The position numbers and the translations under genes are program-made. This document shows, piece after piece, positions 1-64,000 of a stretch of 64,000 nt of DNA (positions are counted from its first letter, which is position 1; the number at the start of each line of letters is the position of its first letter). The notes beneath the pieces were generated by a model. It did not search any database. It had not been told where the DNA came from and saw nothing but the letters and a program-made list of their open reading frames with translations. This DNA is from a virus. Where the stretch lies: IMG/VR virus record IMGVR_UViG_3300025929_000012, positions 46,329 through 110,328 of that record; one strand, written 5' to 3'.

Positions 1-992
1 GGCGGGAGGGCCTTGGTGAGGCTGGTGACGGACGTCAGCCATGGGACGAGCGCCCCGGCGATGACGGGGGCCTGGGCTGCCTTGAGGTCTTTCCAGCCTT
101 GCGACATGGTGCCGAGCTGCCTGGACAGGTCGATTTGCGCCTGGGACATGCCCGCGTAGGCGGCCTTCACGGCCAGCGCCTGGTTGGATGCCGCGGTGGC
201 GTCCGCCTTGCGGAGCGCGGACAGGGCGGCGACCTGCTGGGCGTGGGTTTTCGCGGCCCCGGACGCGACCTGGTACTGGGCAGCGGCCTTCCCGATCGCC
301 GTGTTGTACGTCGTCTGCGCGGCGGCGGCGGCCTTCTGGGCTGCCTCCGCCCCGGCGAGGACCGGCTTGGCGACGGCCCCGAACGCGGCGAGTGCCCCGG
401 CGCCGGCGGTGAACGCCCCCGCGAGGCCCACCGCTGCGCCGGTCGCGACCCCGGCGGCGGTGCCGAGCGCCCCGACAGACAGCAGTGCGGGGCCGAGCCA
501 GAACGGGCCGCCGGCGTTCCTCAGCTTGTCAGCGAGCCCCTGGACTTTCGCGGTCACCTTGTCCAGGTCGCTGTTCGCCTGCGCGGTGTCGGCCCTGACC
601 CTGACCGTGGGGGACTTGCGGCCGAGCGCGTCCGCCTTGGCGGCGGCCTTGCCCAGCCCGGCGTCGGCCTCGGTGGTGTCGGCCTTGACCTTGACGACGG
701 GGGCTTTCTTGCCGAGCTGGTCAGCTTTCGCGGCGGTCTTGTCGAAGTCGGCGAGCGCGTGGGTGCTGTCGCCCCGCACGCGGACGACGGCGGTCTTGCG
801 GCCGAGGCTGTCGGCGTTCTTGCGGACGTCGGCGAAGGTTTTCCGGGCGTCTTCGGCGTCGGCCTTGACCTTGACGGTGACGGGCTTGCCGGAGAACTTG
901 GCGGCGTCGGCTTTCGCTGCGTCGAGGTCCCGCGTGAACTCGTCGCGCTTCAGGACAAGCCTGGCCTCCACGCTGCCGGCGTCGAAGCTCAT
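1..992 (-). CDS. Tape measure protein, N-terminal part (gene runs off the left edge)
   Basis: The open frame starts at ATG 992 and has no stop before the window edge, so about 330 codons of a longer gene are visible. The N-terminal 150 residues repeat a unit of the type VKVKADT...A...LGKK about four times. Then follow Ala/Gly-rich hydrophobic stretches and an AAQ-rich helical region, as in siphovirus tape measure proteins, which set tail length. It lies directly downstream of the tail assembly chaperone on the same strand, the expected place, except that a plus-strand gene block (1034-2058) separates the two. Low-complexity helical content, position and open-endedness agree; the full length is unknown. 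Confidence 0.85.
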   Translation of the reverse strand, partial: MSFDAGSVEARLVLKRDEFTRDLDAAKADAAKFSGKPVTVKVKADAEDARKTFADVRKNADSLGRKTAVVRVRGDSTHALADFDKTAAKADQLGKKAPVVKVKADTTEADAGLGKAAAKADALGRKSPTVRVRADTAQANSDLDKVTAKVQGLADKLRNAGGPFWLGPALLSVGALGTAAGVATGAAVGLAGAFTAGAGALAAFGAVAKPVLAGAEAAQKAAAAAQTTYNTAIGKAAAQYQVASGAAKTHAQQVAALSALRKADATAASNQALAVKAAYAGMSQAQIDLSRQLGTMSQGWKDLKAAQAPVIAGALVPWLTSVTSLTKALP

Positions 993-1033
993 CCGCCATC
1001 ACCGCCGCCACTCAAGGTGAGATGATGTGCGCC

Positions 1034-1198
1034 ATGAGTGACGAGAAGCGGGGCGCGCGGGTGAGGGCAGCCGTGAAGCGCTGCCCGGGCAAGGGGCTGC
1101 TCACCGTCCGGGGCGTCGTGTGCGCTACAGCAGGGCTAGCCGTCGCCGGGGCCGTGGCGTGGGCTGCCGTGAAGGTGGCGGGCCGCCGTGCCGGGTGA
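1034..1198 (+). CDS. Small single-pass membrane protein (54 aa)
   Basis: A short frame with a basic N-terminus (KRGARVRAAVKR) and one hydrophobic segment (about residues 28-48, VVCATAGLAVAGAVAWAAV). It is the first gene of a plus-strand block inserted between tape measure and chaperone genes. GATGAT lies 7 bases before the ATG, so the mRNA is probably leaderless. Its end overlaps the next GTG start. No family is recognised. Confidence 0.5.
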   Translation: MSDEKRGARVRAAVKRCPGKGLLTVRGVVCATAGLAVAGAVAWAAVKVAGRRAG

Positions 1199-1379
1199 CG
1201 TCCTGCCGCCGCCGGACGAGTGGAACCGGGCCGTTGAGCACAGCCGCGCCTGCCCGGGGCACAGCCTCGGGCCCTACGAGGACGACGACGGCAACACGCA
1301 CATGTCCTGCGACGGCAGCGGCGACCCGTATGAGCCGTCGAACTGCGGCTTCGACACCGCTACCGGGGCGCGGACATGA
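1188..1379 (+). CDS. Small acidic hypothetical protein (63 aa)
   Basis: It starts at GTG 1188, inside the last codons of the upstream gene, and ends in an ATGA overlap with the next one. It has three Cys (HSRACPG, HMSCDG, SNCGF) and many Asp/Glu. Tight coupling to both neighbours is the main support. Function unknown. Confidence 0.5.
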   Translation: MPGDVLPPPDEWNRAVEHSRACPGHSLGPYEDDDGNTHMSCDGSGDPYEPSNCGFDTATGART

Positions 1380-1738
1380 GCGAGGACGACAACGGGCGGC
1401 TAGAAGATGCCAACGCCCGTCTAGGCGAGGCGATCACCGGGGCAGCCGAGGCGGTAGCCCGGTCCCTCGGATCACTGACCGGATGCGTCATCGCGGCGCT
1501 GCGGGTCCTCGCCGCTGACCCGGTGGTGCGGTTCGCGATGGAGCACCCGGAACTGCTCCGGGCAGAGCGGCCTAAGCCGTGCTGGTGCCTGTGCGCTAAG
1601 GCCCACCCGGGGCTAGCGGTCTGCGACGGCGAGGGCGTCGCCACCGGGACGGTCACCCTGGAGGGCTACGGGCCGGTGACGGTGCAGTACTGCGCCGCGT
1701 GCGCCGCCGCGCAGGCGAGCCGGAGGTTCCGCTCGTGA
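1376..1738 (+). CDS. Hypothetical protein with C-terminal cysteine cluster (120 aa)
   Basis: It starts in an ATGA overlap. The N-terminal half is a predicted amphipathic helix region; the C-terminal half has CWCLC, VCDG and YCAAC, probably a zinc-binding fold. Stop and next start overlap (GTGA at 1735). It belongs to the plus-strand block 1034-2058. Function unknown. Confidence 0.6.
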   Translation: MSEDDNGRLEDANARLGEAITGAAEAVARSLGSLTGCVIAALRVLAADPVVRFAMEHPELLRAERPKPCWCLCAKAHPGLAVCDGEGVATGTVTLEGYGPVTVQYCAACAAAQASRRFRS

Positions 1739-2058
1739 CCGTGACCGCCCCGGCTAGCACGGCCGAGTCCCGGGCTGCCGCCCTCACCATGTTCGAGGGA
1801 CGGGTTCCGTGCCTGTTCCATCTCGCGGACCCGGCATGCGCGGCGGTTGCCCGGTGGCTGGCGTGGTTCGCCCATGAGGAGAACACCGCACGCTGCGAGA
1901 GCGACGAGCCGTGGCCTGTCTGCGACCAGCACAAGCAGGTGATCCAGGCGAGCAGTGACCCGTTCTGGCGTACCTGGCACAACATGCAGCCGGTTCTCTG
2001 CACGCGGTGCGGGACGCCGCTGCGGCTGGAGCGTTTCGAGCCGCTGTCATCGCCTTAG
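1735..2058 (+). CDS. Hypothetical zinc-ribbon-like protein (107 aa)
   Basis: Start chosen at GTG 1735 because it overlaps the upstream stop as GTGA; a start at 1699 would overlap more. Cys/His pairs (CLFH, VCDQH, CTRCG) suggest metal binding. It is the last gene of its block and its stop overlaps, tail to tail, the end of the minus-strand tail chaperone extension at 2055. Function unknown. Confidence 0.6.
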   Translation: MTVTAPASTAESRAAALTMFEGRVPCLFHLADPACAAVARWLAWFAHEENTARCESDEPWPVCDQHKQVIQASSDPFWRTWHNMQPVLCTRCGTPLRLERFEPLSSP

Positions 2059-2396
2059 CGCCGCTGCCCTTCCAGGCTGGCGATCATCCCGGCGAGGTCG
2101 AACGCCTCCGCTTCAGCAGCTTCCACGGCCCGGTACCCGGACCCTGCGGCGGTGAGTGACCGAATGTCATCGGGGACGGTCATGTCCGCGTTCAGCGGCA
2201 CCTCAGGCCGGGTCAGGAGCTCTTCGGCGTAGAAGCCTTCCAGGTACGCCTGCTGGTGCGCCCAGGGCAGTCCCGCCCATGCCTGCGGCGAGTAGCCCAG
2301 GTACCGGCGGGCCAGGTACAGGATGAGCCTGTTGTTGGCTAGCTGACGGACCTTAGCGCCGGCCTCGAAGCGGCGCCGCCTGCTTCCGGGTTCAGC
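2055..2396 (-). CDS. Tail assembly chaperone, frameshift extension (gpT-like)
   Basis: This frame opens after a TGA at 2397-2399 and ends at TAA 2055. It encodes about 100 residues with an aromatic, helical stretch (YLARRYLGYSPQAWAGLPW). No ATG or GTG with a ribosome site lies near its beginning. A -1 slip within 2339-2396 would join it to the upstream chaperone to give about 233 residues. No classical heptamer is obvious in the overlap. Confidence 0.6.
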   Translation of the reverse strand, partial: AEPGSRRRRFEAGAKVRQLANNRLILYLARRYLGYSPQAWAGLPWAHQQAYLEGFYAEELLTRPEVPLNADMTVPDDIRSLTAAGSGYRAVEAAEAEAFDLAGMIASLEGQRR

Positions 2397-2755
2397 TCAC
2401 CGGCCAGCCAGCTGAAGAACGCGAGCCGCACCCTGGGGGGCAGCTTGGAGATCTGCGCGAGGGTCGGGGAGCCGCCGCACAGGTCCGCGTACGGCTTGGT
2501 CAGCACTGACAGCACTGATGGGAGCTGGCCTTCGGGGAGCGCGGCGATCGCGGTGAGGATCGCCTCCGGGTCGGTCCCGGCCGCCTCGACGCCTGCCATC
2601 GACGCCGCGTTCTTCGCCTGGCTGACGGCGAGGTCGGTGATGAACTTGTCGAGGCGCTTCTCGGACGGCTCGGGGACGGTGCCCTTCCCGCCGTTGTACG
2701 CGGTGAAGTCCCATTCGAGGGGCTCCACCACCGTGCCACTGTCGAAACCTGGCAT
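2339..2755 (-). CDS. Tail assembly chaperone, short product (gpG-like, 138 aa)
   Basis: Start at ATG 2755 behind GGAAGGA. The acidic-helical protein sits just upstream of the tape measure gene, the invariant place of tail assembly chaperones, which bind the tape measure during tail polymerisation. A second open frame (2396 to 2055) runs on after it in the -1 frame with no good start of its own, so a longer fused product made by frameshifting is likely. Assignment rests on position, size and the frame arrangement, not on a recognised motif. Confidence 0.75.
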   Translation of the reverse strand: MPGFDSGTVVEPLEWDFTAYNGGKGTVPEPSEKRLDKFITDLAVSQAKNAASMAGVEAAGTDPEAILTAIAALPEGQLPSVLSVLTKPYADLCGGSPTLAQISKLPPRVRLAFFSWLAGELNPEAGGAASRPALRSVS

Positions 2756-2820
2756 GCAGGGGGTCCTTCCATCAGCGTGTCGGCAACCTAGAGGACATTG
2801 AGATCCTGTAGGATTGGGGC

Positions 2821-3174
2821 ATGGATGAGATGAGCATCGAGCAGGCACGGCTGAAGCTCGGGGAGGTCGTTGACCGGGCGCGGATCGCGGATCAGTTCAC
2901 GACGATCACCCGCCAGGGGAAGCCCGCCGGCGTGGTCGTGTCACCGGGCTGGCTTGAGCGCACGCGGGCAGCGCTCGCCGCCTTCGCGGGCAGCGAAGAC
3001 CCGCCAGTCTCGGCCAGTGAGGTACGCAAGCACGTCGTTCACCTGGGCGGCCTGCTGGACGGGATGCGCAAGATCATGCTCACGGACGAGGTGCGGGACT
3101 ACTGGAAGCACCTTCAGGACGAGGTCGTTGCCCTCGCCGCCTTGCTACCGGAGAACGCAGAGGGAGAGCAGTAA
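2821..3174 (+). CDS. Phd/YefM-type antitoxin-like protein (117 aa)
   Basis: The N-terminal 50 residues (SIEQARLKLGEVVDRA...FTTITRQGKPAGVVV) match the Phd/YefM fold, which binds DNA and neutralises a toxin. The C-terminal half is helical and not recognised. No toxin of the Doc, RelE or PIN type follows, so it may be an orphan or act as a plain repressor. TAGGAT lies 6 bases before the ATG, which suggests a leaderless mRNA and makes this the promoter-proximal gene of block 2821-4320. Confidence 0.7.
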   Translation: MDEMSIEQARLKLGEVVDRARIADQFTTITRQGKPAGVVVSPGWLERTRAALAAFAGSEDPPVSASEVRKHVVHLGGLLDGMRKIMLTDEVRDYWKHLQDEVVALAALLPENAEGEQ

Positions 3175-3287
3175 TGACGGAGCACGCGGACCACGACACC
3201 GGGGGCTACCCGGCTGGGGCGATCACCATTACGTGGAACTGGACGCGGAAGGGCGCGAGAAGCGATGACCGCCGACTTCGACTGTGA
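3174..3287 (+). CDS. Very small hypothetical protein (37 aa)
   Basis: It starts in a TAATG overlap with the antitoxin-like gene behind GGGAGAG, a good ribosome site. It ends inside the next gene (ATG 3265). No motif is seen. The coupling is the only support. Confidence 0.4.
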   Translation: MTEHADHDTGGYPAGAITITWNWTRKGARSDDRRLRL

Positions 3288-3504
3288 GGCGTACGGCCCG
3301 GAAGGCCGGAAGATCGGCGCGCTGTGCTTCATCACCGCTGACCTGGGCGGCCGGATGTGCGCCACGGCGGCGGACTGCCACCGGGTGACCGGCGCCGAAC
3401 GGCAGGAGATATTCCGCGACGCCCGCGAGAGGGCCGCCGCAGGTGACCCGGTAAGCGAGGAGTGCCTTGAGGACGCGTTCCTGTGGCCCGGAGGCGGATC
3501 ATGA
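3265..3504 (+). CDS. Hypothetical protein with four cysteines (79 aa)
   Basis: Compact protein with Cys at DCEAY, ALCFI, RMCAT and DCHRV in its first half and an acidic C-terminus. It is coupled to the next gene by ATGA at 3501. Found in a plus-strand accessory block; no function inferred. Confidence 0.5.
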   Translation: MTADFDCEAYGPEGRKIGALCFITADLGGRMCATAADCHRVTGAERQEIFRDARERAAAGDPVSEECLEDAFLWPGGGS

Positions 3505-3716
3505 GCGGGCTAGGCGTGCCAGCCGGGCAGGGAGTGTTCGCTGAGATCGGCTTCCTTGAGCCCTGGGGACGCGACGACATGTCCGAGGGCGTCACCGGCT
3601 GCCTGCTGCCCAGTTACCCGGAGGCTGAGATGTGGGTGATCGAGCAGAAGGGCCTGCACCGGAACTGGCTGGTCACGAGCGTGCAGATCACCGCCGAGGG
3701 GGAGGGCGGCGGGTGA
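3501..3716 (+). CDS. Hypothetical protein (71 aa)
   Basis: Start at ATG 3501 in an ATGA overlap, chosen over 3483. The sequence is unremarkable apart from aromatic residues in the C-terminal half (MWVIEQKGLHRNWLVTSV). The stop overlaps the next start. Function unknown. Confidence 0.5.
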   Translation: MSGLGVPAGQGVFAEIGFLEPWGRDDMSEGVTGCLLPSYPEAEMWVIEQKGLHRNWLVTSVQITAEGEGGG

Positions 3717-4015
3717 TGGCCAGGTTCAAGAGGCTGACTGACGCCGAGGCCCGCACCCTGACGCGCCGCGAGCTACTGGACCGGATCGAGGCCGAGCAAG
3801 CCTACTGGTTCCGCAAGAAGACCCGCACGGGCGCGGATGATGCCGCGTTCCGCGAGTTCACACGGATCATGTACGCCTACCTGGACCCTGCCGCCGCGAT
3901 GCAGGACACGATCGACCACATTGAGGGCCGCTCGGCCGGCGGCTACTGGAAGACCCGCCCGGGTGAGGATGTCGCTGAGGCGGCGGCCCTCCTCGGTGGT
4001 GGTGAGGGCTCGTGA
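3716..4015 (+). CDS. Hypothetical helical protein (99 aa)
   Basis: ATG 3716 (or GTG 3713) overlaps the preceding stop. The N-terminus LTRRELLDRIEAEQAYW... is a strongly predicted charged helix. The next gene starts at GTG 4012 inside its end. Function unknown. Confidence 0.55.
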   Translation: MARFKRLTDAEARTLTRRELLDRIEAEQAYWFRKKTRTGADDAAFREFTRIMYAYLDPAAAMQDTIDHIEGRSAGGYWKTRPGEDVAEAAALLGGGEGS

Positions 4016-4320
4016 ACGCCGCCATCGTCTCGGGCTTCCTCGCCATCCTGGCCGGGATCATCGCGGAGAACGCCCACGTCTACTGGCATCGCAAGTGGCT
4101 GCGATGGCTGTCGCTAGGACTGAACATCCCCGGTGCCCTGCTGCTCACCTGGGGGGCGGACATGGCGCACAGGAGCATCCTGGCAGCCACGGCGGTCGTC
4201 GTCTGCGCGGCGTTCGTCCTAGCCGTAGGCGGGTCGCTGGCGTTCATCGCCTTCATGGCCGAGGTCAGGCACCAGGGGTGGGCGCCGGTCGTGAGGCGCA
4301 TGCGGAAGCCGCCCCGGTAG
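4012..4320 (+). CDS. Membrane protein with about three transmembrane segments (102 aa)
   Basis: Hydrophobic segments at about residues 3-19, 32-46 and 56-82, ending in a basic tail (RRMRKPPR). Last gene of the block 2821-4320. A small phage membrane protein in an accessory block could act in superinfection exclusion or lysis, but nothing in the sequence proves it. Confidence 0.6.
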   Translation: MNAAIVSGFLAILAGIIAENAHVYWHRKWLRWLSLGLNIPGALLLTWGADMAHRSILAATAVVVCAAFVLAVGGSLAFIAFMAEVRHQGWAPVVRRMRKPPR

Positions 4321-4326
4321 CTCCCC

Positions 4327-4458
4327 CTACGAGTGCGACGCGCCGCCGCAAGGTGTCTCGTATGGCCACCTCTCGCAGCGAGGGCAGCGGCCCATGGTCG
4401 TCACCTTCGGAACGGACGCCTGCGGGTTCGCTGTCGTGTCACCTGGGATGGCAGCCAT
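4327..4458 (-). CDS. Small zinc-knuckle protein (43 aa)
   Basis: ATG 4458 behind GAGAGG, TAG at 4327. It has a CPRC pair and a third Cys (PCGG). It lies on the virion strand between the coiled-coil membrane protein and the tail chaperone. Confidence 0.5.
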   Translation of the reverse strand: MAAIPGDTTANPQASVPKVTTMGRCPRCERWPYETPCGGASHS

Positions 4459-4479
4459 CAGGGGCACCTCTCGTTTCCT

Positions 4480-5133
4480 TTAGTGCTTCGCCACGTACAG
4501 GAGGGTGAAGATCACCAGGGACAGCAGGAACCCGGCGACGGCGAGGACGGTCCCGGTGTTCAGCCGCGTCTCATTCCGCTGCCCCGACGCGCCCGCCTCG
4601 CTGCCCTCGCCCCGGTCAAGCCGGGACGTGAGCCTCAGCTCCAGCGCGGACAGCCGGTCAGTCAGCCCGGTCACCCGCTCAGCCAGCGCGTCGTGGGCCG
4701 TGTCGTACTCGGGGCGGGGCAGGAACGTCGCCGTCTGGTCGGCGAGCGCCTTCCTGAACTCATTCACCGACTCGAACCGGGCGTTAGCCGCCAGCTCCGC
4801 TTTCGCGGTGGCCTTCTCCGCGTTCGCCAGCGCCACGGCCACGGCCTGCTCAGCGGCCTTGAACGCCGCGTCCAGGGCCTTCGTCTGCGTCGCGTACCGC
4901 TCATCGAGAAGCGCCCGCATGTCCGCGATCTGCTGCCGGTGGGCGGCCTGCTGGTCGGTGAACTGCAGCCGGGCGTACTCCCGGCTGTCGATGATCCTGC
5001 CGTTGAGGGTGTCCCGGTCGGCGGCGAGCTGCCGGGTTAGCGCCTCATGCTGCATCGTCATCTGCTGCGTGAAGTGCTCACGGAGGGTGTCTACCGTCCA
5101 GCCGCTGGCAGCCGCCTCAGTCTCGCCGCTCAA
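4480..5133 (-). CDS. Coiled-coil protein with C-terminal membrane anchor (217 aa)
   Basis: Long Ala/Glu/Lys-rich helices (about residues 15-170) form a predicted coiled coil, followed by one C-terminal transmembrane segment (LAVAGFLLSLVIFTLLYV). The start is TTG 5133. The gene sits between the HNH gene and the tail chaperone on the virion strand. It could be a tail- or lysis-associated membrane protein; no family is recognised. Confidence 0.65.
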   Translation of the reverse strand: MSGETEAAASGWTVDTLREHFTQQMTMQHEALTRQLAADRDTLNGRIIDSREYARLQFTDQQAAHRQQIADMRALLDERYATQTKALDAAFKAAEQAVAVALANAEKATAKAELAANARFESVNEFRKALADQTATFLPRPEYDTAHDALAERVTGLTDRLSALELRLTSRLDRGEGSEAGASGQRNETRLNTGTVLAVAGFLLSLVIFTLLYVAKH

Positions 5134-5148
5134 CCGCGCCCCCCGGGG

Positions 5149-5763
5149 CTAGAAGAGCATGCCCTCCGGTGGCGGGGGGACGGCTAGCGCGATGCGGCGG
5201 AAGGCGCGGGCCAACTGCGTCCGGCTAATCCCCGACTCGGCAGCCAGCGCCAGGACGGTTGCCCCGGCCCGCCAGCGCGCGTACAGGGCGGTGTACACCT
5301 CATCGTCGTACTTGGTGTTGACGCCGCGCTCCGCGTTGACCTTCTGGGGGACTGGCTCCAGATGATTCGGGTTGACGCACCGCCTGTGAAGGCACTGCCG
5401 CCCGCCGGGGCACGTCAGCCGCTCGCGGGTGTGGCACAGGTGGTCAAGTTGGAGGCCAGCCGGGACCGGCTTCACGAAGCGCTCATACGCCCAGCGATGC
5501 GGGCCGACTACCTTCCTAGCGCCGTTCCCGAACTCGCCGTAACCGTCGCGATTGACGCTAGCCGTCCACGTCCAGCACCCGCCGGGCTCCTTGCGGACAT
5601 GAGAGAAGAACCGCTCCTCCATGTCTTCGATGACCGTGGAGCGTGCCCCGCCGAGGTTGCCGCTGTTGCGCTGCCGCAGGTAGTGCATGTTGCACAACCC
5701 GAGCGCGTAGTGAGGCTTGGGGCAACTGCCGTCACCGGCATAGCCGCAAGTACGCTGTTGCAT
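5149..5763 (-). CDS. Free-standing HNH endonuclease, homing type (204 aa)
   Basis: N-terminal Cys-rich segment (CGYAGDGSC...LCNMHY), then an HNH core with LDHLCHT and CVNPNHLEPV (the metal-binding His and Asn), and a C-terminal helix-turn-helix (LALAAESGISRTQLAR). This is the layout of phage homing endonucleases that cut unoccupied alleles. It interrupts the tail region just after the tail-tube gene. It has its own promoter-like box and hairpin leader (5793-5848), very like the leader of the HNH gene at 14455-15759. Confidence 0.85.
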   Translation of the reverse strand: MQQRTCGYAGDGSCPKPHYALGLCNMHYLRQRNSGNLGGARSTVIEDMEERFFSHVRKEPGGCWTWTASVNRDGYGEFGNGARKVVGPHRWAYERFVKPVPAGLQLDHLCHTRERLTCPGGRQCLHRRCVNPNHLEPVPQKVNAERGVNTKYDDEVYTALYARWRAGATVLALAAESGISRTQLARAFRRIALAVPPPPEGMLF

Positions 5764-5792
5764 GTCGATGCCTCTGACCAGGTGTCGGCGGT

Positions 5793-5848
5793 GCTCCGGG
5801 GTCTGCGTCTGGGAAGTCCAGACTCCGGAGCCTTATTCGTACAGTCTA
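5793..5848 (-). promoter_or_regulatory. Promoter and hairpin leader of the HNH gene at 5149
   Basis: On the minus strand a TAGACT -10 box (5843-5848) is followed by a strong stem-loop with arms 5793-5805 and 5819-5831, then by the ATG at 5763. Distance from box to ATG is 80 bases. The same order and spacing recur at 15792-15842. The hairpin may also end transcription from the tail-tube gene. Confidence 0.55.
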
Positions 5849-5871
5849 TCGCATTACCGCCATTATCCTGC

Positions 5872-6480
5872 CTATGAGGTCGCGATGGCGGTCAGGTCAA
5901 TTAGAGAGACCGAGGACATGGGGCAGGTCGCTGAAAGGGTCACGGGATAGAGCCGCGCATTAGCGGCTCTCCGGAAATCTGTCTTCACGCTCCCGGCGCT
6001 CATGACGGTGGGCACCGACAGTACCCGGGCGAAGCCGAGCTGGTTCTTGCCGACGACCGCACAGGCAAGGCTCGCGAAACTTGTCGAAAGTACGAGCGTG
6101 GACTTGCCGGGCTGGCTGGCGCCGGGGGCGGTGACCGAGATCGAGCCACCGTTGCCGTACGCCAAGTTGACGTTCGCCAGCGTCTCCTCGGAGAGGCTCG
6201 TGGTTATCTGAAGGCTGACGTTGGTGACGATCACCGCGACCGGCGTCGTTTGCTCTTCGACATTGATGTCGTTAGTCGACGGAGCGTAGTTGACGGAAAC
6301 ACCCTGGTCGGTGGCCCCGACGTAGGACCAGCCGCCGGACACCCAGGAGGAGCCGACGCCGAGGTTCTGATCGGACGGGAGGGCGGTGCCGACGGGGGCG
6401 GTAAATAGAACACCAATTCCATACAAGACGTTGGTGCTCGTGTAGGCGGGAGGGGTGTAGAGCAGCGGCGCACCAGGCAT
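5872..6480 (-). CDS. Probable major tail (tube) protein (202 aa)
   Basis: Ser/Thr/Gly/Val-rich beta-type sequence with no charged clusters, typical of tail tube subunits. It is placed downstream of the tail-terminator candidate and upstream of the chaperone and tape measure genes. The stop-proximal part of the gene is less GC-rich than the rest of the window, next to the HNH gene. The call is from composition, size and synteny. Confidence 0.65.
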   Translation of the reverse strand: MPGAPLLYTPPAYTSTNVLYGIGVLFTAPVGTALPSDQNLGVGSSWVSGGWSYVGATDQGVSVNYAPSTNDINVEEQTTPVAVIVTNVSLQITTSLSEETLANVNLAYGNGGSISVTAPGASQPGKSTLVLSTSFASLACAVVGKNQLGFARVLSVPTVMSAGSVKTDFRRAANARLYPVTLSATCPMSSVSLIDLTAIATS

Positions 6481-6601
6481 GGGCGGGGGCCTCCTTCAGG
6501 CGGCGGGCATGGAGAAGGCCCGCGCCAGGACGGGCGGGCCGGGGTGGCGTACGGGGCGTTTAAGCGCGGCGGGATGCGGGAAGGGCGCTACGATTGGTGA
6601 C

Positions 6602-6838
6602 ATGGGCGACACGCTGACGAGGCCGGCGGCGGCATGCCGTGACGTGATGGGCACGCTCGCGGTCCGCCTGTGCACGCTGCAGGAGGCGCGGATGGCTTCC
6701 GGGGCGGTGCTGCTGCTCCCCGCCGGGACCTGCCCCGATGCCGGGGACCGCTACTGCGGCTGGCCCGTGGTCAGGTGCTGCTGCATCCGGGAGCCGATGA
6801 TCGGACTGCCGGGTCGCGATCGGGGGCGCGTGGCGTGA
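6602..6838 (+). CDS. Cysteine-rich hypothetical protein (78 aa)
   Basis: TACGAT lies 7 bases before ATG 6602, so the transcript is probably leaderless. Cys residues cluster in the C-terminal half (TCPDAG, YCGW, RCCCI). First gene of the plus-strand block 6602-7932, inserted between tail-tube and tail genes. Function unknown. Confidence 0.55.
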   Translation: MGDTLTRPAAACRDVMGTLAVRLCTLQEARMASGAVLLLPAGTCPDAGDRYCGWPVVRCCCIREPMIGLPGRDRGRVA

Positions 6839-7200
6839 GCAGCCCCTTGAAGCTGACCGTCATGACCGGGGCGGAGGGCGAGCCGACCGGGTTCGACTCC
6901 GCGATCGCATCCGTGCCCGGCCGCCTCTGGCACGTCACCGCGGACGGGGAGCGGATGCTGCTGCTGTCGGTGGCCCGCCGTGAGCTGCGGGAACTGTCGG
7001 AGAAGCTCGCCGCGGGCATCAGGGAAAGGCTTCATCACGCCGACTGGGTGATCACCGCCGACCCGGATGAGGTCGCCGCGCTGGGGCTGATGCATGACTG
7101 CGCGTCCTGCCGGGCCGGGGTTGACCAGGCGCTTGCGCGGATGCGGGAGAAGCCCGGCACGGACATGGCCGTCGGGCAGTTGTGGTGGGCGCGGCAGTGA
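6835..7200 (+). CDS. Hypothetical protein (121 aa)
   Basis: GTG 6835 overlaps the previous stop as GTGA. It has a helical middle (RRELRELSEKLAAGIRERLHHA) and a C-terminal CASC pair. Coupled to the next gene at 7197. Function unknown. Confidence 0.6.
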   Translation: MSSPLKLTVMTGAEGEPTGFDSAIASVPGRLWHVTADGERMLLLSVARRELRELSEKLAAGIRERLHHADWVITADPDEVAALGLMHDCASCRAGVDQALARMREKPGTDMAVGQLWWARQ

Positions 7201-7448
7201 GCGGCCGGTGGGAGCACGACGACGGCGAAGCCCGGTGGGAGCTGGTCGCCTACCGCGAGGACGTCCCCAGGATGACCACGGACCGGATTGTCGGCGCATG
7301 GGTGACTGACGAGATGATCGCGTCGGTGGCCAGCCCGCAGAGGCTCGCCGTGAGCCTGTTCAATACGATCGGGTCGGTGCCGCCCCCGCTGGAGGAGCAC
7401 CTTCCGCCGTGGGACCCGAACGTGGTCACCTGCGGGGCCGGATCGTGA
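7197..7448 (+). CDS. Hypothetical protein (83 aa)
   Basis: GTG 7197 overlaps the upstream stop. The N-terminus has paired aromatic beta-like segments (GRWEHDDGEARWELVAYRED). Function unknown; support comes from its place in a tightly coupled run. Confidence 0.55.
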   Translation: MSGRWEHDDGEARWELVAYREDVPRMTTDRIVGAWVTDEMIASVASPQRLAVSLFNTIGSVPPPLEEHLPPWDPNVVTCGAGS

Positions 7449-7759
7449 GCGGCTTCAATAAGCCGGTGCCGAAGGTTGCCCGGGTGCTGCTGCGGGTTGA
7501 GTGGATGGACGGGCAGGTCCGGGAGTTCGACGCCGAGGAACCGCACGGGCTGGAGGTGGCCATCGGGCGGGAGCCGCCACCGCCGGACTTCGACGCGTGG
7601 GCGGAGGCGCTGGGGAATGAAGCGGGCCTGTGGAGGCCAGAGCACCTGCTGGGCCCGGAGGCGATCTACGACGGGGGCGCGTTCGGCGTCGAGGTGAGGT
7701 TCAAGGCCAACTCGGACAGCAGCAGGCACCCGTTCACGATCCGGGAGCCGGAACTGTGA
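7445..7759 (+). CDS. Hypothetical beta-rich protein (104 aa)
   Basis: GTG 7445 overlaps the upstream stop, and the stop overlaps GTG 7756. Alternating hydrophobic pattern (VARVLLRVEWMDGQVREF) suggests a small beta fold. No family recognised. Confidence 0.55.
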   Translation: MSGFNKPVPKVARVLLRVEWMDGQVREFDAEEPHGLEVAIGREPPPPDFDAWAEALGNEAGLWRPEHLLGPEAIYDGGAFGVEVRFKANSDSSRHPFTIREPEL

Positions 7760-7932
7760 CCGCGCCCGCGTTCACCTGCCCGTGCTGCGGCGCGGTGTCG
7801 CATCACCCTGCCGACGTTGAGTTCCGCTACTGCGGACGCTGCCACTGGTACACGGGTGATCCTGAGCTCGGCCCGGTGCACCTCGCGGATGCGTGCGAGG
7901 CCCGGACTGCGCCTACAGCTCGCGGAGGGTGA
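7756..7932 (+). CDS. Zinc-ribbon protein (58 aa)
   Basis: Two pairs, CPCCG and YCGRC, about 24 residues apart, form a treble-clef or rubredoxin-like knuckle. Last gene of block 6602-7932; its end overlaps the minus-strand gene 7913-8293 tail to tail. Confidence 0.65.
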   Translation: MTAPAFTCPCCGAVSHHPADVEFRYCGRCHWYTGDPELGPVHLADACEARTAPTARGG

Positions 7933-8293
7933 GCCCGGCTGCCTGCGCTGCCGCGTAAGCCCGTTCAGCGACCGCGTCCGGTACCTCGGTGCCGTACACG
8001 TCGATGGTGACCGTCTCCCCGCCAGCCTCAAGGGGGGGCACGATCAGCTCGGTCATCGGGGGGACGGTGGCGAGGTTCACGTGCCCTTCGCGGGCGGGCT
8101 CCATCGGCTGGGGGAAGACGGCGGTGCCGGTGTCGGTGACCGCCACCCCGCCGGCCTGCGCGGTACCCTCCTCGGCAGGCGGGGGGAACCCGGTGGGGAT
8201 CGGCGGCGGCACGGGCGGGTCCTCTACGGGCACCACGGGCGGGTCCGCGGCGTCCGCCGGCTCCGGCGCGTCTTGCTCGGGCGTGAAGGGCAC
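7913..8293 (-). CDS. Proline-rich virion-region protein (126 aa)
   Basis: The N-terminal half is a Pro/Glu/Asp-rich low-complexity arm (DPPVVPVEDPPVPPPIP). The C-terminal half is folded and ends in a helix (AVAERAYAAAQAAGLTLREL). It lies among tail genes on the virion strand. Possibly a linker or minor tail component. Confidence 0.55.
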   Translation of the reverse strand: MPFTPEQDAPEPADAADPPVVPVEDPPVPPPIPTGFPPPAEEGTAQAGGVAVTDTGTAVFPQPMEPAREGHVNLATVPPMTELIVPPLEAGGETVTIDVYGTEVPDAVAERAYAAAQAAGLTLREL

Positions 8294-8303
8294 TGCGAGC
8301 CTC

Positions 8304-8675
8304 CTAAGGGACGGGAACGCACTGATACAGCGTGACGCTGTTGCCGGTGACCACGGAGAAGTCGACGTAGGCCATGCCGGAGCCGTCGGCCTGGGTGAAG
8401 TCAGCGGCGGACCACGGGCCGAAGATGTAGTTGGTGGAGTTCGCCACCGCGGCCTGGATCGTGGACGCCGGGTACGCCTGGCCTTGCACCTTCCGGCCGA
8501 TGTTCGACTGGACGTTCCCGGCCCCCGCAGCGCCGACGTACACGACGAGGAAGACCATCCCGTTGTTCGTGAACTGGACGCCGGTGAAGGTCGCGAGAGA
8601 CTGGGCGCCTGACGTGGGGAGGAGCAGGCCGGATGGCCCGGCGAGGTTGACCGGGGTGAGGGTGACGCGTGCCAT
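8304..8675 (-). CDS. Small beta-rich virion protein (123 aa)
   Basis: Ser/Gly/Val-rich, almost free of Lys, with a jelly-roll-like pattern (GMVFLVVYVGAAGAGNVQS). Genes of this type near the tail terminator encode decoration or minor tail proteins. Neighbour 8717-9148 is similar in style but shows no clear sequence identity by eye. Confidence 0.55.
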   Translation of the reverse strand: MARVTLTPVNLAGPSGLLLPTSGAQSLATFTGVQFTNNGMVFLVVYVGAAGAGNVQSNIGRKVQGQAYPASTIQAAVANSTNYIFGPWSAADFTQADGSGMAYVDFSVVTGNSVTLYQCVPVP

Positions 8676-8716
8676 CGCCGCCGCCTTCCGCTAGTGGGAC
8701 TGGTAGGGCAGCCGGG

Positions 8717-9148
8717 TCACGTGGAGTCAGCCAGCCACTTCTGGAAATCGCCGTAGACGATGATCGGGCACGACGTGACGGTGCTCCCGGCGGTGATGCC
8801 GAGGCGGATGTAGGAGCCGGGGAAGCCGCCGTTGACGGGGATGATGAAGCTCGCGCCCGTGACCGCGGTGATCGCGGTGATGGTGGTGCCGACTCCGTTG
8901 AGGGGGTTGGTGATCAGCCCGGCGGCAGCTGCTCCGGAGGCGCCGATCCACGTGGTGCCGTTGTCGGGGCTTACCTGGAGGAACGGCAGGATCGTGGGGG
9001 TGCCGGCGATGGTGCCGAAGATCCCGTACACGTAGCCGCGGACCCAGTCCGACGCGCTGAACGCGGGGCCGTAAGTGGTCGCCGCGGCGGCTAGGGTGGT
9101 CTGGGGGTAAAGCTTGACGACGTCGCTCTCGTACCCGATGGGACTCAA
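8717..9148 (-). CDS. Small beta-rich virion protein (143 aa)
   Basis: Low-charge, Gly/Thr/Ile-rich sequence with YGIFGTIAGTPTILPFLQVS and a conserved-looking SPDNGTTW turn. Same strand and operon as the tail genes. Probably a minor structural or adhesion subunit. Confidence 0.55.
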   Translation of the reverse strand: MSPIGYESDVVKLYPQTTLAAAATTYGPAFSASDWVRGYVYGIFGTIAGTPTILPFLQVSPDNGTTWIGASGAAAAGLITNPLNGVGTTITAITAVTGASFIIPVNGGFPGSYIRLGITAGSTVTSCPIIVYGDFQKWLADST

Positions 9149-9173
9149 CTCCTTGACACGGAGGCCAGCGGCC

Positions 9174-9608
9174 TCAGTTGCTCACTTCGATGAGGTACTG
9201 GCAAACAAAACTGAACCTGTCTGCGTCGTCAGGCTCCCCTGACAGCGGCGCTGGTGCCCCCGACAGCCGGTGCGCGGTCACGATCACCTGGCCGGACGGC
9301 AGCGTCACCGGGTAGGCCGCGGCGAAGATGAGGGCATCGAGGCGGTGGGCGAGCGCCTCAGCGGCGGACTGGGCGCCCGGGGAGCCGTCGCCGCCCTGCG
9401 GCCCCCGTACGCGGGCCTGGAAGCCGCACACGTCGGTGGCGCCCTCAAGGCGGTACCCGGCCCCGGGGGTCGGCGTGATCACGCACACCTGGTCAGGGCT
9501 ATCGGGGATGTACGGGCCGAGGTAGAACGGGACGCCGGTCTCCTGGTTAGAGTCCCACCCGCCGAGGGTCGAAAGCCACGAGATCAACGCTGCGGACGGG
9601 ACGGGCAT
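9174..9608 (-). CDS. Tail terminator / minor capsid-like protein (144 aa)
   Basis: Size, position between connectors and tail tube, and the pattern VCVITPTPG...FQARVRG...AEALAHRLDAL fit the family of small tail-completion proteins that cap the tail tube (gpU-like). Its start overlaps the upstream gene by 62 bases. Confidence 0.55.
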   Translation of the reverse strand: MPVPSAALISWLSTLGGWDSNQETGVPFYLGPYIPDSPDQVCVITPTPGAGYRLEGATDVCGFQARVRGPQGGDGSPGAQSAAEALAHRLDALIFAAAYPVTLPSGQVIVTAHRLSGAPAPLSGEPDDADRFSFVCQYLIEVSN

Positions 9609-10137
9609 CGCTCACCCCGGGCGTGGTCTCGGAGCCGGAGCACTGCCCGTCAATGGCCTGATGGCAGCCGTTGTCCTGCCAGACTGCGGCCGGGCAGGAG
9701 CATTCCGGGCCTTGACTAGGGCGGACCGGGCACCCGGGATGGGAATACGCGCACCAGTGCAGTCCGGCGAAGGTGACGCCGCCCGGCTGGCAGGCGAGGA
9801 CGGCGAGGCCCCGGGCGAGGTGGTTGAACACTTCCCCGGCGGACCAGGACGGCTCACCGCGCACGTGGCAGTAGCACTTCGGGCTGACACAGCCTTCACC
9901 GTGGCAGCGGCAGTCCCTCACCGTGCAGCGCGGCCCGGAAAGGTGCCCGGCCAGTTCTTTCGCCCCGTGGCCGAACCGGGGGCCGCCGCCGTACTGGAGG
10001 ACGTCGCCCTGTGACCCGGTGACGCTGGCCGCCTCTTCCGCGATCCGGTGGCGTTCCGCGAACGGCAGGCCCCGCACCTCGGCGAGGTGCATCGGGACGG
10101 CGACTTCAAGGGTGATCGCGAGGACCCCGCTATCCAC
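9547..10137 (-). CDS. Cysteine-rich protein of the connector region (196 aa)
   Basis: Start at GTG 10137, overlapping the upstream stop (TAG 10130-10132). The middle holds many Cys (TVRDCRCHGEGCVSPKCYCH, then CAYSHPGCP, CSCPA, NGC, GQC), probably several zinc knuckles. This is unusual in a virion operon. It may be a DNA-binding accessory protein, or a structural protein stabilised by metal. Confidence 0.6.
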   Translation of the reverse strand: MDSGVLAITLEVAVPMHLAEVRGLPFAERHRIAEEAASVTGSQGDVLQYGGGPRFGHGAKELAGHLSGPRCTVRDCRCHGEGCVSPKCYCHVRGEPSWSAGEVFNHLARGLAVLACQPGGVTFAGLHWCAYSHPGCPVRPSQGPECSCPAAVWQDNGCHQAIDGQCSGSETTPGVSDARPVRSVDLVAFDPRRVGL

Positions 10138-10816
10138 GGGCTGCCCTCGCCTTGTCCCGTTCCCGGCGGCGCAGGACCCCCATGACGCTGTCGTTGCCGG
10201 AACGGCACACGTGAGCGCCCCGCCGGTCATTGCCCCACAGCCGCGACGGCTGCTCGCCCTCATGCCACAGGCGCAGGAACCGCAGCCGGGCCAGCCGGAC
10301 GCGCCGGTAGTAGGCGCCCATCCGCAGCCCCAGCGCAGCCGCGGCCTTGCCGTACTCGTCATGCACCGCCAGCGCCAGCAGCGCTTCCCGGTCCACGTCG
10401 CGGAGCCGCGCCCACACCTGCCACAGCGCGAGCCGCTCCACGATGCCGTTCTCCGGCGAGGGAGTGACCCGCACTGCCTCATTCCAGTACAGGGCGTAGC
10501 TGGGCCTCTCGCTGCCGTCCGGTTTCAGGCCCCAGTGGTGCCGCTCGTCGGTCAGGAACCCCGACAGTGCCTCCCACCCGGCATGCACTAGCTCAGACGG
10601 CTCAGGGCGGTCCTCAGCGGCGTACAGGGCCTCCGCGATGCCTGACCAGGCGAGGTGGTAGCGGAGCCGCCGGTCAGCGTTCCTCGCCCATCCCCGGGAC
10701 AGCGCCGAGCGTGCCAGGACGTCCAGGTCGGCGAGGTTGTAGCCGTGGCGCAGCGCGTGAACGTCCTCGTAAGCGAGTTGCACCCTCACCCGCCCGCAGT
10801 GCTCGGAGCCGCTCAC
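10130..10816 (-). CDS. Sigma-70 region-4-like regulator (228 aa)
   Basis: The segment LALWQVWARLRDVDREALLALAVHDEYGKAAAALGLRMGAYYRRVRLARLRFL (quoted here in parts: LRDVDREALLALA, KAAAALGLRM, YYRRVRLARLRF) has the order of a sigma region 4 helix-turn-helix. The N-terminal half is helical and aromatic. A region-2 domain is not obvious, so it may be a DNA-binding regulator derived from a sigma factor. Within the virion operon it could control late transcription. GTG start. Confidence 0.55.
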   Translation of the reverse strand: MSGSEHCGRVRVQLAYEDVHALRHGYNLADLDVLARSALSRGWARNADRRLRYHLAWSGIAEALYAAEDRPEPSELVHAGWEALSGFLTDERHHWGLKPDGSERPSYALYWNEAVRVTPSPENGIVERLALWQVWARLRDVDREALLALAVHDEYGKAAAALGLRMGAYYRRVRLARLRFLRLWHEGEQPSRLWGNDRRGAHVCRSGNDSVMGVLRRRERDKARAARG

Positions 10817-10994
10817 GGGCGGCGGGATCGGCGGGCAGCCCCCAGCGCCCCGACTTCTGCCGCGCCAGCCCTGCGTCTGCGGGGTCCTTGCACAGGACGG
10901 GTGGGACGCGCTTGCGGTCTACGTCGTGGTGGCGGTCGAACGCGGTCAGGCCGGTGAACCAGCGCAGGCAGGCGGCGCACTGGCAGGCGGGCAT
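10674..10994 (-). CDS. FDXHR-type zinc-binding protein (106 aa)
   Basis: N-terminus CQCAACLRWFTGLTAFDRH with a later Cys (VLCKDP) and GLARQKSGRWG matches the FDXHR putative zinc-binding family common in actinophages. The frame stays open 142 bases into the next gene, where its sequence turns Arg/Pro-rich; the functional part is likely residues 1-75. Confidence 0.7.
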   Translation of the reverse strand: MPACQCAACLRWFTGLTAFDRHHDVDRKRVPPVLCKDPADAGLARQKSGRWGLPADPAARERLRALRAGEGATRLRGRSRAAPRLQPRRPGRPGTLGAVPGMGEER

Positions 10995-11023
10995 CGCTCA
11001 CCTCAACCGGCTACGGTGAGCGG

Positions 11024-11410
11024 ATGACACTTCACGATGAGCTAACAACCGAGGTCCGCCGTATCAACTGGGGCTGGTTCGGGGAGCCATGGCCGTCAGG
11101 CATCTGCTACGGCGACGACGGCCGGCTGCTGGAGGAGATGCGCAAGCCGTTCCCCGCAGGTGAGAACTGCCTGTACTGCGATGAGCCGTTCGACGAGGCC
11201 GCCGGTGATTCCGGGCAGGCGAGACCGCTCACCGGGCCGTCCGGCCGGTCAGAGATCCGCCATGTCCACAAGGAGTGCGGGCTCCGTGAGGTGACCGGTT
11301 CGGTTGCCTGCCTTGAAGGCCACCACCGGCACGACACGGGGCAGTCCCGGCGGCAGGAGGCGCTTGCAGCATGGGCGTGGGTTCAGGAGCACGGGACGGC
11401 GGGCGGATGA
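11024..11410 (+). CDS. Zinc-binding phage protein (128 aa)
   Basis: TACGGT lies 6 bases before ATG 11024, so translation is probably leaderless. A zinc site is likely from CLYCDEPF, HVHKEC and the C-terminal CLEGHHRH. The C-terminal helix RRQEALAAWAWVQEHG is characteristic. It is divergent from the FDXHR gene and heads a two-gene plus-strand block. Confidence 0.65.
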   Translation: MTLHDELTTEVRRINWGWFGEPWPSGICYGDDGRLLEEMRKPFPAGENCLYCDEPFDEAAGDSGQARPLTGPSGRSEIRHVHKECGLREVTGSVACLEGHHRHDTGQSRRQEALAAWAWVQEHGTAGG

Positions 11411-11616
11411 CCGGCGACACGGCGGCGCAGACTGAATCGCGGTCCGTGCCCGCCTTCCTGGTGCGGAACGTGCAGGAGCTAGCCTTCAGGATCGCGCAGG
11501 ACCCGTACGCATGGCAGGTGGCCAGCGACCTGCGCAAGCTCGGGCTTGAGGTAGCGCTCCAGGTCCAGCCGCTCAGAAGCCCCGGCTCCACAGGAAGCGG
11601 AGCTGTTTCGCCGTGA
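11407..11616 (+). CDS. Hypothetical protein (69 aa)
   Basis: ATG 11407 overlaps the upstream stop as ATGA. It has a helical middle (FLVRNVQELAFRIAQDPYAWQ) and a low-complexity tail that overlaps the end of the minus-strand gene at 11573. Function unknown. Confidence 0.5.
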   Translation: MTGDTAAQTESRSVPAFLVRNVQELAFRIAQDPYAWQVASDLRKLGLEVALQVQPLRSPGSTGSGAVSP

Positions 11617-12071
11617 ACCGTGACGGCACGGGGTGATGCAGCCGGTAAAGCGCCTTCAGTTCCTCTTCGGACAGGCGATGCTGACGCGGGGGGCGGTCGT
11701 AGACGGTGACGCCGTCACTAGTCACGCTCGGGTGGCCGGAGGCCCGCAGGTTGGCGTACAAGACCGGAGCCCTGGTTGCGACCCCGCCCTCTTCGGCAAG
11801 GTTCTCCATGCTCTCAGCAAGCGACGCCTCGCCGCCATCCTTAAGCAGCCGGTCAGCGTACGCCTGAAGGTAGCGGGGGTGGTTGTCTAGCAGCGGCTGG
11901 GAGAGGTACAGCGCCTGCCCGCCCCTGGGATGCCTTAGGTCCAGGCCCTCGGGTAAGTGCTGGTAGCGCGCGTACATCTAAAATCTGGTCGACAACTACA
12001 CTGCCGACCAGATCGCCGCTACCAACGATTTCCTTCAGGGCATCGATGCGCTCGCCAAAGGTGGAAGCCAT
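11573..12071 (-). CDS. Connector-region protein, probably one gene in two frames (about 165 aa)
   Basis: ATG 12071 has an excellent ribosome site (GGGGAGGTGA, about 10 bases upstream). Its frame gives MASTFGERIDALKEIV...VVVDQIL and then turns to Pro/Arg-rich sequence and stops at 11853. The frame 11977-11573 (134 aa, YARYQHLPEGLDLR...LRFLWSRGF) looks coding but has no ribosome site and a TAG just before its ATG. A +1 shift near the TTA codon at about 11981 would join them. Alternatives are two overlapping genes or a frameshift mutation. Position suggests a head-closure or tail-completion role. Confidence 0.5.
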
Positions 12072-12339
12072 GACCCCCTATCACCTCCCCTCAGCGACTG
12101 AGGCGAGCCGCGCGGACGCGGCGCTGGCCGTGATCTTCAGCAACCCGTGCGCCTGCCCGGAACGCCACGCGGGCAGCCCGGACGGCGCTTGTGGGCTCCG
12201 GGCTGCGAATACGATCAGTCACGCCGGAGCGGACCTCGCGGTGTGCATCCCCTGCGTGCGGTGCCTGCTTGACGTAGAATTCGCGGTACCCCCGGGGCGC
12301 GCAAGCGGGTCAGCGAGCAGGCGCCTGCGGACTGGCTAG
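12070..12339 (+). CDS. Small cysteine-rich protein (89 aa), possible
   Basis: ATG 12070 follows AAAGGTGGA. It encodes CACPERH, CGL and CIPCVRC, a plausible zinc-binding set. Its start codon overlaps, on the other strand, the start codon at 12071 (shared CATG), so only one of the two may be active. The last 15 residues are low complexity. Bases 12340-12438 after it show nothing clear. Confidence 0.45.
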   Translation: MTPYHLPSATEASRADAALAVIFSNPCACPERHAGSPDGACGLRAANTISHAGADLAVCIPCVRCLLDVEFAVPPGRASGSASRRLRTG

Positions 12340-12438
12340 GGACCGTGATACTGCGCGGGGCACGAGCCTGCTCGATCGGCAGGCCGGTGCGGCGCAAGTC
12401 ACGGGAACGGCCCCGGGGGGATCACAGGACGGGTGCGC

Positions 12439-12792
12439 TCACGGCGGGAAGCCGAGCCGCCGCATCGTGTCGGCCGCCTCGGGCAGCTTCATGCTCAGAC
12501 CGTTCGGGGTGCTGGACCATCCGGGGTAGGCAGCCGAGTAGTCCCGGTCCAGCTGCACCGCTTCCTTCTCCAGGGCATCCCCGTACTCGGCCTGCGTGAT
12601 GACGCCCTTGCTGACCAGCAGCCCGGTCAGCGCGGTCACCTCGGCGCGGAGCAGGATGGTGACCTCACGGTGATCACGGACGGCCTTCGACTCCCCGTCG
12701 CTGTCGGGGCGGGTGCCGAGCTGCCAGCCGGTGAAGAACTTCCGCCACTTGGCCAGCTTCTCCAGCGCCGCCATCAGGCTCTCGTCACTCAT
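12439..12792 (-). CDS. Helical virion-region protein (117 aa)
   Basis: Entirely helical, with LLRAEVTALTGLLVSKGVIT and AEYGDALEKEAVQLDRDY. This type recurs in actinophage head-tail regions. It follows the connector gene in the operon. Exact role unknown. Confidence 0.6.
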   Translation of the reverse strand: MSDESLMAALEKLAKWRKFFTGWQLGTRPDSDGESKAVRDHREVTILLRAEVTALTGLLVSKGVITQAEYGDALEKEAVQLDRDYSAAYPGWSSTPNGLSMKLPEAADTMRRLGFPP

Positions 12793-12834
12793 GGTGAGTC
12801 ACCGTATCGCCTGCGCTGAGGCGATGACGGCCAT

Positions 12835-13344
12835 TCACCGCCACCCGTCAGCGAGCCGTGAACCCGGTGCCCCGGCTGGCATGATGCCGCCCCGGCCGTC
12901 GGGTTCGGTGCCGCTGTCTTCCCAGGTGAAGATCCTCGGCAGCCGGTTGACGACCTTCCCTGGACGGTCAACGGGGTCAGCGGGGCCGGTGGGCGCGACG
13001 TCGATCCTTCCCGCCGCCACGTCCTTGAGCGTCGAGATGGCGTCAAGATAACCCAGGTAGACCGGGTCCATTGGCGAAAGGTCTTTGCCTTTCCTGTACG
13101 TTAGCGTTCCGTAAAACGTGCCGATCTGGATGGTGCACGTTTTTACGAGGTCGGGGACCGTCACCGTGGGGTTGGCGGCATCCACGGCGTAACTCGTGCC
13201 GACGTAACTCGAAACCTTGGCGCTGGCCTGGGCGATCGCCGCCGAGAGCTGGTCATCGCCGAGCTGCGCGCAAGTCCCGGTTCCGGCGTCGGTACCTGCG
13301 ACGTTGGCCCGGATGTCGCTTGGCAGACAATACATGGCGGCCAT
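12835..13344 (-). CDS. Head-tail connector, gp36/DUF1320-like (169 aa)
   Basis: The pattern YCLPSDIRA...QLGDDQLSAAIAQASAKVSSYVG followed by a helical core and AISTLKDVAAGRID matches small adaptor proteins that sit under the portal. Position after the capsid genes agrees. The part around 13050-13240 is visibly less GC-rich than the flanks. Confidence 0.7.
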   Translation of the reverse strand: MAAMYCLPSDIRANVAGTDAGTGTCAQLGDDQLSAAIAQASAKVSSYVGTSYAVDAANPTVTVPDLVKTCTIQIGTFYGTLTYRKGKDLSPMDPVYLGYLDAISTLKDVAAGRIDVAPTGPADPVDRPGKVVNRLPRIFTWEDSGTEPDGRGGIMPAGAPGSRLADGWR

Positions 13345-13523
13345 CAGGGCACCGGCCTCTCGCTCGCCTCACGGCCGTCGAGGCTGTGGTGTACCAGCAG
13401 CCATCCGTCTGAGCCGTCAGCGAGCGCCACGAGCCGCGCCTGGGGCACGCAGGCGCATTCCTCGCTGACCTCATGCTCAATCAGGTCGCCCAGGGGGATG
13501 ACGTGGGCCTCGTTGCCGCTCAT
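13344..13523 (-). CDS. Small conserved phage protein with VHHSLDGRE motif (59 aa)
   Basis: ATG 13523, stop overlapping the next start as ATGA. The sequence HVIPLGDLIEHEVSEECAC and WLLVHHSLDGREA is a recurrent small actinophage protein with a Cys pair and a His pair, probably metal-binding. Function not known. Confidence 0.7.
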   Translation of the reverse strand: MSGNEAHVIPLGDLIEHEVSEECACVPQARLVALADGSDGWLLVHHSLDGREASERPVP

Positions 13524-13528
13524 GACCG

Positions 13529-13696
13529 TCAGGCCGGGTCGTCTGGTGCGCCGGCACAGCAGCAGCAGTCCCGGTCAGTGCAGCGGTCGCAGCGGCCACG
13601 CTTGCACGGGGGGCACACCCAGTCGCCGTCCAGGTCCGCGTCCGCCGGCTCCCCTGGGGCCGTCTCAGCGGCGGGAAGGCTGCCCTGCGCGGTCAC
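13529..13696 (-). CDS. Very cysteine-rich small protein (55 aa)
   Basis: GTG 13696 overlaps the upstream stop. The C-terminal half has CPPCKRGRCDRCTDRDCCCC, about nine Cys in 25 residues, indicating tightly bound metal. Part of a run of tiny coupled genes between capsid and connector genes. Confidence 0.6.
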   Translation of the reverse strand: MTAQGSLPAAETAPGEPADADLDGDWVCPPCKRGRCDRCTDRDCCCCAGAPDDPA

Positions 13697-13929
13697 GGCA
13701 CGAGGTCCCCGTCGTCATCGCCGTCGTCCCCGGCCGGCTGCCGCGCTCCCAGGTCACGGAGGGCTGACATGAGCTCGGCGATGCCCTCCGCCACGCACCC
13801 CGGCAGCCCCGCCGCCTCAGCCGGGGTCATCCCCGAGATCAGCGCACTGGCCGCGTGGGCACGGGCGATGAACGACGCCACCGGCTCCACGTCGGCGACA
13901 GTGACCTTGACGACGGCGTAACGGGCCAC
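13693..13929 (-). CDS. Small hypothetical protein (78 aa)
   Basis: Ala-rich helices (ASFIARAHAASALISGMTPAEA) and an acidic Asp-rich C-terminus. Stop overlaps the next GTG. No family recognised. Confidence 0.5.
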   Translation of the reverse strand: MARYAVVKVTVADVEPVASFIARAHAASALISGMTPAEAAGLPGCVAEGIAELMSALRDLGARQPAGDDGDDDGDLVP

Positions 13930-13938
13930 GGCCAGCCC

Positions 13939-14403
13939 TTACCTGTCCTTCGCCGCGTCCGGGTCAACCGAGAAATCGGTCTTCGGGTCGGTGGCCTCCG
14001 GGGCGTTCCTCGGGTCCGCCGGGTCGGTGACCTCCACCCGGGACGCGCCGGGCGGGTCGGGGCGGGCGCCGAACTGCTCAGCCTTAGGCCGCTCCCCGAA
14101 CAGGTCTCGTGCCCGGATCGCCGCCGCCGGGTCGTTCTGGTCCTTCGCGGGGCGGATCACCGGGACACGGTGGCGGGTCAGGAACCCGCGGGCGGTGTCC
14201 TCGTCCAGGACGACTGTCTCGCCCTTGTGGACGATGTCGGCCATCTTCTCCCCGCTCTTGGGGTCCGTGATGGTCCTGCTGATCGACAGGTTCGTGAGGG
14301 CTTCCCACAGGCGCGTGGTGACCTTCGGCTTCGGGTCGGCCTCTGCGGTCGCCGGCCTGGCCTCGGGCGGCGCAGCGGGCTCTGCGGGCTTTGCTGGGGG
14401 CAT
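13939..14403 (-). CDS. Virion-region protein with disordered ends (154 aa)
   Basis: Pro/Ala/Glu-rich N-terminal 25 residues, a folded middle (TTRLWEALTNLSISRTITDPKSG...VVLDEDTARGFLTRH), and a Pro/Asp-rich tail. It lies directly downstream of the capsid gene apart from the inserted HNH gene. Possibly a capsid-associated or adaptor protein. Confidence 0.55.
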   Translation of the reverse strand: MPPAKPAEPAAPPEARPATAEADPKPKVTTRLWEALTNLSISRTITDPKSGEKMADIVHKGETVVLDEDTARGFLTRHRVPVIRPAKDQNDPAAAIRARDLFGERPKAEQFGARPDPPGASRVEVTDPADPRNAPEATDPKTDFSVDPDAAKDR

Positions 14404-14454
14404 GGGTGACGTACCTCCATGGCGGTAGGGGAAATGCCCGCCACGGAGGGCGGG

Positions 14455-15759
14455 TCAGGTCAGGGTGGGGACGGGCTGGCTAAGGACCGGCTCTGGCGGC
14501 AGGAACGGCTTCCATGTGCCCTTGCCGAGCATGAACGCCGTGCCGCACATCGAGTGCTTGCCGCCAACCCCGTGGTTGCACGCGGCGCACGCTGGCAAGA
14601 TGTTCGCCCACGCGTCCGTCCCGCCCTTGCACAGCGGGAAGTAGTGCTCAACTTCCTCGGATGGGGCACCGCAGTAGAAGCACGGGTCCCCGGTCATCTC
14701 GATGCACCGGGCCAGCGACAGCAGCCGCTCCAGGTCGGTCAGGCCCTCTTCGGCGCGCATCCGCCGGCGCATCCTCGCCGCTGAGCGCAGGCCGGGGTTC
14801 TCACGCGCCCAGCGGCGCGCGTTCTCCCGGTGCTCCTCCACGTAGACCGCGCGGTACAGCCGGGCGTATTCGAGGCGCGCCGCCTGCGTGTCCCGGTAGT
14901 ACTCGCGGTTGTACTCCTTGCGTGACGGCGACAGGTACCTGTGCTCGCGGCAGAAGCCGATCGCGTTGTCGGCGTTGATCGTCTTCCCGCATCCGCCCTT
15001 GGCGCACTTGCGGGCGTCCGGTGCCCAGTACTCGCCCCGGTGCTCGATGCAGCGGCCGAGGGTATTGGTCGTCGTCATGCGGTTATCGCAGCCGCCGACC
15101 GTGCACTCCGGCAGTTCCAGCGGGATATAGCGGTGCTCCGCAGTGCAGCGGCCGGTCATGTTGTCTGAGCGCAGCCGGTTGTAGCAGCCCTCCTGCGAGC
15201 ACTCGGCGCGCTCATCGGGGCGCAGCCTTGTCAGCTCCCGCTGCCTTGCGTTCTCCCGGTCCTTGTACACCCGCATCAAGGGAGACTCCGCGAAGTGCTC
15301 CGGGCAGTAGCCGCACGTGTTGTCCACCCGGAGTTGCCGGTCGCAGCCCCGGGCGCTGGCGCAGAACCGGGCCGGAGCGCGGGCGGTCGCGTACTTGTGC
15401 TCCTCGCAGTACCCGCTCTGGTTGTCGCGCCGGACGGCCTTCCCGCAGTGGGCGCATGCGCCCATGCCCTCGCCGATGTAGCGGTGCTCCTGGCAGCGGC
15501 CGATGCTGTTGTTCCTGCGGAGGGGAGCGCCGCACTCGGTGCAGCCGGGGCGCGCTAGCCGTGCTGCCGCACGGTCGGCCTTGCGCTTGGCCAGCTTCCG
15601 CAGGTGGGCTTCATGGGCCACGATCGCGGCGCGCACTTCCTGGCAGTCCGGGCAGCGGACCTGCTTAGTGGATGCGCGGGCGAATGAGACCTGGCAATCT
15701 GCGCACGTGCCCGGCTTGAAGACTCGCGGAGACCTGCGCGCGGGGGTTATATCATGCAT
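14455..15759 (-). CDS. HNH endonuclease with six tandem zinc-knuckle repeats (434 aa)
   Basis: An N-terminal CADC...CPDC pair (residues 19-39) is followed by six repeats of the type C-x2-4-CG-x-x-x-R-x-DN-x-x-G-x-C-x-EH, spanning residues 73-92, 102-121, 133-155, 187-209, 219-240 and 252-273. A basic helix follows (274-340), then an HNH core: C360/C363, EVEHYFPLC (H372) and CAACN (C391, C394, N395). The HNH domain cuts DNA; the repeats probably give extended DNA recognition, as in modular homing enzymes. It separates the major capsid gene from the next virion gene, and its leader matches that of the HNH gene at 5149. Confidence 0.85.
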   Translation of the reverse strand: MHDITPARRSPRVFKPGTCADCQVSFARASTKQVRCPDCQEVRAAIVAHEAHLRKLAKRKADRAAARLARPGCTECGAPLRRNNSIGRCQEHRYIGEGMGACAHCGKAVRRDNQSGYCEEHKYATARAPARFCASARGCDRQLRVDNTCGYCPEHFAESPLMRVYKDRENARQRELTRLRPDERAECSQEGCYNRLRSDNMTGRCTAEHRYIPLELPECTVGGCDNRMTTTNTLGRCIEHRGEYWAPDARKCAKGGCGKTINADNAIGFCREHRYLSPSRKEYNREYYRDTQAARLEYARLYRAVYVEEHRENARRWARENPGLRSAARMRRRMRAEEGLTDLERLLSLARCIEMTGDPCFYCGAPSEEVEHYFPLCKGGTDAWANILPACAACNHGVGGKHSMCGTAFMLGKGTWKPFLPPEPVLSQPVPTLT

Positions 15760-15791
15760 GCGTGTTGCACCGCCGTAATCGGTGTGGCCAC

Positions 15792-22444: not shown

Positions 22445-23799
22445 CACTGGTTCTCCTTCGCCAGGAACCGGGCGTACGCCGCGCGGTCCTTCACTGACCA
22501 TGCGCCGCCGCGGGGCTTGGCGCCGATCAGGGTGGCGGGGGTGCCCTGGGGGCCGTTGTTGTCGTGGAGCGTCGCGGAGTCGAACAGGTCACGGGCGATC
22601 GCCTGCCGGAACGTGCCGGACACGGCGGCGTGGGTTTCCCGCAGGAACGTCTCCGGGACGGCCCGGCCGGTCTTCGCTGCGCGGGCCTGCGCCCGCTTCA
22701 GTGCCTCGCCCGTGTCGACGGTGACGTACTGGCCGTGGACGTGATAGCCGGCCTTCCGCGCCGCGGTGACCTTCCCGGCGAGCTTCTCATAGTGGGAGTC
22801 ACCGGTGCCGTCGAGGGTGAAGTCACGTTTCCCGGCGACCGCCCGGTCCATGATCTTCTTCGCGACCCGCGATGACTCCTCATGGACGTACGCGGCGGCG
22901 GCCTTGTCCCCGGCGGCCTTCATCGCGGCGTACTCCGGCAGCTGCGCCTTGACGTCGTCCGGGTTGATGACGACGCCGCGCATCTTGCCCGTCGCCGACT
23001 TCCCCGACGCCGGGCCGCCGCCCATGAACGTCGCCGTCGGGTCCGCGGACCGGGCAGACCCGGCGAGCGCCCCGGCGATGATCTTCTCGTGGAGGGCCTG
23101 CCGTTCGGGGGTGAGCTGCCCGCCCCTGGTGTGCGCGTCGAGGCTGTCGGCGGCGGGGCCGGCCCCGTCGAGCTTGACCCAGCCGTGCTTGTACCGGTAC
23201 GGCGCGTGAGCGAGGTTGATCACGTCGCGGTGCCTGCCGCTGAGGGCTGGCTTCCCCGTGAACGCCGGGTTGGCCATCACCCCGGCCTTGCGCCTCGCGA
23301 TGCCCTGCGCGGCGGCGAAGGCGCCGGCCTCCTTGAGGAGGGCAGTAATCGGCAGGCCGGCGCGGACCACCGGCATCCCCGCCGGGACCTTCGCGCCGCC
23401 CTCGGAGTCGGCGAGGACCCTGCCCGCCCAGGTGTGGTGCCCGTCAAGGACCCGGTTGTCGGAGCTGATGATGACCGGCTTGGTGTCGGTGCCGGCCTTG
23501 ACGGAATCAGCGATGCCCCGTATCGCGGCCGTGTCCCCGGTCGCCTGCGTCGGGCGCAGCGACCTGGCGGGCACCCTGGCGGAGGTGACCGTGATCCCCT
23601 TGGCCTGCAAGTGCGCGATGAACTTCGGCATGAGCGCTTTCGACGGCACGTACTGCCCGTTCACGGTGCCGGAAAGCTGGGGCATGTCGCCGCGGTCGAT
23701 GCCGAGGTTCCCGTGGTAGGTGACCGTGCCCCCGGACGGGACCCCGATGAGCCGCCAGCCGTGCGTGTACCGCTGCGGGGCGCCGGCCAGGTCGATCAC
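22444..23799 (-). CDS. ParB-like / zeta-toxin-type kinase fusion, probable capsid cargo (451 aa)
   Basis: Two copies of a motif LA.AP.RY.HGW (residues 4-15 and 195-207) divide the protein. The first half has a ParB/sulfiredoxin-like segment (VIISSDNRVLDGHHTW, 109-124). The second half has a P-loop GGGPASGKS (260-268), a helical core and later RDFTLDGTG, as in zeta toxins and related polynucleotide or sugar-nucleotide kinases. Zeta toxins phosphorylate UDP-N-acetylglucosamine. In a virion operon between MuF and scaffold genes the protein may be packed into the capsid and ejected. No epsilon antitoxin is recognised. Confidence 0.75.
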   Translation of the reverse strand: MIDLAGAPQRYTHGWRLIGVPSGGTVTYHGNLGIDRGDMPQLSGTVNGQYVPSKALMPKFIAHLQAKGITVTSARVPARSLRPTQATGDTAAIRGIADSVKAGTDTKPVIISSDNRVLDGHHTWAGRVLADSEGGAKVPAGMPVVRAGLPITALLKEAGAFAAAQGIARRKAGVMANPAFTGKPALSGRHRDVINLAHAPYRYKHGWVKLDGAGPAADSLDAHTRGGQLTPERQALHEKIIAGALAGSARSADPTATFMGGGPASGKSATGKMRGVVINPDDVKAQLPEYAAMKAAGDKAAAAYVHEESSRVAKKIMDRAVAGKRDFTLDGTGDSHYEKLAGKVTAARKAGYHVHGQYVTVDTGEALKRAQARAAKTGRAVPETFLRETHAAVSGTFRQAIARDLFDSATLHDNNGPQGTPATLIGAKPRGGAWSVKDRAAYARFLAKENQ

Positions 23800-23840
23800 C
23801 TGGAGCAGTTCACCCCACCGGGCCGGGCTGAGGCCGCCGC

Positions 23841-24677
23841 CTACGCCGCCGCTGAGGCTTTTGGGCCTGCCGCCTTCCCGTGCATCGCCGCTGCCCGCTT
23901 CGCCATCGCCATCGCCACGGCTGGCTTCATCCCCTTGGCGAGCAGTTTCCGGTAGATGGCCGCCACGTCAGGTGACAGCCCCCCGGCTGGCTTGGCTGTC
24001 GCCGCTGGCTTCCCGGTGCCCATCGTGGTGACCCGCGGGCCGTCCACCGACGTGGCGGCCGACGTGAACGGCAGCGCCCCCGCGAGGTCCACTGCCCCGT
24101 CCTGCTCGCCTGCGTACGACGCCGTGCCATCCTGCTGAGCCGCCGGGAAGCCCCGCGCCCGCTTGTTGTGATGGTCGATCAGCCCCGCCAGGGCGCCCTG
24201 CTGCGACCCGGACGCCCCGGTGGGAGTCCCGTCAGCGTGCTTCCCGGCGTAACCGCGCCCCTTCGCGGTGATGACGCCGATCTTCATGCCGCTGCTCTTA
24301 TGCTGAGCGGTGATCATCCCCGGAGCCGAACGGGACAACTGGACGTCAGCCGGGCCGCGGACCACCGGCATGCGTCTGGTCATGGTGGCCAAGCTGATCG
24401 CCTCCGTGTCGTTATTCGCGCCCTGGAAAGGCCATGTCCCCTTCACCCCGGGCGCGTTAGTGGCTTTGAGCTGCCTCGCCCGCTTGCGGATCAGCCGGGC
24501 CAGCGCCGGGCGCTTAGGCGCGGGCGCACGTCCCACAGACCGGATAGCGCGCTTGAGGTAGTCCAGGTTCGGGACCGGGAAAGCCGGCGGCTGGCCGTCA
24601 GCAGCGGGGAGCGCCTGTCCCTTCGCGGCGAGTTTCTTCCGGGACGCGGCGCGCTGAACTGGCGGGGTCTTGACCAT
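23841..24677 (-). CDS. Basic Ala/Lys-rich capsid-region protein (278 aa)
   Basis: A basic N-terminus (RKRARQLKAT and neighbours), a middle domain with GMKIGVITAKGRGYAGKHADG, and a C-terminal helix with the repeated pattern AMAKRAAAMHGKAAG. High positive charge and place in the operon suggest a DNA-associated internal virion protein. No family recognised. Confidence 0.55.
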   Translation of the reverse strand: MVKTPPVQRAASRKKLAAKGQALPAADGQPPAFPVPNLDYLKRAIRSVGRAPAPKRPALARLIRKRARQLKATNAPGVKGTWPFQGANNDTEAISLATMTRRMPVVRGPADVQLSRSAPGMITAQHKSSGMKIGVITAKGRGYAGKHADGTPTGASGSQQGALAGLIDHHNKRARGFPAAQQDGTASYAGEQDGAVDLAGALPFTSAATSVDGPRVTTMGTGKPAATAKPAGGLSPDVAAIYRKLLAKGMKPAVAMAMAKRAAAMHGKAAGPKASAAA

Positions 24678-24698
24678 GCAGCTTCCTCTCGCGAGCGC

Positions 24699-24820
24699 TA
24701 CGCTGGCCCGATGAAAGGGCGGGACGTACTAGTCCCCGCCGCCCGGAGAGCTAAAGCCGGTCAGTGTGATCCCGGGCAGGAGCGCGAGGGCCGGGCCAGG
24801 CGCGCTCTCCCGCCCTTTCA
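24699..24820 (+). ncRNA. Candidate small structured RNA with its own promoter
   Basis: TACGCT (24699-24704) fits the -10 style of this genome. The predicted transcript starts near 24711. Its first bases (24713-24724) are perfectly complementary over 12 bp to 24808-24819, so the RNA would be closed by its ends around several internal GC hairpins. An ATG at 24711 opens a frame, but this runs far antisense into the next virion gene and is unlikely to be coding. A bidirectional terminator-like structure is an alternative reading. Confidence 0.4.
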
Positions 24821-26140
24821 CTTCGCCGTAACCAGCAGGTCATTCGCCTGCCACTCAAAACCGGGAGGGCACAGGATCGTCGCCCGCACCCGGGTGCGCT
24901 GCGCAGGCCCCATGCTGTTGATCACCTCAGCAGTCCGTTCCGGGGTGTCATGGCGGGTGAACTGCGGCGGGCGGGGAGTGAACTGGCCGCCTTCCCGCAC
25001 CCCCGGGGGGACGCGCTCAGCGGGGGCGATGAGGCGGCGGACCTCTGGGGCGGGCACCGTGAGGGCGTCAGCGATGGCGAGGTCGAGGAACCGGCCGCCG
25101 TCCCCGCTGAGCCTGATGGCGTTCGCTTGCCTGTCCAGTGCCCCGGCCTGCGCCCGCAGCGCCTTCGCCTTGCCTGTGAGGGCCGCCACCGTGGCCCGGT
25201 TCCGCGCCAGCGTCCGCCGCGGTGCCCCCGCGGAGGACTTGGTTGCCGCGTTCCCGGCCTTCCTCGGGGCCGCCTTCGCCAGCGCCGCCGTAGCCTTCGC
25301 CGCCGCCGTCGGGGCCACCTTCCTGGCCGCCTTGGCCGCTGCCGTGGCCTTCACCTGCGCCGCGATAACCTTCTGAATGCCGGCGATCTGCTGGTCGATG
25401 CCCGCTGCCTTCACCCGGTCGGCGTTCGCCTGGGCGTGGAGGGCATCCTTCCGCGCCCTGGGCGCCAGCGGGGCCGACGCTTTCGGCGTGCCCGGCTTCG
25501 GGGTACCCGGCTTGACGGCTGCCGTCTTCGGCGTGGTCGGCTTCGCCTTGGCGGGAGTTGTTCCCGTGCCTCCCGCCGGCTTAGCGGTGCCGACTGCCTT
25601 CGCCTTCGGCTTCGCGGCGGCCTTCTTCTTCACGGGCGCGTCCGGGAGCGGGTGCGCCGCGATCGCCGCAGCAGCCGCCGCCTCCGTCGCCGCCGCAGTC
25701 CCCGGCTTCGGCTTCCCCTTCGGCGCGTTCAGTGCCTTCAGCAGCCCCGCCAGCTCCTGCCGCTGCGCCGGGGTCGCCTTACCTGTCGCCACCAGGTGCT
25801 GCAGGTGGGCAATGTGGGCCATGTGCAGGGCATGCTGCTGCGCGGCTGTCTTGCCTGCCGTGCCGCCCGAGTTCGTGCCCTTCCCCGACGTGGTCCCGAA
25901 CTGGCCGCCGGCCGGTGAACCTGCCGGGACATGAGGCGGCACGTAGCCGAGGTCGATGGACTGCCCGTTCCAGGTGAGCGCGATCACGGCACCGCCCTCG
26001 TTCGCATGGGCGTGGGCGACAGCGGACTTCGCGGCGAGGTCAGCCAGCGCCGCCTGAGCCGCCGCGACAACCTCAGGGTGGGCCTTCCCGCCGCCCCGCG
26101 CCCACCTGCGGATAGCGCCCCAGGTGATCGCGTACGCCAC
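24818..26140 (-). CDS. Long Ala/Lys/Pro-rich virion protein with GGQF motifs (440 aa)
   Basis: N-terminal helix, then VPAGSPAGGQF (about residues 71-81), a 250-residue Ala/Lys/Pro/Thr low-complexity part and coiled coil, a second motif VPPGVREGGQF, and a folded C-terminus with a Cys. The P-x-G-x-x-x-GGQF motif is frequent in actinophage proteins next to MuF genes. The start used here is GTG 26140, but the coding pattern continues upstream in frame to a TAA at 26198-26200 and beyond (see 26198-26320). Confidence 0.65.
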   Translation of the reverse strand: MAYAITWGAIRRWARGGGKAHPEVVAAAQAALADLAAKSAVAHAHANEGGAVIALTWNGQSIDLGYVPPHVPAGSPAGGQFGTTSGKGTNSGGTAGKTAAQQHALHMAHIAHLQHLVATGKATPAQRQELAGLLKALNAPKGKPKPGTAAATEAAAAAAIAAHPLPDAPVKKKAAAKPKAKAVGTAKPAGGTGTTPAKAKPTTPKTAAVKPGTPKPGTPKASAPLAPRARKDALHAQANADRVKAAGIDQQIAGIQKVIAAQVKATAAAKAARKVAPTAAAKATAALAKAAPRKAGNAATKSSAGAPRRTLARNRATVAALTGKAKALRAQAGALDRQANAIRLSGDGGRFLDLAIADALTVPAPEVRRLIAPAERVPPGVREGGQFTPRPPQFTRHDTPERTAEVINSMGPAQRTRVRATILCPPGFEWQANDLLVTAK

Positions 26141-26197
26141 GGCGGGCGGGTGACCGGAGCGGATGAGAGCATCCCTGACGTGCTGAAAGTACGGCAG

Positions 26198-26320
26198 TTA
26201 TGGAGGCAGCTCCATCCCCTTCACGTGGTAAAGGCCGGGACCGCCCGGTTTCCCCGCCGGGGCTGGCGTCACTGCCAGCCGCGCGGTATCCGCGGACATC
26301 TCGATTGGTGCTGCGCTCAC
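26198..26320 (-). CDS. In-frame upstream part of the GGQF virion gene, ended by TAA (40 aa)
   Basis: GTG 26320 opens a frame with GLYHVKGMELPP and then TAA (26198-26200). The same frame continues without further stops as LPYFQHVRDALIRSGH...VAYAITWGAIRRW into the 440-aa gene. Actinophage proteins commonly have YHVKG-x-LP-x-YIQ-x-x-A-x-A-L-I as one motif, so the stop seems to interrupt one ancestral gene. Nonsense mutation, stop read-through or reinitiation are all possible. Confidence 0.5.
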   Translation of the reverse strand: MSAAPIEMSADTARLAVTPAPAGKPGGPGLYHVKGMELPP

Positions 26321-26339
26321 TTGCCGATCACCCCCAGCC

Positions 26340-26783
26340 CTAGTTCGATCGACGGGCATGCATGACGTCCCACGGGCCTGTGGCGGTCTTCGCGGTGCCT
26401 ACCCATGCGGTCACCGGGCGGCCGAGCGCGATGCTCGCCAGTGCGCGGCTGTGGCCGTCCACGAGGCGGAGGAGCCTCGTGCCGGGCCGCCGGATCGCGA
26501 CGACCGGCTTCCTGGCCCCCGCCCTGAGTGAGCTGACCATGGAAGCCACCTTGAGGCGGTCCTTCGCGGCCAGCGCCCAGTTCGGGTCGTTGTCGCGGTC
26601 TAGCTGCCGGGCCGGGACCATGACGGGTTGCGCCCGCCATTGGACCTCGTCAACCCAGCCGAGGGAACCGGGCGGGTAGTCGCGGGCGAGCTGGATCTTC
26701 ACCTCTTGCGCCACGGTCAGCTTCTGCGGCGTGGCGAGGGGGGCGTGGGCGTCGGAGACGGGCTGGACGGACGGAACGGCCAC
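26340..26783 (-). CDS. ParB/sulfiredoxin-like protein in the capsid cargo region (147 aa)
   Basis: GTG start. Residues 60-125 hold NPNWALAAKDRLKVASMVSS and LLRLVDGHSRALASIALG; DGHSR-x-x-A is the ParB/Srx-like signature seen in polymorphic toxin and phage cargo proteins. A similar segment is part of the kinase fusion at 22444. It probably binds or hydrolyses nucleotide; its role in the virion is unknown. Confidence 0.65.
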   Translation of the reverse strand: MAVPSVQPVSDAHAPLATPQKLTVAQEVKIQLARDYPPGSLGWVDEVQWRAQPVMVPARQLDRDNDPNWALAAKDRLKVASMVSSLRAGARKPVVAIRRPGTRLLRLVDGHSRALASIALGRPVTAWVGTAKTATGPWDVMHARRSN

Positions 26784-26815
26784 CGGTCACCGCCGTCGCC
26801 TTGTACCTTATCGGT

Positions 26816-27679
26816 GTGACCGACAGTGAGCACACCACTACGAAGCTGGCGCGGGCCCTGGAAGCCATCCCCGGGGTGCCCGAGGACATGATCGAGAAGG
26901 CCAGGACCGGGCACTACCATGACTACCTGTCGCCTCTTGACTTCCCCGAGATGCAACTCTTCGCCGACCTGCGGAACCTGGCCGGGCGGCGCACGATGCC
27001 CCCGGCATCCCGGCGGATGCTCCTGAACCTCGCCAAGGACGTCATCAACGGCAAGCACGGCGCCAGCAAAGAGGAATCCGAAGAGTGGGCCCGCTCCCCG
27101 GACGGGCAGGAGACGATGGCGCTCCTCACCGGGCAAGCACCCGGGGACGCCCCCGGCGAGGCCGGCCCCGGGATCTGGATCAAGTCCACGCGCGGTCCCG
27201 ACGATGAGCCTGCCTGCGAGGTCACCTGGGGGCCGCTGCAGTGCTACGCCCCGGTTGCCGACGTCCGCGACACGGCGATCGACCTGGTCACCTGCGCCGC
27301 CTACGCGGAGATGATGATGACCCTCATCGTGCGAGTGGACCTCTCAGCTGCGATCGTGTCCCAGTTCGCCACGGAACTGCTCGCCGGGCGGGACAAGCGC
27401 TACTTCGGGGCGAAGACCACGATGACGCTGCTGCCCGCCGGGTCATCGAAACGGCGGCAGGCCCTCGTGCTGCTGAAACGGGGGTCGCTGGAAGGCGCGC
27501 TCAGCCCGGATGAGGCACGGGCGATGGCGCTGGCCTGGCTGGAGGTCGCGGAGGCCACCGAATCCGACCAGCTCGTCAGCGAGGCCCTCCGCGGGACAGG
27601 CGTCCCCGGTGACGCGCAGGACAGGCTGTTCGGCTACCTGCGGCACCTGCGGAAGCAGCCGGAAGGCCAGTCGCGGTGA
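26816..27679 (+). CDS. Hypothetical protein (287 aa)
   Basis: TACCTT is 6 bases before GTG 26816, so the mRNA is probably leaderless. Mostly helical, with PASRRMLLNLAKDVINGKHG in the N-terminal half and a C-terminal helix bundle (LSPDEARAMALAWLEVAEATES). First gene of the block 26816-28826 between the MuF and cargo genes. No family recognised. Confidence 0.6.
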   Translation: MTDSEHTTTKLARALEAIPGVPEDMIEKARTGHYHDYLSPLDFPEMQLFADLRNLAGRRTMPPASRRMLLNLAKDVINGKHGASKEESEEWARSPDGQETMALLTGQAPGDAPGEAGPGIWIKSTRGPDDEPACEVTWGPLQCYAPVADVRDTAIDLVTCAAYAEMMMTLIVRVDLSAAIVSQFATELLAGRDKRYFGAKTTMTLLPAGSSKRRQALVLLKRGSLEGALSPDEARAMALAWLEVAEATESDQLVSEALRGTGVPGDAQDRLFGYLRHLRKQPEGQSR

Positions 27680-28266
27680 GCGCGCCGCCACGTGACGTTT
27701 TCGCCGCTGCCGCCCGGCTGGCCATCGAACGGCATGACGAGTGGGACGCCCCGCACGCCTTCGAGACGCTCCACTGGGACGGGGTCAAGCTCACGACGAT
27801 GACCTACGCGTGCATCATGCCCGACGTTGACCCGCCGGACTACCCGAAGCTGATGGCCAGGCTCGCGCGGGAGGAACTGGAGAAGCACCCGGACGATCCC
27901 GCCTACGGGTACCTGGTTCAGGCCGAAGGGTTCAAGGTGGTGACGCCGGCACCGGGGACCAGGGAGGCGGAGGCGTTCGACTGGGAGCAGTATCACCGGG
28001 ACCGCCTCGGAAGGACGTTCCACAAGCGCCCGGATGCCGTTGAGACATGCACCGCGTGGGCCGCCGACATTCACGGCCGGCTGTGGTGGGCGGAGAAGGC
28101 CCGCGGCGTGGAGGGCGTCCGGGAAGCATTCTTCGGGCCGGACGGCACCTCATCGGGCCAGATGCGGCGCATGGGCGGACCGTGGCCGGAGGCGCTGCTG
28201 GCCGTCGCCTACGCTACCGGCATGACCGCGTGGGGGCTGCCGGGGCCGCAAGGGCGGATGAACTGA
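27676..28266 (+). CDS. Hypothetical protein (196 aa)
   Basis: GTG 27676 overlaps the upstream stop. Rich in aromatic residues, with FDWEQYHRDRLGRTFHKRPDA and TAWAADIHGRLWWAEKARG. Function unknown. Confidence 0.6.
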   Translation: MSAPPRDVFAAAARLAIERHDEWDAPHAFETLHWDGVKLTTMTYACIMPDVDPPDYPKLMARLAREELEKHPDDPAYGYLVQAEGFKVVTPAPGTREAEAFDWEQYHRDRLGRTFHKRPDAVETCTAWAADIHGRLWWAEKARGVEGVREAFFGPDGTSSGQMRRMGGPWPEALLAVAYATGMTAWGLPGPQGRMN

Positions 28267-28268
28267 CC

Positions 28269-28826
28269 ATGGGCGCGGCACGGGGGCGGCTGCTCCGCGC
28301 GGGACTGGCGGTGATCCTCGCCGGGTTCGCGTGCGGGGTCGCGTCGGCAACCCTGTCGTTCGCGTGGGCGTACACCAGGGCAGGCGGCCTCTCTGAGGCG
28401 TCATGGTGGCTGACGTGGCTCGCCCGGGGGTGCTTCGCCATCGCGGTGGCGTGCGCGGTCCTGCAGCGGCGGCTGCGGGCACAGGAGGCCAGGATGCTGC
28501 ACGATACCCGGCCGCGCCCCGACTACGCTGCCATCGCCGCGATGGAGACCGAGATCTGGGGGCACCCGTTCCATCACGCGGGAGCGCCGTGGCGCTGTGA
28601 ATGGCCTGCCTGGTGCGGGCCGGGCCGGGAAGCCGACGCGGCGGAGGCCCTCAAGGCGCGGGGCATCCTGGTTACCCGGGTCACCGGTCACCCTGCCATC
28701 CCGGACGGGGAAGTGGTCCTGGTGAACCCTGACAGCGGCTACCAGCCCGGCTACGGCAGCACCTCGGCGCCCTTAAACGGGGCAATGGCACGGCACCTGC
28801 AGTTGGGATGCGCGGACCCGGGGTAG
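28269..28826 (+). CDS. Membrane protein with cytosolic tail (185 aa)
   Basis: Two transmembrane segments (about residues 11-34 and 45-63) are followed by a soluble domain with WRCEWPAWCG. The end overlaps the MuF gene tail to tail. A phage membrane protein in an accessory block could act in exclusion; no direct evidence. Confidence 0.6.
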   Translation: MGAARGRLLRAGLAVILAGFACGVASATLSFAWAYTRAGGLSEASWWLTWLARGCFAIAVACAVLQRRLRAQEARMLHDTRPRPDYAAIAAMETEIWGHPFHHAGAPWRCEWPAWCGPGREADAAEALKARGILVTRVTGHPAIPDGEVVLVNPDSGYQPGYGSTSAPLNGAMARHLQLGCADPG

Positions 28827-29416
28827 GCAGGGTGGCCTTCGACGACAGGCGGATGGTCAGCCCTGAAGTTCTTCCCGCTGGCAGCAGCGCAGCCCGGCGA
28901 GCACCTCGGGTCAAGCTTGGCCTGCCAGCCCAGGAGGTTGCCGTGCTTCGCGGCCATCCCGTCGACCGCCGCCGCCGCCGCAACTCGCTGCGCCGAGGCT
29001 TCCACGTGGAGGCCGAGGTAGCGCTTCTCCGTGGCCAGCGCGTCCCTGATCGCGGTCATGGCCGGCTGATCCTTCGACCGTGCCGCCTTGACCGCCTGCT
29101 GAACCCGCCTCGCTGCGGCCAGGAAAAACTGCGCCTTCCGGAGAAGGTTCTGCCGCGCGGCGAATCGTGACGCCGGCCCGGCGCCCTTCACGGCCTCACC
29201 CGGCCCGGAGGAGAACAGGGCGGCCACGGCGGACAGGACGGCGGCGGAGATCCCCGCCGCCTTAAAGGGTGCCCGTAGCGCCGCGCTGAGCGCCTTCACG
29301 GTCCCGTAGGCGGCGAGGGCAGCGACGATCAGGGCAATGAGGTGATCATCGGGAGACGGCGGGGGCTGCTGGCCCGGTGCGGGCTGCTGCTGCGGGGCTT
29401 GCGGGGCGGGCGGCAC
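28751..29416 (-). CDS. MuF-like minor head protein (221 aa)
   Basis: Pro/Gln-rich N-terminus, helical middle, and a C-terminal domain with LDPRCSPGCAAASG and AHPNCRCRAIAP, the Cys pattern of the MuF/SPP1 gp7 fold. These proteins bind the portal and enter the head with the DNA. It follows the portal gene, apart from a small regulator cassette. Confidence 0.75.
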   Translation of the reverse strand: MPPAPQAPQQQPAPGQQPPPSPDDHLIALIVAALAAYGTVKALSAALRAPFKAAGISAAVLSAVAALFSSGPGEAVKGAGPASRFAARQNLLRKAQFFLAAARRVQQAVKAARSKDQPAMTAIRDALATEKRYLGLHVEASAQRVAAAAAVDGMAAKHGNLLGWQAKLDPRCSPGCAAASGKNFRADHPPVVEGHPAYPGSAHPNCRCRAIAPFKGAEVLP

Positions 29417-29419
29417 GGC

Positions 29420-29581
29420 TCACCTCACGCCCCTGGGCCTCCGCAAGTCATCCCCGGCCAGCGCCACGCCGTCAGTGCAGATCAGCACCGGCCACCCGGA
29501 GGAGGTCACCCCGACCGCCATCTCATGATCATCAGGCAGGTCTGTCGCCTTCACGCCGCACGCCGGGCAGGTCACCGCCAC
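29420..29581 (-). CDS. Small zinc-binding protein (53 aa)
   Basis: GTG 29581 (or 29575) start. CPACG near the N-terminus and one later Cys; VTSSGWPVLICTDGVAL resembles a rubredoxin-like strand pair. Lies between the XRE regulator and the MuF gene. Confidence 0.5.
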   Translation of the reverse strand: MAVTCPACGVKATDLPDDHEMAVGVTSSGWPVLICTDGVALAGDDLRRPRGVR

Positions 29582-29590
29582 GGCGACCCC

Positions 29591-29866
29591 CTACGCTTTT
29601 GGATCGCCGTGGGCAGGCACGCGCCAGAGTGCGTCGGGTGCGGTATCCAGCACCTCGGCCAGCGCGATCAGCTCATCGGCCTGCACGTAGCGTTCGCAGC
29701 GTTCAACGGCTCCCACGGTCTGCGGGTGCCAGTTGCCGTAGCCGAGGTGCCGCATGCCGTCCGCTACCTGTTTCTGGGACAGTCGCCGCCGGGCCCGCTC
29801 GGCGCGGATGTTCGCCGCTATGGACAGGCGCACGCTTACATAGCGACCTGCACCGGTATCAGCCAT
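29591..29866 (-). CDS. XRE-family helix-turn-helix regulator (91 aa)
   Basis: The HTH is at about residues 17-55 (IAANIRAERARRRLSQKQVADGM...HPQTVGAVER), followed by DELIALAEVLDTAPDALW, the usual XRE end helix. TAAAAT (29873-29878, minus strand) is 6 bases before the ATG, a leaderless start. It is divergent from a strong promoter (29889-29917) and sits between portal and MuF genes, an odd place for a repressor. Confidence 0.75.
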   Translation of the reverse strand: MADTGAGRYVSVRLSIAANIRAERARRRLSQKQVADGMRHLGYGNWHPQTVGAVERCERYVQADELIALAEVLDTAPDALWRVPAHGDPKA

Positions 29867-29888
29867 GCGTGCATTTTACATGATCTGC

Positions 29889-29928
29889 TTGCGCTGCACG
29901 CGGTAGGCTGGTATCATCGTAGATGTAA
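29889..29928 (+). promoter_or_regulatory. Divergent promoter and operator next to the XRE gene
   Basis: Plus strand: TTGCGC (29889-29894), 17-base spacer, TATCAT (29912-29917). TTACAT (29876-29881) and ATGTAA (29923-29928) are inverted half-sites that bracket the two start regions, so the XRE protein could repress both directions. Confidence 0.6.
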
Positions 29929-30080
29929 GCAAAGCAGTTAGCCCGGCGGGGGTTCGCTACCGTCACCGGGCGCGTGGGAGGACAGGCCTTATGCACCCCG
30001 GGCCTGCCAAGTGGCCACCAGACCACCAGGGGTGAAGTAGCGGCCAGGGACCGGGTCTAGCTAACCCGGGGTCCTGGCCG
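29924..30080 (+). ncRNA. Short transcript ending in a strong hairpin; RNA or leader peptide
   Basis: From the promoter at 29889 a transcript of about 155 bases would end at a hairpin (arms 30041-30056 and 30065-30080). It has an internal GCCCGG-CCGGGC hairpin, a GGAGG ribosome site and an ORF of 14 codons (29991-30035, MHPGPAKWPPDHQG). It may be a regulatory RNA or encode a micro-peptide. The hairpin also lies at the end of the portal gene and may stop that transcript. Confidence 0.4.
30041..30080. terminator. Bidirectional hairpin after the portal gene
   Basis: Arms 30041-30056 and 30065-30080 pair with one small bulge around a 7-8 base loop. T-containing sequence follows on the plus side (TTGCGTTTCCC). 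It can end the plus-strand short transcript and part of the portal transcript. Confidence 0.6.
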
Positions 30081-30090
30081 TTGCGTTTCC

Positions 30091-31620
30091 CTAAGCCTTC
30101 GGTATCCCGAGGGTGGGCATCCCGAACGGCTCGGCGATGTTCTCCGGCAGCGGCTCACGGCCCGCCTGGGCGAGGGCCTGCTGCGCCACCCGGGTAGCAG
30201 CCGCCGTCCCCCCCGCCAGCCGCCCCAGTGACGCCGCTGCTTCCTTCGGCATCCCCGGCGGCGCCGTCGCCACCACGTGGGCCTCCCGGTCCCTAGCGCC
30301 CTGCTGCACGATCTGCGACACCGCGTCCACGTCCAGGTTCAAGACCGTCGCCAGCCGTTCCGTGATCAGGTCGAGGATCGCGGGCGGCACCTGCAGCGAC
30401 GGGGCAACGGCCAGCTCCTGGAACAGGCCCACCAGCTGGGATGACGACTCGTCGGTGAGCGCCCCGAACTTGAACACCGGGTAGGCGGCGGACGGCCCGA
30501 AGTTCAATGTGACTAGCGGCGCTATCACGTCATGGGTGAGGGACTCGGCGATCTCCGCCGAGATGGCCTGCCGGGACTTCAGGAAGAACGCGCTCTGGTC
30601 CTGGGACAAGGCGAGGCTGCCCTTGCCCATGGACGCGAGGCTGGACAGCCCCGTGAAGCCTGCGAGAACCGATGCGGTCTGCCACGTCTCCAGGAACGCG
30701 AGCGCATCGGCAAATTGTGAGGCGCCTTTCCCTGAGCTTTCGAGCACCTCGAAGTCTTTTGCGCCCTGCGGGCCTCTTGTGAATCCCGCCACCCCGGAAG
30801 CCCGCATTGAGGCGACGTCATCAGCTCGCGCATTGGCCTCACGCTGATCCTGGCCGTACACGATCACTTTAGGCAACGACTGTTGCTCAAGGAACGCCAG
30901 CCACAAAAAGACCAACTTTAGCTTCGTTTTGTAACACCAGTAACAGACCGCTAGCTCGGACGTGCCGGTTAGCGGCTCACGGTGCCGGCCATTTACGTGG
31001 ACGAACGAGCGCACCTTCGGGATGTCCACCCAGCCCGGCGTGGACCCCGGTCTCGTGCTCAGCGCCTGGCCGCCGAGCAGGAACAACTGCTGGCGGAAGC
31101 CCATCTCAGCGGCCGTCTTCGGATCGCGGCGCAGCTCGCACGTGGCGGTCGGGCGGTGCGCGAGCTTCTCGTAGGTGACCGCGCCGTCTTCCTCGCGAAT
31201 CCGGAAAATCTTTTCGTGAAAGGATTTTCTATAGATTTGCGCTGACGTGACTTGCCCGATGACATCCTGCAGCGGCGTCTTCATGCCGCCGGACGTGGCG
31301 GGGGCGAACAGCGCGGAGTTGCAAAGCTCTGCCTCGCCGCTGTCGCCCTTGGACGGCTCGATCGCCCGCGATGCCTGCCTGATGGGCAGGGTCAGGACGG
31401 CCTCAAGCGCAGACGCCTGGCCGTCCTGGTCAAGCATCTTCGCAACGTCACGACTTGACCACTCTCCGTAGTCGAGTACCGAGCCGTCACCGAACGTGGA
31501 GAACATGCGGGTCATGGAGTCGTACTGAGTCCCGAGTTCCCCGCCGAGGATCTGGTTGCGAGTCGCGGGCTTCAGGTCGGGGAACTTGACGATGCGCGCC
31601 GTCTGCGGGTCGGGAGCCAC
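30091..31620 (-). CDS. Portal protein (509 aa)
   Basis: Length, position after the large terminase, and the pattern DGQASALEAVLTLPIRQA...PSKGDSGEAELCNSALF, then KVIVYGQDQREANA and a C-terminal DLITERLATVLNLD region match actinophage portal proteins of the DUF935/SPP1 gp6 type. The portal forms the 12-fold channel for DNA. The part 30690-31250 is clearly less GC-rich than the flanks. Confidence 0.8.
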   Translation of the reverse strand: MAPDPQTARIVKFPDLKPATRNQILGGELGTQYDSMTRMFSTFGDGSVLDYGEWSSRDVAKMLDQDGQASALEAVLTLPIRQASRAIEPSKGDSGEAELCNSALFAPATSGGMKTPLQDVIGQVTSAQIYRKSFHEKIFRIREEDGAVTYEKLAHRPTATCELRRDPKTAAEMGFRQQLFLLGGQALSTRPGSTPGWVDIPKVRSFVHVNGRHREPLTGTSELAVCYWCYKTKLKLVFLWLAFLEQQSLPKVIVYGQDQREANARADDVASMRASGVAGFTRGPQGAKDFEVLESSGKGASQFADALAFLETWQTASVLAGFTGLSSLASMGKGSLALSQDQSAFFLKSRQAISAEIAESLTHDVIAPLVTLNFGPSAAYPVFKFGALTDESSSQLVGLFQELAVAPSLQVPPAILDLITERLATVLNLDVDAVSQIVQQGARDREAHVVATAPPGMPKEAAASLGRLAGGTAAATRVAQQALAQAGREPLPENIAEPFGMPTLGIPKA

Positions 31621-31650
31621 GAGCGCCCCCCGTCGCTACGCTGGGGTTTC

Positions 31651-31935
31651 ATGACCGGGCCGAAGACGTCCGCCGACCGCCTCCGCGAGTATCTCTACCA
31701 CCGGCCGCGAGCCATGTGGGCGTACGCGAGCGAGCCGCTCTACCACGCTGAGGTCGAGTGGACGTGCCGCCTGCTGGGCATCGTGGACGAGGCAGCCGAC
31801 GCGGAGACGGCGGAGAGGGTCACCGCCGCGATCTGCGAACGGCTAGCAGGCGACAGCGTCACCGAGGCCATTGAGCGGGCGCAGGACAGGCAGGCTGAGA
31901 TGGACCGCCTGATGGGGCGGGGCGCTCCCGGCTAG
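31651..31935 (+). CDS. Single-gene plus-strand insert, helical protein (94 aa)
   Basis: TACGCT (31637-31642) is 8 bases before ATG 31651, fitting a leaderless mRNA. All-helical (RLREYLYHRPRAMWAY, AERVTAAICERLAGD). It sits alone on the plus strand between portal and terminase genes and overlaps the end of the minus gene at 31932. Function unknown. Confidence 0.6.
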   Translation: MTGPKTSADRLREYLYHRPRAMWAYASEPLYHAEVEWTCRLLGIVDEAADAETAERVTAAICERLAGDSVTEAIERAQDRQAEMDRLMGRGAPG

Positions 31936-32162
31936 TTCGCGACGCCAGTCTTCAGCCCGGGAACGCCCCTCAGAACATTCGCCGGCGTGGTCGTGTCTAC
32001 CGAATTCGGGGGCGCAAGCAAGATCTTGCCCTCGGCGAGGAGACGAATCGTGGACGCCTTAGCCGGGTTAAGCGGCAGCACGTCCCCGGGCTCCGCAAAC
32101 CAGTCATCGATCACGGAGTAGACGCGCAGCGGGACCAGGGCCGTGTACAAGAGAGTGGCCAC
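31932..32162 (-). CDS. Small protein between terminase and portal (76 aa)
   Basis: GTG start. A compact beta-type sequence (LLYTALVPLRVYSVIDDWFAEPGDVLPL). Frequent kind of small gene before a portal; function unknown. Confidence 0.55.
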   Translation of the reverse strand: MATLLYTALVPLRVYSVIDDWFAEPGDVLPLNPAKASTIRLLAEGKILLAPPNSVDTTTPANVLRGVPGLKTGVAN

Positions 32163-32165
32163 GGC

Positions 32166-33866
32166 TCACCTCCACGTGCGGACGTTGGGCCGGTCGGGGC
32201 GGCCGTCGTCGTCCTGCGGCGCCCACGCGTCCGGGGAATCCCACCCGTCCCGCCTGTCCCGGTCATCCGGACCACCGGGACGGCGACGCGACCTGTCCTC
32301 CGTCAGCCGCTCCAAGTCGGTGTGCGCCGCCCACTGCCTCGCCGACGGAGAATGAGGCAGTGAACGCGGCCAGTAGCTCTGAACGCAGGCGTCACCGTCG
32401 TCCGTGCTGCGGCCAAGCCGCTTCTCGATCTCGTCCTTGGACTCCACCGCGATCTTGCCCCCGGAGGTGACCGTCCACTGAGGGGCCGACAGGTCGCCGA
32501 GCAGCATCTCGTCGTCGGGGAGGCACAGGTCCGAGCCCGCCGACGGGTCAAGCTGTTCCCTGAGGCCCCACCAGGCCGCGCTGCGGGTGCAGTTGAAACC
32601 GAGGGTGCCTGTGCTGTCCATGCGATCCGTGCGGTTCGACGCGCCGAACGCCTCCACCTTGCAGCCCTGCTCATGCAGCCGGTCGTACACGCCGCCGCCG
32701 ACGCCGACCACGTCAATGACCGCGGTGCGGGCCGGGTCCGCGTCGAGAACAGCCTTTACCTTGCCCGCGGTGACCATCGTGCTTTCCTTGGCCGTCTTCC
32801 GCAGCTCCACCAGCACCGGGCCGTTGCGGACCGCGATTACCGTCTTCGCGGTCCCGTACCTGGCGACGTCCACGCCCGCCGTGCGCGGGTAGTCCATGTC
32901 GGTGCCCGGCCTGCCCGCGAGGTCCCACTCATGCCAGCGCTCAACCGCCGCCTCGGCCCACGCCAGGGGGATGACCGAGTCCTCATCGCCGGCGTGGAAC
33001 TCGCCCAGCACCCGGTTCTGGTAGATGCTCGAATCGGGGCCCCACTGGAGCGCACGCTGGGCGGCCCATGCCGGGTCGATCTGCCCCGCCGCTATCGCCT
33101 GGTCGAGGGTTATGTGGACGGCGTGCCAGTCCTCGTAGCCGGGCTTGCGGGACTGGATGTCATAGAAGCGGCCAGACGGCGCACCGGGCGTTGACAGGGC
33201 CAGCGCGAACGCTTCCCCGGTGCCGTTCAGCGCGCCCTCGCAGGCGTCGAACGTGCCCGCCGGGATCGCCTTAGCCTCATCGAAGACGAACAGGAGGCTG
33301 TCAGCGTGCGCGCCCTCAATGAGGGCCGAGTTGGCGGACGCGCTGGCGAACGCCGCGCCGTGGTTGAGGCGCAGGTTCAGGTTCATCAGCTCATTGGGGC
33401 TGAACGGGTGGCCGCGAAGGCGGACGTTGAGCTCCTCGTGGGCGGTCAGCCGGTCACCGCGGACCTTGTCCCAGCGGACCCGGACGGCCCAGCGGTGGAT
33501 CTCCCTCCACAGGAACTTGGAGATCTGATGCCATGACCCGGCGGTGGTCGCGACCTTCCAGTCCACCCCGGCGGCCTCGCGGGTCAGCGCGAACCACAAG
33601 ACTGTTATCGCGGACAGCGCCGACTTGCCTGCGCCGTGCGGCGAGCGGACGCATACCCGCTTAGCGGCAGGCAGGCCGCCGATGATCTCCCGCTGGTAGG
33701 CGGTGAGGCTCTTGCCGCGCCAGTCGATGCAGTCCTCGGCGAACGCTACCGGGTCGTTGTAGTACCGCTGCGACGCCGCTGCCTGGCTGGCCGCTGCCTG
33801 CCGCTGAAGGTCACGGAGGTAGCGGAGACGGTCAGGCGGTGCCTGTACCAGCCGGGTCGTTGGCAC
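32166..33866 (-). CDS. Terminase large subunit (566 aa)
   Basis: ATPase: Walker A SPHGAGKS (residues 75-82) and Walker B LLFVFDEA (191-198). Nuclease: GVDVARYG (331-338, with the metal-binding Asp) and DVVGVGGGVYDRL. The C-terminal 50 residues are Arg/Asp/Pro-rich. It cuts and pumps DNA into the prohead. GTG start, overlapping the small-subunit gene by 35 bases. Confidence 0.95.
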   Translation of the reverse strand: MPTTRLVQAPPDRLRYLRDLQRQAAASQAAASQRYYNDPVAFAEDCIDWRGKSLTAYQREIIGGLPAAKRVCVRSPHGAGKSALSAITVLWFALTREAAGVDWKVATTAGSWHQISKFLWREIHRWAVRVRWDKVRGDRLTAHEELNVRLRGHPFSPNELMNLNLRLNHGAAFASASANSALIEGAHADSLLFVFDEAKAIPAGTFDACEGALNGTGEAFALALSTPGAPSGRFYDIQSRKPGYEDWHAVHITLDQAIAAGQIDPAWAAQRALQWGPDSSIYQNRVLGEFHAGDEDSVIPLAWAEAAVERWHEWDLAGRPGTDMDYPRTAGVDVARYGTAKTVIAVRNGPVLVELRKTAKESTMVTAGKVKAVLDADPARTAVIDVVGVGGGVYDRLHEQGCKVEAFGASNRTDRMDSTGTLGFNCTRSAAWWGLREQLDPSAGSDLCLPDDEMLLGDLSAPQWTVTSGGKIAVESKDEIEKRLGRSTDDGDACVQSYWPRSLPHSPSARQWAAHTDLERLTEDRSRRRPGGPDDRDRRDGWDSPDAWAPQDDDGRPDRPNVRTWR

Positions 33867-34344
33867 TCAGCGCGCCCTCAAGGCGGGCGATCTCATCCTC
33901 GATCAGCTCGGCGGTGATCACCTCAACACGGGACCGGGACGGGGCGTACAGGCCGGTGAGCTTCGCCTCATGGTCATCGAAGCGGAGCAGCCGGTCCAGG
34001 GCATGCAGGACAGGGGCGTCATCAAGGAGCGGGTCACCGGTCACCGGGTGCAAGGCGACCTGCCCGGACGCGGTGGTGGCGTAATGCTTGGAGGTCGCTA
34101 CCCGCCAGGCGAGCCGCCGGTAATCCTGCAGCCGGTCGAGCATCACCTGCAGCGCTTCCGGCCCTGCCAGCGTGTCAGCGGCGGTGGTGCGGGCGTGGCG
34201 GCGGATCGCGTCCCCCACCGACTGCGGTGACCGGTAGCCGAGCTGCTTCGCTATCTGCCGGTAGGACAGGCCCCGCCGGTACAGGTCAGCGGACTGCGCG
34301 TCACGCTCCATCACAGCCAGGGAAGGGCGCTGAGGCATGGCCAC
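33832..34344 (-). CDS. Terminase small subunit-like HTH protein (170 aa)
   Basis: N-terminal helix-turn-helix (ADLYRRGLSYRQIAKQLGYRSPQSVGDAIRRH), then a helical oligomerisation region. Directly upstream of and overlapping the large subunit gene. It should recognise the packaging site. Confidence 0.75.
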   Translation of the reverse strand: MAMPQRPSLAVMERDAQSADLYRRGLSYRQIAKQLGYRSPQSVGDAIRRHARTTAADTLAGPEALQVMLDRLQDYRRLAWRVATSKHYATTASGQVALHPVTGDPLLDDAPVLHALDRLLRFDDHEAKLTGLYAPSRSRVEVITAELIEDEIARLEGALSANDPAGTGTA

Positions 34345-34388
34345 CCCCTCGGGCTTTTGTCCAGCGTTCAGTGTCCGGTGGACAGGGG

Positions 34389-35660
34389 TCAGGCGAAGGA
34401 GACGGGGACGGTAGTGCCGTCAGGCTGGACATGCTCGGGCTTGATCCCCGTCTGGCGTTCCCAGCGTGCCGCGATCACGTCGCAATACGCTGGCTCCATC
34501 TCAAGCAGCGCCGCCGTGCGGCCGGTGTTGTGAGCGGCGATGAGCGTGGACCCGGAGCCGGCGAAGGCGTCAAGGACCACCGTGCGCTCGCCCTTGGGGT
34601 CGATCACCGAGAAGGCCCACTCGGCGAGCGCCACGGGCTTCTGCGTCGGATGCACGCGCTTACCGCGCTCGGAGGCCCGCAGCATCCCGTTCCACATGTG
34701 GCGCAGCAGGCGAACGGCCCCGGGGTGGTTCGTCCAAGCGAGCTCACAGTCGGCGAAGTCACCGTTTGTGTCCTTGTCCCAGACCAGCCAGCAGGAGGAG
34801 TCGGACAGGCCGGCGGAGGCGGCGTAGTGATTGCCGCCCCACCAGACGTGCAGGGCGGTGGGGTACTCGGTAGACAGGAGGCGGAACGCGTCGGCAGCGG
34901 TCTCTGTCGTGCTATCGCCAGCCACCGGCCTGTACTGGGTCCAGGTGACGTTCCCGAAGCCGGGCCGGTAGCGCCCCCCTGATGCCGGATCGTAGCCACC
35001 GACGTTGCCGGTTTCCCTCACGATGCCGATCCCGTACGGCGGGTCGGTGTAGACGATCCCGACCGTTCCCAGCCCTTCAGTGACCCGTTTGAGGTCATCC
35101 GGGCTGGTGGCGTCACCGCACAAAAGCCGGTGCGGGCCGAGCAAGTACAGGTCACCTAGCGCGCTGACCGGTTCCGCTGGCGGTTCCGGCACGTCATCCG
35201 GGTCACCGCTGCCACCAGTGCTGCCCGGTTCGTCCCTGCCGAGCAGGTCCGCGAGGTCATCCAGGTCATGGACGCCCCACCCGGTGCCGTCATAGTCGCC
35301 GTCCAGCGCCAGCAGCAGCTCAGCGAGCGCCCGGTCGTCATACCGCTCACCCGTCTCCGGGTCCGGCAGTTCCCCGGTGCGGTTGTCCGCTAGGTTCACG
35401 CGGCGGGCTTCGTCGTCGGTGCAGGTGATGACCTCGCACCGTGCCGTCTCATGCCCTTCGGCCTCGAGCGCGTCGGCGGTGTGGTTCCCGGCCAGGATCA
35501 CGAGGCCGGTGCCGGTGTCGCGGACGACGATGGCCCGGTACTGGCCGAGGCGGGCGACGCTCTTGCGGATCTCGGGGACGTTGCCGCGCCGGGCGTTGCC
35601 GGGGAAGCGGGTGAGCTCAGCGATCGGGACCTCCCGGATCCCCTCGGGCTGGATGGCCAC
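34389..35660 (-). CDS. ParB domain fused to DNA (amino) methyltransferase (423 aa)
   Basis: Residues 8-100 are a ParB-like nuclease domain (PIAELTRFPGNARRG, LAGNHTADALEAEG, LADNRTGEL). The second half has the catalytic DPPYG (206-210) and the AdoMet motif DAFAGSGST (364-372), the order of N6-adenine or N4-cytosine enzymes of the beta class. It probably modifies phage DNA against host restriction. ParB-methyltransferase fusions next to terminase are common in actinophages. Confidence 0.9.
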   Translation of the reverse strand: MAIQPEGIREVPIAELTRFPGNARRGNVPEIRKSVARLGQYRAIVVRDTGTGLVILAGNHTADALEAEGHETARCEVITCTDDEARRVNLADNRTGELPDPETGERYDDRALAELLLALDGDYDGTGWGVHDLDDLADLLGRDEPGSTGGSGDPDDVPEPPAEPVSALGDLYLLGPHRLLCGDATSPDDLKRVTEGLGTVGIVYTDPPYGIGIVRETGNVGGYDPASGGRYRPGFGNVTWTQYRPVAGDSTTETAADAFRLLSTEYPTALHVWWGGNHYAASAGLSDSSCWLVWDKDTNGDFADCELAWTNHPGAVRLLRHMWNGMLRASERGKRVHPTQKPVALAEWAFSVIDPKGERTVVLDAFAGSGSTLIAAHNTGRTAALLEMEPAYCDVIAARWERQTGIKPEHVQPDGTTVPVSFA

Positions 35661-35686
35661 GCGCCTGCCCCGCCCGGCTCTCTTGG

Positions 35687-36049
35687 CTAGTTCGAAGTTC
35701 CCGCGGCCGGGGGTGCCGGGGGCGCGAGGTCAGTCACCGACGACACGGAGGAGTCCAGGGACGCGGCGGTGCCCTGCGCGGCGGCGACGGCAGCGTCCAG
35801 GGCAGACGTGTCCACCGAGGCGGGGAGGGCGGCGAGGGCGGCCTTGATCGCGTCGATGTCGGTCCCCAGCTGGGCGACGTTCGCGGCGACGTCGCCGGTG
35901 AGGGCGGTCAGGGCCTGCGTGGCCAGGTCGATCGACTGCTGCTGCTCGCTCACGGTATCCAGCTTTCTCTCAAGGGCGGTCAGGGACTTGCGGATGGCTT
36001 GCAGTTCCGGGGAGTGGTCGCAGGGCCGGCGTCCCCATTCGGGCTCCAT
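35687..36049 (-). CDS. Coiled-coil protein (120 aa)
   Basis: ATG 36049 overlaps the stop of the HTH gene. Heptad-rich helix LQAIRKSLTALERKLDTVSE and later LGTDIDAIKAALAALP, with a Pro-rich end. Similar small coiled coils precede terminase genes in actinophages. Function unknown. Confidence 0.6.
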   Translation of the reverse strand: MEPEWGRRPCDHSPELQAIRKSLTALERKLDTVSEQQQSIDLATQALTALTGDVAANVAQLGTDIDAIKAALAALPASVDTSALDAAVAAAQGTAASLDSSVSSVTDLAPPAPPAAGTSN

Positions 36050-36312
36050 CAGGCTGCCTCCGCCCGCCGTGGGCGGCCTCGTAGCTGCCGGGGGTCGGTG
36101 CCCGATGCGGTGATGCCGTGCTCCCGGACCAGCCTCTCAGCGGCCCTGAGCGCTTCGGGGGTGTGGAGCGGCCTGCCGCGCTCGTCAAGGCCCTGGGTGG
36201 CGAGCCAGCCGCGCCAGCGCCAGGACCGGATCGTGGCGGGGCTGACGCCGATGTACCGGGCGGCCTGGACGGTGCCGAGCATGCCGTCATCACGGGTCGG
36301 GACCACGGTCAC
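36049..36312 (-). CDS. MerR/excisionase-like HTH protein (87 aa)
   Basis: GTG 36312 chosen because TGTAAC lies 6 bases upstream (36319-36324) within a less GC-rich stretch, the leaderless style used elsewhere. The HTH is TVQAARYIGVSPATIRSWRWRGW; a basic tail follows (RQLRGRPRRAEAA). It precedes the packaging genes and may bind DNA at the packaging or promoter region. The frame remains open upstream to 36603. Confidence 0.65.
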   Translation of the reverse strand: MTVVPTRDDGMLGTVQAARYIGVSPATIRSWRWRGWLATQGLDERGRPLHTPEALRAAERLVREHGITASGTDPRQLRGRPRRAEAA

Positions 36313-36603
36313 CGCCCTGTTACATGCGAAATGCCCCCGTACGCGAGGTGCGCAGGGGACAGTTGTTCTAGTGGTGGCTAGTGTTGCACCTTGCTCGTGA
36401 GCTGGCAAGTTACGGCGGCTGACGGCGTGGCCGCCTAACCACTCGTCATCGTCGCCCCAGCCACTAGACGGGCACCAGCAGTCCCGGCACAGGCACAGGC
36501 AATCGTCCCCGCATGAGCAGTCCGCGACCTCGTTGCCGTCCACGTCGGTGCGCCCGCTGTAGGTGTCGGCGGGGCAGCATTGCAGCGGCTCAGGCGGCGG
36601 CAC
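36313..36603 (-). CDS. Cysteine-rich upstream extension or separate small ORF
   Basis: This frame runs without a stop into the HTH gene. Residues 9-45 are very Cys-rich (CCPADTY, DCSCGDDCLCLCRDCWC), then the sequence becomes ordinary and crosses a promoter-like stretch. Either the HTH protein has a long metal-binding N-terminus, or the Cys-rich part is a separate gene that lost its stop. Confidence 0.35.
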
Positions 36604-37717
36604 GGCCCCGGCCCCCGCAACATGAGCACGACGCCCAGGAACATTCAGGATGCCGGTCCAGGTCGGGGCGCATCTCGCAGCGGCGGCAGGTGAGCAGCCC
36701 CGACCCCCGCACCCACGCCGCGTACATCACGGCCCACGCGGTCAATTCCGGGCGGGTCATCTCGTCCCCGCACTCCGCGCACCGTGTCCACCGTGGCGGC
36801 GGCTGGGCCGGGTCCGGTGGCGGCTGCTCCAGCACCGTGAGGGCTGACATGGCCTCGCACGACCGGCACGGCATCCCGTCGAGGACCTCCGCGGACGCGG
36901 GGACCTGCCCGGTCAGCCGGCGGGCATGCCAGTCCAGGGCGAGGATCTCCGCGCCGGCGTGGACGGCGTTCCGGCGGGTCAGCACCTTCACCCACCCGTC
37001 GCCGGCGGAGACGATCTCCAGGTCGCCTAGCTCCGCCTCAGCCTCGGCGGGGACCGGCCCGGACGGCACGGCTTCCGGCACGGGGCCGGGGTCGTGGTCA
37101 CAGAACCCCGCCGCCTGGCCGTCGCACGCCCACCACCAGCCCGACACCGGGGAACGGGTCACCGTCCGCCCGCACCTCCGGCACGCCCCCTGCGCCCGGT
37201 TCAGCGGGGCCGTCGCCTCGGGGAGGTCGTAGGCGCGGGTCGTCCACCCGTCCGGCAGGGCCATCAGCGGGCCGGGATGGCGGGCCAGGACGTTGCAGTC
37301 CTCCCGCACCCTGCCCGGGGTGCCCGGGGGATGCCGGGGCGGGGACAGGCGCAGGCCCGGGGTATCGCGGACCCGGGCGGCCCACCCGGCGAGGACCGCG
37401 GACGCCTCCCGGGCCAGTGCTTCGGCGGGGGGGCTGACCAGGATCCGGGGTCCCGGAGGTACCCGGACCTTCCCCGTAGCCCGCGCGAGGGCGGCGGTAC
37501 CGGAGGCTAGCAGGGAATACAGCGGGGGGAGCTCCGTCAGGCAGGTGACGATCTTTGACGTGCAGGCCGGGCAGTACGGCTGCCAGGTGAGGGCCGGATG
37601 CCATGCGCCTTCGGCGTCGCGGGTCGACGCGGCGCACCAGTCACCTCTCGAGCACGAGCGCTGCTCGTCATCGGTTACCGCCGGAACCTGGGCCTGGACT
37701 GCCTGCCGGGGAGCCAT
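36590..37717 (-). CDS. Multi zinc-ribbon protein, first gene of the packaging operon (375 aa)
   Basis: Several Cys pairs: CSRGDWC and CPAC (N-terminal 60 residues), CRRCG and CDH (middle), then CRSCE, CAECG, CRRCE and CSCCGG at the end. At least three zinc ribbons are likely. ATG 37717 is 6 bases after CATGAT with TTGCAC 16 bases further up, a leaderless promoter. Possibly a DNA- or RNA-binding regulator. Confidence 0.6.
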   Translation of the reverse strand: MAPRQAVQAQVPAVTDDEQRSCSRGDWCAASTRDAEGAWHPALTWQPYCPACTSKIVTCLTELPPLYSLLASGTAALARATGKVRVPPGPRILVSPPAEALAREASAVLAGWAARVRDTPGLRLSPPRHPPGTPGRVREDCNVLARHPGPLMALPDGWTTRAYDLPEATAPLNRAQGACRRCGRTVTRSPVSGWWWACDGQAAGFCDHDPGPVPEAVPSGPVPAEAEAELGDLEIVSAGDGWVKVLTRRNAVHAGAEILALDWHARRLTGQVPASAEVLDGMPCRSCEAMSALTVLEQPPPDPAQPPPRWTRCAECGDEMTRPELTAWAVMYAAWVRGSGLLTCRRCEMRPDLDRHPECSWASCSCCGGRGRAAA

Positions 37718-37723
37718 GCCCCC

Positions 37724-37751
37724 ATCATGCCACCGGGGGTGACGGGTGCAA
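37724..37751 (-). promoter_or_regulatory. Promoter of the packaging and virion operon
   Basis: Minus strand: TTGCAC (37746-37751), 16-base spacer, CATGAT (37724-37729), then 6 bases to ATG 37717. It lies just downstream of the hairpin 37788-37820, at the border between the accessory operon and the packaging operon. Confidence 0.55.
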
Positions 37752-37787
37752 CGCGAACAGTTAACGGGTATCAGTCGCGGGCAGCGA

Positions 37788-37820
37788 GAAGGGCCGCCTC
37801 CCCCCGGGAAACGGCCCTTC
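37788..37820. terminator. Hairpin between accessory and packaging operons
   Basis: Perfect 9-bp arms (37788-37796 and 37812-37820) around a GC-rich loop; no T run on the minus side. Likely a terminator or attenuator of the operon coming from 48.8 kb. Confidence 0.6.
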
Positions 37821-37864
37821 GCTTTAGTCCTCGCCGAGCGCCAGCCGCATGTCGCGAGGGTGAT

Positions 37865-38338
37865 CTAGTACCAGGTGTAGATCTCAGAGGGAACGGGCGG
37901 GCCAAACAGCCAGATCGCCGCGTATTGCCAGATGAGCAGCGCGTTAGGCAGCTCCATGACAGTCCCGGCGCGGGTAGCCTCTTCGTGGATCAGGTGCCGG
38001 GCGACGGTCAGCCGGTCGGCGGTCTCTCCGTCGGCGACCGGGCGTCCGAGCGAGAAGCCCTCTTCCGGGCCTGCCGCCCAGTCGGGCGCAATGGCGATCC
38101 CGCTCTGATGCAGGCCGATGGTGGTCATAATGTCGATGAGCAGGCGCAGGTCTTCCTCGGCGCGCGTGAAGTAATCACTGAAGACCGGGCTGTCCAGGGT
38201 CCCGCCGGGGGTGTCCTCGCCGAAGGTCTCGGGCTGCGCTATGTGGGGTATCGCAAGCAGGCCGAGGGGACGGGGATAGCCCGTGCTGGCGGACGCCTCG
38301 GCGGGCATGGGCTGGGTGGTTGTCTTTTTCCTGAACAT
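37865..38338 (-). CDS. Hypothetical soluble protein (157 aa)
   Basis: ATG 38338 overlaps the upstream stop. N-terminal 30 residues are polar and disordered, then helical (FSDYFTRAEEDLRLLIDIMTTIG) ending in aromatic ALLIWQYAAIWLFG. Last gene of the accessory operon. Function unknown. Confidence 0.55.
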   Translation of the reverse strand: MFRKKTTTQPMPAEASASTGYPRPLGLLAIPHIAQPETFGEDTPGGTLDSPVFSDYFTRAEEDLRLLIDIMTTIGLHQSGIAIAPDWAAGPEEGFSLGRPVADGETADRLTVARHLIHEEATRAGTVMELPNALLIWQYAAIWLFGPPVPSEIYTWY

Positions 38339-38631
38339 CAGCGTCCCCGCACGCTGTACAGGACGTCGATCCACTCGGGCCTCTCAGGGTCGAACGGGTC
38401 CTCTTCGAGCGTCACCGGGTACCCGAGTTTGCCTCCCGCCCACGCGGCGAGCTCGGCGGGAGCGAGCCCGCGCGGGCCATCCAGCGCGGCGTACGGCGGG
38501 CAGTAGAACTGCCTGTCGTAGTCGCCGCGGGTGAGCAGCGTCCAGGTACCCGGGCGGCCCGCGAGCCGGTCCCGGAGGCGGGGCTTATCCGGCTGGCTGT
38601 AGAACAGCACGTGATCGTCGTCATCCGGCAT
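38338..38631 (-). CDS. Hypothetical protein (97 aa)
   Basis: ATG 38631 behind AAAGGA. Acidic N-terminus (MPDDDDHVLFYSQPDKP) and a compact body (RGDYDRQFYCPPYAALDG). Lies directly downstream of the transglycosylase gene. Function unknown. Confidence 0.5.
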   Translation of the reverse strand: MPDDDDHVLFYSQPDKPRLRDRLAGRPGTWTLLTRGDYDRQFYCPPYAALDGPRGLAPAELAAWAGGKLGYPVTLEEDPFDPERPEWIDVLYSVRGR

Positions 38632-38648
38632 GATTCGTTTCCTTTCAG

Positions 38649-39161
38649 CTAGTACCAGTTGGGATTGGTGTGCTTCTCGTGCCACCATGCGCCGCACGGG
38701 TTGGCATAGGTGGCCGCGATGTAGTTCAGGCCCCACCTGATCTCCCAGTACGCGGACCCGCTGTTGGCCTGCCGCGCCTGGGCGTCGGTGAGGCCGAAGC
38801 CGCCGTACTCGTTTCCGAGGGTGCCGCCCCGGCCGGGCCCGCCGTGGGTCAGCGCCTGGGGGATGCCGAGCGCCCCCGACTGAGGGTTGGCGACCGACGC
38901 AGACCAGGTGTGCGCGGATTCCTCGTCCCATAGCAGGTCAAGGCAGTGCTGCTGCCTGGCCCCCCACCCGAGGGCGGCGGCCATCTCGTTGGCGAGCCGC
39001 TCGTTGGCGGGCATGCTGCTGTCCCGCACGGCCAGCACGGTCCCGCCCGAGAGTGCGTTACCCCCGGGGTGACGGTGGGCGGCGGCGTGGCTGGCCGGCA
39101 TGTACCCGGCGGCGGCGAGTACGGCGAACGTGCCCAGCGTGGCCCTGGTGCGCAGTTTCAT
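38649..39161 (-). CDS. Secreted lytic transglycosylase-like enzyme (170 aa)
   Basis: A signal peptide (residues 1-26, basic start, hydrophobic core, ASHA-A cleavage) is followed by a lysozyme-like fold: LLWDEESAHTWSASVANPQSGALGIPQA carries the likely catalytic Glu80/81, and EIRWGLNYIAATYANPCGAWWHEKH ends the domain. It cleaves peptidoglycan. With the NlpC/P60 gene it could open the wall for lysis, DNA entry or conjugation. Confidence 0.85.
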   Translation of the reverse strand: MKLRTRATLGTFAVLAAAGYMPASHAAAHRHPGGNALSGGTVLAVRDSSMPANERLANEMAAALGWGARQQHCLDLLWDEESAHTWSASVANPQSGALGIPQALTHGGPGRGGTLGNEYGGFGLTDAQARQANSGSAYWEIRWGLNYIAATYANPCGAWWHEKHTNPNWY

Positions 39162-39169
39162 CGCTTGCC

Positions 39170-39259
39170 CTAGAGGTGGCCGGTGGCCCCGTAGGCGACT
39201 GCCATGATCACGGCAACGCCTACGGCCCAGGCGAGGATGAACAAGACGAGGTATTTCAC
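39170..39259 (-). CDS. Very small membrane protein (29 aa)
   Basis: GTG 39259 behind AAGGAG. One transmembrane helix (LVLFILAWAVGVAVIMAVAYG). It lies between the two wall-hydrolase genes, so a holin-like or regulatory role is possible but unproven. Confidence 0.55.
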   Translation of the reverse strand: MKYLVLFILAWAVGVAVIMAVAYGATGHL

Positions 39260-39275
39260 GGGGGGTTTCTCCTTT

Positions 39276-39785
39276 TCAGGCCCGCGGGCGGGCGTAGCCG
39301 ACGACTTTCCCAGGGCCAGTGCCGCTCAGCGCGGAATCGACCCCGAACGGGTAGGCGCCGATCGGAGTGCCGGGGGCGTACGCCTGGATCATCCGGTGAG
39401 CGCCGGTCACGAGGCCGACATGCCCCGGCGCCTTGCGGGTGCCGTCGGCCCCGGCGAAGAACACCAGGTCCCCGGGCTGCGGGCTGGTGACGTGCGGCAG
39501 TTCCGCCCACTGCTCCTGTGACGTGCGGGGGATGGTGACGCCCGCGCGGGCATACGCCTCCATGACCAGGCCAGAGCAGTCGAACGAGTCCGGGCCGGTG
39601 CCGCCCCACAGGTAAGGCTTGCCGAGCTGGGCCTCGGCGTAGGCGAGGACCCGCGCGGTGACCCGGTCCCCGGCAGGGGCGCCGTGCCGGGCGGCGCGCA
39701 GGTGCGCCGCCGTCGCGGGGGCGTGTGAGGCGACCGCGAGGACGCCGCCGGCGGCGACCACGCCCAGGAACGCGCGGCGCCTCAC
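39276..39785 (-). CDS. Secreted NlpC/P60 peptidoglycan endopeptidase (169 aa)
   Basis: Signal peptide with a twin-Arg-like start (MRRRAFLG). NlpC/P60 core: DSFDCSGLV with catalytic Cys70, and GHVGLV with His122. It cuts stem peptides in peptidoglycan. Overlaps the upstream gene by 4 bases. Such enzymes are typical of actinobacterial conjugation modules and also of phage lysis. Confidence 0.9.
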   Translation of the reverse strand: MRRRAFLGVVAAGGVLAVASHAPATAAHLRAARHGAPAGDRVTARVLAYAEAQLGKPYLWGGTGPDSFDCSGLVMEAYARAGVTIPRTSQEQWAELPHVTSPQPGDLVFFAGADGTRKAPGHVGLVTGAHRMIQAYAPGTPIGAYPFGVDSALSGTGPGKVVGYARPRA

Positions 39786-40204
39786 CAGCGCCGTCCCCTC
39801 GAAGGGCCGGCGACCGCGGCGTGCAGGTCACGGGCGGCGCGCAGGATGTCATCGGGGCTGGCGTCCTGGTGCTCGCACGTCATCCACAGCGCCGTCTTCC
39901 GCAGGTGGTAGTCAGCGTCGCCGCCGGCTTCGCTGAGCCATGCCCGCCACTCTTCGGCGACGCCGTACACGCGGGCGCGGCCGTGGAACAGCGCGTTGCC
40001 GCGAGCCTCCAGGCGCAGGTAGCGGGCGGCGAGCGCGATCGTTACGGCCTGCGCCGCGAACAGCCGGTCAGCGACTGGCAGTTCCGGGTCAAGGCCGGTG
40101 ACGCCCTTCCACCAGGGGTCGGCGTGCACGCAGGCCACGTGCGGCCCGGGGGGCGGCGGGATGGTCAACTGGTCCTCCGCTGTGTACGGGATAAGAGTGG
40201 TCAC
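39782..40204 (-). CDS. Hypothetical protein next to ftsK (140 aa)
   Basis: Starts and ends in 4-base overlaps. Mostly helical ([39 protein letters not shown]). Function unknown; the coupling to ftsK suggests a shared process. Confidence 0.55.
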
Positions 40205-42186
40205 TGGGCTGCCTCCTGGCCGCTGATGAGCGCCAGCACGGCGCCCAGGTCTTCGGGGGCCTTGAGCACGTCGCGGGCCTTGGATCCCTCACTCGGCCCG
40301 ACGATGCCCCGGCTTTCCAGCAGGTCCATCAGCCGCCCGGCCTTCGCGAAGCCGACGCGGAGCTTGCGCTGGAGCATTGACGTGGAGCCGAACTGGGTGG
40401 TGATGATCAGCTCGGCGGCCTGGGCGAGGAGGTCCCGCTCGTCGTCGTCCACGATGCCCGCAGATCCCCCGCCGGCGTCCCCGTCCGGGCCGCCGCCGGC
40501 GGGCGGGGCCACGGTGGCGTAGGCGACCGGGCCGCAAGCCTTCACCTGGGCGACGACCCGGGCGATCTCCTCCTCGGACACGAACGCGTTCTGCAGCCGC
40601 ACCGGGCGGGACGCGCCCATCGGCAGCCACAGGCAGTCACCCTGGCCGGTCAGCTTCTCCGCGCCCGGCTGGTCCAGGATCACCCTGGAGTCAGTCAGCG
40701 ACGATGTCGCGAACGCCAGCCGCGACGGTACGTTCGCCTTGATCAGCCCCGTGACGACGTCCACCGACGGCCGCTGGGTGGCGAGCACCAGGTGGATCCC
40801 GGCAGCGCGGGCGAGCTGGGTGATCCGCACGATGGATTCCTCGACGTCACGGGGGGCGACCATCATCAGGTCGGCGAGCTCGTCGACGATAGCCACCAGG
40901 TAGGGGTAGGGCTCATACACCCGCTGCGAGCCGGGCGGCGGGACCAGCTTCCCGGCCCGCACCGCCTTGTTGAAGTCGTCCACGTGCCGGTAGCCCGAGG
41001 CCGCGAGGTCGTCGTAGCGGCGGTCCATCTCCCCGACGACCCACTCCAGGGCCTCGGCCGCCTTCTTCGGGCTGGTGATGACCGGGGTGATCAGGTGCGG
41101 CACGCCTTCGTAGACCGAGAACTCGACCCGCTTCGGGTCGATGAGGATCATCCGCACCTCCTCCAGGGTGGTGCGGGTCAGCAGGCCCGTGATCAGCCCG
41201 TTGAGGCAAACAGATTTCCCGCTCCCGGTCGCGCCGGCGATGATCACGTGCGGCATCTTCGCGAGGTTCGCCAGGACGATGCGGCCTTCCACGTCCTTGC
41301 CCAGGCCGACGGTCATCGGGTGATGGTCGGCGACCGCCTGCGGGGAACGCAGGACGTCACCGAGCATCACCGTCTCCCGGTCCTCGTTCCTGCGGGGCAC
41401 GTGGACGCCGACGGCCTTCTCGCCGGGCACGGGGGCCTGGACCATGACATCGCCCGGAGTCTTCGCCTCGTAGGCGAAGTTCTTTGCCAGCGCGGCGATC
41501 TTCTCCACCTTCACCGCGCCAGTGAGGGTCAGGTCATAGCGGATGACCTGCGGGCCGCTGACCCTGCCGGTGACGGCGGCGGGAATTTCGAACTGGGCAA
41601 GGACGGACTGCAGCGCCTTCGCGGCCGGGTCGTCCTCCAGGCTGGGATGGGGGCCGACCTGGGGTTCTGGGAGGCTGGCGAGAACAGCCGGGCCTGGCGG
41701 CGCGTACGCGGTGCCTGCCGCCGCGGGCACCGTAACGTCATCAGGGCCGGCGGGCTCGCTGGCGATGACCTGCCCGGCGAGTACCCCGGCGGCAGGCCGG
41801 GCGGCCTCGGTGACAGCAGCGGGCGGCTGGCCGGGCACGGGGTGGAAGGCCCGCCAGGAGCAGGACGCGGCGGTGAAGCCGCCGCCCGCGACCCAGGCGG
41901 CCTGCATGACCCCGCCGGCGCCGACCGGGGTGATGAGCACCGCGACAGTCAGCCACGCCGCTGCCGCCACCGCCACCATGATCACGGCCCGGCCGTCCGC
42001 GCGGGATGCCCTGGTGGCGATCATGAAGATGGTGACGGCAGCGACGGCGACGGCGGCGGCAGTGAGGCGCCCGGCGGGATGGCGGGCGGCCAGGTGGGCG
42101 ATGATCGCGTAGGCGTCCCCGGCGGCGAGCAGCAGCCACGGGGCCGCTGCTCGCCTGCCCGGCATCCCGGCTGCTGGGATGGTCAC
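40201..42186 (-). CDS. ftsK: FtsK/SpoIIIE-family DNA translocase (661 aa)
   Basis: GTG 42186. Three N-terminal transmembrane helices (about residues 17-88), then a motor with Walker A GATGSGKS (318-325), [10 protein letters not shown] and Walker [14 protein letters not shown] (about 430-442). The C-terminus (about 595-655) is a gamma winged-helix ([31 protein letters not shown] in parts), which reads DNA polarity motifs. It pumps double-stranded DNA at the membrane. In actinobacterial plasmids related TraB proteins move plasmid DNA between hyphae. Arrays of GGGTAAC lie 1.2-2.3 kb upstream. Confidence 0.9.
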
Positions 42187-42878
42187 GAGGCCTCCTTCGC
42201 CGGGCGCGGAGGGGCTGGCAGCCGGCCGGGACCGGGCTGGCCGCCGGCGGCCTGGGTGCCCGGGTGGGCGCGGCGCGGCGCGGCGGCCTTGCCGGCCTTG
42301 CGGTAGCCGCGGACGAACACGAGCGCGAGCACGACCAGGAAGGCCACGGCGATGATGACCACCGGGTGCCCCCCCGCCGAATGAGCGGCGGCGGCCGGGT
42401 GACGGTGACCGCCGGCGGGTGCCGTGAAGGCGGTGCCGCTGATGACGCCGGCGGCGGCGTGCCGGGCGCTGGCCAGCCCCTGACCGGTGCTGCGGGTGAT
42501 CTGGTGCCACCCGCCGATCACCAGGGCCAGCGCGGCGGCGAAGGTGACGGACACCGCGATCGTCCCGTGGTGATGATGGGCTTTACCCCGGAAGGCGCCC
42601 AGGAACGCGAAGACCCCGGTGACCGCCAGCACCGCCAGCAGGACCACCAGCCCGGCCCCGGCCCCGGTGACCTGCCACAGCACCGCGAGGCTCGGCGCGA
42701 ACGCGATCATGCCGCAGAACACGGCGACCGCGAAGATGACCGCGGCGGCCCGCTCGCACGCAGCCGTCCTCTTGCCCTTCGCCTCCGCCCCGCCGCCTTT
42801 CACGTGGTTCCGCATCGTGAAGACGAGGACCCCGGCCACGGTGGCGAGCACCGCGACGGCGGCCATTGGCCCGTTCAT
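42183..42878 (-). CDS. Polytopic membrane protein (231 aa)
   Basis: About five hydrophobic segments (residues 5-20, 43-60, 68-92, 106-124, 175-192), His-rich loops, and a Pro-rich C-terminal tail. Coupled to ftsK by GTGA. Probably part of the same membrane complex, as spread (Spd) proteins are on Streptomyces plasmids; inferred from context. Confidence 0.65.
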
Positions 42879-42906
42879 GCTTTCCCCTTTCCTTTTCTCT
42901 TTGGCC

Positions 42907-43539
42907 TCATCCGAAGATGAGGATGATGAGGGCTAGCACCCCGGTAATGGCGAGCACCGTGAAAATGCGCGCGAACCGGTCACCGGCCCAGTCAATCCGG
43001 GTGCCCGCGAACACCAGCGCCTCGCCGGCGATGATGAGCGCTTTCCCGGTGAGCTTCGCCGGGGCGGTAACGGCCAGGTGGCCGGCGACGAATGCCCGCC
43101 CGGCCCACGGGGCGCCGATCTCCTCCAGGACCGGGTGGGCGGTGACGTGCCGCCAGTGCTGGCGCATCGTCTCCGTGCTGGGGCTGGCGAGCTCGGCGAG
43201 GAGGCCGCCGGGGCCGCCGCCGACCGCCTCGCTGCCGGCCAGGGTCCCCAGGTGCGCCCGCAGGCGGAGGCCGGGCGCGGAGCGGGCCTCCCGGGCGGCG
43301 GGCCCGCCGGGCCCTGTTACCCACTCGCTGGTACCGAGCCAGTCAAGCGACCGCGGGTCGTTTCCCCCGCCGGGGTGATCGCCGTTACCCGGCGGGGTAA
43401 CGCCGGAGGTGACAGCGGGGGTAACGGGCGGGGTAACGCCGGGGGAAACATCCGGGGTAACAGTGCCGGGGGAAACGGCGTAGTCCGGGTCGGCCCAGTA
43501 GTCAACTGTGCCGCCGGTGTCATAGGGCATGGCGGTCAT
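42907..43539 (-). CDS. Membrane-anchored protein with VTP repeats (210 aa)
   Basis: ATG 43539. Residues 20-55 repeat VTPP/VTPA/VTSG with a 4-residue (12-base) period; this is where array A of the GGGTAAC motif lies, read here as GTT-ACC. The middle is helical and the C-terminus has a transmembrane segment (IFTVLAITGVLALIILIFG). Located between ftsK-linked membrane genes. Confidence 0.6.
   Translation of the reverse strand: MTAMPYDTGGTVDYWADPDYAVSPGTVTPDVSPGVTPPVTPAVTSGVTPPGNGDHPGGGNDPRSLDWLGTSEWVTGPGGPAAREARSAPGLRLRAHLGTLAGSEAVGGGPGGLLAELASPSTETMRQHWRHVTAHPVLEEIGAPWAGRAFVAGHLAVTAPAKLTGKALIIAGEALVFAGTRIDWAGDRFARIFTVLAITGVLALIILIFG
43395..43476 (+). repeat. Array A: GGGTAAC motifs at 12-bp period
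   Basis: Plus strand copies start at 43395, 43407 (variant AGGTGAC), 43419, 43431, 43443 (variant GGGAAAC), 43455, and a variant at 43470. An opposite copy at 43384-43390 forms with 43395-43401 a palindrome around GGCG. Coding frame here gives V-T pairs, different from array B. Confidence 0.8.
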
Positions 43540-44039
43540 CGGGGGTCCTCCTGTCCGGGTCGCCGGGCCAGCGCCCGGAACGTCGCGGTGACCGGGGCGA
43601 GCGGCGCCCACCCGGCCGGGTTGAGCTTCCGGGGCTCCCGGAACCACGGGTCGGGCTGCTCGCCGCGCTCGACCGCGGCGGCCAGCGCGTCGATCACGTG
43701 GACCGTCGCCCAGCACCAGGCGGCGGCGTAGTGCCAGTTACGGCGGCTGGCAGGACGAAACACGCTGGTCAGGTACTCCACGGCGCGGGCCAGGGCCATG
43801 AACGGGTCAGTCTCCGCGTTGACCCTCGCGACGCCGGGAGCCCCCCGCCGGCCCCTTCCCTGCAATACCACTGCCGGGGAAGGGGTATAATCACGCGCCG
43901 GCGACGCATGCCTGCCCGTCGGGCGAGGCCACGGCCCCCCTTCGAGGGCACCCGGGCCCACGGGGGAGGGGCGTTCGGGGCGGCCCCGCGGGCCCGGCCC
44001 GGTAACGTTCTGGTCACGGATCTCTCGCATGCCGGTCAC
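43536..44039 (-). CDS. Hypothetical protein, N-terminal part uncertain (167 aa)
   Basis: ATG 44039 overlaps the upstream stop as ATGA. The first 65 residues are Pro/Gly/Arg-rich low complexity and cover a stretch with a plus-strand TATAAT (43886-43891). The last 90 residues look coding (ALARAVEYLTSVF...NWHYAAAWCWATVHVIDALAAAVE). A shorter start is possible. It lies between arrays A and B. Confidence 0.45.
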   Translation of the reverse strand: MTGMREIRDQNVTGPGPRGRPERPSPVGPGALEGGPWPRPTGRHASPARDYTPSPAVVLQGRGRRGAPGVARVNAETDPFMALARAVEYLTSVFRPASRRNWHYAAAWCWATVHVIDALAAAVERGEQPDPWFREPRKLNPAGWAPLAPVTATFRALARRPGQEDPR

Positions 44040-44935
44040 TCCCCGGCCGCTGACTGCCCGGCAGCGCGGGCTTCCTTGACTCGCTTCACCAGCGGCGCGA
44101 CGCGCTTCGGGGTGCCGCCGTACTCGTCCATGAAGGCGCGGACGGTGAGGTCCAGGCCGGCCCGCTCGCGCTCATCGGCGAGCTTCATCGCCAGGGCCCA
44201 CATCTCGTCGTCGGCCATGGGGGGCTTGCGCATCAGGTCCGTGACGGTCGCCAGCGGGCCCGTCTCGTCCTCCGGCGGCTCGATGGCGAGGGGGGTGGCA
44301 AGGGGGAGCGCGGCCTGTCCGGCGTTACCCTCCGGGAGGCCCTGCGCGTTACCCGCGAGGCCCCCGGACGCGTTACCCCAGCCGTTACCCTCCCTGTTAC
44401 CCCCGGCGTTACCCTGGCTGTTACCCCGGCTGTTACCCGGCCTGGAGAACCGGGCCGCGAGCGCCTCACGCTCCGCCTCAAGCCGCCGCGCCTCCTGCCG
44501 GGCCTCCCACCGGGCGAGGTCCGCAGACTGGGATGCCGAGTACATGAGGACCCCGACTGCCGTGAGGGCCGCCAGGTCCAGGCCGTAGGACGCGACGCCC
44601 GCCGGCACGGTGCCCATCCCCGGCGTGAGGACCTTGATGCCGGACGACGCGGACGCGAACATCAGGGCCGCGGCGATCCCGCCCACCCATATCTTCAGGG
44701 TCCAGTGGAAATTCACGTGCGCGGCCACGTGGGACAGGATCGCCACCAGCAGCGGCACCGCGAGGCCGACTGTCCAGCCGATTAGCGCGGGCATGTGCCC
44801 GAGCTTCACGTGCTGGTAAATGTTCAGCTCAACCGAAATGGTCAGCGCGATGACCGTGCCCGCCTCGCACGCGTACGCCACGTCCTTGCGGAGCGTCTTC
44901 GGACGCGGGTCGTGTAGCGCCTTAATGTCACTCAA
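44036..44935 (-). CDS. Four-helix membrane protein with HTH-like tail, DUF2637/Spd-like (299 aa)
   Basis: Four transmembrane helices in residues 20-145 (VIALTISVEL, IGWTVGLAVPLLVAI, IAAALMFASASS, LAALTAVGVLMYSAS). A coiled coil follows (WEARQEARRLEAEREALAARF), then a Gly-Asn repeat GNSRGNSQGNAGGNREGNGW (array B), and a C-terminal HTH-like part (LTVRAFMDEYGGTPKRVAPLVKRV). The layout recalls SpdA/DUF2637 proteins of actinobacterial conjugative elements; family is not certain. Confidence 0.6.
   Translation of the reverse strand: MSDIKALHDPRPKTLRKDVAYACEAGTVIALTISVELNIYQHVKLGHMPALIGWTVGLAVPLLVAILSHVAAHVNFHWTLKIWVGGIAAALMFASASSGIKVLTPGMGTVPAGVASYGLDLAALTAVGVLMYSASQSADLARWEARQEARRLEAEREALAARFSRPGNSRGNSQGNAGGNREGNGWGNASGGLAGNAQGLPEGNAGQAALPLATPLAIEPPEDETGPLATVTDLMRKPPMADDEMWALAMKLADERERAGLDLTVRAFMDEYGGTPKRVAPLVKRVKEARAAGQSAAGE
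44324..44438 (-). repeat. Array B: eight GGGTAAC motifs at 12-bp period
   Basis: Plus-strand GTTACCC starts at 44324, 44348, 44372, 44384, 44396, 44408, 44420 and 44432; all steps are 12 or 24 bases and all have one orientation (GGGTAAC on the minus strand). The coding frame gives Gly-Asn pairs. The orientation faces array A across about 0.85 kb. Confidence 0.85.
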
Positions 44936-45001
44936 GGCCGTTTCCTTTTCTTCCGGGGGGCCTAGGGGGAAATCGGGGATTAGTCAATCTCAATCGCGGG
45001 C

Positions 45002-45060
45002 ATGGTGCGGGGCCTTTCCCGCAGGCGCGGCAGGCGGCCTTCCCTCGCGGCCTGCCGCGC
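45002..45060 (-). promoter_or_regulatory. Leader hairpin and 7-codon ORF before the membrane gene at 44036
   Basis: A perfect 11-bp hairpin (45025-45035 with 45050-45060) lies on the minus-strand transcript, followed by GGGAAAGG and a mini-ORF MPAIEID that starts at ATG 45002 and ends at TAA 44979-44981. The arrangement could attenuate downstream expression. The rest of 44936-45087 shows no gene. Confidence 0.4.
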
Positions 45061-45087
45061 CCTGACGGGGAGGTGTCCCAAGGGGAC

Positions 45088-45246
45088 TCAGGCCACCGCC
45101 TCGCGGCGGCGGTGGCGGACGGCCACGGTGATGAACAAGGCGGACATCACCACGAGGGCGACGAACCCGGCGGCGGCGCTATGCATCAGGTCGCCGATGA
45201 AAGCGGCTCCAACGCCGGTGATGACCGCGCTGACGAGGATGCGCAT
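45088..45246 (-). CDS. Small membrane protein (52 aa)
   Basis: ATG 45246 behind AGGAGC. Two hydrophobic segments (VSAVITGVGAAFIGDLM, GFVALVVMSALFITVAV) and an Arg-rich end. One of several tiny membrane proteins in this operon. Confidence 0.6.
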   Translation of the reverse strand: MRILVSAVITGVGAAFIGDLMHSAAAGFVALVVMSALFITVAVRHRRREAVA

Positions 45247-45314
45247 GATAGGTGCTCCTTCCGAGAGCTGACTTGTGCTGTTTCCTTGCGTGACTGCCTG
45301 GCCGGGCGGCCAGG

Positions 45315-45548
45315 TCAGGACTTGTGGCCCCGGGTCCGCCTCGCCCAGCCAGTGAGGGTGAGGATGACGGCCAGGATGATCACCACGGCGGCGATAGAGC
45401 CGGCGTGGGTCGCGGACCCGGCGGGATCCGGGTGGCTGGTGAACGCGGAGATGAACGCGTGGATCGCGGCCGGGGACTCGCGGACGGCGGAGAGCACGTC
45501 ACCCGCGTAGTGGGTGAGGTGGGCTTGCCAGGGAGCCGGGCGGGCCAT
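45315..45548 (-). CDS. Small membrane protein (77 aa)
   Basis: ATG 45548 overlaps the upstream stop. A polar N-terminal half is followed by one transmembrane helix (IAAVVIILAVILTLTGWA) and a basic end (RRTRGHKS). Function unknown. Confidence 0.6.
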   Translation of the reverse strand: MARPAPWQAHLTHYAGDVLSAVRESPAAIHAFISAFTSHPDPAGSATHAGSIAAVVIILAVILTLTGWARRTRGHKS

Positions 45549-45679
45549 CAGTGACGCCTCAGCCGTATGAACGCGACCACGAGCAAGATGAGCAGGGCGA
45601 GTAGCAGCCACCAGGCCGAAGGACCGGCATGATGGCGGGCGGCGACCGCGAGGGCGACGCCGGCGAAGGACTTGATCAC
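45548..45679 (-). CDS. Small membrane protein (43 aa)
   Basis: GTG 45679 is preceded by GGAAGGAAG; a longer start at 45730 is possible but would add Pro-rich sequence. One transmembrane helix (WWLLLALLILLVVAFI). Function unknown. Confidence 0.55.
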   Translation of the reverse strand: MIKSFAGVALAVAARHHAGPSAWWLLLALLILLVVAFIRLRRH

Positions 45680-45726
45680 CAGGGGGCTTCCTTCCGGGGG
45701 GTCAGGCGGCGCGGGGACGGCGGCGT

Positions 45727-46077
45727 TCACGCTGCACGCTCCCGGGTGCGGGGACGGGCCTCGGGGGCGGTTGCAGTGCGGGCACGGTCTAGCCTGATCC
45801 GCTCGCGTTCCGGCGCGGACTTGCCGCCGTACACGCCGTGCGGGTCACCGATCCCGTACTCAAGGCAGGGAGCCTTCACCGGGCAGGTGGCGCACACCCT
45901 CTTCGCGTACGCGACGGAGCCGCCCTTTTCCGGGTAGAAGAGGTCTGGGTCGACGGTCGCGCACAGCGCCGCCTCGGTCCAGTGGGGAGGACGGGGAAGC
46001 ACTGGCGGATCATCGGGAGGCGGGAGGGCGGGCGCCTTGGCGGGCCAGTGCCTCGCGGTCCTGGTGCGGGTGCTCAC
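45727..46077 (-). CDS. WhiB-family iron-sulfur transcription factor (116 aa)
   Basis: Four Cys at residues 39, 62, 65 and 71 (C-x22-C-x2-C-x5-C) bind a [4Fe-4S] cluster. GVYGG (81-85) replaces the usual GVWGG turn, and a basic C-terminus (RERIRLDRARTA) fits DNA contact with sigma-A region 4. GTG 46077 start. Phage WhiB proteins can interfere with host WhiB regulators, as TM4 WhiB does with WhiB2. Its targets here are unknown. Confidence 0.9.
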   Translation of the reverse strand: MSTRTRTARHWPAKAPALPPPDDPPVLPRPPHWTEAALCATVDPDLFYPEKGGSVAYAKRVCATCPVKAPCLEYGIGDPHGVYGGKSAPERERIRLDRARTATAPEARPRTRERAA

Positions 46078-46337
46078 GACGCCTCCTTCTCGCTGCCGGG
46101 CCGGGTGTTGACGGTCAGCACGGCGATCGCGAGGGTCACGTATGTGGCGGCGAGCGTCAGCCACAGCGCGTGGCGCCCGTGGCCCGCGAGGATGAGCGCG
46201 AGTTCCACGACGGCAGCCGGGATGCCCCACAGGGCGACCCGGAGGGCCTGCGCCGTGACACGGCGGGACCGCACTGGGCCACCGGAGACCGTGATCATGT
46301 ACACGGGCTCAGGGAACGGGATCACGGGGAGCCTCAT
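46074..46337 (-). CDS. Small two-helix membrane protein (87 aa)
   Basis: ATG 46337. Transmembrane helices at about residues 36-52 (ALWGIPAAVVELALIL) and 60-76 (WLTLAATYVTLAIAVL). Overlaps both neighbours by 4 bases. Function unknown. Confidence 0.6.
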   Translation of the reverse strand: MRLPVIPFPEPVYMITVSGGPVRSRRVTAQALRVALWGIPAAVVELALILAGHGRHALWLTLAATYVTLAIAVLTVNTRPGSEKEAS

Positions 46338-46633
46338 GATTCCGCCTCCGTCCGGTCGCTTGCGCACTCCGGGCACCGGCCGCGGCCAGTGGCATCCCAG
46401 GTGACCGGGTCATAGCAGCGGGTGCACCCGAGCCACCAGCCGCCATCGACAGCCGGGATTGCGAGGCCGAGCACCTGCCCGCAGGGATGAGGGCCTTCGC
46501 TGTCGATGACCAGGAGGCACCCGTCACTGGCGGGGGTCAGGTACAGGCTGGGCCTGCGGGGGATCCGCAGGGCGGACAGCACGCCGGCTTCCATCTCCGG
46601 GGAAACCCGCGCGGGGGACAGGACGGCGGTCAT
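46334..46633 (-). CDS. Zinc-ribbon protein (99 aa)
   Basis: ATG 46633. N-terminal helix, then CLLVIDSEGPHPCG and the pair CTRC...CPEC near the end. Coupled to neighbours. Function unknown. Confidence 0.55.
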   Translation of the reverse strand: MTAVLSPARVSPEMEAGVLSALRIPRRPSLYLTPASDGCLLVIDSEGPHPCGQVLGLAIPAVDGGWWLGCTRCYDPVTWDATGRGRCPECASDRTEAES

Positions 46634-46944
46634 GACGACTCCTCCCCTGCCGGGATGACCCGCTCCAGGCACACGTAGGAGTCCCCGGCATGCCAGAAGA
46701 TCAGGTAGTCGCCGAACCGGTCCCAGTAGCCTTGCCCGGCCATCGGGGTGGCGGGCCTGTCCTCAACCGGGCCTGTCCCCCTGTCGCGCTCGCCGGCGAG
46801 GAACCTCGCCACCTCAGTGACGCCCAGCTGGCCGTACTCGCTGATGTGCCGCAGGTACCAGCGTGCGTAGTCGTGCTCCAGGTGCGCGACATGCTGGTAG
46901 CGGTCACCCGGCACCGGGGACCATCCGCTCTTGTGCCCGGTCAC
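46630..46944 (-). CDS. Hypothetical protein (104 aa)
   Basis: GTG 46944 overlaps the upstream stop. Aromatic-rich (HVAHLEHDYARWYLRHISEYG, GYWDRFGDYLIFWHAGD). No family recognised. Confidence 0.55.
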   Translation of the reverse strand: MTGHKSGWSPVPGDRYQHVAHLEHDYARWYLRHISEYGQLGVTEVARFLAGERDRGTGPVEDRPATPMAGQGYWDRFGDYLIFWHAGDSYVCLERVIPAGEESS

Positions 46945-47384
46945 GCGGTCACCTGCTCTCGTGCCTGGTCCCACGCAGCGGCCAGGACGACCCGGAGCGG
47001 CGGTGAGCAAGGCAGCCCGCCCGCGTGCCCGCAGGCGTCAAGGAGGAGGTCCCCGGCAGTGCCCGGGTCGCCGTCAGCGGCAGTGAGGAGGGCGAGCGAC
47101 GCCGCGTTCAGCGCATGCCACAGGCCCGCCCGCCACGGCGCATCGGCGTTCGACGGCCTGGAGGCGGCGAGGACCAGGCCGAGGGCGTGGACGACCTCAG
47201 GCGCGGCGGTGACCCCGGAGGCGGCGTCACGGGCTGCCCCCCATGCGGCCCGCGCCCGGTGAGGCCTGCCCGAGCCTGCCTCGTCGACCGCGACAGCGCA
47301 CAGGTCAAGGGCGTCGTACAAGGCGAACAGCGCCTCCGGCGGCGGGCCCTCATGGCCGCACCCCGGGGCGCAGGGCGCGGTCAT
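46941..47384 (-). CDS. Helical hypothetical protein (147 aa)
   Basis: ATG 47384, overlapping the preceding stop. N-terminal CAPGCGH, then TPR-like helices (EALFALYDALDLCAVAVDEAG, LWHALNAASLALLTAADG). The same frame is open upstream to 48371, but coding signals there change (see 47745-48371). Confidence 0.55.
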   Translation of the reverse strand: MTAPCAPGCGHEGPPPEALFALYDALDLCAVAVDEAGSGRPHRARAAWGAARDAASGVTAAPEVVHALGLVLAASRPSNADAPWRAGLWHALNAASLALLTAADGDPGTAGDLLLDACGHAGGLPCSPPLRVVLAAAWDQAREQVTA

Positions 47385-47578
47385 GACACGGCCTGCAGGT
47401 GCCGCCGCTTCCCCGCAGGGCGCGGGAAAATGCGGGCCTCGGTGTCGGCGCACCCCTGCTCGTAGGCGGCTGCGGCGATCTGCCCGTGCAGTTCCCCGGC
47501 GCGCAAGGCCCGCAGGAACTCCCGCTGCTGCTCGGTCAGTTCCGGGGCCGGGGCGTCGCCGGGTGATAGTGTGTCCAT
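47381..47578 (-). CDS. Small helical protein (65 aa)
   Basis: LTEQQREFLRALRAGELHGQIAAAAYEQG and a basic end. The EQG...D-x-E pattern recurs in the protein at 57807-58124 (AADAYEQGLRDGE), suggesting related proteins. Coupled to the next gene. Confidence 0.55.
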   Translation of the reverse strand: MDTLSPGDAPAPELTEQQREFLRALRAGELHGQIAAAAYEQGCADTEARIFPRPAGKRRHLQAVS

Positions 47579-47613
47579 CAGTCGTGAACCTTTCAGTGGG
47601 GGAATGACTTACG

Positions 47614-47647
47614 GCGGGTCCCGGCGTGGCAGCGTCACGGGGCCCGC
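47614..47647. other. Strong hairpin between small genes
   Basis: A 12-15 bp imperfect GC stem (47614-47628 with 47636-47647) lies in the gap 47579-47664. It may end transcripts or protect the 3' end of the small gene upstream. Confidence 0.4.
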
Positions 47648-47664
47648 TTTCATTGGCGGGGCTG

Positions 47665-47742
47665 TTACCGGTGGTACGGGCACCCCGCGCCGACGTTGGC
47701 GCACAGGATGCAGTGGTCGCGGTCGGGTCCGTCTTCGCGCAT
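47665..47742 (-). CDS. Tiny cysteine protein (25 aa)
   Basis: ATG 47742 has AAGGAG seven bases upstream and TAA at 47665. The peptide has CILC and a third Cys with His (GCPYH), a minimal zinc knuckle. The excellent ribosome site argues that it is made. Confidence 0.5.
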   Translation of the reverse strand: MREDGPDRDHCILCANVGAGCPYHR

Positions 47743-47744
47743 GA

Positions 47745-48371
47745 CAGCGCTCCTTCACTCGCCCGGGGCGAGCAGCCAGGGCACGGCAGGCCAGCCCACT
47801 TCGGGGACCCGCAGTTCAGGCAGACCCCGGTCTGGTCAAGGGCGTCCGGGACGGCTGCGGTCACGCGGGTGACAGGCTGCATCGGATGCCCGCACGTCGG
47901 GCACGCGCCCGGCGCCGAGGACATGTTCCCGTGGCAGGCGTAAGCGGGGGCGGCGGCCGGAGGGTAAGGGATGAAGGGGGTGCCGTCGGGGAGCGCCCCC
48001 GGCAGCGGCGGCAGTGCCGGGAGCCGCACCGCGCCCCGCTTGTCCGGCGGCTGGCTGGCCATCTTGGCGTACTGGCGCAGGACGATCTCAGCGACCCTGC
48101 ACGACGGGCACGGGTACCCGGCCTCGATGACGTGCCGCCAAGCCAGGCAGCACTCGTGAACCGGGCCGTCGCCGTCAGCGCGCCACGACGGGCGGGCGCA
48201 GATGCGGCACGGGGCCGCTTCCAGTACAGCGCTGGTCCGGTTCAGGTTCTGCGGCGGCACCGGGGTGTACGCCATGCCGGCCGGCCGTGGCGGCGCGCAG
48301 GCGGCGCACAGCCGGCCACCGGGGTACAGGCCCGCCGGGGACCCGCCGCACGTGCTGCACGGCGCGGTCAT
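47745..48371 (-). CDS. Zinc-ribbon protein, stop codon unclear (about 209 aa)
   Basis: ATG 48371 (TGATG overlap). Cys pairs CSTCGG, CAAC, CRIC, CPSC, CPTCG, CLNCG and CPGC show three or more zinc ribbons joined by Pro-rich linkers. The frame has no stop until 46941, although three other genes start within that span. A TGA in the neighbouring frame lies exactly before the ribosome site of the gene at 47742, so a one-base indel near 47760 probably removed the natural end. Confidence 0.5.
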
Positions 48372-48547
48372 CACGCAGCCGCCTTCACAGCCGGGGCGGT
48401 CATCGTGACCTCCGGGGCGTCCATCTGATGGGTCGCGCCGTCTGCCGGGCAGATCCCCCGGGCACCGCCACCTACCGGGGCCAGCTCACGATCCGGGTGG
48501 ACCGGGCAGGCGACGGCGGCGCGGATGCGGAGAGCGGAGGTGGTCAT
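48371..48547 (-). CDS. Small hypothetical protein with two cysteines (58 aa)
   Basis: ATG 48547 overlaps the stop of the HTH gene. CPVHPDRELAPVGGGARGICP suggests a small zinc-binding turn. Function unknown. Confidence 0.5.
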   Translation of the reverse strand: MTTSALRIRAAVACPVHPDRELAPVGGGARGICPADGATHQMDAPEVTMTAPAVKAAA

Positions 48548-48819
48548 CAGGCCACCGCCTCGGGGGCTGCGTTACGGGTCGCCCACTCGGCTGCGAACGC
48601 TTCAACATCCACGTTGCGGCCAGAGCAGATCTCGCCGATCAGGGCAAGCACGAACGGCCGGTAGAGGTCGATCTTGCGGCCGAACCTGCGACCGGGGAAC
48701 TGGCCGGCGTTGAAGCGCCGGTAGACCGTGAGCGGGCTGACCTTCAGGAGTCCCGCCGTCTCCCTGACGGAGATGTACGTGGACTCCTGTTCGCCCGCTT
48801 GTTTCCCGAAGCTCTGCAC
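48547..48819 (-). CDS. Excisionase/AlpA-type HTH regulator (90 aa)
   Basis: YISVRETAGLLKVSPLTVYRRFNAGQFPGRRFGRKIDL is a standard helix-turn-helix-wing of the excisionase family. GTG 48819. It is the first gene of the leftward accessory operon, next to the palindromic operator pair 48839-48877, and so is the likely regulator of this divergent hub. Confidence 0.8.
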   Translation of the reverse strand: MQSFGKQAGEQESTYISVRETAGLLKVSPLTVYRRFNAGQFPGRRFGRKIDLYRPFVLALIGEICSGRNVDVEAFAAEWATRNAAPEAVA

Positions 48820-48838
48820 ACTCCGAAGTTAACTCATC

Positions 48839-48877
48839 GTATCGCATAATGCAAGCATTGCCAGAGATATGCGATAC
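48839..48877. promoter_or_regulatory. Divergent promoter hub with 10-bp inverted operator
   Basis: GTATCGCATA (48839-48848) and its exact complement TATGCGATAC (48868-48877) face each other, 19 bases apart, inside a locally AT-rich stretch. TACGAT on the minus strand and GATACT on the plus strand can act as -10 boxes for the genes at 48819 and 49010. Confidence 0.75.
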
Positions 48878-49009
48878 TGACGGTGCCAGGTTCCGCACCC
48901 CGGGTGGGCGCGTACCCCGGCTGACCGCACGTCAGCCGGGGTACGTTGCTCGCAGCCTCGCAATTTGGGAGCATGGAAGCGGCAATGCGGAACCAAGGAG
49001 GTACCAGCC

Positions 49010-49222
49010 ATGAAGTTCGACCAGATCGAGTTCCTGTGGAAGACCGCCGACTCAGGCGGCGGCAACTGCCCGTCGCTCAGCCGGGTCGCGGGCGGTTACA
49101 TCGTCAACGGCGTCCCCGTGGACGAGGAGACGCGCGCCACGATCCCGCACGCCGCAGCAGGCGGCGAGGCTGCCGTGTTCGTCCCCGCCGACGTCCTGGA
49201 CCGCCTGAAGGGACTTATGTGA
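49010..49222 (+). CDS. Small hypothetical protein (70 aa)
   Basis: ATG 49010 is preceded by AAGGAGGT, a perfect ribosome site. The sequence (IEFLWKTADSGGGNCPSLSRVAGGYIVNGVPVD) looks like a small beta protein often found before DUF6879 genes. First gene of the rightward operon. Confidence 0.65.
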   Translation: MKFDQIEFLWKTADSGGGNCPSLSRVAGGYIVNGVPVDEETRATIPHAAAGGEAAVFVPADVLDRLKGLM

Positions 49223-49761
49223 CCCTGCTCGACGACGCCAAGTTCTCCGAGGTGCTGCTCAGCTTCGAGCACACCGCCTTCAGGCTTGAGCTTCAGCGCT
49301 CCTACGCCGTCGCCCACGAGGCACCGCAGTTCGCGGCCTTCCTCCGGGGCGACCCTCAGCCGGGGCCGGACGACCCTGAGCTGCGGGACTGGTACAAGGG
49401 CGTCGCCGGGCATGTCGCGCAGGGCGGCAAGGTGGAGCGAGTGCGCGTCCAGGAGGACCCGCCGACCGACTACCAGCGGTTCGAGCGGTGGCTTGACCAG
49501 TGGAACATCGAGGCCGGCGAGGTCATGCGGTACATGACCCGGCAGCGTGCGCACGAGGTCGGGCTGCTGCCGGCGGCGGGAGACGCTGACTGGTGGCTGC
49601 TCGACTCAGCGCGGCTGATCGTGATGCGGTTCGATGACGCAGGGCACCGGATCGCAAGCGAGCTCGTCACCGACCCCGAGGCCGTACTCCAGGCGTGCAA
49701 GTGGCGGGACCTGGCAGTCCACCACAGCGTCCGGCATCACTTGCCGGGCGCTGCCGCCTGA
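49219..49761 (+). CDS. DUF6879 family protein (180 aa)
   Basis: GTG 49219 overlaps the upstream stop. The pattern FEHTAFRLELQRSY...FAAFLRGDPQPG...VERVRVQEDPPTDYQRFE...WWLLDSARLIVMRFDDAG fits DUF6879. In actinobacteria this family is coupled to HTH-DUF5753 regulators, as here. Biochemical role unknown. Confidence 0.8.
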   Translation: MTLLDDAKFSEVLLSFEHTAFRLELQRSYAVAHEAPQFAAFLRGDPQPGPDDPELRDWYKGVAGHVAQGGKVERVRVQEDPPTDYQRFERWLDQWNIEAGEVMRYMTRQRAHEVGLLPAAGDADWWLLDSARLIVMRFDDAGHRIASELVTDPEAVLQACKWRDLAVHHSVRHHLPGAAA

Positions 49762-49775
49762 TCAAAGGGAATCCC

Positions 49776-50636
49776 GTGGAATCGCTTGAGGAATGGCTCA
49801 CCGAGCCGGAAGGACTGGCGACCCGCCTGCGCGCCCTGCGCGCGCAGGCGGGCCTGTCCGGTAAGCAGCTAGCCGACGCCAACGGCTGGGCGCAATCGAA
49901 GGTCTCCCGCATCGAGAACGGCCAGCAGATGGCGTCACCGGACGACATCCGGGCATGGGCCGGAGTCACCGGCTCCGGCGAGGAGACCGTGCGGGAACTA
50001 CTCGCCAAGCGCGAGGAAGCGCGGATCATGCACGCAACCTTCCCGCAGCGGATGCGCCGCGGGCAGGCCGCCACGCAGAAGACCTACAGTGACCTCGCCG
50101 CCGGCGCCACCCTCATTCGCGACTTCGAGACCGTGTACGTACCGGGGCCGCTCCAGATCCCCGACTACGCCCGCAGGGTGCTGACGGAGATGATCTCCCT
50201 GCACAGCCTGGAAATTGACGACGTGGACGCCGCCGTCCAGGAGCGCATGGCACGGGCGCAGATGCTCTACGACCCGGCTAAACGGTGGGAGTTCCTGATC
50301 GCCGAGCCGGTCCTGCGCTGGCTGCTGCCCGCGCCCGCAGTGATGCGCGCCCAGCTTGACCGCCTCCAGGGCGTCATCGGCCTCGAGCGGATCCGCCTCG
50401 GCATCGTCCCCATGGGGGTTGAGCTGAAGACCACGCCGCAGAACACGGTCGCGATTTATGTGGGTGCCGAGACGGTCACGGTCTCGGAGACCTTCATCGG
50501 AGAGACGTGGCATCGCGGCGATGAGGCCGCAGCCTACGCGAGGGCGATCGACCGGCTGTGGGAAGACGCCTTGGAAGGCGACGCGGCTCGGGAACTGATC
50601 GTCCGCGCCAGGAACAGCCTGCGAGAAGGGCCGTGA
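49776..50636 (+). CDS. HTH regulator with DUF5753 domain (286 aa)
   Basis: GTG 49776. An XRE helix-turn-helix at residues 17-55 (RLRALRAQAGLSGKQLADANGWAQSKVSRIENG in pieces) precedes the DUF5753 domain with YVPGPLQIPDYARRVL. Such proteins form two-gene switches with small partners in actinobacteria. It may control lysogeny or the neighbouring genes. Confidence 0.85.
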   Translation: MESLEEWLTEPEGLATRLRALRAQAGLSGKQLADANGWAQSKVSRIENGQQMASPDDIRAWAGVTGSGEETVRELLAKREEARIMHATFPQRMRRGQAATQKTYSDLAAGATLIRDFETVYVPGPLQIPDYARRVLTEMISLHSLEIDDVDAAVQERMARAQMLYDPAKRWEFLIAEPVLRWLLPAPAVMRAQLDRLQGVIGLERIRLGIVPMGVELKTTPQNTVAIYVGAETVTVSETFIGETWHRGDEAAAYARAIDRLWEDALEGDAARELIVRARNSLREGP

Positions 50637-51217
50637 CGAATGCGTTACAAGCGGTGGAACAGGAACCCGGAATGAAGACGGCCCTCTACCGCATCTTCGG
50701 CGACGAAGACGACTCGCTGCTGTACATCGGCATCAGCAAGCACTTTGGGATTCGGTGGACGGAACACGCCGCGGAACAGCCGTGGTGGCCGCTAACGGAA
50801 CGCATGACCGTGTACTGGCACGGGACGCGGGAACGTGCCCGCGCGGCAGAGCGCACGGCCATCGCCGCCGAGCATCCCCGGTTCAACGTAAGAGACACGA
50901 ACCCTCGGCAGCGACGGCGGTCGGTCTCACCACCGCCGGGCGGGCGGGCCGGCCCTGTTCCCACGCGCCTGACGATCGCATTCGCCGGGGCGCCCCTCAC
51001 GATTCACGCTGGCGACATCGAAGGCTACGCATCGCCTTTCCAGGAAAGATCCGGTGCCGTCATCTTCGAGGGGTTCATCACCGGGCCTGGAGCACGAGGA
51101 ATTCTCTATCCCGGGTGGACCCCCGGATGGCAGGACTGGGCGAGAGAAATTCAGGAGCGGGGCGGTGTCATGACTCCGGAGGAAGTGGAACTGTGGACGC
51201 ATCCAAGGGTTTCGTGA
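50633..51217 (+). CDS. GIY-YIG nuclease-domain protein (194 aa)
   Basis: GTG 50633 overlaps the upstream stop (ATG 50672 is the alternative). The N-terminal domain has LYRIFGDEDDSLLYIGISK, then R-W-x-x-H and AERTAIAAEHPRFNV, the GIY-YIG order. A second domain (RLTIAFAGAPLTIHAGDIEGY) is not recognised. Possibly a DNA nuclease used in defence or repair. Confidence 0.75.
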   Translation: MTNALQAVEQEPGMKTALYRIFGDEDDSLLYIGISKHFGIRWTEHAAEQPWWPLTERMTVYWHGTRERARAAERTAIAAEHPRFNVRDTNPRQRRRSVSPPPGGRAGPVPTRLTIAFAGAPLTIHAGDIEGYASPFQERSGAVIFEGFITGPGARGILYPGWTPGWQDWAREIQERGGVMTPEEVELWTHPRVS

Positions 51218-52125
51218 ACATGATGATCCAGGTAGCCGTGCTGCCCGGGAGCGACCAGCGGCCGAACGAGGACTTCGCGGGGGCGCTCCCGTCGTGCGCG
51301 GTGCTCCTCGACGGGTCCGGCGGGCCGGCTGAGCTTCCCTCCGGGTGCATCCACGGCACGCCGTGGTACGTCCGGCAGCTCGGCGCACGCTGCCTCGCGG
51401 GCATGGAAACGGCCCCGGATGAGCCGCTCCCTGACATCCTCGCCGGGTGCATCACTGAAGTCTCTGACTTGCACCGCGGCACCTGCGACCTGTCCGCTCC
51501 CGGCACCCCGGCGACGATCGTCGTCATGGCGCGGGCGCGCGGGGACGCGTTCGAGTACCTCGTCCTCGGCGATTCCACGATCGTGATCGACGCCGGCGGG
51601 AAGCTGACCGTGGTCTCTGACCGGCGCATCGACGGCGTGGCCGTCGGCGAGAAGCGGGCCATGGAGGCGCTGCCGACCGGCACCCCCGGGCACCAGGCGG
51701 CGCGGATCCGGTTCGTCACCCGGCAGCGGGAACTGCGGAACTCACCCGGCGGGTACTGGATCGCAAGCACGGACCCGCAGGCAGCACACGAGGCGTACAC
51801 CGGGAGCGTGCCGCTCGCCGGGATGCGGCGCGCGTCCCTGATGAGCGACGGAACCACCCGGTTCACGGAGTTCGGCCTCGGCACCTGGGGAGAGCTGCTG
51901 TCCATCCTTGACCTGTGGGGGCCTGCCGCAGTGTTCTCCCGGATCCGCGCGGCGGAAGACGGTGACCCGGACGGCATCCGCTGGCCACGGGCCAAGCAAC
52001 GCGATGACGTTGCGGTCGTCCATTTCACCACGTTCAGGCGGGATGGGTGGGGCCACATCGACCTGCAGACCGTGCCTACCGGAGAGGCTGCCTTAACGAT
52101 GGAACCCGAGGTGAGCAGCCCGTGA
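51214..52125 (+). CDS. PP2C-like phosphatase-fold protein (303 aa)
   Basis: GTG 51214. PNEDFAG near the start, AVLLDGSGGP, ATIVVMARARGDAFEYLVLGDSTIVI and the end WPRAKQRDDVAVVHF resemble PP2C motifs (N-E-D, D-G, G-D-S, D-D-x-A). It should remove phosphate from Ser/Thr. Together with DUF6879, HTH-DUF5753 and GIY-YIG genes it forms one co-transcribed set. Confidence 0.75.
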   Translation: MNMMIQVAVLPGSDQRPNEDFAGALPSCAVLLDGSGGPAELPSGCIHGTPWYVRQLGARCLAGMETAPDEPLPDILAGCITEVSDLHRGTCDLSAPGTPATIVVMARARGDAFEYLVLGDSTIVIDAGGKLTVVSDRRIDGVAVGEKRAMEALPTGTPGHQAARIRFVTRQRELRNSPGGYWIASTDPQAAHEAYTGSVPLAGMRRASLMSDGTTRFTEFGLGTWGELLSILDLWGPAAVFSRIRAAEDGDPDGIRWPRAKQRDDVAVVHFTTFRRDGWGHIDLQTVPTGEAALTMEPEVSSP

Positions 52126-52209
52126 AAAAGAGATCGGGCCGCCGCAGGTATCTCACACCCGCGACGGCCCCAAGCACCGGAACCCTCTGAAGAAGGCCAG
52201 GACTTAACT

Positions 52210-52254
52210 ATGAGTAAGACTACCGCACGTTCCCCCTCGGCGGTCAACTCGTGA
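52210..52254 (+). CDS. Leader peptide (14 aa) before the replication-type gene
   Basis: ATG 52210 opens MSKTTARSPSAVNS and its TGA (52252-52254) overlaps GTG 52251. Upstream, GAAGAAGGCC is a possible ribosome site. The peptide frame runs into the first arm of a 12-bp hairpin. Another 22-codon frame (52122-52190) precedes it, starting in a GTGA overlap. Confidence 0.45.
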   Translation: MSKTTARSPSAVNS

Positions 52255-52263
52255 CCGCCGAGG
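52233..52263 (+). promoter_or_regulatory. Start-sequestering hairpin of the gene at 52251
   Basis: Arms 52233-52244 and 52252-52263 are perfectly complementary over 12 bp with a 7-base loop that contains the first two bases of GTG 52251. The start would be closed unless ribosomes on the 14-codon leader ORF open the stem. Confidence 0.7.
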
Positions 52264-53003
52264 GCATCGTCATCGAGCGCAGCGTGCACGCGCAGGGATT
52301 CGTGGTCGTCGGCAACGACGCAGCGCGCGACAGCCGGCTTAGCTTCCGGGCACGCGGCCTGCATCATTACCTCCTCAGCCTCCCGCCCGGCTGGCGGGTG
52401 ACCACGGCCCAGATCGGCAAGGACAACCCCGAAGGGCGCGAGGCGATCCGCACCGCCCTGAACGAGCTGGTCAAGCTCGGCTACGTGACCAGGGCAAAGC
52501 GCCAGGATGAGCGGGGCCGGTGGTTCACCACCATGACGGTTCACGACAAGCCGCAGGGCGTAACTCCCAGTGACGACCCGGCTACGGCAACCGAAGACGG
52601 GTTTCCGGGCACCGGAAACCCGGACTCCGGTGAACTGGGCGCTAAACAGAAGACGGTTACCGAAAACGGTAAAGATCAAGAGATGGCCCAGGGGCGGGCC
52701 TCCCGGCGGGCGCAAACCTTCGGTTCGCGCGAGCCGCGGACAGTCGGTCAAGTCGTCGCGGACATCCGCCAAGCCGTTGCCGGGGTGCACAGCGAGGCCG
52801 AGGCTGATGAGCTGACCGACGGCCAGGTGCTCGGCCTGTACTTCACGTACGCGAACCCGAAGAAGCCAGCCCGGGACCTCGTCGCCTACATGTCCAAGAT
52901 CCTCGGCGACGCCCCTTACCTGGACACGCTCATGGCCAGCGTCGAACCGGTCTGCGTGCCGTGCTGGCAGTTCGAGAGCAACTGCCGCTGTGAGGCGGCG
53001 TGA
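52251..53003 (+). CDS. Winged-helix replication-initiator-like protein (250 aa)
   Basis: The N-terminal domain (SFRARGLHHYLLSLPPGWRVTTAQI...REAIRTALNELVKLGYVTRAK) is the winged helix of phage replisome-organiser and plasmid initiator proteins. A long linker and a C-terminal part with CVPCWQFESNCRC (zinc-like) follow. It may bind the origin and recruit helicase. Its translation looks controlled by the hairpin above. Confidence 0.65.
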   Translation: MTAEGIVIERSVHAQGFVVVGNDAARDSRLSFRARGLHHYLLSLPPGWRVTTAQIGKDNPEGREAIRTALNELVKLGYVTRAKRQDERGRWFTTMTVHDKPQGVTPSDDPATATEDGFPGTGNPDSGELGAKQKTVTENGKDQEMAQGRASRRAQTFGSREPRTVGQVVADIRQAVAGVHSEAEADELTDGQVLGLYFTYANPKKPARDLVAYMSKILGDAPYLDTLMASVEPVCVPCWQFESNCRCEAA

Positions 53004-53084
53004 CACCGGGTGCTCGTACCACTCGACCTGCGGACGCGGCCTACTGCAGAGCGGCCCGTGCCGCATGACCCGAAAGGACACCCG

Positions 53085-53507
53085 ATGGACCCGACCACGC
53101 CAGGCCCAGCCGCATCCGAAGGCCCGCCACGGGGAGACGGAGACGGCCAGCCGCGCGGTCCGCAAGGCAGTAGCGAGGCGGCCCGCCGTGCGTCGATGAT
53201 CGTCCGGGCCGCGCGGGAGTGCGTTGTGCACGCGCGGATGGACCGTGACGCCTTCGCCGCCTACCTCGGCATGACGCTGGGCGCGGACATCCCGCCTGAG
53301 GAACTTGAATTCTGGGAGCTAGGCGGCTCCATGCCCGGGGATGTCCTGCTGCTGTGCGCCGCGGTGATCCGGGAAGTCGCCGACGCGGTGCCCGGCCTCG
53401 CGCTTCCGCCCGGCGTTCGCCGGGATGTCGAGAGGTTCTCACGCGGCCTGCCCCGCTTGGCTCCTGACGACCCGATCCGCGAGGCACTCGGCGGTGAGGC
53501 GGCATGA
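53085..53507 (+). CDS. Hypothetical HTH-like protein (140 aa)
   Basis: ATG 53085 behind AAAGGAC. Disordered N-terminal 35 residues, then ARECVVHARMDRDAFAAYLGMTLG...FWELGGSMPGDVLLLCAAVIREV, a Cro/CI-like helix pattern. A longer start at 53010 is possible. Function unknown. Confidence 0.55.
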   Translation: MDPTTPGPAASEGPPRGDGDGQPRGPQGSSEAARRASMIVRAARECVVHARMDRDAFAAYLGMTLGADIPPEELEFWELGGSMPGDVLLLCAAVIREVADAVPGLALPPGVRRDVERFSRGLPRLAPDDPIREALGGEAA

Positions 53508-53574
53508 CGCTCGGGCCAGTCGGTGAAATCAGCGACTTACATTCACGCAATTCCGCCAGTGTTAGGGGTCATGG

Positions 53575-53608
53575 TTGACCCCGAAAGCTTCCCGAACATA
53601 GGTTCGGG
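53575..53608 (+). promoter_or_regulatory. Promoter with palindromic operator
   Basis: TTGACC (53575-53580), 18-base spacer, TAGGTT (53599-53604). The -10 lies in an inverted repeat CCCGAAC-ATAG-GTTCGGG (53591-53608), a likely repressor site. GGAAGGA then precedes ATG 53636. Confidence 0.7.
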
Positions 53609-53635
53609 CAAGGAAACAAACGGAAGGATCATCCG

Positions 53636-53965
53636 ATGGAATCAACGATCAAGCAGGCATTCAACCTGCTGCCGGGCCTGCCCGCACGGGACGACGCCGA
53701 GGTAGCGGAGCTGATGGAGGTCATCGCAAAGCTCCCCCGCGAGAACGTGGAGGAGGTCGTCAGGGACCTGCTGCGGGCGGCGGCCGGGTACCGGCGGTCG
53801 GGGGATTCGTCCTACCTGACCGGTTTGGCCGAAGATGCCCTTGTCACGATCCGGCTACGCAGCGATCCTGAGGTGGACCGGGCGCTGAGAGATGCGCCGA
53901 GGAAGCCGGCCGGCCCTGGCGAGTCCCTGGACGTGGAGGAGATGCTGCGGGAGCGCGGCCTGTAG
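53636..53965 (+). CDS. Hypothetical helical protein (109 aa)
   Basis: ATG 53636 with GGAAGGA eight bases upstream. Helical throughout (EVAELMEVIAKLPRENVEEVVRDLLRAAAGY). It ends LDVEEMLRERGL. First gene behind the promoter at 53575. Function unknown. Confidence 0.6.
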   Translation: MESTIKQAFNLLPGLPARDDAEVAELMEVIAKLPRENVEEVVRDLLRAAAGYRRSGDSSYLTGLAEDALVTIRLRSDPEVDRALRDAPRKPAGPGESLDVEEMLRERGL

Positions 53966-53978
53966 GGGATGGTGCGTG

Positions 53979-54260
53979 ATGGCGCTGCGTCTCGCCGCTG
54001 ACGGCGTGCAAGTGGTCGATGAGTGGCGGGTGCAGCGTCAGTCGCCGGAGGATGAGCGGCTAGTGGCCGAGATGCTCAGGTCGGTCGCCGACGGCCGCTG
54101 GCAGCAGTGCTGGCGGTCGTATAAGGACCAGTCAGAGCCGGACGTCACCGTGATCGAGCTCCGGGACGGGCTGGTCGCCCACGTGCGCCTGTGGGACGGT
54201 GACGCTGAGGATGAGTTCACTGTCGTCGCCATCAGCGACGTGCCCGCGGGCGGCGAGTGA
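53979..54260 (+). CDS. Hypothetical protein (93 aa)
   Basis: ATG 53979. Helix (DERLVAEMLRSVADGRWQQCW) followed by strands (PDVTVIELRDGLVAHVRLWDGD). Co-oriented with the gene upstream, gap 13 bases. Function unknown. Confidence 0.5.
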   Translation: MALRLAADGVQVVDEWRVQRQSPEDERLVAEMLRSVADGRWQQCWRSYKDQSEPDVTVIELRDGLVAHVRLWDGDAEDEFTVVAISDVPAGGE

Positions 54261-54319
54261 GCGCGGTGGACCCGCACGGCCCTAGAGCGCGACCGTCCTG
54301 CTGCCGTACGGTGGACGGC

Positions 54320-54436
54320 GTGGCCCCCTGCATTCATGCTTACTTGATCGCTGAGCTCTCCGTCCTCGGCGTCGCGCTCATCGTAGCGGCCGTGATATCG
54401 ATCCGGATCGGCGCGTGGCACTGGGGCTGGCGGTAG
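54320..54436 (+). CDS. Small leaderless membrane protein (38 aa)
   Basis: TACGGT (54307-54312) is 7 bases before GTG 54320. The product is a single transmembrane helix (YLIAELSVLGVALIVAAVIS) ending in WHWGWR. Too short for ordinary gene callers. Function unknown. Confidence 0.5.
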   Translation: MAPCIHAYLIAELSVLGVALIVAAVISIRIGAWHWGWR

Positions 54437-54473
54437 CCCCTCGAATGTCGGTGCCTGTCGTTACCCTGCGGGC

Positions 54474-54764
54474 ATGGACGGGATGACCCCGATTGACTTC
54501 CCTGAGCTTCCCCCGCCGGGGCCTGAGCGCTCATGGTGGGAGGTGTCGGCGTCGTTCCCTGACGGGGAGGCGCCATGGCCTCCCGTGTCATACCCGGCTG
54601 AGGCGGGGGTGCTGGCGGTTCACACGGCGAGGATGAGCGTGATCATGGTCCGGGCCGGGTCCGGGTCGGAGGCGCTGGCGGCTGCTGAGGGGCTTCTCGG
54701 GCTGGGGCCGGCGGAGTGGCGGGTGCGCTTGGCGCCAGTGACGGCCATCTCCGTTCAAGCTTGA
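54474..54764 (+). CDS. Hypothetical protein (96 aa)
   Basis: TACCCT (54462-54467) is 6 bases before ATG 54474, a leaderless start. Pro-rich N-terminus, then an alpha/beta body (AVHTARMSVIMVRAGSGSEALAAAEGLLG). Function unknown. Confidence 0.55.
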   Translation: MDGMTPIDFPELPPPGPERSWWEVSASFPDGEAPWPPVSYPAEAGVLAVHTARMSVIMVRAGSGSEALAAAEGLLGLGPAEWRVRLAPVTAISVQA

Positions 54765-54794
54765 CTGCCTGCCGGCGGCGTGAGCGGATTTGCA

Positions 54795-54896
54795 ATTGCA
54801 CGTGCTATTGCACATGCGACCTGACCTGCGCTGAGACACGAGGAGGCCCTGCGTGTAGCGTGGAAGTTGCTGAAGCTACCACGACTACAGGCAGGG
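54795..54896 (+). promoter_or_regulatory. Direct repeats and inverted-repeat leader before the regulator at 54904
   Basis: ATTGCACGTGC (54795-54805) and ATTGCACATGC (54807-54817) are tandem with a 12-bp period. TAGCGT (54857-54862 region) can act as -10. A long imperfect inverted repeat (54847-54863 with 54879-54896) covers the leader. The gene downstream is an XRE regulator that may bind here. Confidence 0.5.
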
Positions 54897-54903
54897 CAAT
54901 CTC

Positions 54904-56070
54904 ATGCACGACGATAGCACGACAGGCGACCGCGTCCGCAGGCTCCGCGTCCTCGCGGGCATGAGCCAGGGTGACCTCGCGAAGGCGGCGCGGGTGTCGC
55001 TGCGGACCGTCAAGGACATCGAGGCCGGCAACGGCCACCAGCGGGGCGAGACCCTCCACAAGGTCGCGCGGGCGCTGCGGGCCCGGACCAGTGACCTCAC
55101 CGCGCCGGGGCGCCCGGAGCGGGTGCCCGCCGAGCCGTGGGGCGACGTCCGCGCCGCCCTCTACCACCCGGCCGCGGGGGACGCTGAGCCTGCGACCCCG
55201 GCGGGGGTCCTCGCGGCACTGGACGGTATCCGCCCCGACTGGGAGGCCGCCCGCTACTCCGCCGCCCGCCCCGCGCTCCCGGCCCTGATCGCCGACGCCC
55301 TGTCGCTGCCCGGTGACACGGCCGGGCGGTCCGCGCGGTCAACGGCCCTGTCCGCGGTCGCGTGGCTGCTGACGATGACCCGCCAGTTCGATGACGCCGC
55401 CGTCGCGGCGAGGCTCGCGCAGGACGCCGCCCCGGAGATGCCCGACTACCTCGCCGCCGTGTCGATGAGGATCTGGGGGCTGCTGCGGCAGGGCCGCACC
55501 GAGGAGGCCGCCGCGATCGCCGTCCGCCACGCGGATGAGGCGGAGCCGAAGTTCAGCAGGGCGACGACCGGGGAGATGGCCGGCTACGGGCGGATGCTGC
55601 TGTACGTCGCGCACGCGATGGCGACCGACAACCGGCCCGGGGAAGCGCAGGACGCGCTGCTGCTGGCGCGGGCGGCGGCGGCAAGGCTCGGGCGGGAGGT
55701 GCCGTTCCACCCGGCTACCACGGCCCGGTTCGGGCCGGCGACGGTGATGGTCATCACGGCGGAGAACGCGGCGCTGACGTGGCAGCCCCGCCGGGTGCTG
55801 GCCATCGCGGACCGGGTCAGGGGGTCACTCCAGCTGATCGAGCCGGCGCAGCGGCTCCGGCACCGCCTCGACGTCGCCTCCGCGCACGCGATGCGCCGCG
55901 AGTACCCGGAGATGGTCGGGGTCATGGCGGGGCTGCGGGCGCAGGCACCGGAATGGCTCGCCTCACAGCAGTACGCGCGGGACATTCTCGAGCGCGTCAT
56001 CGACAGGCGGCGGGGGCCGTGGCCGGAGGGGCTGCGGGAGCTCGCCGTGGCGACCAGGCTGCCTGTCTGA
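54904..56070 (+). CDS. XRE regulator with TPR-like C-terminal domain (388 aa)
   Basis: HTH at residues 9-50 (RVRRLRVLAGMSQGDLAKAARVSLRTVKDIEAG in pieces). The rest is helical hairpins of the TPR type (AAVAARLAQDAAPEMPDYLAAVSMRIWGLLRQGRTEEAAAIAV in pieces). Proteins of this layout sense partner proteins or peptides in actinobacteria. ATG 54904; leader with hairpin. Confidence 0.8.
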   Translation: MHDDSTTGDRVRRLRVLAGMSQGDLAKAARVSLRTVKDIEAGNGHQRGETLHKVARALRARTSDLTAPGRPERVPAEPWGDVRAALYHPAAGDAEPATPAGVLAALDGIRPDWEAARYSAARPALPALIADALSLPGDTAGRSARSTALSAVAWLLTMTRQFDDAAVAARLAQDAAPEMPDYLAAVSMRIWGLLRQGRTEEAAAIAVRHADEAEPKFSRATTGEMAGYGRMLLYVAHAMATDNRPGEAQDALLLARAAAARLGREVPFHPATTARFGPATVMVITAENAALTWQPRRVLAIADRVRGSLQLIEPAQRLRHRLDVASAHAMRREYPEMVGVMAGLRAQAPEWLASQQYARDILERVIDRRRGPWPEGLRELAVATRLPV

Positions 56071-56268
56071 CCCGATGACCTGCGCTTTTGCACTTTCGCC
56101 GTCGGCGGGGCGCGAATGGCCGTTGCGCCCTCCTTGCTGCCGCGCGTAGCGTCCCCTTCCATCGAACGGAGGCGGGCAGCCTCCGGGCCGCTACGCCGGC
56201 AAGGGGGAAGGGATCCCGGGGAACCGCGCCCCATGGGGTCTCGCCCGGCCGCAGGGAGGGTGATGGTG

Positions 56269-56718
56269 ATGGGGGAGGCAGCTACGCGGGCTGCCAGCCG
56301 GCGTAAGTCAGCCGCGCCGGACGGGTACGACCAGGTTGTCCGGCGGGAGGAATTCGAGGAGGCCCACCCGGCCGCGCATATCCGGTGTGACGGGCGGGAC
56401 TGGCGCGCGCAGTGGTCTCTCGGCGGGCCCCCGCTGCGGTCCCGGCCCCACTGGCAGCTGAACGGTCTTCTGGATGAGCTGGACCGCCTCGCCGCCGTCG
56501 ACGCCGAACGGCGGGCGATCATGGGCGACTTCCCCGGCTGGCACTGCTACGTCACCCGCCGCGGCCCGATGGAGTGGTGGCGGGCTTTTCCCCTCGGCGA
56601 TGGCGTGCAGGCGCCCCCGGAGGTGATCGCGGCGACCCCGGCGGGGCTGCGGACCGTGATCGCCGCGGCGGCGTGGTCCCGGTGGCGGCTGATCGTCCCG
56701 GCATGGGCGGCGGCGTGA
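56269..56718 (+). CDS. Hypothetical protein (149 aa)
   Basis: ATG 56269 chosen for spacing to AGGGAGGG. Residues 20-60 (DQVVRREEFEEAHPAAHIRC) are polar; a Trp-rich body follows (WHCYVTRRGPMEWWRAFPLG). The leader 56150-56260 has a perfect GGAGGC-GCCTCC hairpin and a TAGCGT box near 56147. Function unknown. Confidence 0.6.
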   Translation: MGEAATRAASRRKSAAPDGYDQVVRREEFEEAHPAAHIRCDGRDWRAQWSLGGPPLRSRPHWQLNGLLDELDRLAAVDAERRAIMGDFPGWHCYVTRRGPMEWWRAFPLGDGVQAPPEVIAATPAGLRTVIAAAAWSRWRLIVPAWAAA

Positions 56719-56912
56719 GCGGGGCGGCGGGCAGGCTGGTGTGCCGGAAGTGCCGTGAGCCGGCGCGGCTGGAAGGCCCCGGCGCGCGCGGGGGCCCGCT
56801 CGAGCGGGCCCTGGCCCGCGCCGTCCACGACGCCACCGGCCTGGAGCGCGGCCCGGACGGCCACGTGGCCGCCCCCCTTGACGCGGGCATCGCCCGGCCC
56901 GCGCCCGCGTGA
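56715..56912 (+). CDS. Small zinc-knuckle protein (65 aa)
   Basis: GTG 56715 overlaps the upstream stop. One CRKC pair near the N-terminus; the rest is Ala/Gly/Arg-rich. Weak coding evidence apart from coupling. Confidence 0.45.
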   Translation: MSGAAGRLVCRKCREPARLEGPGARGGPLERALARAVHDATGLERGPDGHVAAPLDAGIARPAPA

Positions 56913-57015
56913 TCCCCGGGGGACGGGGCGGCTCTCCCCGCCCCGTCCCCCGGCCTTGCGGTCACGAGCCCGCGCGGGCAGCCCCCGCCCCCCCCCTGCC
57001 GAGAGAAGGCCAGCC

Positions 57016-57810
57016 TTGCCGTCGCCTGAAGGTCCCCCCCGCCCGGTGCCGTCCCGCGTCCGGGACGCATTGCTCGGCGGTGACCGTAACCTTGCCGCCG
57101 ACCGGGACCACGCCGCGATGATGGAGGCCCGGTTCCCCGGCACCGCCGCCGCAGTCCGGGACGCCGCCGCGTTCACCGCCCGGGCCGTCACCTGGGCGGC
57201 GCGGCAGGGCATCGCCCGGTACGTGGTGCCCGAGCCGTGGCTGCCGTCGTGCGCGGTCCGGTCCGCCGCGCGGGCGGTGATCCCGTCAGCGCGGGTGGCG
57301 TACCTGTGCGGGGCGGGTGACCCGTCCGCGGTGGCGTACGCCCGGGACGCGGCTGCCCGGTTCCCCGGCACCGTCGTGGTCAGCGGCGCGGGGGGGCCGG
57401 CGGCGCTGCTGGCGTCGGCGGCGGCGCGGGCGGTCACCGGGGAGGGCGAGCCTGCCTGCGCGGTCCTGGCGATGATGGTCCACATGATGCCCCCCGGCGG
57501 TGCCCGCGGGCTGGTCGCCGGGGTGGCGGCGGGGCTGGCGCCGGGGTCGTGCGTGATCGTGTCGGCGGCGGTCCCGGCGGCCGGTCCGGACGGGGACGCG
57601 CTGATCGCGGCGGCGGCGGGGTGCGCGCCGGCGTGGCGGCACCCCCCTGCGGTGATCGCGGGGTGGCTGGAGGCGGCGGGCCTGGAGGTGGTGCCGCCGG
57701 GGGTGACGGACGTGCGGGGGTGGCGGGCGGGGTGGCCGGAGCCGCGGCTGCGGGCGCGGCCGCCGGCGGCGCTGATGATCGCCGGCGGGGTGGCGCGGGT
57801 GCCGGGCTAG
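57016..57810 (+). CDS. Degenerate DUF574-type (SAM-methyltransferase) protein (264 aa)
   Basis: TTG 57016 behind GAGAGAAGG. PSRVRDALLGGDRNLAADRDHAA matches the DUF574 N-terminal motif (normally R-x-x-D-x-LLGGKDN-x-x-AD). The glycine motif expected next (DIGTGLPT type) is replaced by VVPEPWLPS, while the acidic strand VAYLCGAGDPSAVAYARD is partly kept. AdoMet binding may be lost; it could be an inactive or altered-function relative. Confidence 0.7.
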   Translation: MPSPEGPPRPVPSRVRDALLGGDRNLAADRDHAAMMEARFPGTAAAVRDAAAFTARAVTWAARQGIARYVVPEPWLPSCAVRSAARAVIPSARVAYLCGAGDPSAVAYARDAAARFPGTVVVSGAGGPAALLASAAARAVTGEGEPACAVLAMMVHMMPPGGARGLVAGVAAGLAPGSCVIVSAAVPAAGPDGDALIAAAAGCAPAWRHPPAVIAGWLEAAGLEVVPPGVTDVRGWRAGWPEPRLRARPPAALMIAGGVARVPG

Positions 57811-58124
57811 GCGGGCAGCGGCCGGGTGGCGTGCTCGCCGTCGCGGAGGCCCTGCTCGTAGGCGTCGGCGGCGATCGTCCCGGCGCGGGACAGGCGGGCG
57901 AGGAGCCGGCTGGTGTCGGCGAGCTGCTCGGCGAGCCACAGCAGCTCGGGGCAGGGCGCGGGGGCGGCGCGGGCGGCTGCGCGGGCCTGGGCGCACAGCG
58001 CGGCGGCGCGGCGGAGGAGGTCCGCGGTGGCGGGCGGGGCGGGCGGCGGGGGTGATGCCCCGGGGGCGGCACCGCAGCCGGCCCCCGGGGGACAGAGGGT
58101 AATCAGGCCGTAGCTGTGCGTCAT
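57807..58124 (-). CDS. Small Cys/Pro/Ala-rich protein (105 aa)
   Basis: ATG 58124 is 6 bases after a minus-strand TACGCT. CPPGAGCG and a Pro run precede helices (ADLLRRAAALCAQARAAARA, LLWLAEQLADTSRLLARL), ending AADAYEQGLRDGEHAT, similar to the protein at 47381. Converges with the methyltransferase-like gene. Confidence 0.55.
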   Translation of the reverse strand: MTHSYGLITLCPPGAGCGAAPGASPPPPAPPATADLLRRAAALCAQARAAARAAPAPCPELLWLAEQLADTSRLLARLSRAGTIAADAYEQGLRDGEHATRPLPA

Positions 58125-58130
58125 GTCCGC

Positions 58131-58144
58131 AGCGTAACCGGTTA
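58131..58144 (-). promoter_or_regulatory. Leaderless promoter with TAACCGGTTA palindrome
   Basis: TACGCT (58131-58136, minus strand) overlaps the perfect palindrome TAACCGGTTA (58135-58144). Further GGTTAACC-like sequence follows at about 58171-58180. A repressor, perhaps from 58203-58691, could bind here. Confidence 0.55.
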
Positions 58145-58202
58145 ACGGCACTCGCAACATGCGTAACACCAGGTTAACCCTTTAACACCACCGGGGGACC
58201 GG

Positions 58203-58691
58203 TCAGCCCGCCCGCCGTGCCGCCCGCAGCGACGCCCGCCGCGCCCGCAGGCCCGCGATCTCCTCCGCCCGCTCATCCGCGGTGAACTCAGGCGACTCCC
58301 AGATCATCCGCTCGAGCGGGTCAGCGAACGGCACCTCGCCACGGGCCTCCGCCAGCACCTGCTCCCGCAGCGGCGCGTTCACGGCCTTCAGCGCCGCGTA
58401 CAGGGCATCGCGGACGGCCTGGTCCGGCGGCGGCAGCGCCGGGGGCTCCGTCTCGTAGCCGGCGGCGGGCAGCAGCCGCAGCGCGAGGCCGGACACGGCG
58501 GGGCGGTTCTCGATGAGCCACGCGGTGAGGCGGCGCAGCGGCTCGTAGCCGGGGCGGCCCGTGCCCTTGGCCCACCGCCATGCCTGGCTGCGGTCCACGC
58601 CCGCCGCGTCGGCTATGTCGGAGTCGGTAAGGCCGGCGGCGGCCTTTGCCTCCTTCAGGAGGCGCGCGAGCTCAGCGCCGTCGTCGTGCAC
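58203..58691 (-). CDS. XRE-type HTH regulator (162 aa)
   Basis: GTG 58691 is 6 bases after TATGTT (58698-58703), a leaderless start. HTH: LARLLKEAKAAAGLTDSDIADAAGVDRSQAWRWAKG in pieces. C-terminal helical domain with FADPLERMIWESPEFTADE. It is divergent from the small HTH gene at 58865 and resembles a CI/Cro pair. Confidence 0.75.
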   Translation of the reverse strand: MHDDGAELARLLKEAKAAAGLTDSDIADAAGVDRSQAWRWAKGTGRPGYEPLRRLTAWLIENRPAVSGLALRLLPAAGYETEPPALPPPDQAVRDALYAALKAVNAPLREQVLAEARGEVPFADPLERMIWESPEFTADERAEEIAGLRARRASLRAARRAG

Positions 58692-58829
58692 CGATGCAAC
58701 ATAGCACACGGGGCCTTTGAGCGCACGCACGCGGGGTTCCCGCTGGTCACGGTACCCGCCGGGTGTGCGCCTGCGCAACGGGACACGCAGGCCGAGGGGT
58801 GCCGATTGACAAATCGCTGGCCACGGGCG

Positions 58830-58858
58830 TTGAGAATGCGCACGCGCACTGGTATGTT
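58830..58858 (+). promoter_or_regulatory. Promoter of the small HTH gene at 58865
   Basis: TTGAGA (58830-58835), 17-base spacer, TATGTT (58853-58858) with an upstream TGG, then 6 bases to the ATG. The -10 hexamer is the same as that of the divergent regulator. TTGACA at 58806-58811 may belong to a second start. Confidence 0.75.
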
Positions 58859-58864
58859 GAGTGC

Positions 58865-59143
58865 ATGCGCACTCCGACCTTGCCGCCCCCGGGACCGCCG
58901 GCCCCGGCGACCCTCCGGCTCCGCGACGGCCAGTTCCGGCGGTACGCCGGGCTGCAGGGCCTCGTCACCGACGCCGAGATAGCCGCGGCAACTGGCCTGG
59001 ACCGGTCCACCGTCAACCGGCTGCTCCGCCGCGAGCTCGCCCCCGGGCACCGGATCATCGCCGCGATCCTGCTGGCGTTCCCCGACCGGCGCTTCGACGA
59101 CTTCTTCGAGATCGCCCCCGGGGCAGTACCCGCCGCCGCCTGA
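58865..59143 (+). CDS. Cro/CI-like HTH protein (92 aa)
   Basis: ATG 58865, leaderless. Residues 25-60 (RYAGLQGLVTDAEIAAATGLDRSTVNRLLRRE in pieces) form the HTH; FPDRRFDDFFEIAPG follows. It starts the recombination operon and is divergent from 58203-58691. A GC hairpin (about 59151-59179) lies after it and may reduce downstream transcription. Confidence 0.75.
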   Translation: MRTPTLPPPGPPAPATLRLRDGQFRRYAGLQGLVTDAEIAAATGLDRSTVNRLLRRELAPGHRIIAAILLAFPDRRFDDFFEIAPGAVPAAA

Positions 59144-59235
59144 AAAGCGTGCCCCCGGCCGCCTTGCACGCGACCGGGGGAAGCCGGAGAGCAACCGGCA
59201 CACCGCCAACGATAACCGAACGGAGAGCGAATCGC

Positions 59236-59733
59236 ATGACCATGACCGCCATTTCGCCCGAAAAGGCCGCCGGCGCCCCGGATGACGAGGCGACGCGACG
59301 CGCCGCCTACGTCGCCGGGCTACGGGTCCTCGCCGGGATACTGGAGAACCACCCTGAGGTCCCGCTGCCCTTCCACGGGTCGGCCAGCCCGCTCACCTTC
59401 CACTTCCTGGCCGGCAACGGGGACCGGGAGAGGATGGCCGCCGCCGCCCGGGCGCTGCCCTGCACGTGGCGGAAGGGCGCCCGGGACTACGGCGAGCTCG
59501 GCGGTGCCTACTTCGACCTCGCCGGGGACCTCGCCGGCCTGAAGGTTCAGCTCACCGCCGCCCGCGAGGACGTCTGCGAAAAGGTCGTCACCGGCAAGCG
59601 GGAGGTCACGGAGATGGTCAAGGACCCCGTCCTCCTCGCCGCGGTGCCCCTGACCGAGGTCACCCGCGAGGTCGAGGAAGTGGAATGGCGATGCAGGCCC
59701 GTCACCGCCCCGGCGAAGGCCAGGACCACATGA
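59236..59733 (+). CDS. Hypothetical protein of the recombination operon (165 aa)
   Basis: ATG 59236 behind GGAGAG. RRAAYVAGLRVLAGILENHPEVPLP and LAGNGDRERMAAAARALP; the end VEEVEWRCRPV is beta-like. Coupled by ATGA to the exonuclease, as accessory proteins often are. Function unknown. Confidence 0.6.
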   Translation: MTMTAISPEKAAGAPDDEATRRAAYVAGLRVLAGILENHPEVPLPFHGSASPLTFHFLAGNGDRERMAAAARALPCTWRKGARDYGELGGAYFDLAGDLAGLKVQLTAAREDVCEKVVTGKREVTEMVKDPVLLAAVPLTEVTREVEEVEWRCRPVTAPAKARTT

Positions 59734-60953
59734 CCAGCCCCGGCCCCGCCACTGCGGAAGTGTCAGTCACCCGCGACGACGATTCCCGCTACTACCCGTA
59801 CCCGCCGACCCAGGAGCTCCTCGACTCGGTCACCACGATCATCGGGGCGACGAGCTCCAAGCCATGGATCGCGAAGTGGCACGGGTCCACGTCAACCGCG
59901 TGGTGCGTCGACAACATCGGCCGGGTGGCCCGGGTGAAGCGGCTGGAAGGCCGGAAGGCCGCCATCGACCTCGGGAAGGACGCCGCCGAGCGGATCCGCG
60001 ACATCAAGTCCGACGCCGGCGTCCACGTCCACGACGTGCAGCAGGCACTCATCCTGTGGGCCGCCTCGCCGGGCAGGACCGGCACCGACATCGCGTACCC
60101 GCTGCTTCCCGAGCACCTGGAGAAGGCCACCTACGACCTCGGCGACGGACGCCCGGAGCCGCCGCTGCTCCGCGACGTCGTTGACTGGATGGTCGACGGG
60201 TTCATCAACTGGGTGTCCGATTTCAACCCCCGCTTCGAGTCCACTGAGATGCCGGTTTACAACCAGCCCCTCGGCTACGCCGGCACCCTCGACGCGATCG
60301 TCGCCCTTGACGGGTACGCGCTCAGCTACGGCACCGGCCCGAAGGGCGCCGATGAGGTCATCGCCTCACCCGGGTCCGTCCTGCGGGCCTGCATCGACAC
60401 GAAGACCGGAAAGGCCCCGGAAGGCACCTGGAAAGAGCAGCTCGCCGCGTACCGGCGGGCCACCGAGTGCCAGCCCGCGATGGTCGAGGGGCTGTACCCG
60501 ATGCCCCCCACCGACTGCGGGGCCGTGCTGCACCTGCGGCCCGACTACCCCGACGGCTACTCGCTGACGCTGGTCTCCGCCCGCGATGACGAGGCGGCGT
60601 GGGAGCGGTTCGCGAAGGCGGCCAGCATCTACCGGGACCGGCAGGCGGTGAAGGACAGGCCAGGCCCGGCTATCCGCCCGCTGAACGCTGACGGCACCAT
60701 GCCCGGCTACCGGCTCTGCGATGTCATCGGCATGGGCTACGGGCGGGCGCTCGCCCCACTGCGGAAGGCCCTCGGCGCTGACGCGGAGCTAACCGAGGTC
60801 GCCCGGTTCAGCGCCGGGGAGATCCTCGCCGTCAAGGGCGTCGGCCCCAAGCTGATCGACGTCATCCGGGAGATGCTCGCCGACCACCACCTCGCCCTCA
60901 AGGGCGAGGAGATCCTGCCACGCACGTGCCCCCCGAACGCGAAGGCGGCCTGA
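59730..60953 (+). CDS. PD-(D/E)XK exonuclease with C-terminal helix-hairpin-helix (407 aa)
   Basis: RecB/Cas4-like core: STEMPVYN, GYAGTLDAI (D187), ACIDTKTGK (D223, K225) and EQLAAYRRA. The N-terminal DSVTTIIGATSSKPWIAKWH is also typical of phage exonucleases of this group. Residues 365-385 (FSAGEILAVKGVGPKLIDVI) are a helix-hairpin-helix DNA-binding motif. Likely the recombination exonuclease of the phage. Confidence 0.85.
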   Translation: MTSPGPATAEVSVTRDDDSRYYPYPPTQELLDSVTTIIGATSSKPWIAKWHGSTSTAWCVDNIGRVARVKRLEGRKAAIDLGKDAAERIRDIKSDAGVHVHDVQQALILWAASPGRTGTDIAYPLLPEHLEKATYDLGDGRPEPPLLRDVVDWMVDGFINWVSDFNPRFESTEMPVYNQPLGYAGTLDAIVALDGYALSYGTGPKGADEVIASPGSVLRACIDTKTGKAPEGTWKEQLAAYRRATECQPAMVEGLYPMPPTDCGAVLHLRPDYPDGYSLTLVSARDDEAAWERFAKAASIYRDRQAVKDRPGPAIRPLNADGTMPGYRLCDVIGMGYGRALAPLRKALGADAELTEVARFSAGEILAVKGVGPKLIDVIREMLADHHLALKGEEILPRTCPPNAKAA

Positions 60954-60955
60954 CC

Positions 60956-61171
60956 ATGCCGATCGAATTCCGGTTCTCAACCGGTGACAAGGAGATAGCC
61001 GACAGCATCGCCCGCCAGTACGGCGGCGAGGTGCATCCGCTGGACGGCCCTATCGGCGGGTACGAGGTCGTGGCCGTCATCGCCAGCACGGACGCTGAGG
61101 ACGACGCCACCTTCGATGGTGACCTCACCTACTGGAGCGACGACGACGTGCCGGCCGGGGACGTGGCCTGA
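60956..61171 (+). CDS. Small acidic protein (71 aa)
   Basis: ATG 60956, 2 bases after the exonuclease stop. Alpha/beta start (IEFRFSTGDKEIADSIARQYGG) and an Asp-rich C-terminal half that could mimic DNA. The neighbour starts at 61173. Function unknown. Confidence 0.6.
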   Translation: MPIEFRFSTGDKEIADSIARQYGGEVHPLDGPIGGYEVVAVIASTDAEDDATFDGDLTYWSDDDVPAGDVA

Positions 61172-61172
61172 C

Positions 61173-62480
61173 ATGCCGATCGACGGGACGCTCCTCGGGC
61201 TGCAGCGGCGTGACGCGCGGCTCGGCGAGATCCGCATCGGCACGTCCGTGGAGGTGCCCGGGAAGAAGGGCCGGCAGCCGCAGCGGCTGGAGGCATTCCG
61301 GTTCACCACCTCAGTTGAGCTGAACGCGCGGGCCATCGTCGCCAAGTTCGGCGGGGAGATGGCCCCCTGGGAGCGGCGGAAGGGCCGCTGGGAGGTCATC
61401 ACCGCCTGCACCGCCCTGGAAGTGTTCGTGCCCCCGGCCGGGGCGGCGGTCGACACGAACATGGAACTGTGGGACGACCAGAAGCGGCTCCGGGTCTGCG
61501 ACGGCCGTATCGAGCAGATCAGCGGCGAGCCGTGCTCCTGCCCCCGCCCCGCCGACCCGTATGACCCGGCGTCAGTGCGGGCGGCCCTCGACGAGCGGCA
61601 CCGGCTTGCCTCCATGCGGCACCCGCAGGCATGCAGGCCCCGCACCCGCATTAACGTCACCATCCCCGGGCTGCCCGGCCTCGTCGGCGTGTGGTGCCTC
61701 AGCACTGGCAGCGAGAACGCCGCCGTGGAGATCGCCGCCGCCGGCGACGCGATGATGTTCGCCCGCGAAGGCGGCGTCTACCTCCCCGCGGTGCTGTCCA
61801 TCCAGTGGCGGAACCGGGCCGACACAGGGGCGCCCTACCCGGTGCCGTTCCTCCAGATCGGCGTGTCGATGGCGGAGCTCGCCGCAGGGCAGTTGCCTGC
61901 CGGGGTGGGCGGCCTGGCGGCCCAGCTCAAGGCCGCCGCGGAGCACCGCGCTATCGCCGCTGACGGGGACCAGGCCCGCGCTATCACCGCCGGGGGCGAG
62001 GAACGCGTCATTACCGGGAAGACCCTCCCGCCCGGTTCTAAGCCCCCCGCTGCGGACGATGACGGGCAGTGGCCGCAGGAGCCTGAGGAGCCCGCGGACG
62101 GCGTCCTGGCCGAGGATGAGGTGGACTGGCTCGCCGCCGACTCGGAAGCCGCAGCGACCTTCACCACGAAGGACCAGGCCCGCGCACTGTGGCGGGCAGT
62201 CGCGGCCAGGGCCAGCGCTGGCGTGTACGGGGCAGACGACGCCGAGCGCATCCAGGGCACCATAACCGCACGGCTGGCGGACCTCGCCGCGCCCGCTGGC
62301 ACGCTCGCCGACGATGACCCGTGGCGGCTGAAGGCCGAAGGGCTCGGCGACGAGCACGACGCCGCTAACGCGCTTGACGAGCTCGCTGAGCGTACTTCAG
62401 CCGGGGCCGTGGACCCCCGCCGTTCTGCCCTCATCCGCGCCGCCATCCTGGCCCGCTTCCCCCGGGCGGAGGCGGCATGA
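61173..62480 (+). CDS. phiC31 Gp3-like (recombination directionality factor-like) protein (435 aa)
   Basis: The first 200 residues fit this family: LGEIRIGTSVEVPGKKGRQPQRL, FRFTTSVELNARAIVAKFGGE, VCDGRIEQISGEPCSC and CRPRTRINVTIPGLPGLVGVWCLSTGS (each in parts). In phiC31, Gp3 turns the serine integrase to excision. Homologues are also common in exonuclease operons, where they may only bind DNA. The C-terminal half is acidic and helical. No integrase is in the window. Confidence 0.65.
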   Translation: MPIDGTLLGLQRRDARLGEIRIGTSVEVPGKKGRQPQRLEAFRFTTSVELNARAIVAKFGGEMAPWERRKGRWEVITACTALEVFVPPAGAAVDTNMELWDDQKRLRVCDGRIEQISGEPCSCPRPADPYDPASVRAALDERHRLASMRHPQACRPRTRINVTIPGLPGLVGVWCLSTGSENAAVEIAAAGDAMMFAREGGVYLPAVLSIQWRNRADTGAPYPVPFLQIGVSMAELAAGQLPAGVGGLAAQLKAAAEHRAIAADGDQARAITAGGEERVITGKTLPPGSKPPAADDDGQWPQEPEEPADGVLAEDEVDWLAADSEAAATFTTKDQARALWRAVAARASAGVYGADDAERIQGTITARLADLAAPAGTLADDDPWRLKAEGLGDEHDAANALDELAERTSAGAVDPRRSALIRAAILARFPRAEAA

Positions 62481-63202
62481 ACGCCCCCTGGCACCTCGGC
62501 ATGATGTGCGCGTTCGACACCGAAACTACATCGGCCGACCCCGAGGCGGCCCGGCTGGTCACCGCGTGCATCGCCTGGATTGACGGCAGCGGGAACACCC
62601 CGCCCGCGTCGCGGGACTGGCTGGTGGACCCCGGCTGGGACATCCCGGAGCAGGCCACCGCGATCCACGGGATAACCACCGCGCACGCCCGCGAGAACGG
62701 CACGCCGACAGTCACCGCCCTCCCGGAGATAACCGGGGAGCTGACCCGGGCAGCGTCCGCCCTCGCCCCCGTGATCGCGTACAACGCCCCCTATGACCTC
62801 ACCGTCCTCGACCGGGAGACCCGCCGCCACGGCATGACGGCGTTCGGGGCGGAACTGGACGCCGCGAAGGCAACCGTCGTGGACCCGTTCGTGCTCGACA
62901 AGGCACTCGACCCGTACCGGAAAGGATCACGGAAGCTCACCGACGTCGCCGCGCACTACGGAGTGAAGGCAGGCGAGGCGCACACCGCCGCCGGGGACGC
63001 GGTCACCGCCGCGCGGATCGCGTGGAAGATCGCCGCCGCCTACCCGCACGTCGGGCGCATGTCACTGACTGAGCTGCACGCCTTCCAGGTGAAGGCGAAG
63101 GCGCAGCAGGCCCGCTCATTCCAGGACTACCTGCGCCGCACTGGCAGCGCCGAAGTAGTAGACGGGTCATGGCCGCTGCGGGCATGGGCGGAGGCGGCAT
63201 GA
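62477..63202 (+). CDS. DnaQ-like 3'-5' exonuclease (241 aa)
   Basis: ExoI AFDTETTS, ExoII AYNAPYDLTVLDRE and ExoIII HTAAGDAVTAARIAW hold the four acidic residues and His of the DEDDh type. It should proofread or trim DNA 3' ends. ATG overlaps the upstream stop. Confidence 0.9.
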   Translation: MNAPWHLGMMCAFDTETTSADPEAARLVTACIAWIDGSGNTPPASRDWLVDPGWDIPEQATAIHGITTAHARENGTPTVTALPEITGELTRAASALAPVIAYNAPYDLTVLDRETRRHGMTAFGAELDAAKATVVDPFVLDKALDPYRKGSRKLTDVAAHYGVKAGEAHTAAGDAVTAARIAWKIAAAYPHVGRMSLTELHAFQVKAKAQQARSFQDYLRRTGSAEVVDGSWPLRAWAEAA

Positions 63203-63438
63203 GCGCCTTCAGCGCCGCGTGGCAGGAAGTCACCTGCCGTACCTGCAAGCGCACGTACACCTGCACGCCGGAAGACGACTACTACAACGCCGACAGCGCC
63301 ACGACCGGCGTATGCCACGGATGCCTCCTCGCCGGGAGCGGCCTCAACCCGGAGACCACGCCGGTCCGGGTGATCAACCTGACAGGCGGGGGAACTGACC
63401 CGCGTGACCTGTCACGCAAGCCCGGGGGCGCGTCATGA
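63199..63438 (+). CDS. Zinc-ribbon protein (79 aa)
   Basis: CRTCKRTYTC and CHGC form a four-Cys ribbon in the first half. ATGA overlaps on both sides. Such proteins often accompany phage replication genes; exact role unknown. Confidence 0.65.
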   Translation: MSAFSAAWQEVTCRTCKRTYTCTPEDDYYNADSATTGVCHGCLLAGSGLNPETTPVRVINLTGGGTDPRDLSRKPGGAS

Positions 63439-64000
63439 AGCGGTCACAGATGCCGCGCCGCGCTACGCCGATGCGCCTGTGCGGGAAGCAGTACTGGTCA
63501 GCCGGGGAGATACCCGAGGGCGCGCGGCTCAAGGACGGAGACTGCCCGTGCGGTGCCCTCCACGCCTGGCCGTCATCTCCAGCCCGGGTCCAGGCACTGC
63601 CTCCCCGCCCGCGTGACACGGGGTTCCCTGCCCGGGTGAAGCTCCTCGTGCGCGCCCGCGCCGGAGCCGGGGAAATCGATGACGCGGCCTGCGAGTCGTG
63701 CCGCCGCTGGCTAGGCCGGTACGGCGGTCAGGTGCAGCACATCGTGGCGCGCGGCGCGGGCGGCACGAGTAACACGGTGCTCGCCACCGTCGTCAACGCG
63801 GCGCTGCTGTGCGGCACTCCGGGAGACAAGAAGACCTGCCATGGCCTCACCGAGTCCCGTGACCTGCGGATGCAGGCGAGGGGCTTCTGGCTCCCGCGGG
63901 GAACCGACCCGCGCCTGGCACCGATGACCTTGCACACCGGCGCCGAGGTGTGGCGGTCCGAGGCCGGCGGGTACCTGTTCGAGGCCCCGGCAGGTGCCGC
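63435..64000 (+). CDS. HNH nuclease-like protein, cut by the window edge (188 codons visible)
   Basis: ATG 63435 overlaps the upstream stop; no stop before the edge. ACESCRRWLGRYGGQVQHIVARGAGG (in parts), NAALLCGTPGDKKTCHGL show the HNH/ZF-HNH pattern of Cys pairs and the catalytic His. Near the replication genes it may be a resolvase-like or restriction-type nuclease. Confidence 0.8.
   Translation, partial: MKRSQMPRRATPMRLCGKQYWSAGEIPEGARLKDGDCPCGALHAWPSSPARVQALPPRPRDTGFPARVKLLVRARAGAGEIDDAACESCRRWLGRYGGQVQHIVARGAGGTSNTVLATVVNAALLCGTPGDKKTCHGLTESRDLRMQARGFWLPRGTDPRLAPMTLHTGAEVWRSEAGGYLFEAPAGA

Follow-up and report, generated by a model that had tools for sequence, protein, structure and literature searches.

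Which protein reads the two arrays of the short word GGGTAAC that lie beside an ftsK-type gene of this phage, and what might the reading be for? The window, i.e. the whole stretch of DNA analysed here, comprises 64 kb (positions 46,329-110,328) of a record of 110,328 bp, and the phage nature of the element was recognised by profile search from its large terminase, portal and major head protein. The window contains 18 copies of GGGTAAC, whereas 100 dinucleotide-shuffled versions had 3.1 on average and never more than 8, and 14 of the 18 lie within 1.1 kb. The count over the whole record returned the same 18 copies, all of them in the window and none in the 46 kb to its left, indicating that the word is clustered and not equally frequent elsewhere in the element. 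All six exact GGGTAAC pairs with a spacing of 12 bp fall inside the arrays. The arrays reported in the initial annotation are thus real, and a recount returned array B just as it was first described (Table 1). Array A additionally contains the near copies GGTGACA at 43408 and GGGAAAC at 43443 and 43470. The two arrays had been said to face each other, which holds for the main blocks; since the gene carrying array A contains four exact copies on the plus strand and two on the minus strand, the description is limited to these blocks. Relative to the membrane protein gene that carries array B, eight copies lie within the gene, six downstream (P 2e-10) and none upstream.

Table 1. Features of the array locus and its surroundings, in window coordinates.
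Feature	Position	Strand	Remarks
Large terminase	32166-33866		about 10 kb from the arrays
Transglycosylase-like gene	38649..39161	-	downstream of ftsK; phrog_12661
NlpC/P60 cell-wall hydrolase gene	39276..39785	-	downstream of ftsK
FtsK-type DNA translocase, alpha + motor + gamma	40201..42510	-	PF01580 3e-65, PF09397 3e-23, PF17854 1e-14; start codon uncertain
FtsK gamma domain, residues 690-749	40264..40443	-	with recognition helix of 18 residues
Multi-TM protein gene	42183..42878	-	directly before ftsK
Small protein gene with C-terminal membrane segment	42907..43539	-	array A in its 5' part
Isolated GGGTAAC	43316..43322	-	downstream of array A
GGGTAAC inverted against 43395-43401	43384..43390	-	palindromic turn-round GTTACCC-GGCG-GGGTAAC
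Array A, four exact GGGTAAC	43395..43461	+	steps 24, 12, 24; read Val-Thr; in the next-but-one gene after the membrane protein gene
Small gene between array A and array B	43536..44039	-	
DUF2637-like membrane protein gene, 299 aa	44036..44935	-	prediction, 4 predicted TM helices; without Pfam or PHROGs family match
Three-helix HTH-like C-terminal domain, residues 243-291	44063..44209	-	proposed GGGTAAC reader; low-confidence AF2 model and family pattern
Linker, predicted disordered, residues 166-235	44231..44440	-	AF2 model; coincides with array B
Array B, eight exact GGGTAAC	44324..44438	-	12- or 24-bp steps; in linker codons of the membrane protein gene

As first noted, the arrays lie in two genes and are read differently, as Gly-Asn in array B and as Val-Thr in array A. 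The Gly codon of array B is GGT in 8/8 repeats, while 13 other window genes use GGT for 7.9% of their Gly residues; the codon before each Gly ends in G (8/8), and every Asn is encoded by AAC. The exact copies of array A use GTT for Val, a codon with a share of 4.3% elsewhere. Based on this codon choice, both arrays are selected as DNA and not as peptide. The unrelated peptides encoded by the arrays of related elements agree with the earlier claim that the DNA word is what is conserved, and this, together with the terminase, portal and head genes, supports the view of a cis-acting DNA locus of a phage.

FtsK relatives from IMG/VR and from plasmids were scanned for arrays without presupposing any word. 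In many of them, one array or a pair of arrays is found 0.3-2.5 kb upstream of ftsK, and the arrays of the Micromonospora and pSROS01 plasmids lie further upstream. The place of the arrays in the element is conserved, and each element has a word of its own: GGAACTC in L011, GTGTTCGG in L024, GGTTCC in L032, GGGTAC in L023, GTAACG in L019, GGTAACA in L021, GCGGCAA in L025, GCGGAAA in Micromonospora plasmids including pVMKU (L158), and GCGGAAC in the Streptosporangium plasmid L157. Facing arrays as in the window recur in L011/L166 and L157, the second array being intergenic and directly before ftsK in L011 and L157. No comparable array was seen at L159, a chromosome-type ftsK locus from a plasmid record, or at cluster J mycobacteriophage loci; L152, another chromosome-type ftsK locus, showed weak clusters elsewhere and no comparable array. 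At nearly all array-bearing loci, the gene that holds the first array encodes a protein with about four transmembrane (TM) helices, followed by a linker and a helix-turn-helix (HTH) domain at the C terminus. Pfam DUF2637 was matched at the corresponding place in L019 (1e-16), pSROS01 (4e-6) and, just below the cut-off, L021 (6e-4), and was not matched there in L011, L024, L025, L032, L157 and L158. Genes at the place corresponding to the array A gene are present in L019, L009, L021 and L031, and a scan of genome contigs that used the small downstream membrane protein as query gave one match.

Some other arrays deserve separate mention. The element of L024 (GC 48%) carries more than 50 exact copies of GTGTTCGG at 5296-6714, in two blocks and in all three codon phases of one gene. 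On pSROS01 (L151:6774-6986), eight copies of CCGCACA stand directly upstream of ftsK, unlike the GTACGGA array in its DUF2637 gene, and the clt repeat of pJV1, CCGCACA[C/G][C/G], has the same core (PMC3583192). An IMG/VR-wide search for triple GGGTAAC at 12 bp gave 81 loci, most of which are tandem peptide repeats or due to chance. GGGTAAC arrays were also seen before or inside small-terminase genes (phrog_57; L118:2158-2450, L130, L080:1-825, L088, L146, L148, L077 and L116), with variable spacers, a Gly-Asn reading and phage GC contents of 45-72%; these are probably the packaging sites of those phages, carried inside the terminase gene.

The membrane protein of the window has no Pfam match, and its comparison with DUF2637 (PF10935) by hhalign gave a probability of 0.7%. 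It is linked to the array-bearing group through L011/L166, with a BLASTP value of 2e-6 across the TM domain, and searches of IMG/VR, plasmids and phages returned no close relatives. Its AF2 model is poor (pLDDT 52) and shows four long helices, a disordered linker and three C-terminal helices; the relative L310, with a deeper alignment, was modelled by AF2 as four TM helices, a disordered linker and a three-helix HTH at a pLDDT of about 95. Positively charged ends predict that both termini of the window protein are inside. GTAAC is common to the words of L174 and L179, and the HTHs of these two bear a weak likeness (25-29% identity) to that of the window protein. A PDB sequence search with the HTH gave nothing significant, and in the Foldseek search the top match, a DeoR DNA-binding domain, and the others, mostly DNA-binding HTH domains, were likewise not significant. 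Since the HTH has no close relative, its proposed assignment as the GGGTAAC reader rests on architecture and the family pattern, along with the weak likeness to L174 and L179.

How general the pattern is was examined in a survey of DUF2637 and DUF2637-like genes, counted after removal of near-duplicates. DUF2637 proteins are encoded on 219 actinobacterial (Streptomyces and Kitasatospora) plasmids, at 73 IMG/VR loci including Streptomyces phage VWB (gp24, with arrays of CGGGTGC), and in 195/199 sampled Streptomyces genomes. An array was called present at an array score of at least 6, a home-made statistic calibrated only on control windows of the same loci, and by this measure 12/16 ftsK-type elements, 4/6 Streptomyces plasmids and 33/41 other IMG/VR genes carry arrays. 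The total for mobile elements is 49/63 non-redundant genes, compared with 2/29 chromosomal genes and 4/129 control windows. Most of the 49 loci have the word in several codon phases or on both strands, and copies per element range from 5 to more than 50; some arrays of relatives in low-complexity linkers may be peptide repeats that inflate the scores. Downstream of the gene, the word is overrepresented in 13/49 loci (0.5 expected), and upstream it generally is not. A search for T4CP genes found them in plasmids only, and among 24 IMG/VR DUF2637 records outside L335-L348, 22 had no FtsK-type gene and all 24 no T4CP. The DUF2637 subfamily L335-L348, in which 0/11 genes have arrays, consists mostly of elements of 60-130 kb with an HTH like DLTGAAIGRALGQTAQNGRKVRNRLL. 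Chromosomal DUF2637 proteins (L350-L379) have a membrane domain much like the plasmid ones and another C-terminal domain, apparently without arrays. DUF2637 is hardly mentioned in the literature searched, in which nothing was found on the function of VWB gp24.

We compared the 49 loci pairwise, counting a word as shared when at least 6 of 7 bases agree and HTHs as similar at a similarity of at least 0.4. The word is shared in 96-97% of HTH-similar pairs and in 3% of the 402 pairs that are TM-similar and HTH-dissimilar. The partial Mantel correlation of HTH with word, given TM, was 0.23 and was reached by 0/2000 permutations, while the residual correlation of the TM domain with the word was smaller (0.15). 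Two natural swaps illustrate this: the word GCGG[A/C]AA is kept with the HTH in L160/L182 (similarity 0.36 for HTH, 0.07 for TM), and GTAAC in L174/L179 (0.73 and 0.03). Throughout the family it is the HTH that the word tracks. When we inspected 57 HTH-similar pairs, the flanks matched for 24% of word copies, and for at most 25% in 30/57 pairs; as the flanks mostly differ, the shared words are not accounted for by simple inheritance of the linker. Because array and HTH are neighbours in one gene, exchange of the linker-HTH block could yield part of the covariation without binding. For newly fetched genomes chosen by HTH alone, the word matched the prediction exactly or with a single base changed at 5/8 loci, although L388, which is among these five, shares its HTH with the previously known L295 and is only partly independent. 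A held-out test with the L330 HTH against 296 genomes gave no matches. We also observed one-residue, one-base covariation, the LGVSPAT HTH (L310) occurring with CGGCTCA and LGVSRAT (L384 and L386, in separate genomes) with CGTCTCA.

From these results we infer that the HTH binds the word. We consider it on balance probable that the arrays serve as binding sites for the product of the membrane protein gene (44935-44036), not for FtsK, and that they tether element DNA to the membrane. Four membrane helices would anchor the protein, and beyond a disordered linker its C-terminal HTH would lie in the cytoplasm. Its own linker codons would contain the putative sites (array B), with a second set in a gene shortly after (array A). 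If the HTH reads the arrays, the element DNA would be bound at the membrane at the very locus that encodes the tether, and many membrane copies of the protein would hold the phage DNA there. There, the DNA would be within reach of the FtsK pump, the small membrane proteins and the cell-wall hydrolases, which could act in its transfer, partition or placement. Beside FtsK, the tether could serve dsDNA transfer or segregation, as RacA aids SpoIIIE and SpdB2 works with TraB; in VWB-type phages without FtsK, it would have to serve something else or use host machinery. We are least sure of the purpose: tethering seems to us about evenly balanced, and transfer specifically is doubtful; transfer, loading or resolution, as initially proposed, is a possible final purpose. 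Findings that count against the membrane protein as reader include the lack of arrays in L335-L348 and most chromosomal DUF2637 genes, and the difference between the ftsK-proximal word CCGCACA of pSROS01 and that of its DUF2637 gene.

Several known systems resemble parts of this arrangement. Binding sites within the gene of the binding protein are found for P1 pacA (pac) and lambda O (ori), which differ in being packaging or replication proteins without a membrane anchor. SpdA2 of pIJ101, a DNA-binding protein with sites (sps) as codons of its own gene, has a demonstrated role in plasmid stability (PMC4170104); pIJ101 has, however, one conserved 12-bp palindrome in 1-3 copies, whereas here the words are element-specific, their copies more numerous, and the protein is predicted to be membrane-anchored. 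SpdB2 of pSVH1 is likewise an integral membrane protein of an actinobacterial element and interacts with TraB, but it is reported, as cited in PMC4170104, to bind dsDNA non-specifically, and it has no site array. The HTH protein RacA of Bacillus subtilis, bound to clustered ram sites, tethers DNA to the membrane with DivIVA and helps SpoIIIE at a distance (PMC6593407); unlike the protein proposed here, RacA is soluble, depends on DivIVA and is chromosomal, and its sites are not known in its own gene.

If the membrane-protein reading is correct, the mobile branch of DUF2637 could be assigned a function, sequence-specific attachment of DNA to the membrane, and a protein's disordered linker would be seen to provide, in its codons, the site to which the same protein binds. 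The evolution of helix-turn-helix specificity could then be studied on dozens of natural HTH-word pairs, and gp24 of phage VWB offers a cultured, directly testable case. The chances are roughly equal that DUF2637 and its look-alikes of actinobacterial phages and plasmids form a large undescribed family of membrane-anchored array readers with exchangeable HTHs and arrays in their own linkers, i.e. a retargetable tether working with or without FtsK.

The arrays might instead form a replication origin or a partition site, as iterons or a centromere that either the HTH protein or some other factor recognises, and attachment to the membrane would then help the element to replicate or segregate. Iterons inside the gene of the initiator are known, for instance in lambda O, and the VWB gp24 gene lies between DNA-metabolism genes and the terminase. 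SpdA2 binds sites in its own gene and stabilises its plasmid (PMC4170104). The array-bearing Micromonospora plasmids, however, have a separate ParA/ParB, and we regard this explanation as unlikely, though with some weight.

The initial annotation had pointed to FtsK, and profiles indeed found alpha, motor and gamma domains in the neighbouring protein. Recognition of GGGTAAC by FtsK gamma or a TraB-like reader, loading at the arrays as at KOPS or clt, would fit an FtsK with gamma 2 kb away and the array directly upstream of ftsK in L157, L166 and L151. The clt sites of Streptomyces conjugative plasmids (pSVH1, pIJ101, pJV1 and pWTY27) are read by TraB's own C-terminal wHTH and are clustered 7-9-bp repeats near the translocase gene, so that both systems have clustered, element-specific short repeats near an FtsK-type translocase on actinobacterial mobile elements (PMC3583192). 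The gamma recognition helix, however, is identical in the window and in L032 and L023, three elements with different words; the identical helix also occurs in elements without detected arrays, a nearly identical one in plasmids with or without arrays, and the word does not vary with the helix. Arrays of this kind are also present in VWB-type phages whose records have no FtsK or T4CP gene. Unlike in TraB/clt, the word tracks the HTH of a separate membrane protein, and the translocase scored 78 bits against a cut-off of 800 with the plasmid TraB model NF041214. KOPS are spread and polar over the chromosome, whereas GGGTAAC is clustered, and a record-wide strand-biased spread was not found in the 110 kb. 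We judge this explanation, taken as a whole, to be quite unlikely. The gamma domain itself is not supported as the reader, in view of the same helix with different words and of arrays in FtsK-less elements, contrary to what was first supposed.

A role of the HTH protein in regulating transcription from the membrane, with the arrays as operators, is very unlikely: the HTH is DeoR/Lrp-like in shape (a fold match that is not significant), but the arrays lie inside and after the gene, nearly all loci lack upstream enrichment, and copy numbers reach 50 or more (L024). Small-terminase binding at a packaging (pac/cos) site would agree with the GGGTAAC arrays in and before small-terminase genes of other phages (L118, L130, L080); this is highly improbable for the window, where the large terminase is 10 kb away, and the same system is found on plasmids. 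Selection of the GN and VT peptide repeats, with the DNA word as a by-product, is scarcely credible and is strongly contradicted for the window by the GGT bias and by the occurrence of the word in different reading frames, on the other strand, in other genes and between genes, even though the arrays sit in low-complexity linkers and several relatives have linkers of PEPEP or PQPT type.

PADLOC found no defence systems, and the phage has a zeta-toxin-like gene at 22444-23799 of the window (PF06414 3e-26). A recombination-directionality-factor-like (Gp3-like) protein is encoded at 61116-62480, which hints at a serine integrase in the element.
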